DNA of 49,867 nt. Origin: Agathobacter sp. Its GTDB lineage: Bacteria > Bacillota > Clostridia > Lachnospirales > Lachnospiraceae. The notes beneath the pieces were generated by a model that was not told where the DNA came from, ran no database searches, and was given only the letters and a program-made list of their open reading frames with translations. The position numbers were made by a program, and so were the translations under genes. Shown one piece after another: positions 1-49,867 of this stretch. How positions within the stretch are numbered: the stretch's first letter is position 1; each line of letters begins with the position of its first letter. The DNA is taken from positions 1 to 49,867 of the forward strand of contig JALEPP010000158.1 of the NCBI GenBank assembly GCA_022767075.1, in the 5' to 3' direction.

Positions 1-1
1 G

Positions 2-124
2 CTTGAGCATTATGATGAGATTATTGTGCTGCATGACGGAAGAATAGAAGAAAGCGGAAAATTTGATGAATTGTTGGAAAAGGACGGCTATTTCTCAGCG
101 CTTTATCAGGTGTCTGTGCAGTAG
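2..124 (+). CDS. ABC transporter ATP-binding protein, C-terminal fragment
   Basis: The window opens inside a gene. The frame from base 2 reads LEHYDEIIVLHDGRIEESG and ends in SALYQVSVQ before a TAG stop. The pattern 'D.I.vl..GrIeE.G...eLl...g.y..ly' is the end of the nucleotide-binding domain of ABC exporters, just after the H-loop, where a partner subunit or an MsbA/CydC-type half-transporter normally stops. It would energise export across the cytoplasmic membrane. The substrate cannot be told from 40 residues. The start, Walker motifs and any fused membrane domain lie outside the window. Confidence 0.75.
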   Translation, partial: LEHYDEIIVLHDGRIEESGKFDELLEKDGYFSALYQVSVQ

Positions 125-138
125 TTAGTGTAGAACGA

Positions 139-292
139 GGGGCTGTAAAAAAACAGCTCTGAAATGAGGCACTTGTCCGCATTTGCGGGCAGGTGCCTCA
201 TTTGTGCTATTTTATGTTATTTTTAGGGTACTTGAATAAGCCCATTGTTAAATGAGCTATTTTTCTTTTAAGGAACTTTTTTTTACAGCCCC
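139..292. repeat. Inverted-repeat element with internal hairpin, possible terminator or MITE-like element
   Basis: The ends are complementary: GGGGCTGTAAAAAAA at 139-153 and its reverse complement at 278-292. Inside lies a second strong hairpin, AAATGAGGCAC at 162-172 with GTGCCTCATTT at 193-203, whose stem is extended by G-U-tolerant pairs around CCGC/GCGG. The outer right arm follows a T8 run and is followed by CCCCTTTTTG, so it can also act as a terminator for the upstream ABC gene. Nested terminal inverted repeats without a coding frame fit either a composite terminator or a small non-autonomous element; the sequence alone does not decide. Confidence 0.55.
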
Positions 293-319
293 TTTTTGTT
301 TTGAGATATTACATATAAG

Positions 320-725
320 GGATGACTCAATCCGAGGAAAACAAAATAAAGTCAACGAAAAAGAAGCGAAAGAAAAGATGGATGACTAAAAACAGGGAAA
401 TCAGTATAAAGTCAACGAAAAAAAGAAGCGAAAGAAAAGATAGATGACTAAAAACAAGGAAAATGGTATAAAGTCAACGAAAAAAAGAAGCGAAAGAAAA
501 GGTGGATGACCAAAAACAGGGAAATCAGTATAAAGTCAACGAAAAAAAGAAGAGGAAACGACAAGGGATGACTTAATCCGAGGAAAACAAAATAAAGTCA
601 ACGAAAAAGAGAAGAGGAAAATAAGAGAGGTGACTACAGGCGGATAATTGAGATTATAGTCAACTTTGTTATAAATAGAAGAAAATAAAGTTGACTATAA
701 GATGAGAAAATTACATATAGTCAAC
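320..725. repeat. Array of ~62-bp imperfect direct repeats carrying AGTCAAC
   Basis: Imperfect units begin with GATGACT or a close variant near 321, 381, 443, 505, 567 and 629, each followed by AGTCAAC and a purine-rich GAAAAAAAGAAG tail. AGTCAAC itself occurs at 350, 410, 472, 534, 596, 659 and 719, so the spacing is 60, 62, 62, 62, 63 and 60 bp. Units 1 and 5 share a longer block (AATCCGAGGAAAACAAAATA), which points to duplication of a larger block. The last part contains a perfect 14-bp inverted repeat (654-667 with 687-700). No convincing ORF crosses the array. It could be a minisatellite or a set of phased protein-binding sites. Confidence 0.75.
654..700. repeat. Perfect 14-bp inverted repeat at the end of the array
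   Basis: TTATAGTCAACTTT (654-667) and AAAGTTGACTATAA (687-700) are exact reverse complements separated by 19 bp. The arms contain the same AGTCAAC core as the upstream array, here once in each orientation. It lies about 40 bp beyond the azlD stop, so it might also fold as a weak, AT-rich hairpin in the azlCD transcript, but no T-tract follows. A two-fold symmetric protein-binding site is an equally good reading. Confidence 0.6.
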
Positions 726-739
726 CTGTCAGATGATAG

Positions 740-1051
740 CTAGAAAATCATGTATAGAAATTCTGCTAGGAAGACAGCTATGCAGCTAGCTACAGCTACT
801 AAGAACAGGTTTTCTGATTTCCAAGCAAGAATCGTTCCAACAGCCAGGGCGAAAAGACCAGAGAGCACATGATCTGTACAATGTAAGATGGCTGGAAATG
901 TCATTACTGCCAGAGTTACATAGGGCAGGTAATATAGAAAAGATTGTACATAAATATTCTCAATTTTCTTTTTGATAAAAAGTGCAGGGAGTACACGTAT
1001 GAGAGTGGATACCAGACCTGCTACCAAAATATATAGATATACGTTATACAT
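740..1051 (-). CDS. azlD: AzlD-family branched-chain amino-acid exporter, small subunit
   Basis: A 103-residue, very hydrophobic protein with about four membrane segments and the AzlD pattern 'a.vs.liRvlPal' near the N terminus (RVLPALF, residues 19-25). AzlD is the small partner of AzlC; together they export branched-chain amino acids and toxic analogues (4-azaleucine in Bacillus). The length matches the family norm of about 100-110. It lies downstream of azlC on the same strand with a 143-bp gap, longer than usual for this pair, which holds a small hairpin (GCTCTTTTCAAGAGC, 1181-1195). Its ribosome site (AAGAGG) is only fair. Confidence 0.88.
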   Translation of the reverse strand: MYNVYLYILVAGLVSTLIRVLPALFIKKKIENIYVQSFLYYLPYVTLAVMTFPAILHCTDHVLSGLFALAVGTILAWKSENLFLVAVASCIAVFLAEFLYMIF

Positions 1052-1194
1052 GAAAACCTCTTTTATAAATTAGCATACCGAGAAGATGTAAAGAATGCAT
1101 CCCCAATCCATAGTCAAGGCTGCACAGTAGCCCCAAGCTCCAGTCAAAATTGTGGGGAAAATTCCCAGGCATGGTGGTAGGCTCTTTTCAAGAG

Positions 1195-1911
1195 CTAATC
1201 CTTCTTCTTCACAGGGCATAAAATTGCGGCTCCTGCCGAGATTACAATAGTCAGAAGGATCGTGCGCATGCTTTCTGAAAGCTCGGACAATATTGGCAGC
1301 TTAGTGGCAAGATAGCTTGCGGTAAAACTAATAACCACCAGAACACCTACAATCTTATTCTTTTTTGCAGGAGGGATGATAATTGCCAAGAACATTCCGT
1401 ACAAAGAGACACTAAGTGCTCCTACCACCATATCGGGCAATATATTTCCAACCATGATTCCCAGAGCGGTTCCCGTGCACCAGCTTGGCAGTGCAAGAGC
1501 CATGACGCCATAGGTATAGGCGGGCACTAAATCTCCGGGGCGTCCAACGGATACGGCAAAGATTTCATCACTGATTCCAAAACTCATAAGAAATCTATGA
1601 AGCCAATGTGTGTCTGGAGCAAATCTTTGGCTGTAGGTAAGACTCATTAAAGAGTAGCGAAGGTTGGTGATAAAGATGATAATTGCCATCTCAAGAAGTG
1701 AACCACCTGCCCTGATTACAGTGAATTCTGCATATTCCCCGGCAGAAGCGTGATTGACAAAGCTGGAAATAAAGCCTTGTAGTGGAGTTAGTCCTATTCT
1801 TTTTGCGGTCATTCCAAGGGAAAACGCTACGGCTAAGTATCCTGCGGCAATTGGAATTGCATCCTTCATTCCCTTTGAAAAAGCTTGTGAGTTTCTGTTA
1901 TAATCTTTCAT
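1195..1911 (-). CDS. azlC: AzlC-family branched-chain amino-acid exporter, large subunit
   Basis: 238 residues, with the AzlC core 'KDAIPIAAGYLAVAFSLGMTAKRIGLTP' spread over residues 16-43, a FVNHASAGEYA segment near 51-61 and 'SFGISDEIFAV' around 111-121. Multiple membrane helices fit the cytoplasmic-membrane large subunit of the AzlCD exporter. The start is uncertain. The first ATG (1911) has no ribosome site and sits almost on the predicted transcription start of a good promoter at 1919-1947, so it would be leaderless. Met15 (ATG at 1869) is preceded directly by AAAGGGA and begins the conserved part of the family. The gene is followed by azlD. Confidence 0.88.
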   Translation of the reverse strand: MKDYNRNSQAFSKGMKDAIPIAAGYLAVAFSLGMTAKRIGLTPLQGFISSFVNHASAGEYAEFTVIRAGGSLLEMAIIIFITNLRYSLMSLTYSQRFAPDTHWLHRFLMSFGISDEIFAVSVGRPGDLVPAYTYGVMALALPSWCTGTALGIMVGNILPDMVVGALSVSLYGMFLAIIIPPAKKNKIVGVLVVISFTASYLATKLPILSELSESMRTILLTIVISAGAAILCPVKKKD

Positions 1912-1918
1912 GTAAAAT

Positions 1919-1947
1919 AAAATACGTCATTTAAACCAGTTCGTCAA
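1919..1947 (-). promoter_or_regulatory. SigA-type promoter for azlC
   Basis: Read on the minus strand, TTGACG (1942-1947) and TATTTT (1919-1924) are separated by exactly 17 bp. The expected transcription start is near 1912, one or two bases before the first azlC ATG. Confidence 0.6.
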
Positions 1948-1964
1948 ATTATTATTGGAAGGAA

Positions 1965-2052
1965 AAGCGAAAAGGTGCCAAGGAATCCGGGGTGAATCGT
2001 GTAATATAAAGCGAAAAGGCGCCAAGGAATCTGGTGTGAATTGTATAATGAC
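1965..2052. repeat. Two tandem copies of a 44-bp sequence
   Basis: The sequence starting AAGCGAAAAGG at 1965 and at 2009 is repeated with a few changes (GGTGCCAAGGAATC against GGCGCCAAGGAATC). Each copy ends in a -10-like block: GTAATATAA in the first and GTATAATGA in the second. The duplication lies between the azlC promoter and the pseudouridine synthase gene and may have duplicated the promoter of that gene. Confidence 0.75.
2044..2049 (+). promoter_or_regulatory. Likely -10 element for the pseudouridine synthase gene
   Basis: A perfect TATAAT lies 24 bp upstream of the ATG at 2073, in the second copy of the 44-bp repeat. No clear -35 matches at 16-18 bp spacing, so this is a partial promoter call. 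Confidence 0.35.
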
Positions 2053-2072
2053 AAAGGGAGCAGCAGACTATC

Positions 2073-2900
2073 ATGATGGAACAATTTGAGGTTATCTATG
2101 AAGACGCACATATTCTTGTGGTATACAAGCCGGCCGGAGTGCCGACTCAGACCGCCAGGATTGGTCAGCAGGATATGGTGTCGTTGCTGAAAAATTATAG
2201 AATGAAAAAAGGAGAAAAGCCATATATTGGATTGATACATAGATTAGATCAGCCGGTGGAGGGAATTCTTGTATTTGCTAAGGATGAGAAGTCAGCTGCA
2301 AAACTTTCGTCCCAGGTCCAAAAGCACACCATGAAAAAGAAATACTATGGACTGGTGGAAGGTTGTCCCTTGGAGGAAGAGGCTATCCTTGAGAACCGGA
2401 TGGCTTTTGATAAAAGGAATAATAGCTCTTATCTGATCGTGGAAAAAAGAGAAGCAGTACCAGGTAAAGGTGGACCAAGGGGGGACGAGCAAAGAGAAGG
2501 TCTGTCAGGGGAAGGCGGACAAAGGGAAGCTGGAACTTTTCACTTTGCCCTTACAGAGAAGCAGGCGAAAGGAAAAGGATTAAAACTGCAGAACGCGAAG
2601 CTATCCTATAAGGTTGTAAATTCCGGTGTGGTTCATAATACGGAGGAGAAGAAAGAGAGCAGTACGTGTGAGGACAGGGTGCAAACGGTTTTAGATATCT
2701 CTCTTTTTACGGGGAGACATCATCAAATCAGACTTCAAATGGCTGGAATGGGTTGTCCTCTTGTGGGGGACCAAAAATACGGACAAGGAGTCATTGGCCA
2801 AAATGTGGCTTTGTGCGCCTATGGGTTAGAATTTGAACATCCGGCCACGGGAGAGCATCTGACCTTTGGAATTTCCCCGAAGAATCCCTTGTTTTCTTGA
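2073..2900 (+). CDS. RluA-family pseudouridine synthase
   Basis: 275 residues. It isomerises uridine to pseudouridine in rRNA or tRNA in the cytoplasm. The family signature HRLDQPVEG occurs near residues 56-64 and contains the catalytic Asp; the RNA-binding signature GRHHQIRLQ lies near residue 213, followed by GDQKYG. The N-terminal 'iyED.hilVVyKPaGvptq' block is typical of the compact members without an S4 domain. Residues about 127-180 form an unusual Gly/Glu/Lys/Arg-rich insert (GGPRGDEQREGLSGEGG) absent from ordinary members, probably a surface loop. Two ATGs (2073, 2076) share the AAAGGGAG site. The target base cannot be assigned from sequence. Confidence 0.88.
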   Translation: MMEQFEVIYEDAHILVVYKPAGVPTQTARIGQQDMVSLLKNYRMKKGEKPYIGLIHRLDQPVEGILVFAKDEKSAAKLSSQVQKHTMKKKYYGLVEGCPLEEEAILENRMAFDKRNNSSYLIVEKREAVPGKGGPRGDEQREGLSGEGGQREAGTFHFALTEKQAKGKGLKLQNAKLSYKVVNSGVVHNTEEKKESSTCEDRVQTVLDISLFTGRHHQIRLQMAGMGCPLVGDQKYGQGVIGQNVALCAYGLEFEHPATGEHLTFGISPKNPLFS

Positions 2901-2971
2901 CATTGAGCGGTTCTTGGAATAAGATAAAGAGCACAGAAAAATGAAAGTATAGAGATAAGAAGGAGGCAGTC

Positions 2972-4411
2972 ATGGCAAAAGACAAAAAATTAGTAGAAGC
3001 CATCACTTCCATGGATGAAGATTTCGCACAATGGTATACCGATGTGGTGAAGAAAGCAGAACTAATTGATTATTCATCTGTGAAGGGATGCATGATCATT
3101 AAACCCGCAGGATATGCTATTTGGGAGAATATTCAAAAAGAATTAGACCGCCGTTTCAAAGAAACCGGTGTGGAAAACGTATATATGCCAATGTTTATTC
3201 CGGAGAGCCTTTTAAATAAGGAGAAGGACCACGTAGAGGGATTCGCTCCTGAGGTTGCCTGGGTTACTCATGGTGGATTAAACCCATTACAGGAGAGACT
3301 CTGTGTTCGTCCTACATCAGAGACCTTATTCTGTGATTTTTATAAAAATGATATCCAGTCATACAGGGATCTTCCAAAGGTTTACAACCAGTGGTGCTCG
3401 GTTGTTCGTTGGGAGAAGGAGACTCGTCCGTTCCTTCGTTCCAGAGAGTTTTTGTGGCAGGAAGGACATACTGCACATGCCACTGCAGAAGAAGCAGAGA
3501 CCAGAACGATACAGATGCTGAACCTTTACGCAGACTTCTGCGAGGAAGTGCTTGCTATGCCGGTGATTCGTGGACGTAAAACAGAGAAGGAAAAGTTCGC
3601 CGGAGCAGAGGCTACCTACACTATCGAAGCATTGATGCATGACGGAAAGGCTTTACAGTCAGGAACCAGTCACAATTTTGGCGATGGATTTGCAAAAGCA
3701 TTTGGAATTCAGTTTACAGACAAAGAGAACAAGTTATCCTATGTTCATCAGACTTCATGGGGAATGACCACTCGTCTGATTGGAGCAATTATCATGGTTC
3801 ATGGTGATGATTCAGGACTTGTGCTTCCACCAATGGTTGCACCGGTACAGGCTATGGTGATTCCGATTATGCAGCACAAAGAGGGCGTATTGGACAAGGC
3901 AACAGAGGTCTGTGAACGCCTTGGAAAGGTATGCCGTGCCAAATTGGATGATTCAGACAAGAGCCCGGGATGGAAATTCTCTGAGCAGGAAATGCGCGGT
4001 ATTCCGGTACGTATCGAGCTTGGACCAAAGGATATCGAAGCAGGAAAATGCGTAGTGGTTCGTCGCGACACCAGAGAGAAAATCGAAGTGGCACTTGACG
4101 ATATTGAGACAGCAGTTCCGGCTTTACTTGATAAGATTCAGAAAGAGATGTTTGAGAGGGCAAAAGCACATCGCGATGCTCACATCTGGGATGCTCACAA
4201 CTATGATGAGCTTGCAGATATTGCAGAGAACAAGCCGGGATTTATCCGTGGTATGTGGTGCGAGGATCAGGCTTGTGAAGACAAGATTAAAGAGGACTTT
4301 GCAGTAACCTCCCGCTGTATGCCATTTGAAGATCAGGAACAGATTTCTGATGTATGTGTATGCTGCGGAAAACCAGCTCACAAACTGGTATACTGGGGCA
4401 AAGCATATTAA
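2972..4411 (+). CDS. proS: Prolyl-tRNA synthetase, archaeal/eukaryotic type
   Basis: 479 residues, class II aminoacyl-tRNA synthetase charging tRNA-Pro with proline. Features visible: the start '[19 protein letters not shown]', class II motifs around [23 protein letters not shown] and [22 protein letters not shown], then the [10 protein letters not shown] motif 3 region. There is no ~180-residue editing insert. The C terminus has the zinc-domain cysteines ([17 protein letters not shown]) and ends in Tyr, as in archaeal/eukaryotic-type ProRS, a form also found in many Clostridia and mycoplasmas. A strong AAGGAGG precedes the ATG. The 70-bp upstream gap is too short for a T-box leader. cca follows after 10 bp. 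Confidence 0.96.
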
Positions 4412-4421
4412 AAGGTAGATT

Positions 4422-5744
4422 ATGGAAATACCAAGTCATGTAAGTACTATTATCCAAAAATTGAATGATCATGGCTATGAGGCTTATGCAGTAGGCGGGT
4501 GCGTCAGAGATGCGCTTTTGCATCGTGTCCCACAGGATTGGGATATTACAACATCTGCAAAGCCCCAGGAGGTAAAAGCCTTATTTTCCCATACTATTGA
4601 TACGGGTATTCAGCATGGTACAGTTACGGTTATGCTGGATCATGTAGGATATGAAGTGACAACCTACCGTATAGATGGAGAATATCAGGACAGCAGACAT
4701 CCCAAGGAGGTGACCTTTACAGGTGACCTCCTTGAAGATTTAAAGAGACGAGACTTTACCATCAATGCTATGGCATACAGTGATGAAGGCGGATTGGTTG
4801 ATGCATTTCAGGGTCAGGAGGATCTGAAGAAGGGCATTATTCGTTGTGTAGGGGATCCTATGGAGAGATTCAAAGAGGATGCACTTCGAATGCTGCGGGC
4901 AGTACGCTTTTCAGCCCAGCTTGGTTTTGAGATTGAAGAGAGGACGGCAGAGGCCATTCGGAGGCTCGCGCCAACGATTGGTAAGGTCAGTGCGGAGCGT
5001 ATTCAGGTGGAACTCACAAAAATGCTTACCAGTAATCATCCGGAGGCTATCGGCACAGCATACGAGCTTGGACTTACCGCTGTATTTTTGCCGGAGTTTG
5101 ATGTGATGATGGAAACCCCTCAGAACAATCACCACCACTGCTATTCCGTGGGAGAGCATACGATTCGTTCTCTAAGGGAAGTGTCAAACGATAAGGTGCT
5201 GCGTCTGACCATGCTGCTCCATGATGTGGCAAAGCCTTTGACCATCACCACAGATGAGGAAGGACAGGACCATTATTATGGACATCCGGAGTTAGGAGCT
5301 ACAAAGGCGAAGGAGATATTAAAGCGTCTCAAATGGGATAATGACACCATTGATCGAGTCACCAGGCTGATACGCTATCATGATGACAGACCGCCTTTGT
5401 CTGAGAAAAATGTCAGAAGAGCCATGAACCGTGTGGGATTGGAACAGTTCCCCGGCCTTTTTGAAGTAAAAAGAGCAGATGTTCTGGCGCAGGGGGAGTA
5501 TAAGAGACAGGAAAAGCTTTCCTACATTGACGAATATCAGAAATACTATGAACAGATTCTGGAAAAGAATCAGTGTGTTTCTCTCAAAAATCTGGCGGTA
5601 AACGGAAAAGACCTGATTGATTTGGGAATGAAACCGGGAAAAGAATTGGGTGAGGTATTACAACGCCTGTTTGAACTTGTGCTTGAAAATCCTCAGGAGA
5701 ACACCAGGGAAAATCTTTTGGAAAAAGCACATAAAATGAAATAA
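4422..5744 (+). CDS. cca: CCA-adding tRNA nucleotidyltransferase with HD domain
   Basis: 440 residues. It builds or repairs the 3' CCA end of tRNAs. The nucleotidyltransferase signature is at residues 25-41 (GG at 25-26, RD at 29-30, metal ligands Asp39 and Asp41). RRDFTINAMAY and 'GDPMERFKEDALRMLRAVRFSAQLGF' give the nucleotide-recognition region. A C-terminal HD hydrolase domain begins around residues 240-272 (GEHTIRSL, LLHDVAKP, then YHDDRPP). The HD domain may give the phosphatase activities reported for some bacterial CCA enzymes. It lies 10 bp after proS and is probably co-transcribed, a functional tRNA pair. A terminator-like hairpin follows at its end. Confidence 0.95.
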   Translation: MEIPSHVSTIIQKLNDHGYEAYAVGGCVRDALLHRVPQDWDITTSAKPQEVKALFSHTIDTGIQHGTVTVMLDHVGYEVTTYRIDGEYQDSRHPKEVTFTGDLLEDLKRRDFTINAMAYSDEGGLVDAFQGQEDLKKGIIRCVGDPMERFKEDALRMLRAVRFSAQLGFEIEERTAEAIRRLAPTIGKVSAERIQVELTKMLTSNHPEAIGTAYELGLTAVFLPEFDVMMETPQNNHHHCYSVGEHTIRSLREVSNDKVLRLTMLLHDVAKPLTITTDEEGQDHYYGHPELGATKAKEILKRLKWDNDTIDRVTRLIRYHDDRPPLSEKNVRRAMNRVGLEQFPGLFEVKRADVLAQGEYKRQEKLSYIDEYQKYYEQILEKNQCVSLKNLAVNGKDLIDLGMKPGKELGEVLQRLFELVLENPQENTRENLLEKAHKMK

Positions 5745-5797
5745 CCCCTCATATGATAAACAGACGATAAGGAAGTGAGTCATATGGAGGGGTTTTT
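5743..5797 (+). terminator. Intrinsic terminator after cca that contains the next start codon
   Basis: AACCCCTCATATG (5743-5755) pairs with CATATGGAGGGGTT (5781-5794) with a single bulged G, followed by a T5 run. The 3' arm contains the ATG (5784) of the next gene, so the same structure could both stop cca transcripts and mask translation initiation of the CotS-like gene. Confidence 0.55.
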
Positions 5798-6767
5798 GTA
5801 TCAGCAGCCGGAATTGTTATTGGAACAATATGATATTGAAGTAAAAGCTATACAAAAGGGGAGAGGCGCTTTTCTCGTAAGTACTAATCTAGGCCCCTTA
5901 CTTCTACAGGAATACAGGGGATCCGTAGAAAGAGCACAAATATTGGGAGAGATATGGAAAACCTTAAAGGAGCTTGGATATCCTGCAGAACAGCTATACT
6001 ACAGTAAGGAACAGGAGCCGGTTATTCAGGATGAATATGAGGTTTCCTACATCCTTAAGGATCATATTCAAGGAATGGAATGTAATCCAAGGAGTCGGGA
6101 GGAGATGAAACGAGCAATGGAGGAAATCGCCCGATTTCATCAGTATTCAGAGGAGTGTCTGGCAAGATTGCCATTAGGGTGGAAGCTATGCCATGGAGAA
6201 TTGTACGAGATAAGAACTCGCAACACCAAGGAACTGATTAAAGCCAGAAACTATATTAGGGGAAAGCGCAAGAAAAATGCCTTTGAGGAGCTGTTTCAAA
6301 AGAGAGCTCCCTATTATCTGGAGTTGGCAAGGGAGAACCTAAAACAATTAGAAACAGAATCGGCAGAGGAAATCAGACCTGTCCTTTGCCATGGGGAATG
6401 CAATCATCACAATGTGGTCCACAAGATGGAACAATGGCAGGTGACAGAGCTTATGTGTTTGCAATACAACTATGGCACCAAGGATGTGGTAAATTTTTTG
6501 CGTAAAATGTTGGAGAAAAATCAGTGGGATATACGACTGGGGCAGGAGCTTCTGGCCAGCTATGAAAAGGTAAGAGGGCTGACTCCCCAGGAGAGGAAAC
6601 GAATCTATCTGGAGTTAGCGTACCCTGAGAAATTCTGGAAGGTGACCAACCATTACATGAACACCAATAAGGCCTGGGGAATGGAGCGGGATGTGGAAAA
6701 ACTCCAGAAGGTAATTGACCAGGAGCCTTCCAGAGTGGCATTTTTGGAGAGCTTTTCACGTGGCTGA
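5784..6767 (+). CDS. CotS-like spore coat protein with kinase fold, degenerate active site
   Basis: 327 residues from the ATG at 5784 (GTG at 5775 is possible; AAGGAAG at 5769 suits the ATG better). The layout matches the CotS/YutH/APH-kinase group: an N-lobe with 'KGRGAFLVSTNLGPLLLQEYRG', then LKDHIQGMECNPRSREEM and a helical C-lobe with LCHGECNHHNVV. In active members the catalytic loop is HGDxxxxN and a later Asp binds metal. Here the loop reads HGECNHHN (H203-G204-E205) and the following strand reads VTELMCL, so both acidic positions look altered and kinase activity is doubtful. CotS proteins are spore-coat components. The gene is followed at 6 bp by a PEGA lipoprotein gene. Confidence 0.75.
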   Translation: MEGFLYQQPELLLEQYDIEVKAIQKGRGAFLVSTNLGPLLLQEYRGSVERAQILGEIWKTLKELGYPAEQLYYSKEQEPVIQDEYEVSYILKDHIQGMECNPRSREEMKRAMEEIARFHQYSEECLARLPLGWKLCHGELYEIRTRNTKELIKARNYIRGKRKKNAFEELFQKRAPYYLELARENLKQLETESAEEIRPVLCHGECNHHNVVHKMEQWQVTELMCLQYNYGTKDVVNFLRKMLEKNQWDIRLGQELLASYEKVRGLTPQERKRIYLELAYPEKFWKVTNHYMNTNKAWGMERDVEKLQKVIDQEPSRVAFLESFSRG

Positions 6768-6772
6768 AAATC

Positions 6773-8161
6773 ATGTATACTAAGCTTATGAAAAAATTAG
6801 TTCAAATGGTTAGAAATTGGAAGAAAAAAAAGAATATCGGAAGGAAAGAGGAAGGTGGCAAAAAACCTGCCATGGTTATGCTTGCGGTTCTGTTTGGAGC
6901 GCTGCTTGTCACCGGCTGCTCCGGTGACGGGATGCCAAAGAAGCCAGAGTATTTTCAACCACAGAGTCAGAACCGGGAGGATGCCGATACTCAGGACACA
7001 GAAGAAAAGGAAGACTCTTCCTATGAATATGCGCTACTGATGTCTTTGGATATGGTGGAGGAGACATTAGTGGTGCATGACTATGCAAGCGACAGAGACT
7101 ACACCTACCATTTTGATCTGTCCACAAGGTTTCTGGACAAGTATGGTGATTATACATCGGAGACCAGATTTGTTCCGGGGACAATTGTGAAGCTGGGAGA
7201 ACGAGATGGAGAAGGAACCTTAAAGTCCCTTCAATTATCACCGGATGTGTGGGTGTATGAGGATGTAAGCAATTACAGCTATGATATCCAGAGAGGGATT
7301 TTTGAAATTGCCGGAGAAAATTACCGTATGGGTCAGCAATTTAAGGTGTTCTCGGATGAGAATCAGACAGCGCTTGCGTCCATTGGAGAAAAGGATGTTC
7401 TTACTGTGATTGGTGTGGACAAGCAGGTACTATCGGTTCAGATTACCACAGGGCATGGCACCCTGCATCTGACCAATACGGAGCTTTTTGATGACAGCTA
7501 TCTTCAGCTGAACAAGGATCGGTTTTTCCGGATTCAGGGGGAGATGGAGATTGAGGTTCCGGAAGGAACCTATACCATGGCCATTGCAAATGATGGCTGG
7601 GGCTCCACTCAGGAAATCACGGTTGTGAGAAACGAGACTCTTACCTTGGATTTGGACAGTATCAAAGGGGAGGGCCCGAAGTATGGTAATATTCTCTTTG
7701 CCATTGACGTAGTAGGTGCAAAGCTTTTTGTGGACCGGGAAGAGATAGAGGATTATACAGAGCCTATTTCTCTCAAGTATGGCGCTCATGAGATCTCTGT
7801 TTCCATGGAGGGCCTTGACAGCTGGACCAGGACTCTGTATGTGAATTCGCCGGAAGCAACCATAGAGATTACTTTGGATGACGGCAGTTCTTCAGATTCT
7901 GATAAAAACACAAGCGGCAATACCAATGGCAGTACAAGTGGTAGTACCACAGGTGGCACAAATAACAGCACAAGCAGCGGTACCACAGGTGGCACAAATA
8001 ACAGCACAAGCAGCGGTACCACCGGTGACACAAACAATAGCACAGGTAATACCACGGGAAATAATCCCGGAAGTAGTTCTGGACATACCACAGACAACTC
8101 CGACAGTCTCACCGATTACCTTACAACCTTAACCAATATGCTTACTTCGGTGGCCCGATAA
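6773..8161 (+). CDS. PEGA-domain lipoprotein with Ser/Thr/Gly-rich repeat tail
   Basis: 462 residues. A basic N terminus of about 30 residues precedes a hydrophobic stretch (MVMLAVLFGALLVTGC) ending in a lipobox (VTGC), so the mature protein should be anchored to the outer face of the membrane. Residues ~80-250 form a beta-rich domain of no recognised family. Two PEGA-like beta modules follow: 'QGEMEIEVPEGTYTMAI' and 'GAKLFVDREEIEDY...LKYGAHEISVS'. The C terminus is a low-complexity tail with 12-residue repeats of the type GGTNNSTSSGTT. PEGA domains usually occur in cell-surface proteins. It starts 6 bp after the CotS-like gene and is probably co-transcribed. Ribosome site weak; ATG 6788 is an alternative start. 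Specific function unknown. Confidence 0.72.
   Translation: MYTKLMKKLVQMVRNWKKKKNIGRKEEGGKKPAMVMLAVLFGALLVTGCSGDGMPKKPEYFQPQSQNREDADTQDTEEKEDSSYEYALLMSLDMVEETLVVHDYASDRDYTYHFDLSTRFLDKYGDYTSETRFVPGTIVKLGERDGEGTLKSLQLSPDVWVYEDVSNYSYDIQRGIFEIAGENYRMGQQFKVFSDENQTALASIGEKDVLTVIGVDKQVLSVQITTGHGTLHLTNTELFDDSYLQLNKDRFFRIQGEMEIEVPEGTYTMAIANDGWGSTQEITVVRNETLTLDLDSIKGEGPKYGNILFAIDVVGAKLFVDREEIEDYTEPISLKYGAHEISVSMEGLDSWTRTLYVNSPEATIEITLDDGSSSDSDKNTSGNTNGSTSGSTTGGTNNSTSSGTTGGTNNSTSSGTTGDTNNSTGNTTGNNPGSSSGHTTDNSDSLTDYLTTLTNMLTSVAR
7952..8059 (+). repeat. In-frame 36-bp tandem repeat, three units
   Basis: Units beginning GGTGGCACAAATAACAGC at 7952 and 7988, and a diverged third at 8024, have an exact 36-bp period, so each adds 12 residues to the lipoprotein tail. 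The first two are almost identical at DNA level, so copy number can be expected to vary by slippage without breaking the frame. Confidence 0.8.
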
Positions 8162-8206
8162 AAATAGTGAAAAATGCACAAAACCCTTTTAAAATGGGGA
8201 TTTTTC

Positions 8207-8235
8207 TTGACATTCACATGAAAACAAAGTATATA
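8207..8235 (+). promoter_or_regulatory. SigA-type promoter for hup
   Basis: TTGACA (8207-8212) and TATATA (8230-8235) are 17 bp apart. The match is near consensus, as expected for an abundant nucleoid protein. The leader to the ATG at 8303 is about 60 nt and ends in a strong AGAGGAGGAA ribosome site. Confidence 0.8.
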
Positions 8236-8302
8236 TAAATAGTAAGTAATTCGGGGGACAAACTCCAATACTAAAAACGAAATCCAGAGGAGGAATTTTG
8301 AC

Positions 8303-8575
8303 ATGAATAAGGCAGAATTAGTTGCAGCTATGTCTGACAAAGCTCAGTTATCAAAGAAAGATGCTGAGGCAGCATTAAAAGCTTTCACAGACGTGGTAGC
8401 TGAGGAATTAAAGAAAGGTGAGAAGATCCAGTTAGTAGGATTTGGTACCTTCGAGGTTGCAGAGAGAGCAGCTCGTACCGGTAGAAATCCACAGACAGGT
8501 GCTGAGATGAAGATTGCAGCTTCTAAAGCTCCTAAATTTAAAGCAGGAAAAGCTTTAAAAGATTCTATCAACTAG
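8303..8575 (+). CDS. hup: HU-family nucleoid DNA-binding protein
   Basis: 90 residues, the exact usual length. The N terminus MNKAELVAAM, the GFGTFEV hinge (residues ~47-53) and the beta-arm sequence RTGRNPQTGAEM are the HU signature; the Pro in RNPQ intercalates into DNA in the family. HU binds and bends DNA non-specifically as a dimer and compacts the chromosome. The gene has its own strong promoter and terminator, so it is a monocistronic unit ahead of the rqcP-yabP-yabQ-divIC group, the typical order in Clostridia. Codon use looks strongly biased, as for highly expressed genes. Confidence 0.97.
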   Translation: MNKAELVAAMSDKAQLSKKDAEAALKAFTDVVAEELKKGEKIQLVGFGTFEVAERAARTGRNPQTGAEMKIAASKAPKFKAGKALKDSIN

Positions 8576-8590
8576 TTTTGAGTATTTTAA

Positions 8591-8619
8591 GAAGCGCACA
8601 ATAGTGCGCTTCTTTTTTT
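8591..8619 (+). terminator. Intrinsic terminator of hup
   Basis: GAAGCGCAC (8591-8599) and GTGCGCTTC (8604-8612) form a perfect 9-bp stem with an AATA loop, followed directly by a T7 run. Confidence 0.9.
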
Positions 8620-8657
8620 CTTTATGAAGCACTTGTATAGACAGGAAGGGAGAGGAC

Positions 8658-8903
8658 ATGAGATTAGACAAGTTTTTAAAAGTATCGAGACTTATCAAAA
8701 GAAGAACAGTTGCCAACGAGGCTTGTGATGCGGGACGTGTGATGGTAAACGGAAAACCGGCCAAGGCCTCTGTGAACGTTAAGGTGGGGGATGAAATCGA
8801 AATCCTTTTTGGACAGAAGGCAGTGAAGGTGCGTGTGCTTGATATCCAGGATACTACCAAAAAGGACGAGGCCAAGGATCTCTTCGAGTATATTAGCGAA
8901 TAG
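8658..8903 (+). CDS. rqcP: RqcP/YabO-type S4-domain RNA-binding protein
   Basis: 81 residues consisting of a single S4 RNA-binding fold: MRLDKFLKVSRLIKRRTVA, then 'DAGRVMVNGKPAKASVNVKVGDEIEI'. This is the YabO/RqcP family. In Bacillus, RqcP works with RqcH on stalled large ribosomal subunits to extend nascent chains with alanine tails for degradation. Length and position (before yabP, yabQ and divIC) are canonical. GGAAGGGAGAGG precedes the ATG. Stopping after the S4 domain, without a C-terminal extension, separates it from Hsp15 of proteobacteria. Confidence 0.92.
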   Translation: MRLDKFLKVSRLIKRRTVANEACDAGRVMVNGKPAKASVNVKVGDEIEILFGQKAVKVRVLDIQDTTKKDEAKDLFEYISE

Positions 8904-8963
8904 TCATATTTCACCGGAGAGAACATATACTGTACCAACAAAATGCCACCACGAGGTACATCT

Positions 8964-9293
8964 ATGGGCGAGGAACATATGCCGAGAGAATCAGGCTGGA
9001 AAGGACACCGCATTCTGATTCAGAACCGAAAGGCCGGAACAATCACAGGAGTCACTGAGGTGATTTCATTTCATCCGGAAGAAATTCTTCTTGAGACAGA
9101 GCTGGGGGTGCTTTCTATAAAAGGACAGGGACTTCACGTGAGTCGACTGAATCTGGAAAAGGGTGAGGTGGATTTGGATGGAGAAGTGAGCAGCCTGACC
9201 TATGGAAAAACGAGAGGGACCAAAGGCAAGTTCCAAAAGGATACGGAGACATCAGGAAAGGAAAGCACACCTTGGAACAAGTGGTTCCGGTAG
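8964..9293 (+). CDS. yabP: Sporulation protein YabP
   Basis: 109 residues from the ATG at 8964, chosen because GAGGT lies 6 bp before it; ATGs at 8943 and 8979 are alternatives. The body 'HRILIQNRKAGTITGVTEVISFHPEEILLETELGVLSIKGQGLHVSRLNLEKGEVDLDGEVSSLTY' is the YabP/YqfC fold. YabP is a mother-cell sporulation protein with a role in spore-cortex assembly. The C-terminal tail (TKGKFQKDTETSGKE) is charged and probably disordered. The gene overlaps yabQ by 22 bp, which supports translational coupling. Confidence 0.92.
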   Translation: MGEEHMPRESGWKGHRILIQNRKAGTITGVTEVISFHPEEILLETELGVLSIKGQGLHVSRLNLEKGEVDLDGEVSSLTYGKTRGTKGKFQKDTETSGKESTPWNKWFR

Positions 9294-9646
9294 CACTTTT
9301 TTGGGAAATGGTTTTTTGTGGGGCGGTATTTGTATTGGTGTATGACTGGTTGAGGATTATCAGAAGAATCCTCCCTCACGGAAACCTCTGGTGTTGGGTG
9401 GAAGATATATTTTTTCTCATTGGCTGTTTTTTAGTATTGTTTCGTCAGTTTTATCTGAGATATAATACCGGACCCCGGGTAATATGGTATGTGGCACTGG
9501 GCGTTGGGATTTTTTTGTATTGGGTGGCAATCAGCAGACCACTTATGGCAATTATTTCCAAGGGAATACTTTCCTTGAAACAAACATTGAAAAAAATTAA
9601 GAAAGAGCATAGAATGAAGAGAGAGAAATCCTTAAGAGATACATAA
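9272..9646 (+). CDS. yabQ: Spore cortex biosynthesis membrane protein YabQ
   Basis: 124 residues if translation starts at the TTG at 9272 (GTG at 9281 is possible). The N-terminal half holds helices around ALFWEMVFCGAVFVLVYDWL, then 'HGNLWCWVEDIFFLIGCFLVLF' and 'WYVALGVGIFLYW', giving three to four membrane segments. The Leu-Lys-rich tail is cytoplasmic in style. YabQ is a membrane protein needed for spore cortex formation. It overlaps yabP, and its stop codon lies within the ribosome site of divIC, so the three are one transcription unit. Confidence 0.9.
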   Translation: MEQVVPVALFWEMVFCGAVFVLVYDWLRIIRRILPHGNLWCWVEDIFFLIGCFLVLFRQFYLRYNTGPRVIWYVALGVGIFLYWVAISRPLMAIISKGILSLKQTLKKIKKEHRMKREKSLRDT

Positions 9647-9660
9647 GGGAGATGCTTTAC

Positions 9661-9960
9661 ATGAGTAAGAAGCCAAAACGCAGAAAGAAAAACCATGGAG
9701 CTATGGGGATCGGACTTCTGGTTGTGCTTTTCCTCATGATTATGCTGGTGCAGATTGGAAGATTGAACCAAAAGGCGGCAAACCTGGAGGAGAAAAAGGC
9801 GGATTTGGAACAGCAATATCAACAGGAAACAGAACGAGCACAGAATCTGGAAGAGTACGCCGCATTTGTCAATTCCTTGGAATATATCGAGGAAATGGCA
9901 AAGAGCAAGCTTGGACTGGTTTATGACAATGAGATCATTTTTAAAGAACAAGAGAAATAG
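9661..9960 (+). CDS. divIC: Septum formation initiator DivIC (FtsB-like)
   Basis: 99 residues from the ATG at 9661; AAGGGAG (9645-9651) is 9 bp upstream of it, whereas the ATG at 9652 would touch that site. A short basic cytoplasmic end (KKPKRRKKNH), one membrane helix (GIGLLVVLFLMIMLVQIG) and an external coiled coil (residues ~35-70, Glu/Gln/Leu-rich) are followed by 'EYIEEMAKSKLGLVYDNEIIFKE', the typical DivIC/FtsB end. It forms the FtsL-DivIC-DivIB complex at the division septum. Last gene of the rqcP-yabP-yabQ-divIC unit; a terminator follows. Confidence 0.93.
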   Translation: MSKKPKRRKKNHGAMGIGLLVVLFLMIMLVQIGRLNQKAANLEEKKADLEQQYQQETERAQNLEEYAAFVNSLEYIEEMAKSKLGLVYDNEIIFKEQEK

Positions 9961-9990
9961 AATCGGATAAAAAACCATAGAGGAAGATAG

Positions 9991-10039
9991 CCTCGAGGAA
10001 TATGCCCTGGGATGGGACACTTTCCTCGGGGCGTTTTTA
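9991..10039 (+). terminator. Intrinsic terminator after divIC
   Basis: CCTCGAGGAA (9991-10000) pairs with TTCCTCGGGG (10022-10031) with one G-U pair, followed by CG and a T5 run. The same right arm can instead pair with downstream sequence (10027-10040 with 10045-10058), so two structures compete here. Confidence 0.65.
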
Positions 10040-10143
10040 TTTACATAAAAACGCTCCGCGAGGATGCGACTGATGCACAGAAGAATTATGCAAGCTAACG
10101 CTTGCGTGCATCAGCGCGCAAAGAGTTGCAAAGCAACTCTTTG
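10027..10143. repeat. Cluster of three strong palindromes between divIC and spoIIE
   Basis: Three hairpins lie back to back: 10027-10040 with 10045-10058 (14-bp stem, loop TTAC); TGATGCAC 10071-10078 with GTGCATCA 10106-10113, enclosing GCAAGC/GCTTGC (10090-10105); and CAAAGAGTTGC 10119-10129 with GCAACTCTTTG 10133-10143. No ORF crosses them. The regular stems and the TGATGCAC...GTGCATCA frame suggest an interspersed palindromic repeat or a structured RNA rather than simple terminators. The last stem, followed by TTCTTT, can terminate transcription. Between here and spoIIE there is nothing else recognisable. Confidence 0.6.
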
Positions 10144-10238
10144 TTCTTTAAAAAAACCTGTTATCATCAGGATACGACATATTCCTGCTTCTAATAATTC
10201 TATGATATGAATACTTGTTGGGAATAGGAGGATATGAA

Positions 10239-11936
10239 ATGAATCGGGAGCAGGTTGGACAAGCAGCGTCGATGCTGATAGCAGGGGTGCTTGCATTTTT
10301 TGCAGCGAAAATTGAGATACTGGAATGTTTCCCTTTGATACCGGCGGTATATTGTTGGGGGAGAATGGATCGAAAGAGAAACTATTTCATGTATGCGGGG
10401 TTTTTGATGGGGATTATGTCCGGAATGTCCTTGGGGCAGGGGATGAAGTACCTTTCCATTTTGATTATTGGTGCAGTAGGGCTGGGATTGTATGAAACGG
10501 TCCACAAGGGCTGGAATCCCTGGACGGCGTCAGGAATCTGCGCAGGCATCACTTTTGTGATGAGTATTTCAGGAGGGTTACTTGGTAAGCTGGAAGCACG
10601 TCAATGGTTGCTGGCGTTTTGTGAAACCCTGATGGCTTATGGAGGAGCAGTGCTGCTTTACTATGGATTGGGATATGTAAGAGAGGTGCTCTTTAAAGAG
10701 CGGGAGACCTCGAAGGAATATCAGTATGCGGTTGCCGGTATCTCCCAGGGACAGATGGAGGCCTTTTCCAAGGCGTTTCAAGGGTTGGCTACAACCATTG
10801 GAGAGATGCCAAAGCTGGAGGAACCACAGCAGGATTTGGAGGATCCGGAGCAGGTAAAACGATGTGTCACCTGCGAAGATCATGCCCTTTGCTGGAATCT
10901 TATGAACAGGCAGTGGGATGCGAAAATGCGGGAAAACCGCCTGGTGCTAAAGGAGCAGCTTGAGGCGGTGGTGAATCTTCTCAATATGTGGCAGGGTCAG
11001 TCCAAATGTATGGACAGAGACTATGAGAGGAAAAGGAATCAGATTCTGTTTCATTGCAGGGAGAGAGGGATTCTGATACGAGAAATTCATTTCTACAGGG
11101 AACAGTCCGGTCATGAGATGATTCGAGCTGTGTTGTCCGGAATTGGCGCAGGCGGAATTCCGGTAAAGCGTTATCTGGAAGTGTTGGAAAAGGTGTTTGG
11201 AGATGCTTTTGTGCTGGAGCAGGAATCCAGATGCATTATTGGAAAAGAGCAGCAGGTGCTTACCGCTTACAGGGAAGGACGCTTCTATACACTGTCTGGG
11301 GTTGCCACCAGAAAAAAGGATGGAGTAGATATTGGAGGAGATAGCTTTTTACAGCAGAATCTGGAACAGGGAATCCATATGATGATGATTTCAGATGGGA
11401 TGGGCTCCGGAGAAAAAGCAAGAAAGGAAAGCCGTGAGCTCACAGAATTGATGGAGGCCTTTGTGAGAGCAGGATTTAGTCCGGAATCGGCATTACATCT
11501 TTTAAACTCTTCTATGATGCTTCAGGGGGCCAATGAGGCATTCTCCACGTTGGATCTTGGGATACTGAACCTGTATGAGGGTACCCTTCGATTATTCAAA
11601 TCCGGAGCAGTGGCTTCGTATCTGGTTCGAGATGGACAAGCAATCATTCTTAGAGAGGAGGAGCTGCCTACAGGAGTTCATCAGGAGGGACTGGCAACAC
11701 CCATAGAAATGCCACTAAACCACGGGGATTTTCTTGTCATGGTATCAGATGGTGTGGTAGAATATCTTCATACAAAAGACCCGGAGGGAAAGCTTGGTGA
11801 GATGATGGAGGAGATTCACACAAAGAACCCGGGGGTATTTGCCAAAAAGCTTTTGGAACAGGTTCTGTTTCACACAGAAGGGTATGCCATGGATGACATG
11901 ACGATTCTGGTAACAGGAATCTGGGAGAAAGGATAA
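10239..11936 (+). CDS. spoIIE: Stage II sporulation protein E (PP2C-type phosphatase), short form
   Basis: 565 residues from the ATG at 10239 (AGGAGG 7 bp upstream). SpoIIE dephosphorylates SpoIIAA-P in the forespore to release SigF and also associates with the division septum. The C terminus is a PP2C phosphatase: metal-binding aspartates in ISDGMGSGEKA (D386), VSDGVVEYL (D504) and MDDMTILV (D552/D553). The middle has a Cys-rich segment (RCVTCEDHALCW) typical of clostridial SpoIIE. The N terminus shows only about five membrane segments (residues ~8-150), against ten in the ~827-residue Bacillus protein, so the membrane part is about half size. It lies immediately upstream of tilS (1-bp gap). 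Confidence 0.93.
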   Translation: MNREQVGQAASMLIAGVLAFFAAKIEILECFPLIPAVYCWGRMDRKRNYFMYAGFLMGIMSGMSLGQGMKYLSILIIGAVGLGLYETVHKGWNPWTASGICAGITFVMSISGGLLGKLEARQWLLAFCETLMAYGGAVLLYYGLGYVREVLFKERETSKEYQYAVAGISQGQMEAFSKAFQGLATTIGEMPKLEEPQQDLEDPEQVKRCVTCEDHALCWNLMNRQWDAKMRENRLVLKEQLEAVVNLLNMWQGQSKCMDRDYERKRNQILFHCRERGILIREIHFYREQSGHEMIRAVLSGIGAGGIPVKRYLEVLEKVFGDAFVLEQESRCIIGKEQQVLTAYREGRFYTLSGVATRKKDGVDIGGDSFLQQNLEQGIHMMMISDGMGSGEKARKESRELTELMEAFVRAGFSPESALHLLNSSMMLQGANEAFSTLDLGILNLYEGTLRLFKSGAVASYLVRDGQAIILREEELPTGVHQEGLATPIEMPLNHGDFLVMVSDGVVEYLHTKDPEGKLGEMMEEIHTKNPGVFAKKLLEQVLFHTEGYAMDDMTILVTGIWEKG

Positions 11937-11937
11937 T

Positions 11938-13398
11938 ATGCTACAGAAGATTTTCTGTTATGTACAGGAACAAAATTTAATTCAGGCAGAGGACCACATC
12001 CTTCTTGGTTTATCAGGGGGAGCGGATTCCGTCTGTCTGCTTTTATTATTAAAGGAATTGCAGGAGCGGATTCCGTTTACTCTGGAGGCGATCCATGTGG
12101 AGCACGGAATTCGAGGGGAAGCCAGCAGACAGGATGCGGCGTTTTCCCTGGAGGTCTGCAAAAGGCTTTCAGTACCCTGTAAGGTGGTTTCGGTAAACGT
12201 ACCGAGTTATTGTAAAAAGACGGGGCTTGGAACCGAAGAGGCGGCACGTATTTTGCGGTATGAGGCATTTGGAAACCGCTGCATGGAACTGAAGAAGCCT
12301 GGAAAGAGAGTTAAGATTGCACTGGCCCATCACATGGAGGACCAGAGTGAAACCGTGCTGTTTCAGCTGCTGCGTGGTTGTGGATTGGCGGGGCTTAGAG
12401 GAATGGAGCCCTGTGCACTGGATATAAATGGCAATAGTCTGATTCGCCCGCTGCTGTGTGTGAGCAAAGCTGATATTTTGCAGGAGCTGAAGGGACGGGG
12501 GCAGGAGTATTGTGAGGATGAGACCAATTCATCCAATGATTACAGCCGCAATTACATTCGAAATGTAGTGCTTCCGCATTTGAAAAATGTCAATCCGCAG
12601 GCGGTAGCACATATCTGTGAGACCGCTTCCAGAGTGGAGGAGGCTTATGAATACATTCACGGGAAAGGGGAAATCCTCATAGAGAGACTGGTGGAAAAGG
12701 GGGAGCATTGTGCCCGGATTGAGGTTCAGGCGTTGCGGGAACAACCTAAATTGCTACAGAAAGAGGTGATTCGGGAAATGCTCTTTTATGTGGCAGGGAA
12801 AAAGAAGGATATCACTGCCACTCATGTGGAAAGTACCCTGGGCCTTGCGGAGTGTCAATCCGGTAAGAAAATTCGTCTTCCTTATGGGATGGAGGCAAGA
12901 AGGGAGTTTCAAACCCTGATTGTGGCACGGGATAATACTTCTGACCAAAATACAAGGGCGAGGTCCCTAGACTCCGTTGAAGTGACAGATACGCAATTAC
13001 AATACCTTTTGAAGAATCCTACAGAGTCATTGGAAATATCCCTTGGTGAGAATGGATGCTTTCGGTTTTCGGTGAAGGCATGGCAGTGGGGAACCGATGA
13101 AATCCCGAAAAAACCATATACGAAAGCAGTGGATTATGATAAGATGAGGGGAGGATTTTCTCTCCGATTCAGAAGAGCGGGAGATTATCTGGTGCTGGAT
13201 GGCAGCGGTCATCGAAAAAAGCTTAAGGAGTACTTTATCGCAGAGAAAATACCAGTAGGGTTGCGAGACCGGATACCGCTCCTTGCAAAAGGCCAAGAGG
13301 TGCTTGTGGTGCCGGAGGGAAGAATGGGGCACGGAGTGCGAGTTACAGAAGAGACGCAGTGGATACTGGAAATAAGTTACAGTGGAGGAATATTTTAA
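11938..13398 (+). CDS. tilS: tRNA(Ile)-lysidine synthase
   Basis: 486 residues. It attaches lysine to C34 of tRNA-Ile2 (CAU anticodon) so that AUA is read as isoleucine; ATP is used. The N-terminal PP-loop SGGADS is at residues 26-31, and 'IHVEHGIRGEASRQDAAF', AHHMEDQSETVLFQLLRG and 'NDYSRNYIRNVVLPHLKNVNP' are all family signatures. The C-terminal substrate-binding domain 'RFRRAGDYLVLDGSGHRKKLKEYFIAEKIPVGLRDRIPLLA' is complete. It sits between spoIIE and hpt, the usual firmicute order; its stop overlaps the hpt start (TAATG). Confidence 0.96.
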   Translation: MLQKIFCYVQEQNLIQAEDHILLGLSGGADSVCLLLLLKELQERIPFTLEAIHVEHGIRGEASRQDAAFSLEVCKRLSVPCKVVSVNVPSYCKKTGLGTEEAARILRYEAFGNRCMELKKPGKRVKIALAHHMEDQSETVLFQLLRGCGLAGLRGMEPCALDINGNSLIRPLLCVSKADILQELKGRGQEYCEDETNSSNDYSRNYIRNVVLPHLKNVNPQAVAHICETASRVEEAYEYIHGKGEILIERLVEKGEHCARIEVQALREQPKLLQKEVIREMLFYVAGKKKDITATHVESTLGLAECQSGKKIRLPYGMEARREFQTLIVARDNTSDQNTRARSLDSVEVTDTQLQYLLKNPTESLEISLGENGCFRFSVKAWQWGTDEIPKKPYTKAVDYDKMRGGFSLRFRRAGDYLVLDGSGHRKKLKEYFIAEKIPVGLRDRIPLLAKGQEVLVVPEGRMGHGVRVTEETQWILEISYSGGIF

Positions 13399-13925
13399 TG
13401 AGCGAGAAAATTTCAGTTTATTTTACAGAAGAGCAGATTGCTAAGCGTATTGCAGAAATTGGTGCAGAGATTACCAAACGTTTTGCAGGGGAGGAGGTTA
13501 CCCTTGTTTGTATCTTAAAGGGTTCTATTTTCTTTACCACAGAGCTTGCAAAGCGCATCGACCTTCCGATGGTGATTGACTTCATGAAGGTTTCCAGCTA
13601 TGGTTCCGGAACCAAGACCACCGGTATCGTAAATGTAAAACAGGATCTTGAATTTGATATTGCCGATAAAAATGTGATTATCGTAGAGGATATTATTGAT
13701 TCCGGATATACCCTGAGTCATTTGCAGAAGGTATTAAGGCTTCGCAATCCAAAGACCCTTACCATCTGCACTCTCCTGGATAAGCCGGAGCGCCGTGTGG
13801 TAAATGATGTGAAGGTAGATTACGTGGGATTTGAAATCCCGGATAAATTTGTGGTAGGATATGGTCTTGATTATGATCAGCACTATCGCAATCTTCCATA
13901 CGTAGGATACGTGGAGCAAGAATAA
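13398..13925 (+). CDS. hpt: Hypoxanthine phosphoribosyltransferase
   Basis: 175 residues from the ATG at 13398, overlapping the tilS stop by one base and preceded by GTGGAGGA. It converts hypoxanthine (and usually guanine) plus PRPP into IMP (GMP) in purine salvage. The PRPP-binding motif NVIIVEDIIDSGYTLSHL and the 'LVCILKGSIFFTTELAKRI' N-terminal loop are clear; DYVGFEIPDKFVVGYGLDY gives the base-binding C terminus. Length is normal (175-185). The tilS-hpt-ftsH order is conserved across Firmicutes, where TilS and HprT are reported to influence ftsH expression. Confidence 0.96.
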   Translation: MSEKISVYFTEEQIAKRIAEIGAEITKRFAGEEVTLVCILKGSIFFTTELAKRIDLPMVIDFMKVSSYGSGTKTTGIVNVKQDLEFDIADKNVIIVEDIIDSGYTLSHLQKVLRLRNPKTLTICTLLDKPERRVVNDVKVDYVGFEIPDKFVVGYGLDYDQHYRNLPYVGYVEQE

Positions 13926-13939
13926 GGAGAAGAAAACCA

Positions 13940-15772
13940 TTGAATACGAAAAAAACAAGCAACAATTTCCGCGGGTTTGGAGTTTATTTTCTGTTGATTC
14001 TGGCCGTTGTCTGCATCTGGGCATGGCTCAATGGACAGACCACAACCAGTAGTTATACCAGACAGCAGCTTCAAAAGGACCTTGCGGAAGCCGGAAAAGT
14101 AACTTATATCGAGATTATTCAGAATAGAGAGATTCCTACCGGTAATCTTCAGGTGAGATTTGACACAGGTGAGACCAAGGTGTTATACACATCGGATGTC
14201 AATGAAACGCAGCAGCTTTTGGATGACGCAGGGTTCACAAGCTATGTGGTGTCCGATGTGCCGGAAGAAAGCTGGATTATGACACTTCTTCCATACTTAT
14301 TAATTTTCGGAGCGTTTTTTATCTTGTTTATGATAATGACGAACCAGGCTGCGGCTCAGGGTGGCGGCAACAAGATGATGAACTTTGGAAAGAGCCGGGC
14401 AAAGCTCTCCACCCAGGAGAATAATAAGGTTACCTTTAAGGACGTGGCAGGACTTAGAGAGGAGAAGGAGGAGATGGAGGAAATCGTAGACTTCCTTCGT
14501 GCTCCAAAGAAGTACACTAAGCTTGGTGCAAGAATTCCAAAGGGCGTCCTTTTGGTGGGACCTCCGGGAACCGGTAAGACTCTTCTTGCAAAAGCCATTG
14601 CGGGAGAGGCAGGGGTGCCGTTCTTTAGTATTTCAGGATCGGATTTCGTAGAGATGTTCGTGGGTGTAGGTGCATCCCGAGTTAGAGACCTTTTTGAGGA
14701 CGCCAAGAAGAACGCGCCTTGTATTGTATTTATTGATGAGATTGATGCAGTGGCCAGAAAACGTGGAACAGGTATGGGCGGCGGACACGATGAGCGTGAA
14801 CAGACACTGAATCAGATGCTTGTAGAGATGGATGGTTTTGGTGTCAATGAGGGCATCATTGTAATGGCTGCTACCAACCGAGTGGATATTCTGGATCCTG
14901 CTATTATGAGACCGGGTCGATTTGACCGAAAGATTCATGTTGGAAGACCGGATGTAGGAGGCCGAGAAGAAATCCTCAATGTTCATGGAAAAAACAAGCC
15001 GCTTGGGGATGATGTGGATCTGAAGCAGATTGCACAGACCACCGCGGGCTTTACAGGAGCTGACCTTGAGAACCTTCTCAACGAGGCTGCAATCCGAGCA
15101 GCAAGGGATGACCGGGCATATATCAACCAGAGTGATATCCAGAAATCCTTTGTGAAGGTTGGAATTGGTGCCGAGAAGCGTAGCCGTATTATCTCTGATA
15201 AGGAAAAACGCATTACAGCGTTCCATGAAGCAGGTCATGCGATTTTATTCCATCTTCTCCCGGATGTAGGACCGGTGTATACAGTTTCTATCATTCCTAC
15301 CGGAGGCGGAGCTGCAGGCTATACCATGCCACTTCCGGAGAAGGATGAGATGTTTAATTCCAAAGGACGTATGCTCCAGGAAATCGTGGTAGATTTAGGA
15401 GGCCGGGTTGCAGAAGAGCTTGTGTTTGACGATATCACCACAGGAGCATCCCAGGATATCAAGCAGGCAACCAAGATGGCAAAGGCTATGGTGACCCGGT
15501 ATGGAATGTCAGACAACATCGGATTAATCTGTTATGCAGATGATGAGGATGAGGTATTTATCGGAAGAGATCTGGCGCATACCAGAGGCTACAGTGAGCA
15601 GGTTGCTTCTGCGATTGATGCGGAAGTAAAACAGATCATTGATGAGGCATATCAGAAGGCGAAGGATATGATCTTAGAATATCGAGATGTGTTAGATGCC
15701 TGTGCCCAGCTTCTTCTGGAAAAAGAAAAAATCACCAGAGATGAGTTTGAGGCGCTGTTCGAAAATCGATAG
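13940..15772 (+). CDS. ftsH: ATP-dependent zinc metalloprotease FtsH
   Basis: 610 residues from a TTG start at 13940, with AAGGAG about 10 bp upstream. It is a membrane-bound hexameric protease that degrades misfolded membrane proteins and regulators; spore formers need it for sporulation. Two membrane helices flank an external domain (helices near residues 12-32 and 115-135). The AAA+ module has the Walker A box GPPGTGKT at 207-214 and a Walker B segment [10 protein letters not shown]; the SRH has [19 protein letters not shown]. The zinc motif HEAGH is at 429-433. Length is normal. It ends the tilS-hpt-ftsH run. Confidence 0.97.
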
Positions 15773-15808
15773 TTTTTGGAAAAATAAATAAGGTTTTGTA
15801 TAGAATTA

Positions 15809-15839
15809 AATCCTGGTCTGATGATAGCAGACCAGGATT
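15809..15839 (+). terminator. Hairpin after ftsH
   Basis: AATCCTGGTCTG (15809-15820) and CAGACCAGGATT (15828-15839) form a perfect 12-bp stem with a 7-nt loop about 37 bp after the ftsH stop. It lacks a T-tract, so it may be a 3'-end stabiliser as much as a terminator. Confidence 0.6.
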
Positions 15840-15924
15840 ATATACATTATGCACAAAAACTAATATAAGAATTTGTTAACTTTGTGCACACTTGTGTGGG
15901 ACACCGTGATATTATAATACACGT

Positions 15925-16013
15925 AAAAACCCCCCAATACATTATATATAGTTTTTACTATACCCCATAGTAAAAATACCTTCTCCTAAAAAGACAGCGA
16001 AGCTGTCTTTTTT
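15925..16013 (+). ncRNA. Candidate short transcript between ftsH and the metallopeptidase gene
   Basis: A perfect TATAAT at 15913-15918 (a weak TTGTGT lies 15 bp before it) predicts a start near 15925. A perfect hairpin TTTTTACTAT/ATAGTAAAAA (15952-15961, 15967-15976, loop ACCCC) and a terminator (15988-16013) follow within 90 nt. No ORF with a ribosome site lies between. The next plus-strand gene is kilobases away, so a promoter here would make a short RNA. The match may be chance in an A+T-rich spacer. Confidence 0.3.
15988..16013. terminator. Bidirectional intrinsic terminator
   Basis: AAAAAGACAGC (15988-15998) and GCTGTCTTTTT (16002-16012) make an 11-bp stem with a GAA loop and T-tracts on both strands. 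It lies in the space where ftsH (plus) and the metallopeptidase lipoprotein gene (minus) converge and can stop transcripts from both sides. Confidence 0.85.
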
Positions 16014-16046
16014 GCTTTTCAGAATCCTATCTGTGTACGCTTATGC

Positions 16047-18257
16047 CTATGAGGCATCAGAGCGTACATCCCAATGAAAGCCTTCTTCAATACAATCCAG
16101 ATAGAAATTCAATTTGTTGGTCAAGGTACTGTTGTCATAAATCATGCAATCGGTATTCAGTATCCGGGAGCGCATATAGTTGCCAAAGAGCTCTGCTCGG
16201 TCCTCGGTAGGAAAAGTGGTCCCGTAGGCATCTATAAAGTAGGAGCTGTAATACTGAAAGCCCTGACTGTGTTCGTAGTCCTGATAGGTATACAGGTACT
16301 GGAAGGAATCCGGATTTAATCTCGACCACGCGTCCTCCGAATACAGAGTGTCTGACAGATAGTAACTGCGGAATTCCAATTTCCGGTCAATCAAATGTGA
16401 CATTTCGTGATGAAATACATAATCCCAATCCCAACAGTAAGAAGCGTCCAGAACCATAGAGTTGTAATTGCCAATGATATTAACAAAGCCGCTGGGCTGC
16501 TCTACCATGGTTTCATCCACGCCATAGATGGTTCCGGTAAGGTAGATGCGCATGCCATAGAGATTACCGTAGCTGAGGCTTTGGAAAAATTCTCTTGGGT
16601 AGAGAGAGAGCTCCTGACTCAACTTAGTTAGTGCCTCCTGAACCTGATCCGGTTCCAGACATTGTTCGGTATGGTAGCTGTCCACGGAATCAGGAACCTC
16701 TGGTCCCAGATAGATTTGGATTCCATATTGGTCCTCCAGTTCATCTGCGTAGGCTCTGCAATCGGTGAGAAGCCCAAAATCGGAAACCGGCTCAGGCGGA
16801 GGATTCCCCTGGGACTCCAGAATCGCCATCTCTACCTGATTCACGTCAGTATATACCGTGAGATTGGTGTCAATACTTCCGGCTTCATCCAGATTCCACA
16901 CAAGGAGAGAAGGATGACAACTGATATCATAACTCACAAAAAAGACACTGTTACACTGAGGAAGGAAGGCATACTCCGGTGAAAGGTATCTGGGATTCTT
17001 GGTTTTGGCTTCGACATTATTCCCATCGTATTCAAATCCCGAGAGACATTGACCTTCAAAATTGTAGTATTGATATTGGTAGCTGTTGGTGACCCCTTCC
17101 TGGTTTGGGTCAAGAAGGACTCCAAGGAAGCCTTGGTCTTCCAAGGGGTCACACTGGTAAAAATCCCTTCCCTGATAGTAAAGCTCTTGTTTTGGGGTGG
17201 AATATTGCCAGATATGACTTGCATTGTCATAGACAGTGAAAATACCCTGATTGGTAACACCGCCCCAATAGTAGCCGTTGTTGTAAAAGGTAGCCGTGGT
17301 GGATAAATCCTCCAGAGACAGGGCAGGAGAGATGTAGCGAAGGGTATTGTTGTCCACGGCAGAGAGAACCATAGTTTTCTGGTCCGGTGTGACCCCTTCA
17401 ATATCAATCTGACTATACGGAAGCTCTATCACAACCGGTATGAGCTCTTCCTTGGTCAGATCAATCTGAACCAGCTGATGCTCGTTGTTGCAGGTGTATA
17501 CGAAGGAATCGCCCTGGGCACCATAGAACTCCATGCTGTGGGTTTTAATGAAGGAGGAAATATCATAGACTTTCTCCAGCTGTAAATCCTTGTCGTAGAC
17601 AGAAAGGGAAAAGGTCTCCATATCCGTAAGGAAAAGACGATTGCCCACAATCTGATAATCGCTGCATTTTATTTCGCCCGGGGATAAGGTCTGAACGGTT
17701 TCGTTCATCCATGGGTCGTAAACCATGAAATAATATTGAAGCGTGGTGTCGTCCGGAAATTCTCCGGGATCCATGCCGGAGCCCTCTTCCGGGTCATGGT
17801 ACTCGTCGGATTCCTGACCATCTCCCTCAGGAATCTCCCAGTCACTATCATCTCCTTCTGCTGTCTGCGACAACTGATATTTTGACAGCTTATCTTCGAA
17901 GGATTCTTTTACGCCTTCCCAGTTCGTCGCATCTTCAATCTCAGAGATGAGTTCCTCACCTACCGTTGTATTGCTGGAATACCCCTGTCCGATCACAAGG
18001 AGTCGGTCCCCATAATTGCGGATGGCATTGTACGGCTTCCCAAGAAATCCCACCGGGGTCAGCTCGTAGAGATTGTCATAGCCTTCAAGCTTTTGGGCAC
18101 TATCCCAGAAAAAGGGATTTGCATGGGCATCCTGGTTTTTTTGCTCGTCATCCATCAGAAGTCGGTCAAAATCCCGGTTGGAGCATGCAGTGAGGGATAA
18201 GCTCAAGAGGAGAGTGGTTAACAGTAAGGCTTTTTTGCCAAAGTTTCGTTGATTCAT
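16047..18257 (-). CDS. Lipoprotein with putative gluzincin-type zinc metallopeptidase domain
   Basis: 736 residues. The signal peptide ends in a lipobox (LSLTAC at residues 20-25), so it is anchored outside the cell. An acidic linker (~110-165, rich in Asp/Glu/Gly) precedes a long beta-rich central part (~165-480) with repeated 'YDPWMNETVQTL', 'VYDKDLQLEKVYD'-type strands that read like a beta-propeller. The C terminus has a zinc motif HEMSH (617-621) followed by TEDRAELFG, where Glu685 or Glu689 could be the third ligand. This resembles anthrax-lethal-factor-like and other gluzincin peptidases, but no exact family is assigned. GGAGG precedes the ATG. It lies 36 bp downstream of the LacI gene on the same strand. 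Substrate unknown. Confidence 0.7.
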   Translation of the reverse strand: MNQRNFGKKALLLTTLLLSLSLTACSNRDFDRLLMDDEQKNQDAHANPFFWDSAQKLEGYDNLYELTPVGFLGKPYNAIRNYGDRLLVIGQGYSSNTTVGEELISEIEDATNWEGVKESFEDKLSKYQLSQTAEGDDSDWEIPEGDGQESDEYHDPEEGSGMDPGEFPDDTTLQYYFMVYDPWMNETVQTLSPGEIKCSDYQIVGNRLFLTDMETFSLSVYDKDLQLEKVYDISSFIKTHSMEFYGAQGDSFVYTCNNEHQLVQIDLTKEELIPVVIELPYSQIDIEGVTPDQKTMVLSAVDNNTLRYISPALSLEDLSTTATFYNNGYYWGGVTNQGIFTVYDNASHIWQYSTPKQELYYQGRDFYQCDPLEDQGFLGVLLDPNQEGVTNSYQYQYYNFEGQCLSGFEYDGNNVEAKTKNPRYLSPEYAFLPQCNSVFFVSYDISCHPSLLVWNLDEAGSIDTNLTVYTDVNQVEMAILESQGNPPPEPVSDFGLLTDCRAYADELEDQYGIQIYLGPEVPDSVDSYHTEQCLEPDQVQEALTKLSQELSLYPREFFQSLSYGNLYGMRIYLTGTIYGVDETMVEQPSGFVNIIGNYNSMVLDASYCWDWDYVFHHEMSHLIDRKLEFRSYYLSDTLYSEDAWSRLNPDSFQYLYTYQDYEHSQGFQYYSSYFIDAYGTTFPTEDRAELFGNYMRSRILNTDCMIYDNSTLTNKLNFYLDCIEEGFHWDVRSDAS

Positions 18258-18293
18258 AAAACCTCCAGAAAACGGACATTACTTATTACGACA

Positions 18294-19292
18294 TTACTTA
18301 GCAGAGATTCTGCCAGTGGATTCGCGCTCGATAAGCTCAGGTCGGAGCATGGTTTTGCTAATTGCAATGTGATGAATCAAAGAGTTCAGAATGACGTATG
18401 CACATTTGCCGATGGCATTGCGATTCTGACGGATCGTGGTGAGAGGCGGCTCCAGAGTAGGGGCGATGGGAATATCATCAAATCCTACCACGGAGATATC
18501 CTCCGGCACGCGAAAACCGCGCTGCTTACATTCCTTAATCACACCGGAAGCGATAAGGTCATTGCCACAGAGAATGGCAGTGGCACCGGCGCTTAAGAAA
18601 CCCGGAACATGGTATTTGGCACTGTCTGCCACATAATATCCATTGGCGAGATATTCTTCCTTTACCTCCAGTCCAAGGCGCTTCATGGAAGCCAGATAAG
18701 CATCCTGCCTTTGCTCGGATACCCAGGAATGCAGGGAGCCATTTAAGAAGGCGATATTCTTGTGGCCCAGGGTATATAAATGGTTGATTGCCATTTGGAT
18801 CCCCTCCTGACTGTCGGTGCCGATACAGCAGACATTTGGATTGCCATCAATGACATTGTCCAAAAGTACAGTGGGCATCGTTGTGGTGGCAATCTGAGAC
18901 ATCCATTCATCGTGAAGGGCGAAGCCACATAGAAAGGCTCCGCAGTAGCCGTTGCGAAGAAGGAAGGTGTCGTATTTGTCCTGGGTCTGAAAGGTTGGGG
19001 TTACCGGAATAACGGTAACATCCCACTTATGACGAAAAGCGTTCTGGCGAAAGCCAAGGACAATGTCATAACCGAATTCATCCAATGCTTCGTAATCCAT
19101 GTTTTCTATAAGGATAGCAAGCTTGCGGCGATCCTCTTTTTTGGAACGCTTGGTGCTGTATCCCAGTTCGACAGCGGTATCAAGGACCATCTGTCTAAGC
19201 TCGTTGCTGATATCACTGGCTCCGTTCAACCCCTTTGAAACGGTGCTGACAGATACACCCAGGCGATTCGCAATATCTTTAATTGTTGCCAT
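18294..19292 (-). CDS. LacI-family transcriptional regulator, MalR-like
   Basis: 332 residues from the ATG at 19292 (GGAGAA 5 bp upstream). The N-terminal helix-turn-helix is ATIKDIANRLGVSVSTVSKGLNG with the hinge region following. The periplasmic-binding-protein-like core contains GYCGAFLCGFAL, HLYTLGHKNIAFLNGS and 'EDISVVGFDDIPIAPTLEPPLTTIRQN', the standard LacI/GalR series. It is divergent from malQ, so it probably controls the maltodextrin genes, and it may control itself and the downstream lipoprotein gene. TTTCGAAA-type palindromes near its promoter are candidate operators. The effector is unknown; a maltodextrin is a reasonable guess from context. Confidence 0.9.
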   Translation of the reverse strand: MATIKDIANRLGVSVSTVSKGLNGASDISNELRQMVLDTAVELGYSTKRSKKEDRRKLAILIENMDYEALDEFGYDIVLGFRQNAFRHKWDVTVIPVTPTFQTQDKYDTFLLRNGYCGAFLCGFALHDEWMSQIATTTMPTVLLDNVIDGNPNVCCIGTDSQEGIQMAINHLYTLGHKNIAFLNGSLHSWVSEQRQDAYLASMKRLGLEVKEEYLANGYYVADSAKYHVPGFLSAGATAILCGNDLIASGVIKECKQRGFRVPEDISVVGFDDIPIAPTLEPPLTTIRQNRNAIGKCAYVILNSLIHHIAISKTMLRPELIERESTGRISAK

Positions 19293-19326
19293 TTCTATTC
19301 TCCAATGATTTGTTATATTTTCTACT

Positions 19327-19355
19327 ATTATAAAGCAGATAGATAGGCGTTTCAA
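19327..19355 (-). promoter_or_regulatory. SigA-type promoter of the LacI-family gene
   Basis: On the minus strand, TTGAAA (19350-19355) and TATAAT (19327-19332) are 17 bp apart. This gives a 30-nt leader to the ATG at 19292. Confidence 0.8.
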
Positions 19356-19357
19356 TG

Positions 19358-19390
19358 TTTCGAAAACCAAAAGGAAATAATTTTCGAAAA
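19358..19390. promoter_or_regulatory. Candidate LacI-type operators
   Basis: TTTCGAAA (19358-19365) and TTTTCGAAAA (19381-19390) are palindromes with a central CG, as in LacI/GalR operators, with centres 24 bp apart. They lie directly upstream of the -35 of the LacI gene, in the divergent region shared with malQ. Confidence 0.45.
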
Positions 19391-19489
19391 AAATAGGGGA
19401 TTATCTTGTGCTTTTTCACAAAAACCCTTCAAAGAAACAGTTCATAATGGCAAAAATGGGCCTCCAAAAGGGAAAAACGTTGACAAAAT

Positions 19490-19518
19490 TGCGTAAAGAT
19501 TCTAAAATTAACTTAGAA
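19490..19518 (+). promoter_or_regulatory. Possible promoter for malQ
   Basis: A perfect TTGACA (19490-19495) is followed after 17 bp by a weak TTAGAA (19513-19518). A poor -10 is compatible with a regulated promoter. The ribosome site AAGGGG lies before the GTG start. Confidence 0.4.
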
Positions 19519-19550
19519 ACGAAAAAACACGAAAATAAGGGGATAAACCA

Positions 19551-21047
19551 GTGACTACGAGAGAGATAATACGAGGATCTGGAATTCTGTTGGCAATATC
19601 CAGTCTGCCTTCTTCTTATGGAATTGGTACCTTGGGAAAGGCTGCATACGGATTTGTGGATTTGCTGGTGGATTTGAAACAAAAGTATTGGCAGGTTCTC
19701 CCGATTGGACCAACCAGCTTTGGCGATAGTCCGTACCAGAGTTTGTCAGTGTTTGCTGGTAACCCATACCTCATTGACCTGGATGTTTTAGTGGAAGAAG
19801 GATTGCTAAAGACAGAGGAGATTACAAGCTTTCAATGGGGAAAAGATAGTTCGGGCATCGATTATGGTGCTATGTATGAAAATCGTTTCCGGGTATTAAA
19901 GATGGCATTCCAAAGATTTGATCAGGAGGCCGAGGAATTTCAGCAATTTAGAGAAGAGAATAACTACTGGCTTTCCGAATATTCGCTGTTTATGGCTATC
20001 AAAACACAGCACAATGACGAAAGTTGGCTTACGTGGGAAAAAGAAATTAGAAAAAAACAACCGGTTGCGCTTGAAAAATGCCGAAAAGGGTTGTATAATG
20101 AAATCAGTTTTTGGGAGTTCTGCCAATTTGAATTTTATAGGCAGTGGCAAAAACTTAGGAGTTATGCCAATTCCAGAGGGATTAAACTCATAGGAGATAT
20201 TTCCTTTTATGTAGGACTGGACAGCGCGGATGTCTGGGCAAGACAAGAAGAATTTTTGCTTGACGAAGACGGCAAACCTAGTGTGGTTGCCGGAGCGGTC
20301 CCGGATCGATTCTCTGAGAGTGGACAGATTTGGGGTAACCCGATTTACAATTGGAATGAAATGGAGCGAAATGATTTCGAGTGGTGGAGAAAGCGCATCG
20401 AAAATCGTGCAAAGCTCTTTGACCTGATCCGAATGGATCACTTTGTTGGAATGGTTAAGGATTACACCATTCCTGTAGATGCAAAAGACGCCTCCCAAGG
20501 GAAATGGCTCAAGGGACCGGGACGAAAGCTTACCGATGTAATTAATGTGGCGGCTGGAACGGTTCCGATTCTGGCGGATGATTTCGGCGGACGCACTCCG
20601 ATTCCTGGAGTGAAGAAGCTTCTGAACAAAGCCCACTGGCCTGGTATGAAGGTTTTGATTTTTGCCTTCGATGGTGACACCGCCAATGAGCACCTTCCAC
20701 ATAATTTTCAGGATCACTACAATGTGGTCTATGCAGGGACTCATGACAACGAGACCATAGTGGGTCATTTTAGAGACAAGACAGAGTATGAGCTGGCTTA
20801 TCTCTATGAGTATCTGAATATCTCCTCCAAGGAAGAGATACCGGATGCACTGATTCGCGCAGCATATGCCAGTACCGCAGACCTGGCAATTATACAGATG
20901 CAGGATGTGCTAAGGCTTGGGAATGAAGCCAGAATGAATGCACCTTCTACGGTGGGATACAACTGGAGATGGAGGCTCGGCAAGGAACAGCTTTCGGAAG
21001 AGCGAAGGGCCTGGATTAGAAACCTTGCGGCAGTGTACCGCAGATAA
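19551..21047 (+). CDS. malQ: 4-alpha-glucanotransferase (GH77) with Asp at the acid/base position
   Basis: 498 residues from a GTG start at 19551. GH77 enzymes transfer alpha-1,4-glucan segments between maltodextrins and release glucose, in the cytoplasm. The N terminus RGSGILLAISSLPSSYGIGT and PIGPTSFGDSPYQSLSVFAGNP are diagnostic. The nucleophile is Asp296 (RMDHF) and the transition-state Asp is D399 (GTHDNET). Between them the usual AEDLG acid/base motif reads ADDFG, with Asp343 where Glu is expected; spacing to both other residues matches the family, so this is a true substitution in the given sequence. It is divergent from the LacI gene and upstream of malE-malF-malG. Confidence 0.92.
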   Translation: MTTREIIRGSGILLAISSLPSSYGIGTLGKAAYGFVDLLVDLKQKYWQVLPIGPTSFGDSPYQSLSVFAGNPYLIDLDVLVEEGLLKTEEITSFQWGKDSSGIDYGAMYENRFRVLKMAFQRFDQEAEEFQQFREENNYWLSEYSLFMAIKTQHNDESWLTWEKEIRKKQPVALEKCRKGLYNEISFWEFCQFEFYRQWQKLRSYANSRGIKLIGDISFYVGLDSADVWARQEEFLLDEDGKPSVVAGAVPDRFSESGQIWGNPIYNWNEMERNDFEWWRKRIENRAKLFDLIRMDHFVGMVKDYTIPVDAKDASQGKWLKGPGRKLTDVINVAAGTVPILADDFGGRTPIPGVKKLLNKAHWPGMKVLIFAFDGDTANEHLPHNFQDHYNVVYAGTHDNETIVGHFRDKTEYELAYLYEYLNISSKEEIPDALIRAAYASTADLAIIQMQDVLRLGNEARMNAPSTVGYNWRWRLGKEQLSEERRAWIRNLAAVYRR

Positions 21048-21120
21048 ATTACGATATAAGATGTGTGGCGCATTTTATATAGATACTTTTTCAAAATCAT
21101 TATTAAAGGAGAGGAACGAT

Positions 21121-22434
21121 ATGAAAAAGAAAGCATTATCATTATTACTCGTTTCTGCTATGGCAGCAACCATGTTCGCTGGCTGTGGTGAGAAACCAGC
21201 AGAAGACAACGCACAGACACCAGCTGGAACAGAGGCACCAGCAGGAGATGCAGTTTCAGAGGGGACTGAGGAAGTTAAGCTTACCAGCGATGACCCTAAC
21301 GGCATCAACATCTGGGTAGCAGACAACGCTGTTGATTTCACTCAGAAATTAGCTGACCAGTACTTAGCAGACAACGGAATTACCACTTACAAAGCATATG
21401 TATTTGCTGTAGGTGAGGGAGATGCTGCCGGAAAAATGATCACTGACGTACAGGGTGGAGCAGATATCTACGGATTCGCACAGGATCAGCTTGCTCGTCT
21501 TGTTGCAGCGCAGGCTATCATGCCGGTTACTCCTGACTCACAGGCAATCGTTGCTGAGACTAACGATGCAGGTGCTGTAAAAGCAGCTACTATCGGAGAT
21601 ACCTTATATGCTCGTCCAATGACAGCAGATAACGGATACTTCATGTACTATGACAAGAACGTTGTTACAAATCCGGAAGACCTTTCAGCAGTACTTACTG
21701 ATTGCGAAAACGCTGGAAAGACCTTCAACATGGAAATTAACTCTGGATGGTATCAGCCATCATTCTTCTTCGGAAATGGATGTGAGTTAACCTACGAGAC
21801 AGACACAACCGGTAAATTTACAGCTTGTAACGTATCTTACGCTAACGAAAAAGGTGTAGCTGCATTAAAGGCTATGATGGAAGTTGCTAACTCAAGCGCA
21901 TTCGTTAACGGATCAAGCGTAGGTAAAGCTTCTAACGCAGCAGTAGTTATTTCTGGTACATGGGATGTAGCTGACGCTCAGAAAATGTTCGGAGATGGAT
22001 TTGCTTGCTCTAAGCTTCCTTCATACACAACAGCAGATGGAACAAAGGTTCAGTTAGCTGGATTCTCAGGATACAAATTCATCGGTGTTAAACCACAGAC
22101 TGACGCTGACAAGCTTGCAGCAGTTGTAGGACTTGCTGATTACTTAACCTCAGGTGACGTTCAGGTACAGAGATACGAAGCACTTGGATGGGGACCTTCA
22201 AACCTTGAAGCAGCTCAGAACGAAAAAGTACAGGCTGACGTAGCTCTTACAGCATTAAGAGAGCAGTTACCATACATGGTTCCACAGGGACAGTACCCAG
22301 GACAGTATTGGGAAGAAGCTTCTAAGGGCTTAGGTGATGATGTTATCGCTCACAAACTTGATGGAAAAACAGACGAGGAGTTATTGGCAGTATTACAGGA
22401 GTTCGAAACCAAATGTAACAGCTACCTTGACTAA
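21121..22434 (+). CDS. malE: Maltodextrin ABC transporter substrate-binding lipoprotein
   Basis: 437 residues from the ATG at 21121 (AAAGGAGAGG upstream). A signal peptide with the lipobox FAGC is followed by an Ala/Glu/Thr/Pro-rich linker and then a MalE-type binding fold: NGINIWVADNAVDFTQK, 'DIYGFAQDQLARLVAAQAIMPV' and 'GYKFIGVKPQTDADKLAAVVGLADYL'. It captures maltodextrins outside the membrane for the MalFG permease. Codon use is strongly biased, suggesting high expression. A hairpin (22483-22502) separates it from malF, a usual device for making more binding protein than permease. Confidence 0.9.
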   Translation: MKKKALSLLLVSAMAATMFAGCGEKPAEDNAQTPAGTEAPAGDAVSEGTEEVKLTSDDPNGINIWVADNAVDFTQKLADQYLADNGITTYKAYVFAVGEGDAAGKMITDVQGGADIYGFAQDQLARLVAAQAIMPVTPDSQAIVAETNDAGAVKAATIGDTLYARPMTADNGYFMYYDKNVVTNPEDLSAVLTDCENAGKTFNMEINSGWYQPSFFFGNGCELTYETDTTGKFTACNVSYANEKGVAALKAMMEVANSSAFVNGSSVGKASNAAVVISGTWDVADAQKMFGDGFACSKLPSYTTADGTKVQLAGFSGYKFIGVKPQTDADKLAAVVGLADYLTSGDVQVQRYEALGWGPSNLEAAQNEKVQADVALTALREQLPYMVPQGQYPGQYWEEASKGLGDDVIAHKLDGKTDEELLAVLQEFETKCNSYLD

Positions 22435-22482
22435 TCGGCTTCCATAAGTTCGCTTAGATCAATCTAAAATACATACAGCTTA

Positions 22483-22502
22483 GGGGGACATTATTGTCCC
22501 CC
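22483..22502 (+). promoter_or_regulatory. Intercistronic hairpin between malE and malF
   Basis: GGGGGACA (22483-22490) and TGTCCCCC (22495-22502) form a perfect GC-rich stem with a 4-nt loop and no T-tract. Such structures between a binding-protein gene and permease genes usually stabilise the upstream message or partly stop transcription. Confidence 0.7.
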
Positions 22503-22534
22503 AAAAGTTGTGTTAGGTGCCAACCGGAGGGACT

Positions 22535-23956
22535 ATGAAAGACACAGGGAAAAATACAAAAACCAACTTTTTTGCAAAAGCTGGGCAGGCGATTGGGAAG
22601 TTTTTCCAATGGCTCAGGGGAGATTTAAAGGAGATAGGAACCACTTTTGTTGAAGGAGACTGGAAGACAAAAGTATCATTTCTTATTATGGGATTTGGCA
22701 ATTTTGCCAGAAAACAGTTTGTAAGAGGAATTGCATTCCTTGCTACTGAGATTTTATTTATTCTCTATATGGTAAAAGTGGGATTCAAGTATCTGCCTGA
22801 TCTCGGTACTTTGGGTACTGTGGAATCCGGTTATGACGAGAATTTCTTATATGTGTATGGAGATAACAGCTTTTTCATTCTGTTATTTAGTATCTTAAGT
22901 ATTTTTGCAATCTTAGGATTCATCCTTGTATGGAGAATTAATGTAAAAAACAACCGTCAGACAGAGCTTTTATTAAAGCAGGGCAAGAAGATTCCTACCA
23001 ATAGACAGGATTTGGCTTCTTTGTTTGACAAACACTTTGACAAGACCTTATTGGCATTGCCAATGGTTGGAATCGGCGTATTCGTGGTACTTCCTATTGT
23101 ATTCATGATTTGTATCGCCTTTACCAACTATGACTATTCACACTTATCACCGGGAAAATTATTTACCTGGGTTGGATTTGAAAACTTCAGAAACCTTGTT
23201 TCTGTAGGAGAAGGTGGATTTGGTACTACCTTTGTTACTGTTTTACTTTGGACTTTAGTATGGGCATTCTTTGCAACCTTCCTTAACTATTTCCTTGGTA
23301 TGGGAGTTGCAATTCTTATAAATAAAAAAGGCATCAAGTTCAAAAAAGTATGGAGAACAATCCTAATTATGACCATCGCAATTCCTCAGATTGTATCTCT
23401 TTTGTACGTTGGAAAGCTGTTTGCGGCAGATGGACTCGTAAACCTTACCTTGATGAAATATCACCTGATCAGTGCACCACTTCCGTTCTGGACCAATGAG
23501 CACTGGGCAAGAGTTATGATTATTCTGATCAATATCTGGATTGGTATTCCATATGCAATGCTTATGACCACCGGACTTTTGATGAATATTCCGGAAGAAC
23601 TATATGAAAGTGCAAGAATCGATGGAGCTAATCCATTCCAGATGTTCAGACACATCACACTTCCATATATGCTTTTCGTAACAGGACCTTACCTGTTGAC
23701 AAACTACATTGCCAACCTGAACAACTTCAACGTTATCTACCTGTTGTCACAGGGATCACCGCGAGGAATGAAGCTGGCAGGTGGAGCTGGATATACCGAC
23801 TTGTTGATTACCTGGTTGTACAAGATGACTGTAAACAACTCAGACTACAAGATGGCTGCAGTTATCGGTATCATGGTATTCGCAGTTACCGCAATTATTT
23901 CGTTGGTAGTATATAGTATTCTGCCATCGGTAAAAGACGAGGAGGGATTCCAATAA
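22535..23956 (+). CDS. malF: Maltodextrin ABC transporter permease MalF-like
   Basis: 473 residues from the ATG at 22535, with GGAGG 4 bp upstream (GTG at 22517 possible). About eight membrane helices. The N-terminal extension of about 55 residues is hydrophilic and Lys-rich; the first helices (~60-140) come before the conserved permease core. The ATPase-coupling EAA motif is visible as 'ELYESARIDGANPFQMFRHITLP' in the C-terminal third. It pairs with MalG to form the membrane channel. Its stop overlaps the malG start (TAATG). Confidence 0.92.
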   Translation: MKDTGKNTKTNFFAKAGQAIGKFFQWLRGDLKEIGTTFVEGDWKTKVSFLIMGFGNFARKQFVRGIAFLATEILFILYMVKVGFKYLPDLGTLGTVESGYDENFLYVYGDNSFFILLFSILSIFAILGFILVWRINVKNNRQTELLLKQGKKIPTNRQDLASLFDKHFDKTLLALPMVGIGVFVVLPIVFMICIAFTNYDYSHLSPGKLFTWVGFENFRNLVSVGEGGFGTTFVTVLLWTLVWAFFATFLNYFLGMGVAILINKKGIKFKKVWRTILIMTIAIPQIVSLLYVGKLFAADGLVNLTLMKYHLISAPLPFWTNEHWARVMIILINIWIGIPYAMLMTTGLLMNIPEELYESARIDGANPFQMFRHITLPYMLFVTGPYLLTNYIANLNNFNVIYLLSQGSPRGMKLAGGAGYTDLLITWLYKMTVNNSDYKMAAVIGIMVFAVTAIISLVVYSILPSVKDEEGFQ

Positions 23957-24828
23957 TGGCAAAAGAGCAAAAATTACACAAACAACATAAAAAACTCAGC
24001 AACGGAATCACTTATGCAGTGCTGGTTCTTATCTGTGCAGTCTGGCTGTTGCCATTCTTTATGCTGATTGTACAGAGCTTCCGTGGCTACGAGGTTGAGT
24101 ACGGTGGAATGGTTAATTACCTTTTCCCAAAGACTCCTACCTTAGAGTCTTACAAATTCCTCTTCAGCCCTGAGTGTAAATTTGGTAAGTGGTATTTGAA
24201 TACCTTTATTATTGCATTCTTTGTAGCAATCGGACAGACCTGTATGGTTCTTGGAACCAGTTATGTACTTTCCAGAATGCGTTTCAAGGGCCGTGAGCTT
24301 TTGATGAGATTCTGGCTGGTACTTGGAATGTTCCCGGGCTTCTTAACCATGATTTGTCTGTACTTCATTTTAAAGGAAATGAATCTGACACAGGCAGGAG
24401 CGGTTCCGGGATTGATCCTTCTTGGAGTGGCAAGCTCAGCTATGGGATATTATGTATGTAAGGGTTACTTCGATACCCTTCCTAAGGCATTGGATGAGGC
24501 AGCGAGAATTGATGGTGCTACCAGAGCGCAGATTTTCATTCAGATGATTATTCCTATGTCAAAACCAATTATCATTTATACCATGCTGATTGCATTTATG
24601 GCACCATGGTGCGATTACGTAATGGCTAGTTACGTAGCCTTTGGTCTTGATGATGCATATAACGTAGCGGTTGGTCTCCAGAACTGGATCTGGACCAATG
24701 ACTATCAGGGTTACTTCACACGTTTCTGTGCAGGTGGTGTTGTAGTAGCAGTTCCTGTTACGATTCTCTTCATGTGCCTCCAGAAATACTACGTTGAAGG
24801 TGTAACCGGTGGAGCTGTAAAGGGCTAA
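23956..24828 (+). CDS. malG: Maltodextrin ABC transporter permease MalG-like
   Basis: 290 residues, starting inside the malF stop codon, so translation is coupled. Six membrane helices and the EAA motif 'ALDEAARIDGATRAQIFIQMIIPMSKPI' identify the MalG-type subunit; the C terminus (KYYVEGVTGGAVKG) is the family ending. No ATPase gene follows, so the importer probably uses a shared MsmX/MalK-type ATPase encoded elsewhere. A terminator lies 45 bp downstream. Confidence 0.94.
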   Translation: MAKEQKLHKQHKKLSNGITYAVLVLICAVWLLPFFMLIVQSFRGYEVEYGGMVNYLFPKTPTLESYKFLFSPECKFGKWYLNTFIIAFFVAIGQTCMVLGTSYVLSRMRFKGRELLMRFWLVLGMFPGFLTMICLYFILKEMNLTQAGAVPGLILLGVASSAMGYYVCKGYFDTLPKALDEAARIDGATRAQIFIQMIIPMSKPIIIYTMLIAFMAPWCDYVMASYVAFGLDDAYNVAVGLQNWIWTNDYQGYFTRFCAGGVVVAVPVTILFMCLQKYYVEGVTGGAVKG

Positions 24829-24873
24829 GATAGGATAGGCTAAGACATCGTAGACTTGAGATATCAAATAGAT

Positions 24874-24907
24874 GGGCTGTGGAGTTACCAATTCCACAGC
24901 CCTTTTT
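24874..24907 (+). terminator. Intrinsic terminator after malG
   Basis: GGGCTGTGGA (24874-24883) pairs with TCCACAGCCC (24893-24902), followed by a T5 run. It stands only 15 bp before the amylase ATG, so amylase transcription probably comes from partial read-through, or the hairpin acts as an attenuator. Confidence 0.8.
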
Positions 24908-24921
24908 AGGGGGAATGGAAG

Positions 24922-26547
24922 ATGAAAAAGAAGAAGATATGGAGTGTTGTGGCATTGCTTCTGGTTTGCTGCCAGCTTATGAGTGGATGTGGCAGGGAAC
25001 AGGAGATTGCAATTACAAAAAACCCAATCTCATATGCGTATGAACAGGAATTAAACGTGATTGATGATAATTATCGCAATTATTATGAGGTGTTTGTGCG
25101 CTCCTTTTACGATTCCGACGGAGACGGAATCGGAGATTTGGCAGGGCTTACGGAGAAGCTTGACTATATTGAGGATATGGGCTTCAACGGAATCTGGCTG
25201 ATGCCAATCATGAAATCTACTACCTACCACAAATATGACGTAGTGGATTACTATGAGATTGATCCGGAATACGGCACAATGGAGGATTTTGAAAAGCTTG
25301 TAAAGGAGTGTCATAAGAGGGATATTCATCTGATTATCGATTTTGTAATGAACCATAGTTCTTCGCAGAACCAGTGGTTTTTGGATGCATGCAGTTACCT
25401 GGAGGGCTTGAAAGAGGGTGAAAACCCAGATGAAAGTGTGTGCCCGGAGGTGGGATACTATCACTTTGATACGGAGCAGGTGAATAGTACCTATTACAAG
25501 GCAGGAAACAGTGATTTCTATTACGAGGGCTCCTTCTGGTCAGAGATGCCGGATTTGAATTTTTCTTCCGATAAGCTTAGAGCTGAGTTTGAGCAAATTG
25601 CAGATTTCTGGGTAGACAAAGGCGTGGACGGTTTTCGAATGGATGCGGCATTGCATTTCGAAGAGTATGAGCCTGAGTTCAACAAAGAGGTTTTAAACTG
25701 GATGTTCAACCACTGCAGGGAAAAGAATCCGGAGTTTTATATGGTGTCTGAGGTGTGGGCAGGACAGGATACCATCGCCGACTACTATGGAAGCGGGACA
25801 CCAAGCATGTTCAATTTTACCTGCTCACAGGCAGAGGGAATCCTGATGAAAGCAGGCAGATCCAATGCCAGGGCCTCTAAGCTGGTGGATACCATGTTAA
25901 GCTGCCAGGAGAGCTTTTTGGAACAGAATCCGGATTATATTGATGCGCCGTTTTTAACCAATCACGACAACATCCGCGTGTCCAACGGGTGTATGGAGGA
26001 TGGAGATGTGAAAATGTGTGCGGGAGTCCTTTTGATGATGAATGGTAGCCCGTTTGTGTACTATGGAGAAGAGATAGGAATGCGCAGTACGGGACAAAAG
26101 GATGAGGATAAAAGACTTCCTATGGACTGGTATGGGGATGATACCACAGACAAAGAGGGAATGACCACTGCTCCAAAGGGGGCAACAAAGGGAGACTCCA
26201 ACAACTATCCTTCTGTGGAGGAACAGCTGACAGACGGCTATTCCATTCTGAATTACTACAAAAGAGGTCTTAGACTTCGCAACGAGAATCCGGAAATTGC
26301 AAGGGGAACCATTGCGGTTGTGGAAGCCTTAAAAGGGGATAACGTAGCGGCTATTACAAAAACCTACGAGGATAGTACCATTGGAATCGTATACAATTTG
26401 TCCAGAGAAGAGCAGAAGGTGACAATAACAGATAGTGAGCTTGCTCAAATGGGTATCCGGGGATATCTGACTTTAAAGGGAGAAGAAATCACTCTGACGG
26501 ACGGTGAGCTTACCATGCCGGCGCAGTCAATCTGTATTTTAAAATAA
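24922..26547 (+). CDS. Alpha-amylase family (GH13) surface lipoprotein
   Basis: 541 residues. The signal peptide ends in a lipobox (LMSGC), so the enzyme is tethered to the outer face of the membrane. GH13 regions are clear: YYEVFVRSFYDSDGDGIGDL, DFVMNHSS, 'GVDGFRMDAALHF' (nucleophile Asp241), SEVWAGQ (acid/base Glu277) and FLTNHDN (Asp349). The early YEVFVRSF..DGIGDL pattern is that of the oligosaccharide-acting or neopullulanase/maltogenic branch rather than classical secreted amylases. It presumably cuts starch or maltodextrins for the importer encoded just upstream. A good ribosome site (GGGGGAATGGAAG) precedes the ATG. Exact specificity is not decided by the sequence. Confidence 0.93.
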   Translation: MKKKKIWSVVALLLVCCQLMSGCGREQEIAITKNPISYAYEQELNVIDDNYRNYYEVFVRSFYDSDGDGIGDLAGLTEKLDYIEDMGFNGIWLMPIMKSTTYHKYDVVDYYEIDPEYGTMEDFEKLVKECHKRDIHLIIDFVMNHSSSQNQWFLDACSYLEGLKEGENPDESVCPEVGYYHFDTEQVNSTYYKAGNSDFYYEGSFWSEMPDLNFSSDKLRAEFEQIADFWVDKGVDGFRMDAALHFEEYEPEFNKEVLNWMFNHCREKNPEFYMVSEVWAGQDTIADYYGSGTPSMFNFTCSQAEGILMKAGRSNARASKLVDTMLSCQESFLEQNPDYIDAPFLTNHDNIRVSNGCMEDGDVKMCAGVLLMMNGSPFVYYGEEIGMRSTGQKDEDKRLPMDWYGDDTTDKEGMTTAPKGATKGDSNNYPSVEEQLTDGYSILNYYKRGLRLRNENPEIARGTIAVVEALKGDNVAAITKTYEDSTIGIVYNLSREEQKVTITDSELAQMGIRGYLTLKGEEITLTDGELTMPAQSICILK

Positions 26548-26632
26548 TCGGATGGTAATGTGACATGGGAAAGGTTTCCTTTTGCCATAATATGTGTTAA
26601 GATGTTACCACATTTGAAAAGTGGAGGTTGTT

Positions 26633-27367
26633 ATGCGTCTGATACTTGTAGGTTTATACCTGTTTTTATATTTTACGGTAGGAATGCTTTATCTTGGAGC
26701 AGAATGGCTATTTGGCCGCTGGAACCAGAAGGCATCCATGCTTCGGCAGTACCGGTTTGTGCAGTGGGGATTCCGTTGTGTCCTATTTTTATCCGGAGTC
26801 AAGGTGCACGCAAAAGGCACCGAAAATGTGCCGGAGGATGAAGCGGTGCTATATGTGGCAAACCACAGAGGCATTTTTGATGTGCTGGTTACGGCTATAT
26901 ACTGCAAGGGTGTTACCGGATATATCTCTAAGATCGTAATCAAGAAAGTCCCATGTCTTCGAGTGTACATGAAACGAATTGGCTGTCTGTTTATGGACCG
27001 AGAGGATATTAAGCAGAGTCTGAAGATTATCTTGGAAGCCATCGAACAGGTGAAAAATGGCATCTCTATTTTTATTTTCCCGGAGGGAACAAGAAATAAA
27101 AATAAGGAGGATGCTACCGATGTTGCCACATTCAAAGAGGGAAGCTTTAAGGTGGCACAAAAGAGCGGCTGTCGGATTATTCCGGTGGCCATCACAGGAA
27201 CAGCAGAAATCTTCGAAGACCATCTGCCGTGGATTCATGGGGGGCATGTGTACGTGACCTTTGGGGAGCCTATCGATATGAAGACCTTAGACAAGGAAGA
27301 ACAAAAGCATATCGGAGAGTATTGCAAGGATAGAATTCATGACCTTTTAGTGGAGCAACAGGCATAA
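26633..27367 (+). CDS. plsC: 1-acyl-sn-glycerol-3-phosphate acyltransferase
   Basis: 244 residues from the ATG at 26633 (GGAGG 5 bp upstream). PlsC makes phosphatidic acid from lysophosphatidic acid at the cytoplasmic membrane. The acyltransferase motifs are NHRGIFD (catalytic His78 and Asp83) and FPEGTRN (149-155), with a third block IIPVAITGT. One or two N-terminal membrane helices (residues 3-25 and possibly ~45-55) tether it. Length is typical. A hairpin terminator follows within 10 bp of the stop. Confidence 0.93.
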   Translation: MRLILVGLYLFLYFTVGMLYLGAEWLFGRWNQKASMLRQYRFVQWGFRCVLFLSGVKVHAKGTENVPEDEAVLYVANHRGIFDVLVTAIYCKGVTGYISKIVIKKVPCLRVYMKRIGCLFMDREDIKQSLKIILEAIEQVKNGISIFIFPEGTRNKNKEDATDVATFKEGSFKVAQKSGCRIIPVAITGTAEIFEDHLPWIHGGHVYVTFGEPIDMKTLDKEEQKHIGEYCKDRIHDLLVEQQA

Positions 27368-27376
27368 TTGATGCGT

Positions 27377-27416
27377 ACCCGACATAAAGTGATAACAAAC
27401 TTTATGTCGGGTGTTT
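27377..27416 (+). terminator. Intrinsic terminator after plsC
   Basis: ACCCGACATAAAG (27377-27389) and CTTTATGTCGGGT (27400-27412) are perfect complements, followed by GTTTTAAT. It ends only a few bases before the next ATG and overlaps the region where a ribosome site for that gene would lie. Confidence 0.75.
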
Positions 27417-27420
27417 TAAT

Positions 27421-27879
27421 ATGAAAAAGTTCTATGAGGAAATGGATGCGAAGAAAAGAGAGTCCATGGTTCTTGGGCTGGTCCTTGGACTGGTGCTTTT
27501 GATTCTCCTTGTGATTTCAACCTTTACCGGCTGTGGAGTGGAGCTGGGAACGGAAAAACAAAGAGATCTTGCTTACACAGTGGTAGCTCAGGATGAGGTT
27601 CCGGAGCCGCTTCGGGCGGTGATGGAGGAGAAAAAGGGAAAGGTTTATAAGGAGACTTTTTGTGACGGGGAATATTTATACATAGCAAAAAGTTATGGGG
27701 CCCAGGAGAGCAGTGGCTATGCAATTACCGTGGAAGCCCTGTATTCTACGGAAAATTCAGTACATTTTAAAACAAGACTCTCTTGGACTGATACAGAAGA
27801 AATCCAAAATGCGTCTGGCAGTTACCCGATAATTGTGATAAAAACGGAACAAATAGAGGAACCTGTTGTATTTGATTAG
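27421..27879 (+). CDS. Membrane-anchored PrcB_C-like protein
   Basis: 152 residues. A charged N terminus is followed by a strong hydrophobic helix (MVLGLVLGLVLLILLVISTF, ~16-35) and then TGCG; it may be a lipoprotein with a long n-region or a simple anchored protein. The outside domain contains 'YIAKSYGAQESSGYAITVEAL', which resembles the PrcB_C (protease complex subunit) pattern 'G..ptgGY.i.v'. A role in extracellular proteolysis or envelope quality control is inference only. No ribosome site is visible because the plsC terminator occupies the space, so expression may be low or the true start may differ. Confidence 0.55.
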   Translation: MKKFYEEMDAKKRESMVLGLVLGLVLLILLVISTFTGCGVELGTEKQRDLAYTVVAQDEVPEPLRAVMEEKKGKVYKETFCDGEYLYIAKSYGAQESSGYAITVEALYSTENSVHFKTRLSWTDTEEIQNASGSYPIIVIKTEQIEEPVVFD

Positions 27880-27930
27880 AAAATTAGCGAATATTTATAC
27901 AAATAACTGAAAAACAGTACCTTAGTACAG

Positions 27931-27959
27931 TTGTCAAGAATTTAACACTTTGATATACT
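27931..27959 (+). promoter_or_regulatory. SigA-type promoter for veg
   Basis: TTGTCA (27931-27936) and TATACT (27954-27959) are 17 bp apart. A second perfect TATAAT occurs at 27977-27982 without a good -35. The leader to the veg ATG is about 50 nt. Confidence 0.7.
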
Positions 27960-28016
27960 AAAGCTACTAGATGTTGTATAATTTACCACATCAATAGCTA
28001 TATGGAGGAGGCAAAC

Positions 28017-28259
28017 ATGGAACAGGCAGACATCAATAAGGTTCGGGCATCCGTACATCAACAGTGTGGTAACAGGGTTATGATTCAGTTGGATCGTGGC
28101 CGCAATAAGGTGGACATTCAGGAAGGCGTTATACAGGAGGCCTATCCAAGTGTGTTTACTGTTTTAGTGGAAGATGAGAGAGAGTTGAATCCTCCACAGC
28201 TGTTATCGTTTAGCTACACAGATATTATTACTAAGGATATTCGTATGAAGCTTTGCTAG
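28017..28259 (+). CDS. veg: Veg family protein
   Basis: 80 residues from the ATG at 28017, preceded by GGAGGAGG; an upstream ATG at 28002 lies before that ribosome site and is unlikely. The sequence 'INKVRASVHQQCGNRVMIQLDRGRNKVDIQEGVIQEAYPSVFTVLVEDE' and the ending FSYTDIITKDIRMKL match the Veg family, which is small and conserved in Firmicutes. In Bacillus, Veg is abundant and has been linked to biofilm gene control and spore outgrowth; mechanism unclear. It has its own strong promoter and precedes sipL. Confidence 0.88.
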   Translation: MEQADINKVRASVHQQCGNRVMIQLDRGRNKVDIQEGVIQEAYPSVFTVLVEDERELNPPQLLSFSYTDIITKDIRMKLC

Positions 28260-28367
28260 TAGGGGCTGGCAGTTATGCTTCCGGAATAAAGGAAAAGGGA
28301 ATAAGAGGAATAAAAGTCCTTCGCTCTGAATATGTATATTACATAGTTAGGGAGGAGGGCTTTTTTT

Positions 28368-29975
28368 GTGGATTTATATGGTGATGATTTAAGAGATGAC
28401 AGAGGATATACAAGAGAAATTCAAAGGGAAAGAACATACAGCCTGGTGAAAAAAGGGAGTGGATTTACACAGCTGGCCCTTGATGATGATTTTATCATTC
28501 CGGACAATAAAATGGACGCAGTAAAAATAATACATACTATGGGCAATGTCACCTTGGAGGATACCGTAGTCAGCGGAGAAAATGCGTGGATAAAGGGAAA
28601 ACTGGAATTCGCAGTTTTGTATCGGGGAGACAGAGAGGATAAAAAGGTGGAGATGTTGTCCGGAAATCTTCCGTTTCAGGAGAAAATGAATCTGGATGGA
28701 GTGGAGGATGGAACCAGGCTCCTGGGAAAGGGAAAACTGGAGGATTTGTCTGTCACTCTGATTAATTCCAGAAAGATGGGAATTCGGGCTCTGGTTGAGG
28801 TAAAGGTGGAAGCCAAGGCGGAGGGCTGTCAGGAAATTGCTACCGGAGTTGCAGAAAATGGGCGCTATCAGGAGAAAAGAAAAGAATGTGAATTGCTGGA
28901 TTTGGTCGGAAACAAGCAGGATGTAATCCGGGTGAGAGGAGAATTAACTCTGCCCAGTTCAAAGCCCAACATCTACCAGATTTTATGGAAATGTGTGCAG
29001 CCAATTAATCTGGAGGGCATCCTTCAAGAAGAAGCGGTACGGGTTACGGGAGAGCTTAGAATTGGGATTCTCTATCTAGACAGAGAGAAGGAGCAGCTTC
29101 AATGGTATGAGTCAGAGCTACCCATTGATACGGAGCTTGAAATGGATGGGGTAACCGATGGAGATATATTGTGGATGTCCTACGGACAGAGCCATCAGGA
29201 GCTGGAAGCCAGAAGCGATTATGACGGAGAGGATCGAATCCTTGGCATTGAGTATAGCGTGTGTGCAGATATTACCGTGTGGAGAGAACGAAGGATGAAT
29301 ATGGTGGAGGACCTCTATTCTCTGGATAAGGAATTGGTGCTGCAGAAGGAGCCTCTGGCCGCAAGCCGATTAATCGTATGCAATCATGTAAAGGTTCGAC
29401 TGGGAGAACAGTTTACCCTGGAAAATGGAAAGGAAAAAATGATGCAGCTATGTCAGGCTCACGGCAATGTGACGGTAGACAGTGCAACGCTTGTAGAACA
29501 TGGGGTTCAGGTAGAAGGGGTGCTGCAGGTGGAAATCCTGTATATCACTCCGGAGGATCATTTTCCGGTGGACCATACGAGAGTGATACTACCATTTTCC
29601 CAGCTGGTGGAGTTCCCTGAGGTGACGGACAATACCGGTTTTACTGTGGAGACCATGCTAGAGCAGCTTTCTGTAAATCTATTGGATTATAGAGAGCTGG
29701 AGGTAAAAGCAACCGTGGGGGTAAAAGTGCTGGGGGTTGAGCATATGACGTTGGAAAATATCAAGGAAGTGAAGGAACAGCCCCTTGACATGGAGGCCTT
29801 GTCCGCCCAGCCGGGTATGATTGGCTATTTGGTGAAGGAGAATGAAACCCTCTGGGACATTGCAAAGCGTTACCATACCACAGAGTCAGAACTTATGGAA
29901 ACCAACGGTTTAAAGAGCTTCAATGTGGTTCCTGGCAATAAATTACTCATTGTAAAGCGTGTGGGAGAATGCTAG
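28368..29975 (+). CDS. sipL: SipL-like spore coat morphogenetic protein (SPOCS/DUF3794 repeats plus LysM)
   Basis: 535 residues from a GTG start at 28368 (GGGAGGAGGG upstream). Three SPOCS/DUF3794-type modules can be followed by the repeating patterns 'V.g.l.v.vLY', 'E..l.lpf', around residues 45-165, 190-320 and 325-470. The C terminus is a LysM domain (GYLVKENETLWDIAKRYHTTESELMETNGL). This is the architecture of Clostridioides difficile SipL, which binds SpoIVA and is required for coat attachment to the forespore. The gene starts about 110 bp after veg. Confidence 0.85.
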   Translation: MDLYGDDLRDDRGYTREIQRERTYSLVKKGSGFTQLALDDDFIIPDNKMDAVKIIHTMGNVTLEDTVVSGENAWIKGKLEFAVLYRGDREDKKVEMLSGNLPFQEKMNLDGVEDGTRLLGKGKLEDLSVTLINSRKMGIRALVEVKVEAKAEGCQEIATGVAENGRYQEKRKECELLDLVGNKQDVIRVRGELTLPSSKPNIYQILWKCVQPINLEGILQEEAVRVTGELRIGILYLDREKEQLQWYESELPIDTELEMDGVTDGDILWMSYGQSHQELEARSDYDGEDRILGIEYSVCADITVWRERRMNMVEDLYSLDKELVLQKEPLAASRLIVCNHVKVRLGEQFTLENGKEKMMQLCQAHGNVTVDSATLVEHGVQVEGVLQVEILYITPEDHFPVDHTRVILPFSQLVEFPEVTDNTGFTVETMLEQLSVNLLDYRELEVKATVGVKVLGVEHMTLENIKEVKEQPLDMEALSAQPGMIGYLVKENETLWDIAKRYHTTESELMETNGLKSFNVVPGNKLLIVKRVGEC

Positions 29976-30013
29976 AATAAAGGTGCAATAATGCTGGTAC
30001 AATGGAGGAAAAA

Positions 30014-31213
30014 ATGAGTTTAAAGAAACGAGCGATGATTTCGTTTTTGGCGGTTGGATTAGCGTTTTCCATGCCACTTCAGGTGGGCGCTACAGCAACC
30101 CAGAAGAAAAATGAAGCGCAGCAAAATTTAGATTCTACCAATAGACAAATCCAGAATTTAAAAGAGGAAGAGGAACAGGTTCAAGCTCAGCTTTCCGAAA
30201 AAGGAAAGGAACTCTCGGATATTCTGGTTAACCAGGAAATGGTTCAGCTGGACATCACCAACACGGAGGAGGCCATGAAACAGGCCCAGGCAGATCTGGA
30301 GGTGGCCCAGCAGAAGGCAGATAAGCAGTATGCGGATATGAAGCTTCGCATTCAGTTTATGTATGAAAACAGCACCAGCGATTCCTTTTGGACGGCCATA
30401 TTGGAGTCCAAAGGAATTGCGGATATGCTAAACCGCATTGAGTATGTGCAGAAGGTGGAAGAGACCGATCGACAGATGCTGGAGGCGTATGAGTCAACGG
30501 TTAAGGAGATTGAAGAATTAAATCTGGCGTTGGAGGAACAGCATACCCAGCTCACTGCATTAAAGGAAACCTATGATGCACAGCAGGCTCAGGTGGAAGC
30601 CATTATCGGAGAACTGGAAGCTACTGCTGCCAATTATGAGGAGCAGATTGCATCCGCTCAGGAGCTGGCAAGCAGCTACAAAAAAGCTATGGAAGAGGCT
30701 GAGACTCAGATTAAGGCTGAGGAAGAGAGAAGAAGACAGGAACAGCTTGCGCAACAACAACCCCAGGGGGGATCTGGTGGCGGCGCCAGCAAACCAACCG
30801 GTGGAAGTGACTTTACCGGTGGTTCCGGAGTGAACCCATCCCCAGCAACCAATGTATCGGGACAGGATATTGTAAACTACGCACTTCAGTTTGTGGGAAA
30901 TCCATACGTGTGGGGCGGTAACAATTTGGAGACCGGAGTAGACTGTTCCGGCTTTGTGAATCAGGTTTACAAGCATTTTGGAATCAATACGGTACGTTAT
31001 TCGTTATCCTTTGCATATGAAGGACAAGCCGTATCGGCAGACTGCATGCAGCCGGGAGATGTCATCGTTTACTCTCCAAAGAATGGAATCGGACATGTGG
31101 GAATCTACATAGGAAATGGCTGCATTGTGGAAGCGCAATCCACCGCGGCGGGTATTACCAGCAATCGTGCCTGGAATTGCCGAGATGTCATCGCCATTCG
31201 AAGACTGATTTAG
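30014..31213 (+). CDS. Secreted coiled-coil NlpC/P60 peptidoglycan endopeptidase
   Basis: 399 residues from the ATG at 30014 (GGAGG 5 bp upstream; the ATG at 30002 overlaps that site). A signal peptide ends near VGATA (~30). Residues ~35-245 are a long coiled coil with heptads rich in Gln/Glu/Lys, as in PcsB and CwlO. A Gly/Pro/Ser linker follows, and then an NlpC/P60 domain: 'VNYALQFVGNPYVWGG', catalytic Cys311 in DCSGF and His361 in GHVGIYIG. Such enzymes cut peptide stems in peptidoglycan, often under FtsEX control through the coiled coil. It follows sipL at 38 bp, which allows but does not prove a sporulation role. Confidence 0.9.
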   Translation: MSLKKRAMISFLAVGLAFSMPLQVGATATQKKNEAQQNLDSTNRQIQNLKEEEEQVQAQLSEKGKELSDILVNQEMVQLDITNTEEAMKQAQADLEVAQQKADKQYADMKLRIQFMYENSTSDSFWTAILESKGIADMLNRIEYVQKVEETDRQMLEAYESTVKEIEELNLALEEQHTQLTALKETYDAQQAQVEAIIGELEATAANYEEQIASAQELASSYKKAMEEAETQIKAEEERRRQEQLAQQQPQGGSGGGASKPTGGSDFTGGSGVNPSPATNVSGQDIVNYALQFVGNPYVWGGNNLETGVDCSGFVNQVYKHFGINTVRYSLSFAYEGQAVSADCMQPGDVIVYSPKNGIGHVGIYIGNGCIVEAQSTAAGITSNRAWNCRDVIAIRRLI

Positions 31214-31257
31214 TCGGATTAGTTTAGCTTTGTGACATTCACAAGATAGGAAAACAG

Positions 31258-31929
31258 ATGAAAAAGAGACCAATCAAATACCTGGTTACCCTGTTTCTAG
31301 TTGCGGTGCTTCTGGTACTGGGATACCAGAGCCTGCAAAATGGAAAGCAACGTTCAAAAATTAATTATAAGGATGATTTGGATGAAGTGGCCATCTGTGT
31401 AGATGGGGAAGAGCTTACTCTTAGAGATATGGCATTTTACGTGGCGTATCAGGAAGGGGAAGTAGATAAACAGGCCAGGGTTTATAATCCGGAGGATCCA
31501 CATAAGTATTGGATTACTCATATTAATGGGCAGTACATACAGCAGGCTGCCAAGGAAGCCATGATTCAGATGGCCATTCATGATGAAATATTCTATAAGA
31601 TGGCCTTGGAAGAAGGCGTAAGTCTCACCCAAGAAGAAGAATCCTCCCTGGAAAATACCATGGAGGATTTTTGGTATGACTTATTAGACAGGGAAGGAAA
31701 TGAAGCCTTAGGCGTGACAGAGGAAGAGATCCGTGATACTATGGTGAAGATTGCGCTAGCTCAGAAGTATCAGCAGTTATATGCAGAAATTCAGGGTTGC
31801 AGTTCGGAGGATTTTGCGTATGGCACAGACCGATACCTCAGGTTAATGGAAGCTCATCGTGTAGAAATCAAAGAAGAGCTTTGGAAAAGAATTCAGCTTG
31901 GGGTCATAACCGTGAATAACGGGGCCTAG
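31258..31929 (+). CDS. Membrane-anchored protein with SurA/PrsA-N-like helical domain
   Basis: 223 residues. A single N-terminal helix (YLVTLFLVAVLLVLGYQSL, ~8-26) anchors the protein. The rest is helical: 'VAICVDGEELTLRDMAFYVAYQEGEVDKQAR', then QQAAKEAMIQMAIHDEIFYKMALEEGVSLTQEEE, and 'VTEEEIRDTMVKIALAQKYQQLYAE'. The order 'v.vdG.eit...............i.q.i...ala.e.gi..s.ee' is that of the chaperone half of SurA/PrsA proteins, but there is no parvulin domain. A secretion-chaperone role is inference. It follows the NlpC/P60 gene at 44 bp, so the two may be co-expressed. Confidence 0.55.
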   Translation: MKKRPIKYLVTLFLVAVLLVLGYQSLQNGKQRSKINYKDDLDEVAICVDGEELTLRDMAFYVAYQEGEVDKQARVYNPEDPHKYWITHINGQYIQQAAKEAMIQMAIHDEIFYKMALEEGVSLTQEEESSLENTMEDFWYDLLDREGNEALGVTEEEIRDTMVKIALAQKYQQLYAEIQGCSSEDFAYGTDRYLRLMEAHRVEIKEELWKRIQLGVITVNNGA

Positions 31930-31968
31930 CTGTCTGTAAGGAAATCGATTGTAAAACAGATAGTGAGC

Positions 31969-32001
31969 AGATAGAAAGTAGATAGAAAGTAGATAGAAAG
32001 G
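31969..32001 (+). repeat. Three tandem copies of an 11-bp sequence
   Basis: AGATAGAAAGT occurs at 31969 and 31980, and with the last base changed at 31991, an exact 11-bp period in the short space before map. It lies where the promoter or leader of map is expected, so copy number changes could alter spacing there. Confidence 0.75.
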
Positions 32002-32021
32002 TAATAGAAGGGTAAATAGAA

Positions 32022-32897
32022 ATGGCTGTAAAAATCGGAAGAAATGATCCATGCTGGTGTGGATCCGGCAAAAAATATAAGGTATGTCATCAGGCATTTG
32101 ATGATCGGATTGAGAAGGTTCGTCAGCAGGGACATAAGGTTCCCAGTCGCGATATTATCAAGACTCCGGAACAGATTGAAGGAATCAAGGCCAGCGCCAA
32201 GATTAACATTGCGGTACTGGATTATATTGAGGAGCACATCCATGCAGGAATGACCACTGCGGAGATTGACAAAATCGTCTACGACATGACCACATCTATG
32301 GGAGGTATTCCGGCACCATTGAATTTTGAAGGGTACCCATACAGCGTATGTACCTCAGTAAATGACCAGGTATGCCATGGTTTTCCTTCTGAAAACGTGG
32401 TATTAAAGGAAGGGGATATCATCAATGTAGACTGCTCAACGATCTTAAATGGCTATTTTTCGGATTCGTCACGAATGTTCTGCATTGGAGAGGTGAGCCC
32501 GGAGAAAAGAAAGCTGGTGGAGGTTACCAAGGAGTGTGTAGAGCTTGGGCTGAAGGAGGTAAAACCATGGGGCTTTCTTGGAGATATGGGACAGGCTGTG
32601 CATGACCACGCCTATGCCAATGGCTATACAATTGTAAGAGAAATTGGAGGGCATGGAATTGGTTTACAGTTCCACGAGGATCCGTGGGTAAGCTACAACA
32701 CCAAGAGAGGAACCGATATGCTGATGGTTCCGGGAATGATGTTCACTATCGAGCCAATGGTTAATATGGGCAAGGTGGAGATATATGTAGACAGCGAGAA
32801 CGATTGGGAAGTATATACGGAGGATGGACTTCCATCGGCCCAGTGGGAGATTCAGGTACTTGTAACAGAGGATGGATATGAGGTGATTTCGTGGTAG
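32022..32897 (+). CDS. map: Methionine aminopeptidase with N-terminal SEC-C zinc motif
   Basis: 291 residues. It removes the initiator Met from nascent proteins at the ribosome. Residues 11-23 form a SEC-C zinc motif (C11, C13, C22, H23 in CWCGSGKKYKVCH), seen in a subset of clostridial Map proteins. The pita-bread catalytic domain has the metal ligands Asp137 and Asp148 (NVDCSTILNGYFSD), His211 in GGHGIGLQFHEDP, and the Glu residues in FTIEPM and QWEIQ. Length fits type I with a 40-residue extension. It overlaps the following hydrolase gene by 7 bp. Confidence 0.93.
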   Translation: MAVKIGRNDPCWCGSGKKYKVCHQAFDDRIEKVRQQGHKVPSRDIIKTPEQIEGIKASAKINIAVLDYIEEHIHAGMTTAEIDKIVYDMTTSMGGIPAPLNFEGYPYSVCTSVNDQVCHGFPSENVVLKEGDIINVDCSTILNGYFSDSSRMFCIGEVSPEKRKLVEVTKECVELGLKEVKPWGFLGDMGQAVHDHAYANGYTIVREIGGHGIGLQFHEDPWVSYNTKRGTDMLMVPGMMFTIEPMVNMGKVEIYVDSENDWEVYTEDGLPSAQWEIQVLVTEDGYEVISW

Positions 32898-33637
32898 AGA
32901 CTGTGGAACAGACTAAGAAGAAAACCGGCAATGGAAAAAAAGCGATTATTGCCATATGTGTGGGAATCTTAGTTGTGGCGCTGGGGTTTGCCGGGGTTGG
33001 ATATTTCACTAATTACTACGAGGCCATGGATTACGTAGACTCCTATGTGGAGCAGGCGTTTGCAGAGAAGGATTACTACGTGTTTACTCCGGCAGATGGC
33101 AGTAAGACAGATCAAGGGATCATCTTCTATCCGGGTGGAAAGGTGGAAGAGACTGCTTATGCACCACTATGTCAGGAGGTTGCCAATGCCGGCTATCAGG
33201 TGTACCTGGTAAAGATGCCGGTTCACCTTGCGGTGTTTGGAAAAGACAAAGGGGCTGATGTGATGAAGACCGAGACGGAGATTGCCCACTGGTACATGAT
33301 GGGACATTCTCTGGGTGGCGCCATGGCAGCTGCCTTTGCGGGAGAGCATACGGATGAGATAGAGGGCTTGATCCTTCTTGGAGCATATTCTACCGCAGAT
33401 CTTTCTTCATCCGATATGAAGGTGCTCACCATTTACGGAGAGAACGATCAGGTGTTGGACCGGGAAAAATACGAGGAAAACCGTAGCAATCTTCCGAAGA
33501 AAACCACAGAGTACATCATTGAAGGAGGAAACCACGCTTATTTCGGAGCATATGGTTCTCAGGATGGGGACGGAGAAGCGACCATTACACAGGAAGAACA
33601 GATGCAGCAGGTGGTAGATCTTGTGCTACAGTGGTAG
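32891..33637 (+). CDS. Membrane-anchored alpha/beta hydrolase
   Basis: 248 residues from a GTG start inside the end of map, with GAGGTGA upstream. One N-terminal membrane helix (AIIAICVGILVVALGFAGVGYF, ~19-40) is followed by an outward-facing alpha/beta hydrolase domain: the oxyanion strand 'GIIFYPGGKVEETAYAPL', the nucleophile elbow GHSLGG (Ser140), an Asp in YGENDQVLD and His in GGNHAYFG. This is the small hydrolase_5-type fold used by esterases and lipases. The substrate is unknown. Coupled to map by overlap. Confidence 0.82.
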   Translation: MVETVEQTKKKTGNGKKAIIAICVGILVVALGFAGVGYFTNYYEAMDYVDSYVEQAFAEKDYYVFTPADGSKTDQGIIFYPGGKVEETAYAPLCQEVANAGYQVYLVKMPVHLAVFGKDKGADVMKTETEIAHWYMMGHSLGGAMAAAFAGEHTDEIEGLILLGAYSTADLSSSDMKVLTIYGENDQVLDREKYEENRSNLPKKTTEYIIEGGNHAYFGAYGSQDGDGEATITQEEQMQQVVDLVLQW

Positions 33638-33715
33638 GAAGCATCCGGGTGAAGAGAGTCATACCCCATGGTAGAAGTTCACCTGGTGGACAAGATGACC
33701 CTAGAAAGGAGACAT

Positions 33716-34198
33716 ATGGAACTGGAAATTGAACGCAAATTTCTCATGAGTGGGTTTCCCACAGAGCTTCCTCTTCTTCGCTGTGTTCAAATCGAACAAG
33801 GCTATGTGAGTGTTGACCCGGAGGTGCGCATACATAAAGCAACCAACATGGATACCGGAATCACTAATTATCGTATCACCATGAAGGGGGAGGGCGATTT
33901 AACCAGAGTGGAAATCAAAAACTCTCTGGAAAAGGAATTCTATGAAGAGGCAGTGAAGCTCGTAAAATATCCGATGATTCAGAAGGAATATCGAGCTTAT
34001 GAGATCGGGGAATATATTTTAGAGGTATGTCTGGTGGATCCGGGGACAGAGAATGAATTCTATTACGGAGAGGTGGAATTTCCTTCGGAGAAGGAAGCCA
34101 ATGAATTTGAGCCAATCCCATGTCTGGGAAAGGAAGTAACGCTGAATGCCAATTATAAAATGAAGAATTATTGGTTAAGAACCAGAGCCGACAGGTAA
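33716..34198 (+). CDS. CYTH-domain protein (triphosphate tunnel family)
   Basis: 160 residues from the ATG at 33716, chosen because AAGGAG precedes it and because it places the family motif ExExK at the very start (Glu4-Ile-Glu6-Arg-Lys8). Other tunnel residues are visible in 'VRIHKATNMDTGITNYRITMKGEGDLTRVEI' and 'IQKEYRAYEIGEYILEVCLV...YYGEVEFPSEKEA'. The family hydrolyses triphosphates (thiamine-PPP, inorganic PPPi) or acts as class IV adenylate cyclase; small bacterial members are most often tripolyphosphatases. Its 3' end forms part of a terminator shared with the convergent DUF4317 gene. Confidence 0.85.
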   Translation: MELEIERKFLMSGFPTELPLLRCVQIEQGYVSVDPEVRIHKATNMDTGITNYRITMKGEGDLTRVEIKNSLEKEFYEEAVKLVKYPMIQKEYRAYEIGEYILEVCLVDPGTENEFYYGEVEFPSEKEANEFEPIPCLGKEVTLNANYKMKNYWLRTRADR

Positions 34199-34217
34199 TT
34201 GTCAGCTCTGGTTCTTA
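34176..34217. terminator. Hairpin shared by convergent genes
   Basis: TAAGAACCAGAGC (34176-34188) pairs with GCTCTGGTTCTTA (34205-34217) and a few inner pairs extend the stem. The left arm lies inside the last codons of the CYTH gene. No long T-tract follows on the plus strand. Likely a bidirectional terminator for the CYTH and DUF4317 genes. Confidence 0.6.
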
Positions 34218-34239
34218 TTACGTGGATCTGTTCTTGGAG

Positions 34240-35529
34240 TTAGATTTGTGTGTTTACTCCGTTGATGGTAGCATGCTCATTTTCTTCCATAGGAATAACA
34301 AGACATTTCTTGCCGGCGATTTCCTCTGTATGGATTTGGCCGGCTTTTTCCGGTTTTACACGTAGGATGACATCGTAGGTTCTTACTTCTGATTCGTAGG
34401 TGTCCAAAGAGGTCTTGGCCTCAGTCAGCTCATTTTTGGTGGTTTCCAGCTGCTGGCTCTTGTCAGAAAGCTCCTGAGTGAGAAGCTCAACCTGCTCTTC
34501 CAACTGGATTTTTTCCATAACCTGATTGTGCTGTTCGATGGCTTTGGAGTCGATGACATTGGATGCCACCGGTGGTTTATCCCCAAAGGTATCCTGGATG
34601 TGCTTTTCAATCTTGTTAGCTTTATCTTCCGGAATCTCTGCATCTACTAAGAGTTTTTCTAATACTGGTGGCTCCAGGAGAAACTCTTCCTCAGAATCCT
34701 CGTGAACCAGGTTATATTCCTCTACCATATCTTCCAGCTTTTCCTGAATGTTTACCAAAAGATGCTCGGTATCTTCGCTCTCTGTACCAAGAGCATTGCG
34801 GACGATGGAATGGAAGGCCATCTTCTGCTCGGTTGCGGTCCGGGCAGGATCACAGCCTAAGCCGTTGCTCATAAACTCAGAGTGAGGCTCCTTGGTATTC
34901 TTGGTGTAGAACAGACAGCTATGTACATCGGCGCTGCGATCGTTGAAGGCCGGGAATAAAAATGCGGTGTCAGGAGCACCAACCACCCAATCACGAATGC
35001 GAGGCCCAATGCGTTTTTCATCTTCCAGATATCCAAGACCCGGTTTGGAAAGAGCCACAGGACAGATGGCGCAGATTAAGTATTCATATACTACTTCTGA
35101 TTCATCCAGGTCGTCGTTGTCTGAGGTTCTGGTCATAACATCATATACGTCATGGAACATAAGGATCAGGTAGTTCCCACCAGCCTGATCGTAGGTGTCA
35201 ATAATCAAATCATAGTAGGCATCTAGTAGGTTCTCGTCCTCAAGCTTGCTGTCTCTAAGAGCCATAAGAATCTGCTGACGGCCTCCGATTTCCTCTTCTG
35301 CCATAGGAAATTCCAGATCCACCAGATTGTTTCCCTTGGTTCCGGAAAGGGTTTTGTTAGCAATCTCCAGGTACTTGTGGAATTCCTCTTCCTCCAAATT
35401 TAAAAATTTACCGCCGAATTTGCAGACCTTATTGCGGTTGGCATCCACGTAGCAGCCCACCAGACGGGTAAAGGTAACATTTTCTTTTTTGAATCTTCTT
35501 TTTAATTCTAAAATCTCTTTCTTATTCAT
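34240..35529 (-). CDS. DUF4317-family protein
   Basis: 429 residues, starting MNKKEILELKRRFKKENVTFTRLVGCYVD, which is the hallmark of the DUF4317 family found in many Clostridia. No signal peptide or membrane helix, so cytoplasmic. Two thirds is a globular alpha/beta domain ('YLILMFHDVYDVMTR', 'VVYEYLICAICPVALSKPGLGYLEDEKRIGPRIRDWVVGAPDTAFLFPAF'). A coiled coil follows (~330-385: 'EQVELLTQELSDKSQQLETTKNELTEAK') and a short beta C terminus. Function unknown. It is divergent from the TetM-NYN fusion gene with a 76-bp gap, so the two share a promoter region; a good AGGAGG lies before the ATG. Confidence 0.85.
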   Translation of the reverse strand: MNKKEILELKRRFKKENVTFTRLVGCYVDANRNKVCKFGGKFLNLEEEEFHKYLEIANKTLSGTKGNNLVDLEFPMAEEEIGGRQQILMALRDSKLEDENLLDAYYDLIIDTYDQAGGNYLILMFHDVYDVMTRTSDNDDLDESEVVYEYLICAICPVALSKPGLGYLEDEKRIGPRIRDWVVGAPDTAFLFPAFNDRSADVHSCLFYTKNTKEPHSEFMSNGLGCDPARTATEQKMAFHSIVRNALGTESEDTEHLLVNIQEKLEDMVEEYNLVHEDSEEEFLLEPPVLEKLLVDAEIPEDKANKIEKHIQDTFGDKPPVASNVIDSKAIEQHNQVMEKIQLEEQVELLTQELSDKSQQLETTKNELTEAKTSLDTYESEVRTYDVILRVKPEKAGQIHTEEIAGKKCLVIPMEENEHATINGVNTQI

Positions 35530-35605
35530 GTCGTTCCTCCTGAGTGATAGTATATCATGTCAACTCATGCTATACTATAAAAAAATAAGAACGGAATGTA
35601 TGTAA

Positions 35606-38305
35606 ATGAATGAAATGAAAAAACTAGTGATGGGAATTTTAGCCCATGTGGACGCGGGAAAGACTACGCTGTCGGAGGCGTTACTATATGAGACAGGGCA
35701 GATCAGAACATTAGGAAGAGTGGATCACCAGGATGCCTTCTTAGATACCAATCATTTAGAGAGGGAGCGAGGCATTACCATTTTTTCCAAACAGGCGAGA
35801 ATTGTGTCTTCGGATATGGAGCTGACCCTTTTGGATACTCCGGGACATGTGGATTTTTCTGCGGAGATGGAAAGAACGCTACAGGTGTTGGACTATGGAA
35901 TTCTGGTGGTCAGTGGAACGGATGGGGTACAGGGGCATACCCGTACTCTCTGGAGACTCTTGCAGCATTACCATGTGCCAACCTTTGTCTTTGTGAATAA
36001 GATGGATCTTCAAGGGGCAGAAAAAGAGCGTGTGCTGGAAGAAGTGAAACAGGCTCTTTCCGGAAGCTGTGTGGACTTTACCGGAGAACAGACAGAGCTT
36101 TTGGATGAGCTTTCCATGTGCAATGAGGAGATGATGGAAAGCTATCTGGAATCCGAGAACATTCCGGTGGAAATGATCCAAAGGGCCATTGCAAAAAGAG
36201 AGGTGTATCCGTGCTTCTTTGGATCGGCGTTAAAGCTGGAGGGAATAGACACCCTTTTGAAAGGAATCCGTACCTACAGCTTATCGCCGGATGCCTCAAT
36301 GGAATTTGGAGCAAGAGTCTATAAGATCGGAAGAGATGCCCAGGGAAATCGTCTGACCTACATGAAGGTCACCGGTGGAAAACTCAGGGTGAAGGAGACT
36401 CTTTCTTACGGAGAGCTTTCAGAAAAGGTGGACCAGATAAGACTCTATTCCGGAGAAAAATATGAGGCGGTTCAAGAGGTTACAGCGGGGGAAGTCTGTG
36501 CGGTTACAGGACTTACCGCTACGGTGTGCGGAATGGGAATCGGTGTGGAGCATGCAATGGAGCTTCCGGTGTTGGAGCCTGTTCTTAATTACCGGATTCA
36601 CTTTCCAAAGGAAATCAATCCAAATGAAATGTACCGCAACATGAAGCTTTTGGAGGAGGAGGATCCGCAGCTTCACATTTTATGGAAGGAAGAACTTGGA
36701 GAAATTCATGTGCAGATGATGGGCCAGGTACAGCTGGAAATACTGACACAGCTCATCAAGGAGCGCTTTGGTGTAGTGGTGGTGTTTGACCATGGCAATA
36801 TCGTGTACAAGGAAACCATTGCAAAGCCAGTGGAGGGAGTAGGTCATTTTGAACCACTGCGCCATTACGCGGAGGCTCACGTATATATGGAACCCGGGGA
36901 GCCGGGAAGCGGCATTCAGGTCACCTTGGATTGCAGTGAGGACGAGCTGGCACTGAACTGGCAGAGACTGATTGCTACCCATATCGAGGAAAAGGAGCAT
37001 ACGGGAGTGTTGACAGGCTCTGCACTTACCGACGTGCGTTTCACGGTGGTGGGAGGCCGTGCCCACAACAAGCATACAGAGGGAGGCGATTTCCGCCAGG
37101 CAACCTATCGTGCCATTCGACAGGGGCTCAAATCCACAGAATGCCTTTTGCTAGAGCCAATCTATCGTTTTTGTCTGGAGGTTCCGGTGGATGCAGTAGG
37201 ACGAGCTATGTCAGATATGAGACAAAAATGTGGAGAGTTTGACACTCCGGAGTTTTTTACTGCTCCTACAGGGGAGATGGCTAGACTTGTGGGAACGGTC
37301 CCGGTGTCTACCATGGGAGATTATATGAAGGAGGTGCATGGCTATACGAAAGGTATGGGCCAACTGATGCTCACTCTTCAAGGGTATGACGTATGCCACA
37401 ACAGTGAGGAGGTAATTGCATCCATAGGGTACGACAGTGAAGCGGATACGGCTAACCCAACAGGCTCTGTATTTTGCGGACATGGAGCAGGCTTTGTGGT
37501 GCCTTGGAATCAGGTGCCGGATTATATGCATGTGCCTTATTGCATGGAAAACAGACAGAGGGAAAAGGATGAGGTGGGATTTTCCTACGATGTCACTCAG
37601 GCCATTCAGAGGTCGGAGACACCGAAAAAGACTCAGTCTGCCTATGAATTAGATAAGGAACTGCAACAGATTTATCAAAGGGAATTTGGGGCGAAGAACG
37701 AGGATGATCTGGAAAGAGACCGAAAGAAGTGGAGAAAGACTTCCGGAGGCCGCACCGTGAATGGAAGGGAAATCACTCCTTCAGAGAAGGTCTACAGTGG
37801 AAAATCCACTCCAAGGGGAAAAGATGTGGTACATCATCTGGTGGTAGACGGATACAATGTGATTTTTGCACTGGAGGAATACAAGACCTTGGCTTCTATG
37901 AACCTGGATAGTGCTAAGGGGAAGCTGCTGGATGATTTGGTGGACTATAAGGGGTACAAGCAGTGCAAGGTTACCGTTGTGTTTGACGCCTACAAGAAGA
38001 AGGAACATCCGGGAAGTGAAGAAGACTATCAGGGTATTCGGGTAATCCATACCAAAACGGATGTTACTGCCGATACCTATATCGAGCAGCTGGTACATAA
38101 GCTGGGGCAGAAGGAACAGATTACGGTTGCAACAAATGACGGCTTGGAGCAGCTAACCATTATGGGACAGGGGGCTTTGCGTATGACAGCCGCAAACCTT
38201 AGAGAAGAAATGAAGCTTACAAGAAAAGAGCAGTTGCAAGCATATCAGACCGGGAAAAAAGAAGAGAAGCATACTCTGGGTGAATATATCACGCAAAAAT
38301 CATAG
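35606..38305 (+). CDS. TetM/EF-G-like ribosome GTPase fused to a NYN (YacP/Rae1-like) nuclease domain
   Basis: 899 residues. The first ~640 form a complete translational GTPase of the TetM/TetO (ribosome-protection) type: G1 AHVDAGKTT (13-21), RGITI switch, DTPGHVDF, NKMD and SAL, then domains II-V. In domain IV the TetM loop that carries YSPVSTPADFR reads HNKHTEGGDFR here, so the tetracycline-displacing tip is not conserved. After a charged linker (~650-738) comes a NYN/PIN-like domain from about residue 740: VVDGYNVIF (Asp748), VVFDAYKKK (Asp794), TKTDVTADTY (Asp819, Asp823) and ATNDGLEQ (Asp845), the YacP/Rae1 pattern. Rae1 of Bacillus cuts mRNA in the ribosome A site. The fusion suggests a ribosome-directed endonuclease; this is inference. 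Drug resistance is not supported. Confidence 0.9.
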   Translation: MNEMKKLVMGILAHVDAGKTTLSEALLYETGQIRTLGRVDHQDAFLDTNHLERERGITIFSKQARIVSSDMELTLLDTPGHVDFSAEMERTLQVLDYGILVVSGTDGVQGHTRTLWRLLQHYHVPTFVFVNKMDLQGAEKERVLEEVKQALSGSCVDFTGEQTELLDELSMCNEEMMESYLESENIPVEMIQRAIAKREVYPCFFGSALKLEGIDTLLKGIRTYSLSPDASMEFGARVYKIGRDAQGNRLTYMKVTGGKLRVKETLSYGELSEKVDQIRLYSGEKYEAVQEVTAGEVCAVTGLTATVCGMGIGVEHAMELPVLEPVLNYRIHFPKEINPNEMYRNMKLLEEEDPQLHILWKEELGEIHVQMMGQVQLEILTQLIKERFGVVVVFDHGNIVYKETIAKPVEGVGHFEPLRHYAEAHVYMEPGEPGSGIQVTLDCSEDELALNWQRLIATHIEEKEHTGVLTGSALTDVRFTVVGGRAHNKHTEGGDFRQATYRAIRQGLKSTECLLLEPIYRFCLEVPVDAVGRAMSDMRQKCGEFDTPEFFTAPTGEMARLVGTVPVSTMGDYMKEVHGYTKGMGQLMLTLQGYDVCHNSEEVIASIGYDSEADTANPTGSVFCGHGAGFVVPWNQVPDYMHVPYCMENRQREKDEVGFSYDVTQAIQRSETPKKTQSAYELDKELQQIYQREFGAKNEDDLERDRKKWRKTSGGRTVNGREITPSEKVYSGKSTPRGKDVVHHLVVDGYNVIFALEEYKTLASMNLDSAKGKLLDDLVDYKGYKQCKVTVVFDAYKKKEHPGSEEDYQGIRVIHTKTDVTADTYIEQLVHKLGQKEQITVATNDGLEQLTIMGQGALRMTAANLREEMKLTRKEQLQAYQTGKKEEKHTLGEYITQKS

Positions 38306-38357
38306 ATAAGTGTGAGCATGCTGGCGGATTTCTATCTATCCACCATAAAGGCATAAA

Positions 38358-38393
38358 TAATAAGGAGGTGAACCAATTGGTTCCCTCCTTATG
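38358..38393 (+). promoter_or_regulatory. Hairpin that buries a perfect Shine-Dalgarno sequence
   Basis: ATAAGGAGG (from 38359) pairs with CCTCCTTAT (to 38392), and inside it GAACC/GGTTC continue the stem around an AATT loop, with one T-C mismatch. The left arm contains AAGGAGGTGA, a full complement of the 16S 3' end. Eight bases after AAGGAGG a TTG opens a 40-codon frame (38377-38499) that ends inside the next gene. No T-tract follows, so a plain terminator is not a full explanation. Confidence 0.6.
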
Positions 38394-38450
38394 CTATTGT
38401 TATAGCACAAAATGGGGAAAATTTCTAGTCTATATCTTTGATAGAGTCAT

Positions 38451-38459
38451 TGGTATAAT
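38451..38459 (+). promoter_or_regulatory. Extended -10 promoter for the DUF6323-like gene
   Basis: TGGTATAAT (38451-38459) is a perfect extended -10 (TGnTATAAT) about 33 bp before the ATG at 38492; no good -35 lies at 17 bp. The ribosome site GGAAGGAG is between them. Confidence 0.6.
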
Positions 38460-38491
38460 GACTCAACATTTGGGGAAGGAGATGGTAGTAG

Positions 38492-39028
38492 ATGGATAAA
38501 AAATGGGTTGCTTTGCTACAGAATCAGAATCAACTTTCGAAGGTGATTGAGACCAATGAGTATACCGAGAAGTTTGGGCTTGCGTTGTCCGAACAGGATG
38601 CGCAGCTGATTTTGGATAGCAGAAAGGAAGCTTTACAAGTCCAAAGAAGAGTTGAGTTTGGAGAGGGAATTGCTCTGAAAATCATCCGGGAGTTCTGTGA
38701 TTCGGATTTTATCGACCAGAATAATTATGTGGACACTATTATCCGATTACAGGAGATTTTTTATCTGTATAAGAACGAGATGAGGGATGAGATTACGGAT
38801 GATGAGCTCCTTCATCTTATGAGGGAACAGTTTGATCAGCTCTGCTTTGGGGACCTGGAATATCTGGAAACCACCTGCCTTGCAAATTTTGCCCAGGCAA
38901 TCCGTCTTGGATATGAAGGCTATCACACACCGGACAGAGATGGGGAACACCGGAAGTTTGATCTGCAGGAGCGCTGGAGCTACGATTTATATCAGGAAGC
39001 CTTGAAAAATCTGGGCTGGGGGGAATAA
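38492..39028 (+). CDS. DUF6323-like protein
   Basis: 178 residues, soluble, helical and acidic. The sequence 'YTEKFGLALSEQDAQLILDSRKEALQVQRRVEFGEGIALKIIREFCDSDFIDQNNYVDTIIRLQEIFY' is like the DUF6323 family seen in Clostridia next to a DUF6179 gene; the family call is from memory. No catalytic motif is visible. It is followed by the next gene after one base, so the pair is an operon and the products probably act together. Function unknown. Confidence 0.65.
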   Translation: MDKKWVALLQNQNQLSKVIETNEYTEKFGLALSEQDAQLILDSRKEALQVQRRVEFGEGIALKIIREFCDSDFIDQNNYVDTIIRLQEIFYLYKNEMRDEITDDELLHLMREQFDQLCFGDLEYLETTCLANFAQAIRLGYEGYHTPDRDGEHRKFDLQERWSYDLYQEALKNLGWGE

Positions 39029-39029
39029 C

Positions 39030-39866
39030 ATGAAATACAAAATGGAGGAGCTAGTGCCTGTTGTGGCAAAGCTTGCGGAAGAATATACCGGGGGAGAGAG
39101 TACCTCCATCACCTATGAAAAGGCACAACAGCTTATGGGGGCAGTAGTGTACTGTATCGGTGAGGCAGAAAGAGACCGGGCTTTTTCCTTGTTGGAGCAG
39201 GGCGGCAGGTCTGCGAAAGAGGCATATTATCTTGGACTTGAATGTGTGGAAAGAAAGACGAGAGAAACCTTGGCTTTGTACAATGAGCTTATGATTCATT
39301 TTTGCAGCTATGAAAATGAATGTCTGAACGACACCGTGGTAAAGGGATTGCCGGAGTTTTTCAAGTGGTATGATTGTAGATATGAACCACAGAATACCAT
39401 ACTTACACTAGACTATCCGATACTGGCAGACAATCCGAAACGTTTGGGAATTGACAGAATCCATGATTATGTATTGTGCATACAACTGGAACAAAGGTTT
39501 CTGAACAGATTCTCCCAGAAGTATATTATGGAGGTACTTTCCGGGTACAATAAGGACTACCGGAGCATGATAGACAACTTGTGTGAGGTGGTTCTGGGGA
39601 ATCTGATAGATCATATGCTGGCGGGAAAGGATTTGTCTGCTTCGGTCCTTAATCAGGAGGAATATGAAAGACTACAGGAAATGATTCGGCAGGAGGAATT
39701 GGGAGCCTTACGTGAAAAGTTAAAAAAAGTGATTAACGAAATGGTGGAAAAATACTATGATGGAGATAAGCAGCTTGCCCAATATCTGGGATATGCGGTT
39801 GACAATATTTCCGTTAGGATGAAAACAGTCGCAGATAATGGGAATTTGGTAGGTTATTGGGGTTGA
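39030..39866 (+). CDS. DUF6179-like protein
   Basis: 278 residues, soluble and mostly helical, with no signal peptide. 'EEYTGGESTSITYEKAQQLMGAVVYCIGEAE' and 'FFKWYDCRYEPQNTILTLDYPIL...GIDRIHDYVLCIQLEQRFLNRF' match the DUF6179 type as remembered. It starts one base after the DUF6323-like gene, a pairing that appears conserved. Function unknown; a role in sporulation or cell-cycle timing is sometimes guessed for such Clostridia-only pairs, but nothing here supports it. Confidence 0.6.
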   Translation: MKYKMEELVPVVAKLAEEYTGGESTSITYEKAQQLMGAVVYCIGEAERDRAFSLLEQGGRSAKEAYYLGLECVERKTRETLALYNELMIHFCSYENECLNDTVVKGLPEFFKWYDCRYEPQNTILTLDYPILADNPKRLGIDRIHDYVLCIQLEQRFLNRFSQKYIMEVLSGYNKDYRSMIDNLCEVVLGNLIDHMLAGKDLSASVLNQEEYERLQEMIRQEELGALREKLKKVINEMVEKYYDGDKQLAQYLGYAVDNISVRMKTVADNGNLVGYWG

Positions 39867-39936
39867 GCTAATAAGCCCTGCAGGGATTTGAAGGGCACAG
39901 AGGGACAAGTAGATAGGTGCTTAAGTAGGAGGATAT

Positions 39937-41061
39937 ATGGTTAATATTAGTGATTTGAATCGAGATATTTTTATGCTCAAGGGAGCTCTGGCTGAGTGTG
40001 GCTACGATTGGTGGTGGCACTCTTTTACCGGGCGTCATAGTATCACCGGAGAAGAAAAGGCTTTTTTTATCGAATTTTTCACCTGTAATCCTGCATTGGG
40101 AGGCGAGGAGCCCATTCTGGGGCAGCTGCCGGAAAATCAGCGGGAGGATCGAAAGCCCTCTTACCTGATGGTCAAAGCAGGGGCATGGGGCGAGGATGCC
40201 GTACAGCTCCATCGATTTTTTGGCTGGGACAACGTGTCTGTTTCCCAGGGAGCACCATTCTGCGTGGAGGCAGGAGATTGTTTTTTAAGCGAGACCCAGA
40301 CACGTGGTAGTGTCTTTGTGGAAAATGCCAAGGACCATCCGGAGTGGATGTGTGGCAATGGTAGCATGAGCTGGGATTTGTGTATTGATAAGAAAATTGC
40401 ATATAATGTGGGCTATGGCGCAAGCAAACCGCTGCGAGAGAGCGGCGCGTTTGAGATGTTTTGGCATGCAGAGGGGATGAAAACCGCCTATTTGGGCCAA
40501 GTGATTTGGGGTGGAGAGACTTACCTTGTTACCCCTGAAACCTGCTATGGGTACGCTGACAAGAACTGGGGAAAAGATTTTACCAGTCCTTGGGTCTGGC
40601 TCTCCTCCAACAACCTCACCAGCACCATCACTGGGAAAAAACTTACTAACAGCGTGTTCAACATCGGCGGAGGCCGTCCGAAGATTGGCCATTTGGCGCT
40701 GAACCGCAAGCTTCTGGCAGCCTTTTATTACGAAGGGGAAAGCTATGAGTTCAACTTCTCCAAATTCTGGACCTTGACCCGAACGGAATTTAGCTGTCGG
40801 GAAACAGAAACTCAGATTATCTGGCATGTGGAACAGGAAACACCCCTGCACCGTATGGTCACCGATGTCACCTGTGAAAAGAAGGATATGCTACTTATCA
40901 ACTATGAGTCTCCGGACGGAGCTAAGCGTCATAACCGACTGTGGAACGGTGGAAATGGCGTGGGCACGGTGCAGCTTTTCGAACGTCACGTCGGTGGAGA
41001 GAGGCTTATTGATGTGGTGCGGGCGGAAAACATCGGCTGTGAATACGGTGAGTACTGCTGA
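39937..41061 (+). CDS. Tocopherol-cyclase-like beta-barrel protein
   Basis: 374 residues with very high Trp content (WWWHSFTG, GWDNVSV, MFWHAEGM, ADKNWGKDFTSPWVWLSSNN). The pattern 'GYADKNWG..F...W.Wl' and a late 'SYEFNFSKFW' fit the tocopherol cyclase / CrtC-like lipocalin superfamily, annotated in some Clostridia without a known product. No signal peptide, so cytoplasmic. True tocopherol synthesis is not expected in this group, so the substrate is probably another isoprenoid or lipid. Stands 70 bp after the DUF6179-like gene. GGAGGATAT precedes the ATG. Confidence 0.7.
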   Translation: MVNISDLNRDIFMLKGALAECGYDWWWHSFTGRHSITGEEKAFFIEFFTCNPALGGEEPILGQLPENQREDRKPSYLMVKAGAWGEDAVQLHRFFGWDNVSVSQGAPFCVEAGDCFLSETQTRGSVFVENAKDHPEWMCGNGSMSWDLCIDKKIAYNVGYGASKPLRESGAFEMFWHAEGMKTAYLGQVIWGGETYLVTPETCYGYADKNWGKDFTSPWVWLSSNNLTSTITGKKLTNSVFNIGGGRPKIGHLALNRKLLAAFYYEGESYEFNFSKFWTLTRTEFSCRETETQIIWHVEQETPLHRMVTDVTCEKKDMLLINYESPDGAKRHNRLWNGGNGVGTVQLFERHVGGERLIDVVRAENIGCEYGEYC

Positions 41062-41139
41062 ATCGGAGCCGGAAAAGCTGATAAAGCATTTATTCATGTA
41101 GCAAAAAAATGAAGAAAAATGGGGAGATGAAAATAAATT

Positions 41140-41589
41140 ATGAGTCATGCTGATAAAGCGGTTGAATACTATTGCCACAACTTTAATTGCTCTCAAGGAA
41201 TATTTACAACATACGCAGTTGAGAATGGTTTGGATGAAAAGCTGGCATTAAAGCTCGGAACCTGTTTTGGAGGAGGATCCAGAAAAGGTGAAATGTGTGG
41301 GGCTGTAGCAGGTGCCCTAATGGTAATTGGATTATTATATGGTCATTCTGATGGAAATGATTTGGACTCAAAGGCGAAAGCATATGCGCTGTCTGAGGAG
41401 TATATGAATCGGTTTATAAAGGAAAATGGAAGTGTAGTTTGTCGTGAACTGTTAGGGCTTGATTTATCAAAGCCGGATGAGATGGCTATCATTAGAGAAC
41501 AAGATTTGTTTCATACAAAGTGTCCTGAAATGATTCGAAGCGCTGCAGATATTCTTGATGAATTACTTAAAGAATACAAAAACCAATAG
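41140..41589 (+). CDS. C_GCAxxG_C_C family redox protein
   Basis: 149 residues. The cysteine series of the family is present: NCSQGIF (Cys17), GTCFGGGSRKGEMCGAVAGALM (Cys42, Cys53), SVVCRELLG and TKCPEMIRSAADIL. These small proteins are often near redox or metal enzymes and may bind a metal or disulfide; their function is not established. The gene looks A+T-richer by eye than the preceding block, like the three acetyltransferases that follow. Confidence 0.85.
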   Translation: MSHADKAVEYYCHNFNCSQGIFTTYAVENGLDEKLALKLGTCFGGGSRKGEMCGAVAGALMVIGLLYGHSDGNDLDSKAKAYALSEEYMNRFIKENGSVVCRELLGLDLSKPDEMAIIREQDLFHTKCPEMIRSAADILDELLKEYKNQ

Positions 41590-41657
41590 AATATCAAAAC
41601 AATATATTTTTATGAAAGTCATAGTTTGGTACGGACCGAGAAAAGGAAGAATATGGT

Positions 41658-42197
41658 ATGAGAATTGAGACAGAAAGATTGGTAATACGAGATTTGGAAA
41701 GAAAAGACCAGGAGCAATTATATAAGATTGTATGGCAAAAAAATGTTGTACGTTTTATGAGAGATTGGTCTGAAAACAGTCCAAGCCCAGAATCCTTTGC
41801 CGGGTATATTGAGTGGCATCAAACACAAAAAGATTCCATTGATGTATATGAAAGTAAGAGATATGCGATTACACTTAAAAATGAAGATATGCTTATAGGA
41901 ACAGTAGGGATGGGATATGAGGATACTGTTTGTGAAGTGGAGATGGCCTATTTCTTGGATGAAGAATATCAAGGACATGGATATGCAACTGAGGCATTGA
42001 AGGCATTGTTTGACTGGTGTATGGAGGTGTCGGACCTAGACTATATGATACTTACAATTGACTGTGTAAACGAGGCTTCCTGCAAAGTTGCAGAGCGAGC
42101 CGGTTTTGAATTGTTTGAAAAGAGATATCCAATAAATCATAAGCAACCAAACATGGAAAGTGATTGCTATTATTACTATCGTAAATATAGAAGATGA
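41658..42197 (+). CDS. GNAT acetyltransferase, RimJ/RimL type
   Basis: 179 residues. MRIETERLVIRDLERKDQEQLYKIV is the RimJ/RimL-style start; the acetyl-CoA-binding loop is 'VEMAYFLDEEYQGHGYATEAL' (QGHGYA), followed by NEASCKVAERAGFELFEKR. Cytosolic; it transfers acetyl from acetyl-CoA to a protein N terminus or small amine. Substrate unknown. First of three GNAT genes in 2 kb. Confidence 0.9.
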   Translation: MRIETERLVIRDLERKDQEQLYKIVWQKNVVRFMRDWSENSPSPESFAGYIEWHQTQKDSIDVYESKRYAITLKNEDMLIGTVGMGYEDTVCEVEMAYFLDEEYQGHGYATEALKALFDWCMEVSDLDYMILTIDCVNEASCKVAERAGFELFEKRYPINHKQPNMESDCYYYYRKYRR

Positions 42198-42243
42198 GGT
42201 TGTAATGAAACTGTATAGGTAGGAATATTTGGAGGGGTGAAAA

Positions 42244-42978
42244 ATGAATGAAATTCTGGCAAAACAGTTAGCGATTGATTTTTGTACTGATATACCATCT
42301 GTTTATAGCAAAGAAAATATATTTACAGAGTATAAACCAATACAAGGGCGAAGAATCTTTCGGGAAGCAGAGTGCTTTTTAAAGGTTGCGTCCGTGAATG
42401 GTAAGATTCTTGCTTCCGGAAAGAAAGAGATTATCGAATGGACTAAAGAGAAATATAAAGACGTAAATGGTGCATGGTTTATGGATATGGAATCCTTACA
42501 TGAGTTAGAAAGTGGACTTTCTAAGTTTGGTTGCCATGTTGGGCAGGCGCATCCATTTTACATAGCTACAAAAAAGTCAGAAGTTGATAGGAAAGATTAT
42601 GAAATAAAAATCTTTGTAGGGAAGGAATTAGAGCAGTTTAGAGGTGATGACCGTTTTGGAGAAGCATTTCTCTTCGAGGATGTTCCAAAGGATGAAATTG
42701 GTGTGGGAGCATACAGAGACGGAAAGCTTCTTGGCATGGCTGGAGCCACAAGCGATAGTGATATGATGTGGCAAATTGGAATAAATGTAATGCCGGAGGC
42801 GGAAGGCTTTGGGGTTGGTTCGACTCTTGTTACTATTTTAAAAAATGAGATTTTAGACCGTGGTAAGCTACCATTTTATGGGACATCAATGTCCCATATC
42901 GCATCACAAAGGGTAGCATTGGCAGCGGGTTTTCTTCCGGCCTGGTCGGAATTATATTGCGAAGTAATCTCGCGTTAG
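42244..42978 (+). CDS. GNAT acetyltransferase with N-terminal extension
   Basis: 244 residues, GGAGGGG before the ATG. The C-terminal half is a GNAT fold: 'IGVGAYRDGKLLGMAGATSDSDMMWQIGINVMPEAEGFGVGSTLVTIL' with a GFGVG acetyl-CoA loop, then YGTSMSHIASQRVALAAGFLPAWSE. The first 120 residues form a separate domain (VASVNGKILASGKKEIIEWTKEKY...) of unknown role, as in the 'GNAT_acetyltr' two-domain proteins. Substrate unknown. Confidence 0.85.
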   Translation: MNEILAKQLAIDFCTDIPSVYSKENIFTEYKPIQGRRIFREAECFLKVASVNGKILASGKKEIIEWTKEKYKDVNGAWFMDMESLHELESGLSKFGCHVGQAHPFYIATKKSEVDRKDYEIKIFVGKELEQFRGDDRFGEAFLFEDVPKDEIGVGAYRDGKLLGMAGATSDSDMMWQIGINVMPEAEGFGVGSTLVTILKNEILDRGKLPFYGTSMSHIASQRVALAAGFLPAWSELYCEVISR

Positions 42979-43141
42979 GTTGTCGGTGTAATGGCTAAAG
43001 CTAGTGGCGTTACGTGAAGTTGAAGTGGCCAAGAATACAAGGGGGTATGGGCTGCAAATGTATTTCGCCTTTTGGAGCAGGAAATTGCAGATTTTGTTGG
43101 GTAGTGCACGAGCAATTTGTTAGGTATATGGAGATGCAGAA

Positions 43142-43576
43142 ATGATTTATTTAGAAGATATCAACGAACAGAATTGGAGGATTCCGCTTGCTGTTTCAAA
43201 GGAGCAGGAAAAGTACATATCGAATCCAATGAAGATATTAGCCAGGGCATATGCTTTTCGTAATAATGGCAGCTATGCATGTATGATTTATGCAGAGGAT
43301 GAGCCGGTTGGAATGGCCTTATACTATGGTTGCCCTGAAATGGATGCGTATGATTTGAGCCAGATATTTATTGATGAACGTTTTCAGAGAAAAGGGTATG
43401 GAAAAGAGGCCACTATTTTACTCATAGACCGAATGAGAGCAGAGAAAAAATATGATAAGGTTGTCCTGTGTTATATCGAAGGGAATGAGGTGGCAAAATC
43501 AATGTATGAAAGTATCGGCTTTAGACATACCGGCGAAGTCGATGAAGATGAAGTTGTGATGGAACTGTATTTGTAA
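43142..43576 (+). CDS. GNAT acetyltransferase
   Basis: 144 residues. 'AEDEPVGMALYYGCPEMDAYDLSQIFIDERFQRKGYGKEATILLIDRM' carries the acetyl-CoA loop QRKGYG, then YIEGNEVAKSMYESIGFRHTGE. The form is that of small-molecule (spermidine or aminoglycoside-like) acetyltransferases, but the substrate is not decided. The 163 bp before it hold no recognised feature. Its TAA stop is also the first bases of the fold-back element at 43575. Confidence 0.88.
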   Translation: MIYLEDINEQNWRIPLAVSKEQEKYISNPMKILARAYAFRNNGSYACMIYAEDEPVGMALYYGCPEMDAYDLSQIFIDERFQRKGYGKEATILLIDRMRAEKKYDKVVLCYIEGNEVAKSMYESIGFRHTGEVDEDEVVMELYL

Positions 43577-43732
43577 GTGGGGACGTTCCTTTTTCCACGA
43601 CCATCGCCCTTTGGACTTAGGACCGCCCTTTGGCTTTTCCCCCTGTCGGAATTTTCTCCGGCGAGGTGTCAAGCCAAAGGGCGCTCTAAAGACCAAAGGG
43701 CGATGTGCGTGGAAACAGGAACGTCCCCACTT
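43575..43732. repeat. 158-bp fold-back element, short relative of the 724-bp element
   Basis: The left arm starts AAGTGGGGACGTTCC (43575) and the right arm ends GGAACGTCCCCACTT (43732). The arms run on through CCATCGCCCTTTGG and GCCCTTTGGCTT for about 62 bp each with few mismatches (43575-43636 with 43671-43732), leaving a 34-bp centre. The termini match those of the larger element at 44818-45541, so they are one family. Both flanking genes use the element ends for their TAA stops. No ORF with coding character. A MITE/REP-like, non-autonomous element is likely. Confidence 0.85.
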
Positions 43733-44804
43733 AGGTGCTCCCTCTTTCCACAATTTCGGGTTCCACCTTTACATGTAATTCTGCTTCGGTGAGTTCTTTC
43801 TTTTCAATCAGCTTTAGTAATAATTCCGCTGCCATAGAACCAAGCTTTTCCTGGGGATGGGAAACGGTAGTAATGGGAACATGGTTGTTTTTGGCTAATA
43901 GGGAGTTGTCAAAGCCGGTGACGGCCACATCTCTTGGCACCTTTTTACCATGCTCTCTCAAGGTTCGGATGACTTCTACCGCAATCTGATCGTTGTAGCA
44001 CACAACGGCATCCAGCTCCATGTCGTTTTGGATAAAGGTTGAGATAGTGTCACGGGGCTTCATTTCTCTATCTTCCGTATAGTACCAGACTACATATTCC
44101 GGGTCGTACAGAATTCCATACTCTTGTAACGCTTTTACATATCCGTTGTGTCGTTGCTGACCTTGATGGTCGTCCGCCTTAAAAATTCCCAGAATTTTCC
44201 TATGTCCCTTCTCCAACAGATATCTGGTAATCAGGTATCCGCCTTTTTTGTCATCCATTACCACATAAGGTTTTTCTTTTAGCTGCTGGAAAAATCCCTG
44301 AATAAACACATAAGGAATGTCGTACTCTTCCATCTGCTCGTAGAGGCTGGTATGTCTGCAGGAAATCTGACTTTTGCTGGGTTCAATGATAAGCCCGTCG
44401 ATGTCTTTGGATAAAAGCTCCTCAATACAGCGAGCCTCGGCGGCTCTGGAGTTTCCTGTGGTTTTTAGCATAATGCTGTAGCCGTGAGCGGTAAGCACAT
44501 GCTCAATTCCCTGGATAACACGAGGGAAAATGTAATCAGACAGGTAGGTGGTAACAACTGCAATATTTTTTGAGGTCTTGGTATGAACGGCCCATTGAGA
44601 CACGAAGGTGCCTTTTCCGTGTACCGGACACAGATATCCCTCCTCCGTAAGCTCGCTCAAGGCCTTTCGAACCGTCTGACGGCTAATATTGTAGCTGGAC
44701 GCCAGAGCATTTTCGGATGGTATTTTTTCACCGGCAGGCAATTCCCCACGGGTAATTTTTCTAAGTAAATTCTCCTTTAAAGTAAGATATTTCGTATCGC
44801 GCAT
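43731..44804 (-). CDS. araR: AraR-type arabinose regulator (GntR DNA-binding, LacI-type sensor)
   Basis: 357 residues from the ATG at 44804 (AGGAGG just upstream; the longer ORF start at 44846 lies inside the repeat element). The N terminus is a GntR winged helix (YLTLKENLLRKITRGELPAG...PSENALASSYNISRQTVRKALSELTEEGYL) and residues ~75-350 are a LacI-type sugar sensor ('IAVVTTYLSDYIFPRVIQGIEHVL', 'AVTGFDNSLLAKNNHVPITTVSHP'). This hybrid is the AraR family, which represses ara genes until L-arabinose binds. It is divergent from araA. Both ends touch fold-back elements, so its own promoter must lie inside the 724-bp element or has been lost. Confidence 0.92.
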   Translation of the reverse strand: MRDTKYLTLKENLLRKITRGELPAGEKIPSENALASSYNISRQTVRKALSELTEEGYLCPVHGKGTFVSQWAVHTKTSKNIAVVTTYLSDYIFPRVIQGIEHVLTAHGYSIMLKTTGNSRAAEARCIEELLSKDIDGLIIEPSKSQISCRHTSLYEQMEEYDIPYVFIQGFFQQLKEKPYVVMDDKKGGYLITRYLLEKGHRKILGIFKADDHQGQQRHNGYVKALQEYGILYDPEYVVWYYTEDREMKPRDTISTFIQNDMELDAVVCYNDQIAVEVIRTLREHGKKVPRDVAVTGFDNSLLAKNNHVPITTVSHPQEKLGSMAAELLLKLIEKKELTEAELHVKVEPEIVERGST

Positions 44805-44817
44805 ATTTCCTCCTATA

Positions 44818-45541
44818 TTGGGGAGCGTTCCTTTTTCCACGCACATCGCCCTTTAGCCTTTAGAGCGCCCATTGGCATAAAGTGTGCCCTTTGGTTCTCT
44901 CTTGCGGGTGGGAACCCTGGAGAGGGAACTCTTTTGTACCCCATTCAGCATTAGATAATGGCATCCCGAAACTTCTGGGGGAAAGGATTTTTTGCCAGTT
45001 ATTCGGTTGCAAGGATTTTCGTGGTATGATTTTGCCTCCTTCGATGATTCGAGTTCGGCAAAGTTGGGACACTGAGGCAAGAGTATTCGCCAGAAGAAGG
45101 AACACGATTTCGCGACAAGCCGTTGCTCCTCTCGGAGGCGTCCTGAACGATACATCGGGGGGCGGTTCTGTTTGCGGCTCGAAGAACGACAAACAGAGAG
45201 CCCCCCCGAAATAAAATTCGTGAAGGCGCCTCCTTAGAGGAGCAGGTGCGAAGCGCTTAGTGTCCTTCTCTGGCGGATACTCTTGCCTCAGTGTTCAAAC
45301 CCTGCCGTACACGAAATTTGAGGCAAAATCATACCACTGAAAATTCCTAAGCAACCTCATAAAAGCAAAAAACCCTCCTCCCAGAAGCTTTCGAATGCCA
45401 GTCAAAGTCTGAAAAAGGGGGACAAAAGAGTTCCCTCTCCAGAAATCCACCCACAAGAGAGAGCCAAAGGGCACACTTTATGCCAATGGGCGCTCTAAAG
45501 GCCAAAGGGCGATGTGCGTGGAAAAAGGAACGTCCCCACTT
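44818..45541. repeat. 724-bp fold-back element: nearly full-length imperfect palindrome
   Basis: The sequence from TGGGGAGCGTTCC (44819) to GGAACGTCCCCACTT (45541) folds on itself. The outer ~92 bp of both arms are nearly identical as inverted copies. Further matched blocks share one centre near 45180: GGAGAGGGAACTCTTTTGT; GTGGTATGATTTTGCCT (45021-45037 with 45321-45337); ACACTGAGGCAAGAGTAT (45069 on, with the block ending 45294); a CTCCT..GGAGGCG block; and CTGTTTG (45168-45174) with CAAACAG (45190-45196) at the tip. ORFs of ~110 codons occur on both strands only as a by-product of symmetry. No transposase gene is present. Its left end stops 14 bp before the araR ATG. Confidence 0.9.
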
Positions 45542-45551
45542 ATTATCGCAC

Positions 45552-45680
45552 AACTTGTATAGTTTGAAAAGGGAAAAAATACAACTTGTTTTGTGAATGA
45601 GGTGCTGAAAAATAGTTGTTTGTTGGGGAATATGGGAAAATGGAAAAACAACTTGTATAGGATGGTGTACAAGTTATATT
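45552..45680 (+). promoter_or_regulatory. araA promoter with AraR-like half-sites
   Basis: AACTTGTA occurs at 45552 and 45650, AACTTGTT at 45583, and the inverted TACAAGTT at 45668. The last pair (45650-45657 and 45668-45675) straddles a promoter: TTGTAT (45653-45658), 16-bp spacer, TATATT (45675-45680). AraR of Bacillus binds an ACTTGTACGTACAAGT-like palindrome, so these half-sites fit repression at the promoter with upstream auxiliary sites. About 70 bp of leader remain to the araA ATG, which has AAAGGAG. Nothing else is seen in the spacer. Confidence 0.65.
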
Positions 45681-45752
45681 CTATTAGTGTGACCCGAGGG
45701 ATACGGGGAATGACATCGGATATAGATTGGGGAAAGGAAAGGAGACAACAAT

Positions 45753-47249
45753 ATGAAATTACAGAAGGATTACAAATTTTGGTTCTGCACAGGATCACAG
45801 GATTTGTATGGTGACGAGTGTCTGGCTCACGTTGCAGCACACTCCAAGGAAATGGTAGAGAAGCTCAATGCTTCCGGGGTACTTCCTTACGAAGTGGTAT
45901 GGAAGCCTACCTTGATTACCAATGAATTAATTAGAAAAACCTTCAACGAGGCAAACATCGATGACACTTGTGCAGGTGTTATCACATGGATGCACACCTT
46001 CTCCCCTGCAAAGTCTTGGATATTAGGCTTGCAGGAGCTTAGAAAACCATTGCTTCACTTACATACTCAGTACAACATGGAGATTCCATATGACACCATC
46101 GATATGGATTTCATGAACGAGAACCAGGCGGCACATGGAGATAGAGAGTACGGACATATGGTGACTCGTATGCGTATTCCAAGAAAGGTCGTTGTGGGAC
46201 ACTGGACAGATCCTGAGGTTCAGGAGAAGATTGCCTCATGGCAGAGAACAGCAATCGGTATCATCGAGAGCAGTCACATCCGTGTAATGCGTGTGGCAGA
46301 CAATATGAGAAATGTTGCGGTAACAGAAGGCGATAAGGTCGAGGCTCAGCTGAAATTCGGTTGGGAGGTAGATGCTTACCCGGTAAATGAAATCGCAGAG
46401 GCTGTTGCGGCGGTATCTCAGTCAGACACCAACGAGCTTGTGGATGAGTACTATGACAAATATGAAATTCTTTTAGAGGGAAGAGACCCACAGGAATTTA
46501 AGAAGCATGTAGCGGTTCAGGCACAGATTGAGCTCGGATTTGAGAGATTCTTAGAAGAGAAGAATTACCATGCAATTGTAACTCACTTTGGAGATCTAGG
46601 AGCTCTAAAGCAGCTTCCGGGACTTGCAATCCATAGACTCGAGGAAAAGGGCTACGGCTTCGGTGCGGAAGGTGACTGGAAGGTCGCTGCAATGGTTCGC
46701 CTTATGAAGATCATGACCGCAGGCATGAAGAACGCTAAGGGTACCTCAATGCTTGAGGATTACACCTACAATCTGGTGCCGGGAAAAGAGGGAATTCTTC
46801 AGGCCCACATGCTTGAGATTTGCCCATCTATTGCAGACGGACCAATCAGTATCAAATGTCAGCCACTTTCTATGGGCAACAGAGAAGATCCGGCTCGTCT
46901 GGTATTTACCTCCAAAGAGGGAAGTGGTATTGCCACATCCTTAATTGATATGGGTAACCGTTTCCGTCTCATTATCAACGATGTAGATTGCAAGAAATGT
47001 GAGAAGCCAATGCCTAAGCTTCCGGTAGCAACAAACTTCTGGACTCCACAGCCTAACCTTAAGACCGGTGCTGAGGCTTGGATTTTGGCAGGCGGTGCAC
47101 ATCACACCGCATTCTCTTATGATCTTACCGCTGATCAGATGGGAGATTGGGCAGAAGCTATGGGAATTGAAGCTGTCTACATTGACAAGAACACCAACAT
47201 TCGCGATTTCAAGCGTGATCTTGCACTTGGCGAGATTGTGTTCCGCTAA
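45753..47249 (+). CDS. araA: L-arabinose isomerase
   Basis: 498 residues, full length for the family. It converts L-arabinose to L-ribulose in the cytoplasm with Mn2+ and works as a multimer. The start KFWFCTGSQDLYGDECL is diagnostic; 'GVITWMHTFSPAKSWILGLQELRKPLLHLHTQYN' and the C-terminal GGAHHTAFSYDLT follow the family order, and the Glu/His metal ligands fall in conserved blocks (FGAEGDWK, CPSI..MEICP order). AAAGGAG lies 9 bp before the ATG. First gene of the ara operon, next to the AraR half-sites. Confidence 0.97.
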   Translation: MKLQKDYKFWFCTGSQDLYGDECLAHVAAHSKEMVEKLNASGVLPYEVVWKPTLITNELIRKTFNEANIDDTCAGVITWMHTFSPAKSWILGLQELRKPLLHLHTQYNMEIPYDTIDMDFMNENQAAHGDREYGHMVTRMRIPRKVVVGHWTDPEVQEKIASWQRTAIGIIESSHIRVMRVADNMRNVAVTEGDKVEAQLKFGWEVDAYPVNEIAEAVAAVSQSDTNELVDEYYDKYEILLEGRDPQEFKKHVAVQAQIELGFERFLEEKNYHAIVTHFGDLGALKQLPGLAIHRLEEKGYGFGAEGDWKVAAMVRLMKIMTAGMKNAKGTSMLEDYTYNLVPGKEGILQAHMLEICPSIADGPISIKCQPLSMGNREDPARLVFTSKEGSGIATSLIDMGNRFRLIINDVDCKKCEKPMPKLPVATNFWTPQPNLKTGAEAWILAGGAHHTAFSYDLTADQMGDWAEAMGIEAVYIDKNTNIRDFKRDLALGEIVFR

Positions 47250-47382
47250 ATCACAAAGGACAAAAAAGGGATACCAGTAGCACAAGTTTTGGCATATAAG
47301 TGGAAGGACACTGTGCTAGAATTTATGCTAGGTCAAGAATGACTAATAGATGCTAATAGGGTAAAATTAAGGAGGAAACAAA

Positions 47383-48036
47383 ATGAAATTTTTCATCGAC
47401 ACTGCAAAGGTAGAGGATATTCGCAAAGCAAATGATATGGGAGTAATCTGTGGCGTTACCACCAACCCATCCCTCATTGCAAAAGAGGGACGTGATTTTA
47501 ACGAGGTAATTCGTGAGATTACAACTATCGTGGATGGCCCAATCTCAGGAGAGGTAAAAGCTACCACTGTTGATGCAGAAGGCATGATCAAAGAGGGACG
47601 TGAAATTGCGGCAATTCATCCAAACATGGTTGTAAAAATTCCAATGACCGTAGAGGGCTTGAAAGCAGTTAAGGTGCTTGCTGCTGAGGGACTCAAGACA
47701 AACGTTACCTTAATCTTCACAGCAAATCAGGCACTCCTTGCAGCTGAGGCAGGAGCAACCTACGTATCTCCTTTCCTTGGAAGATTAGATGATATCTCAC
47801 AGCCAGGTATCGATTTAATTCGTACCATCTCTGATATTTTTGCAATTTATGGATACGAGACAGAGATTATTGCAGCATCTGTCCGCAATCCAATTCACGT
47901 AACAGATTGTGCACTGGCCGGAGCAGACATTGCAACAGTACCTTATGGTGTAATTGAGCAGATGACCAAACACCCATTAACTGATCAGGGTATTGCAAAA
48001 TTCCAGGCAGATTACAAAGCAGTTTTTGGTGAATAA
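47383..48036 (+). CDS. tal: Transaldolase, fructose-6-phosphate aldolase type
   Basis: 217 residues, the short (FSA/TalC) form. '[39 protein letters not shown]' and the Schiff-base lysine in VVKIPMT (Lys85) are diagnostic, followed by [31 protein letters not shown] and the RNPIHV segment. It moves dihydroxyacetone units between pentose-phosphate sugars, or cleaves fructose-6-P in the FSA subset. Its place between araA and araD ties it to processing of the xylulose-5-P made from arabinose. AAGGAGG precedes the ATG. Confidence 0.94.
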
Positions 48037-48074
48037 TCGTTTGTACTGATTGGAAGAAAAAAGGGAGACCTAGT

Positions 48075-48770
48075 ATGTTAGAAGAACTGAAAAAGCAGGT
48101 ATATGAAGCAAACATGGAGCTTCCGAAAAGAGGGCTCATTACATACACTTGGGGAAATGTCAGTGGAATCGACAAAGAGACCGGATATTTTGTAATCAAG
48201 CCAAGTGGAGTGGATTACGACAGTCTGACACCGGACGATATGGTGGTTATGGACTTGGATGGAAACAAAATTGAAGGAAGATACAAACCATCATCGGATA
48301 CGGCAACTCATATTGAGCTGTACAAAAAATATCCGGAAATCGGAGGAGTGGTACATACCCATTCCCCGGAAGCCACTTCATGGGCTCAGGCAGGAAGAGA
48401 TATTCCGCTTTATGGTACGACTCATGCGGATTACTTTTTTGGATCTATTCCATGTGCAAGAAGTCTTACTCCGGAGGAAATCGAAGGTGCGTATGAGAAA
48501 AATACAGGGCTTGTGATTATTGAGACCTTTGAAGAAAGAGGCATGAATCCAATGTATACACCAGGTGTGCTCTGCACCAACCATGGTCCTTTTACCTGGG
48601 GCAAGGATGCCGCAGAAGCAGTGCATAATGCAGTGGTATTGGAGGAAGTGGCTAAAATGGCTACTAAGACAGAGCTCATTAATCCACAGGTAAAACCAGC
48701 ACCAAACTCTATCAGAGACAAGCATTTCTTCCGTAAGCATGGAGAAAACGCATACTACGGACAGAACTAA
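48075..48770 (+). CDS. araD: L-ribulose-5-phosphate 4-epimerase
   Basis: 231 residues, usual length. It epimerises L-ribulose-5-P to D-xylulose-5-P. The class II aldolase/adducin fold is shown by [40 protein letters not shown] and the metal histidines in [16 protein letters not shown] and [16 protein letters not shown]. The C-terminal '[28 protein letters not shown]' is the family ending and contributes a further zinc His. Third gene of the ara operon. Confidence 0.96.
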
Positions 48771-48781
48771 AAAGGCATCAT

Positions 48782-48816
48782 CCCGGATATGGCAGCCCAA
48801 TGCGGTATCCGGGGTG
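48782..48816 (+). promoter_or_regulatory. Intercistronic hairpin between araD and araB
   Basis: CCCGGATA (48782-48789) pairs with TATCCGGG (48806-48813), extended by GC pairs towards the loop. The run after it (TGTTATG) is not a full T-tract, so partial termination or mRNA stabilisation is likely, with araB read through. Confidence 0.5.
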
Positions 48817-48843
48817 TTATGTAAAAATCATTAGGAGAATCGT

Positions 48844-49867
48844 ATGGATTATAAGAACTATATTGAAGGTGGGGAAGCCGTACTTGGAATCGAGTTTGGT
48901 TCCACCCGTATCAAAGCTGTACTTGTAGGCCCTAACAATGAGCCGATTGCTCAGGGGAATCATGACTGGGAGAACCAGTATGTAGATGGAGTATGGACCT
49001 ACAGTCTGGATGCAATCTGGAATGGGGTTTCCGATTGCTACAGCAATCTGTTAAAGGATGTAAAAGAAAAATATGGCTGTGTCATCACAAAGCTTGCAGG
49101 ACTTGGTTTCTCAGCAATGATGCACGGATATATGGCTTTTGATGAGAAGGACGAATTGTTAGTTCCGTTCCGCACCTGGAGAAATACCATCACGGGGCAG
49201 GCGTCAAGAGAGCTTACCGACCTATTCCATTATCATATTCCACAGAGATGGAGTATCGCTCATCTCTATCAGGCTATGTTAAACAAAGAGCCACATGTAG
49301 CAAATGTGAAAACCGTTTTAACTCTTGCCGGCTATATGAACTGGAAGATGACCGGAAACAAGGTAATTGGTGTGGGGGAAGCATCAGGTATGTTCCCAAT
49401 CGATATTCACACCAAGAACTACAACGAGAAAATGGTTGCTCAGTTCGATGCCAGGGCAAAAGAGATGGGCTATGATTTTTGCTTGAAGGAGCTCTTCCCG
49501 GAGACAGTAGTAGCCGGAGAGGTGGCAGGAACCTTAACAGAGGAAGGCGCCCGTCTCCTTGATGTGAGCGGTAATCTTCAGGCAGGTGTTCCGGTAGCTC
49601 CTGCTGAGGGCGATGCAGGAACAGGTATGGCAGCAACCAACAGCGTAAAGGTTCGCACCGGTAACGTATCAGCAGGTACCTCTGTATTTGGTATGATCGT
49701 ATTGGAAGAGGACTTAAAAGAGGTTTATGATGAGATTGACCTGGTAACCACTCCGGACGGAAGCTTAGTTGCCATGGCTCATTGCAACAACTGTACCTCT
49801 GATTTAAATGCATGGGTTGGAATTTTCAAGGAGTTTTCACAGCTCTTTGGAATGGATATTGATGCCA
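48844..49867 (+). CDS. araB: FGGY-family carbohydrate kinase, probably L-ribulokinase (partial, 3' end outside window)
   Basis: The frame from the ATG at 48844 is open to the window end (341 codons seen). 'VLGIEFGSTRIKAVLVGPNNEPIAQGNHDWENQY' is the FGGY N-terminal phosphate-binding block, and 'GLGFSAMMHGYMAFDEKDELLVPFRTWRNTIT' and 'LNAWVGIFKEF' follow. In an ara cluster with araA and araD it should phosphorylate L-ribulose to L-ribulose-5-P. Full members are about 530 residues, so roughly one third is missing. TTAGGAGAATCGT precedes the ATG. Fourth gene of the operon. Confidence 0.93.
   Translation, partial: MDYKNYIEGGEAVLGIEFGSTRIKAVLVGPNNEPIAQGNHDWENQYVDGVWTYSLDAIWNGVSDCYSNLLKDVKEKYGCVITKLAGLGFSAMMHGYMAFDEKDELLVPFRTWRNTITGQASRELTDLFHYHIPQRWSIAHLYQAMLNKEPHVANVKTVLTLAGYMNWKMTGNKVIGVGEASGMFPIDIHTKNYNEKMVAQFDARAKEMGYDFCLKELFPETVVAGEVAGTLTEEGARLLDVSGNLQAGVPVAPAEGDAGTGMAATNSVKVRTGNVSAGTSVFGMIVLEEDLKEVYDEIDLVTTPDGSLVAMAHCNNCTSDLNAWVGIFKEFSQLFGMDIDA

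Follow-up and report, generated by a model that had tools for sequence, protein, structure and literature searches.

A translational GTPase fused to a Rae1-like nuclease appears to stand in for YacP in many clostridia

In the accessible text of PMC6613710, Rae1 (YacP) of Bacillus subtilis is described as a ribosome-associated endoribonuclease of the ribosomal A site, the loss of which suppresses an efp defect. Its gene is separate and is co-transcribed with yacO/rlmB (PMC6613710, accessible text). On the ribosome, the binding site of the tetracycline-type protection proteins overlaps that of EF-G (PMC8161019, accessible text). The accessible text of Atkinson 2015 (PMC4342817) already records a Tet-NYN architecture in ten clostridial species and guesses at a role in antibiotic resistance. 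A fusion of this same architecture is encoded in the stretch of DNA analyzed here, 49,867 nucleotides of Agathobacter sp. (assembly GCA_022767075.1, contig JALEPP010000158.1; hereafter the window).

The first-pass annotation of the window had described a single 899-codon frame with a GTPase half and a NYN half, and both the open reading frame and the Pfam profile matches bear this out (Table 1). Unlike in B. subtilis, the NYN domain follows a five-domain GTPase on the same chain. With domains I–V and the G motifs, the protein falls within the EF2 superfamily. The key residues of the G motifs are invariant or nearly so in an alignment of 20 fusions that includes the window protein, and a pattern scan of 102 fusions found the P-loop in 102, NKMD in 100, and GSAL in 99; the scanned proteins had been chosen through their TPGH and DGYN motifs, so that 102 of 102 for DTPGH and DGYN is true by construction. 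The whole-protein AlphaFold model (pLDDT 76, pTM 0.57) aligns by fold with ribosome-bound EF-G over residues 1-613, in a comparison that covered residues 1-620, and is unstructured over the linker. The linker measures 70-142 residues in the 102 fusions, with a median of 80.

Table 1. Features of the fusion gene, with nucleotide positions in the window
Feature	Positions	Strand	Basis
Whole gene, 899-aa translational GTPase-NYN_YacP fusion	35606..38305	+	ORF, translation, domain calls
G domain, residues 8-223, with P-loop, DTPGH, NKMD, and SAL motifs	35627..36274	+	Pfam GTP_EFTU 7.7e-53; conservation in 20 fusions
EF-G domain II, residues 234-305	36305..36520	+	Pfam EF-G_D2
EF-G domain III, residues 324-393	36575..36784	+	Pfam EFG_III
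EF-G domain IV, residues 398-510	36797..37135	+	Pfam EFG_IV
Domain IV tip HNKHTEGGDFR, residues 487-497	37064..37096	+	Alignment of 24 proteins; conservation in 20 fusions
EF-G domain V, residues 515-600	37148..37405	+	Pfam EFG_C
Conserved C-terminal extension, residues 597-642 (CHNxEEVI...SVFCxHGAGFxVxWxxVxxYMH)	37394..37531	+	Alignment of GTPases; pLDDT about 69-87
Variable disordered linker, residues 652-739	37559..37822	+	pLDDT <50
NYN_YacP (Rae1-like) nuclease domain, residues 743-886 (Pfam match 745-897)	37832..38263	+	Pfam; sequence and fold match
Asp748, invariant acidic residue	37847..37849	+	Alignments of 20 fusions and 34 domains
Asp794, invariant acidic residue	37985..37987	+	Alignments of 20 fusions and 34 domains
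Asp823, invariant acidic residue	38072..38074	+	Alignments of 20 fusions and 34 domains
Asp845, invariant acidic residue	38138..38140	+	Alignments of 20 fusions and 34 domains

The C-terminal domain had been assigned to the NYN/YacP family from its letters alone, and it matches the NYN_YacP profile far above the cut-off (154.8 bits against 24.6). Its proposed link to Rae1 holds both by sequence, with an E value of 1.4e-18 against the B. subtilis Rae1/YacP structures 5mq8/5mq9, and by fold. In a separate AlphaFold model of the NYN domain (pLDDT 86), these two structures are the top fold matches, the best being 5mq9 (E 8e-12, 34% identity in the structural alignment). Among the acidic residues first singled out, Asp748, Asp794, Asp823, and Asp845 are invariant, as is Glu827, both in the 20 fusions and in a set of 34 domains, fused and stand-alone; Asp819, named with them, is neither invariant nor nearly so in the 20 fusions. 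The clustering of the acidic residues would follow from the match to the Rae1 fold, on which it rests. The patterns FD[AG], TADxIE, and VATxD each occur in 101 of the 102 scanned fusions. The fusion thus shares with Rae1/YacP of B. subtilis the NYN_YacP fold, the acidic residues, and the habit of occurring usually once per genome.

The extent of the fusion across Clostridia, a point raised when the gene was first annotated, proved to be wide. Samples of 150, 117, and 196 genomes from the window's family, order, and class, respectively, were searched with the NYN_YacP profile, which has matches in 358 distinct genomes, a set weighted toward the window's own family (145 of the 358). The matching frame is at least 800 aa long in 215 of these genomes, 300-799 aa in 14, and shorter than 300 aa in 129. 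Since long NYN_YacP frames recur in 215 sampled genomes, the window gene is not an artefact of frame or assembly. Of the 150 genomes in the family sample, 119 have a frame of at least 800 aa, 4 have one of 300-799 aa, 12 have a short one, and 15 have none. Frame length serves here as a proxy for fusion; a check of the class sample found the accompanying GTPase match in all 74 genomes with a NYN domain in a frame of at least 300 aa, the match is listed for the family sample, and the order sample is covered in part, with G242 and G182 falling outside. Farther afield, the GTPase profile matches 21 of 299 genomes of the phylum sample, 15 of which are kin at the phylum level only; these 15 comprise 12 fusion-sized frames, with a fused ORF in all eight inspected, and three unfused frames of 651-657 aa. 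The named hosts of the best 80 loci are mostly Lachnospiraceae, Oscillospiraceae, or unclassified clostridia, with Clostridium, Anaerovorax, Ruminococcus, and Desulfosporosinus also represented, and the nearest kin of the window protein among these loci is in an Agathobacter. Most genomes of its family carry the fusion, usually as a single copy. Judged from these frames, it is probably the form that Rae1 usually takes in many clostridia, those of the gut among them.

Genomes that encode the fusion almost never keep a second nuclease of this type. Whether a stand-alone yacP is missing from them had been posed at the outset, and it is nearly absent: among 229 genomes with a NYN domain in a frame of at least 300 aa, one or two also have a separate copy. 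These are G255, with a 177-aa stand-alone copy beside the long frame, and G039, with an additional NYN fragment at a contig edge; the other second matches in the 229 genomes are short or weak. The window's own genome, which is 84% complete, has one NYN_YacP match, the fusion itself.

The chromosomal site where yacP would be expected tells a similar story. In one annotated record, yacP is flanked by rlmB and sigH, with cysS, an RNase III-domain gene, and thyX preceding. By pattern, the immediate neighbor of the stand-alone yacP is an rlmB-like gene at 7 of 14 loci, these being part of 20 collected. Unlike the situation of B. subtilis rae1, the nuclease motif is absent from the ORFs of at least 70 aa at all ten rlmB loci checked in fusion genomes. 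In six of these ten, the window's own genome included, a sigma-factor gene comes immediately after rlmB with no yacP between them, and in the own genome the two frames overlap. Four of the six sigma-factor genes were tested and match SigH models; the last two were assigned by visual inspection. In the four genomes left, rlmB precedes some other gene, which counts against the reading that we favor below. On the evidence of gene content and order, the fusion is the apparent stand-in for yacP in its lineage.

The same neighborhood lends something to the idea that the fusion serves ribosome assembly by processing rRNA or tRNA, instead of cutting mRNA in the A site. The stand-alone gene often lies beside rlmB, a 23S rRNA methyltransferase gene, one record has an RNase III-domain gene nearby, and a role of YacP-like domains in rRNA or tRNA maturation was proposed earlier (a view cited in the accessible text of PMC4342817). 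However, the characterized member of the family, B. subtilis Rae1, is an A-site mRNA endonuclease (PMC6613710, accessible text), and we regard a maturation role as improbable.

The history of the nuclease domain is less sharply drawn. In a NYN tree of 69 rows, a group with support 95/91 joins the 44 fused domains to eight stand-alone copies from the window's family, and the fork that separates some fusions from these eight copies is weak (85/73). A single clade of NYN fusions is not rejected (p-AU 0.457). A single origin of the fused domains is the simplest reading of this tree, with later splitting or a second fusion as possible additions. Fission of the fusion in some Lachnospiraceae was considered and is not claimed, given the weak fork and the standing of fusion monophyly in the AU test; two of the nested stand-alone copies, L053 and L054, adjoin rlmB, which speaks against fission. 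As it appears in the tree, the weak nesting of stand-alone copies among fusions counts to some degree against the favored reading.

The GTPase halves of the fusions form one clade (SH-aLRT 100, with L036, a fusion frame, counted in) in a quick tree of 82 rows that carries SH-aLRT support only. Its 49 labelled fusions are the window protein, 26 from sampled genomes, and a random 22 of the 75 named loci that remained after 5 of 80 failed to yield a clean fusion ORF by pattern; L078 and L200 were left out, L043, L172, and L180 gave no row by pattern, and L122_1 is an unrelated ORF. The fused clade sits inside a larger clade (SH-aLRT 100) that also holds unfused GTPases, and these share with the fusions both a KHTxGGDFR-like tip and the extension CHN..EEVI..SVFC..G..F.V. 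The Tet proteins with a YSPVSTP tip and the EF-G-like rows, the latter named by sequence and tree position, fall outside this 'KHTEGGDFR' clade and have no C-terminal extension of that kind.

How closely the unfused GTPases keep company with the nuclease was asked in two samples, counting as an unfused KHTEGG GTPase a match over about 700 bits (598 for G099). In the class sample, such a GTPase occurs in 5 of 59 genomes with a stand-alone NYN domain and in 5 of 63 with no NYN match (Fisher p = 1), so that strict co-occurrence outside the fusion is not above chance in this sample. Lower-scoring matches were left uncounted in the stand-alone genomes G402, G387, G419, G431, G288, G303, and G360 and in G448 and G283 with no NYN match; G402, whose 729-aa frame scores 507 bits, is a possible member of the clade and would be a sixth among the 59. 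In the family sample, the counts are 5 of 9 stand-alone genomes against 0 of 15 with no NYN match (p = 0.003), in a test that was chosen after the data had been seen and that excludes, from the 12 short-frame genomes, G042, with adjacent frames, G095, with two contigs, and G068, whose only GTPase is Tet-like. Three of its four negatives (G016, G020, and G128) are less than 90% complete, and the positive G099 has an in-frame stop.

Because unfused relatives have both the tip and the C-terminal extension, five of them in genomes with no NYN_YacP match, neither feature is an adaptation to having a nuclease attached. The 5 of 63 genomes further imply that the GTPase has a role that needs no nuclease, and they count against a strict partnership between the two halves. 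The unfused relatives also speak for a second reading, in which one chain does two jobs: the GTPase performs a ribosomal task of its own, perhaps A-site clearing or help in translocation or back-translocation as in the unfused relatives, and the fusion merely keeps Rae1 near ribosomes, with the cut not gated by GTP. The EF-G-like His487 at the tip and the long, variable, disordered linker would suit such an arrangement, as would relatives that live without NYN_YacP. Proximity alone explains less well, however, why frames of at least 800 aa are kept in 26 of the 56 family codes with a NYN_YacP match, with very few stand-alone copies, and we consider this reading unlikely while giving it real weight.

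Comparison with the Tet proteins sets the fusion apart from them. It shares with Tet(M) and Tet(O) the EF-G-like five-domain layout and the GTPase motifs, and NCBIfam tet_protect is its best match in that collection. The tip had been described as HNKHTEG in place of the YSPVSTP of TetM, with classic drug resistance judged unlikely, and an alignment of 24 proteins agrees on the tip. Tips of the form [KQVS]HTx[GP][GP]DF[RN] occur in 101 of the 102 scanned fusions. The fusion His487 aligns with the tip His of EF-G, whereas YSPVSTP Tet proteins have Tyr there; the tip His is also found in the Tet-like rows L177, L178, and L181, and is not unique to EF-G and the fusion clade. Further differences from Tet(M) and Tet(O) are the different C-terminal extension and the added nuclease. 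The tet_protect match reaches 414 bits against a cut-off of 775, and tet_protect_M_W scores 256.4 against 1100; two further fusions and one unfused relative also fall below the Tet cut-offs, while the positive control L176 lies above. EF-G itself resembles the fusion in domains I–V, fold, and tip His, but the window protein scores 288.7 against the cut-off of 659.4 for the EF-G equivalog TIGR00484. Separate EF-G-sized frames of 697-718 aa are present in three of four fusion genomes among the matches listed, and the two other frames listed for the window's own genome, 84% complete as noted, are of 271 and 620 aa.

These results bear on the proposal that the fusion is an antibiotic resistance factor with a new RNase step, as suggested in the accessible text of Atkinson 2015 (PMC4342817). 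In its favor, besides the tet_protect match, the 934-codon copy of Agathobacter rectalis carries the NCBI name TetM/TetW/TetO/TetS family; a Monoglobus copy is named translation factor GTPase. Against it, in addition to the scores, the tip, and the tree position, a true tet(M) is present in the fusion genome G302 (1512 bits against 1420), and 644-aa Tet-sized frames lie alongside the fusion in four genomes of the family sample (G005, G035, G067, and G088). A gene that is usually single, occurs in most genomes of the family, and has no conserved neighborhood also fits resistance poorly. The cut-offs, the tip, the tree, and the presence of tet(M) alongside the fusion together led us to reject resistance as the leading explanation, which upholds the earlier judgment that this is no classic TetM, and we hold the resistance reading to be highly improbable. 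The fusion gene looks like a resident translation factor.

The surroundings of the gene are varied. When neighbors were clustered, no conserved neighbor gene emerged among 96 fusion loci, and the broadest clusters (18, 9, and 8 loci) are in mixed positions. No RNA leader was found within the window by Rfam at gathering scores. It could be argued that a ribosome-borne RNase might stop translation as an anti-phage or toxin-like shut-off, which is an argument only; no defence-system profile of PADLOC matches at E 0.01, and the variable neighborhoods and usual single copy also speak against such a function, which we find scarcely credible. A DUF4317-like gene lies near the fusion in 4 of the 96 loci, the window's among them. 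A guess that the stand-alone yacP of L052 lies beside DUF4317 proved wrong on inspection.

The reading that we favor, at about an even chance of being right, is that the fusion is the Rae1 of its lineage, carried on its own translational GTPase as a ribosome-borne, GTPase-recruited cutter of A-site mRNA. The covalent joining of both motif sets, the kinship with Rae1, the near-exclusion of yacP, and the single GTPase clade are the sequence features in keeping with it; from these we infer ribosome binding, A-site cutting, gating, and a choice of paused ribosomes. In the proposed mechanism, the EF-G/Tet-like part would bind the 70S ribosome at the A-site/factor-binding region and hydrolyze GTP. 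Hydrolysis would withdraw the GTPase, and the nuclease, on its flexible leash of roughly 80 residues, could then sample the vacated A site and make a cut in its mRNA like that of Bacillus Rae1. Even across the range of lengths observed, the linker would be long enough in principle for the nuclease to explore the ribosome. The GTPase would in this way concentrate the nuclease locally on chosen ribosomes, probably paused ones with a vacant A site, and GTP hydrolysis could gate the cut. A function in rescue or stress mRNA decay, proposed at the first annotation, is conjectural. Since the A site has no room for domain IV and the nuclease at once, two steps have to be assumed. This requirement counts against the favored reading, as does a predicted whole-protein model whose pTM, given above, comes with no placement of the nuclease on the ribosome.

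The fusion architecture itself has been in print since 2015. What appears to be new is its breadth, its standing in for yacP, and the single clade of fused GTPases, together with their separation from the Tet proteins and the resulting doubt over the resistance label. Where the accessible text of Atkinson 2015 (PMC4342817) filed the fusions as Tet proteins, they are described here as a wide stand-in for yacP and as a separate GTPase clade. No experimental study of the fusion was among the matches listed in a literature search poor in subscription papers, the main Rae1 papers included. For resistome surveys, the A. rectalis copy labelled as tetracycline resistance is a case in point, since the window protein and two other fusions score below the Tet cut-offs. 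Somewhat more tentatively than the favored reading itself, we suggest that much of Clostridia may carry its A-site endonuclease on a dedicated GTPase, gated by GTP and coupling A-site clearing to destruction of the message, and that this protein may have displaced yacP from the rlmB-sigH operon while being filed in part as tetracycline resistance. A natural fusion of Rae1 to a GTPase, present in many families, would offer a direct handle on how Rae1 reaches particular ribosomes, with a partner, catalytic residues, and a single deletable gene.

The unfused clostridial GTPases L072-L077, L162-L171, L173 and L174, which bear a KHTxGGDFR-like tip in domain IV, also possess the C-terminal extension, the conserved segment that follows EF-G domain V in the fusion. 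No existing name was found for this translation-factor clade.

MT835563 and MT835514, unannotated faecal records that are listed as bacteriophage, include sequence that matches the fusion's C-terminal extension and its NYN part; this sequence may represent either host DNA or a carried gene. The Clostridioides difficile record NZ_CP149721.1 (L224) is labelled a plasmid, but carries the gene order cysS-rlmB-NYN-sigH-tuf-nusG and therefore looks like chromosomal sequence.

Genes flanking the fusion in the window
Feature	Position	Strand	Remark
176-aa protein	33668-34198	+	contains EIERKFL
DUF4317 gene	34240-35529	-	upstream of and divergent from fusion
DUF6323 and DUF6179	38492-39866	+	downstream of fusion; adjacent uncharacterised pair (Pfam)

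The EIERKFL stretch is reminiscent of CYTH proteins; a Pfam search at 0.1 returned no match for the 176-aa protein. In the Agathobacter record, too, the fusion has a DUF4317 gene nearby, and the neighbourhood comparison of 96 fusion loci revealed a DUF4317-like gene in three other loci.
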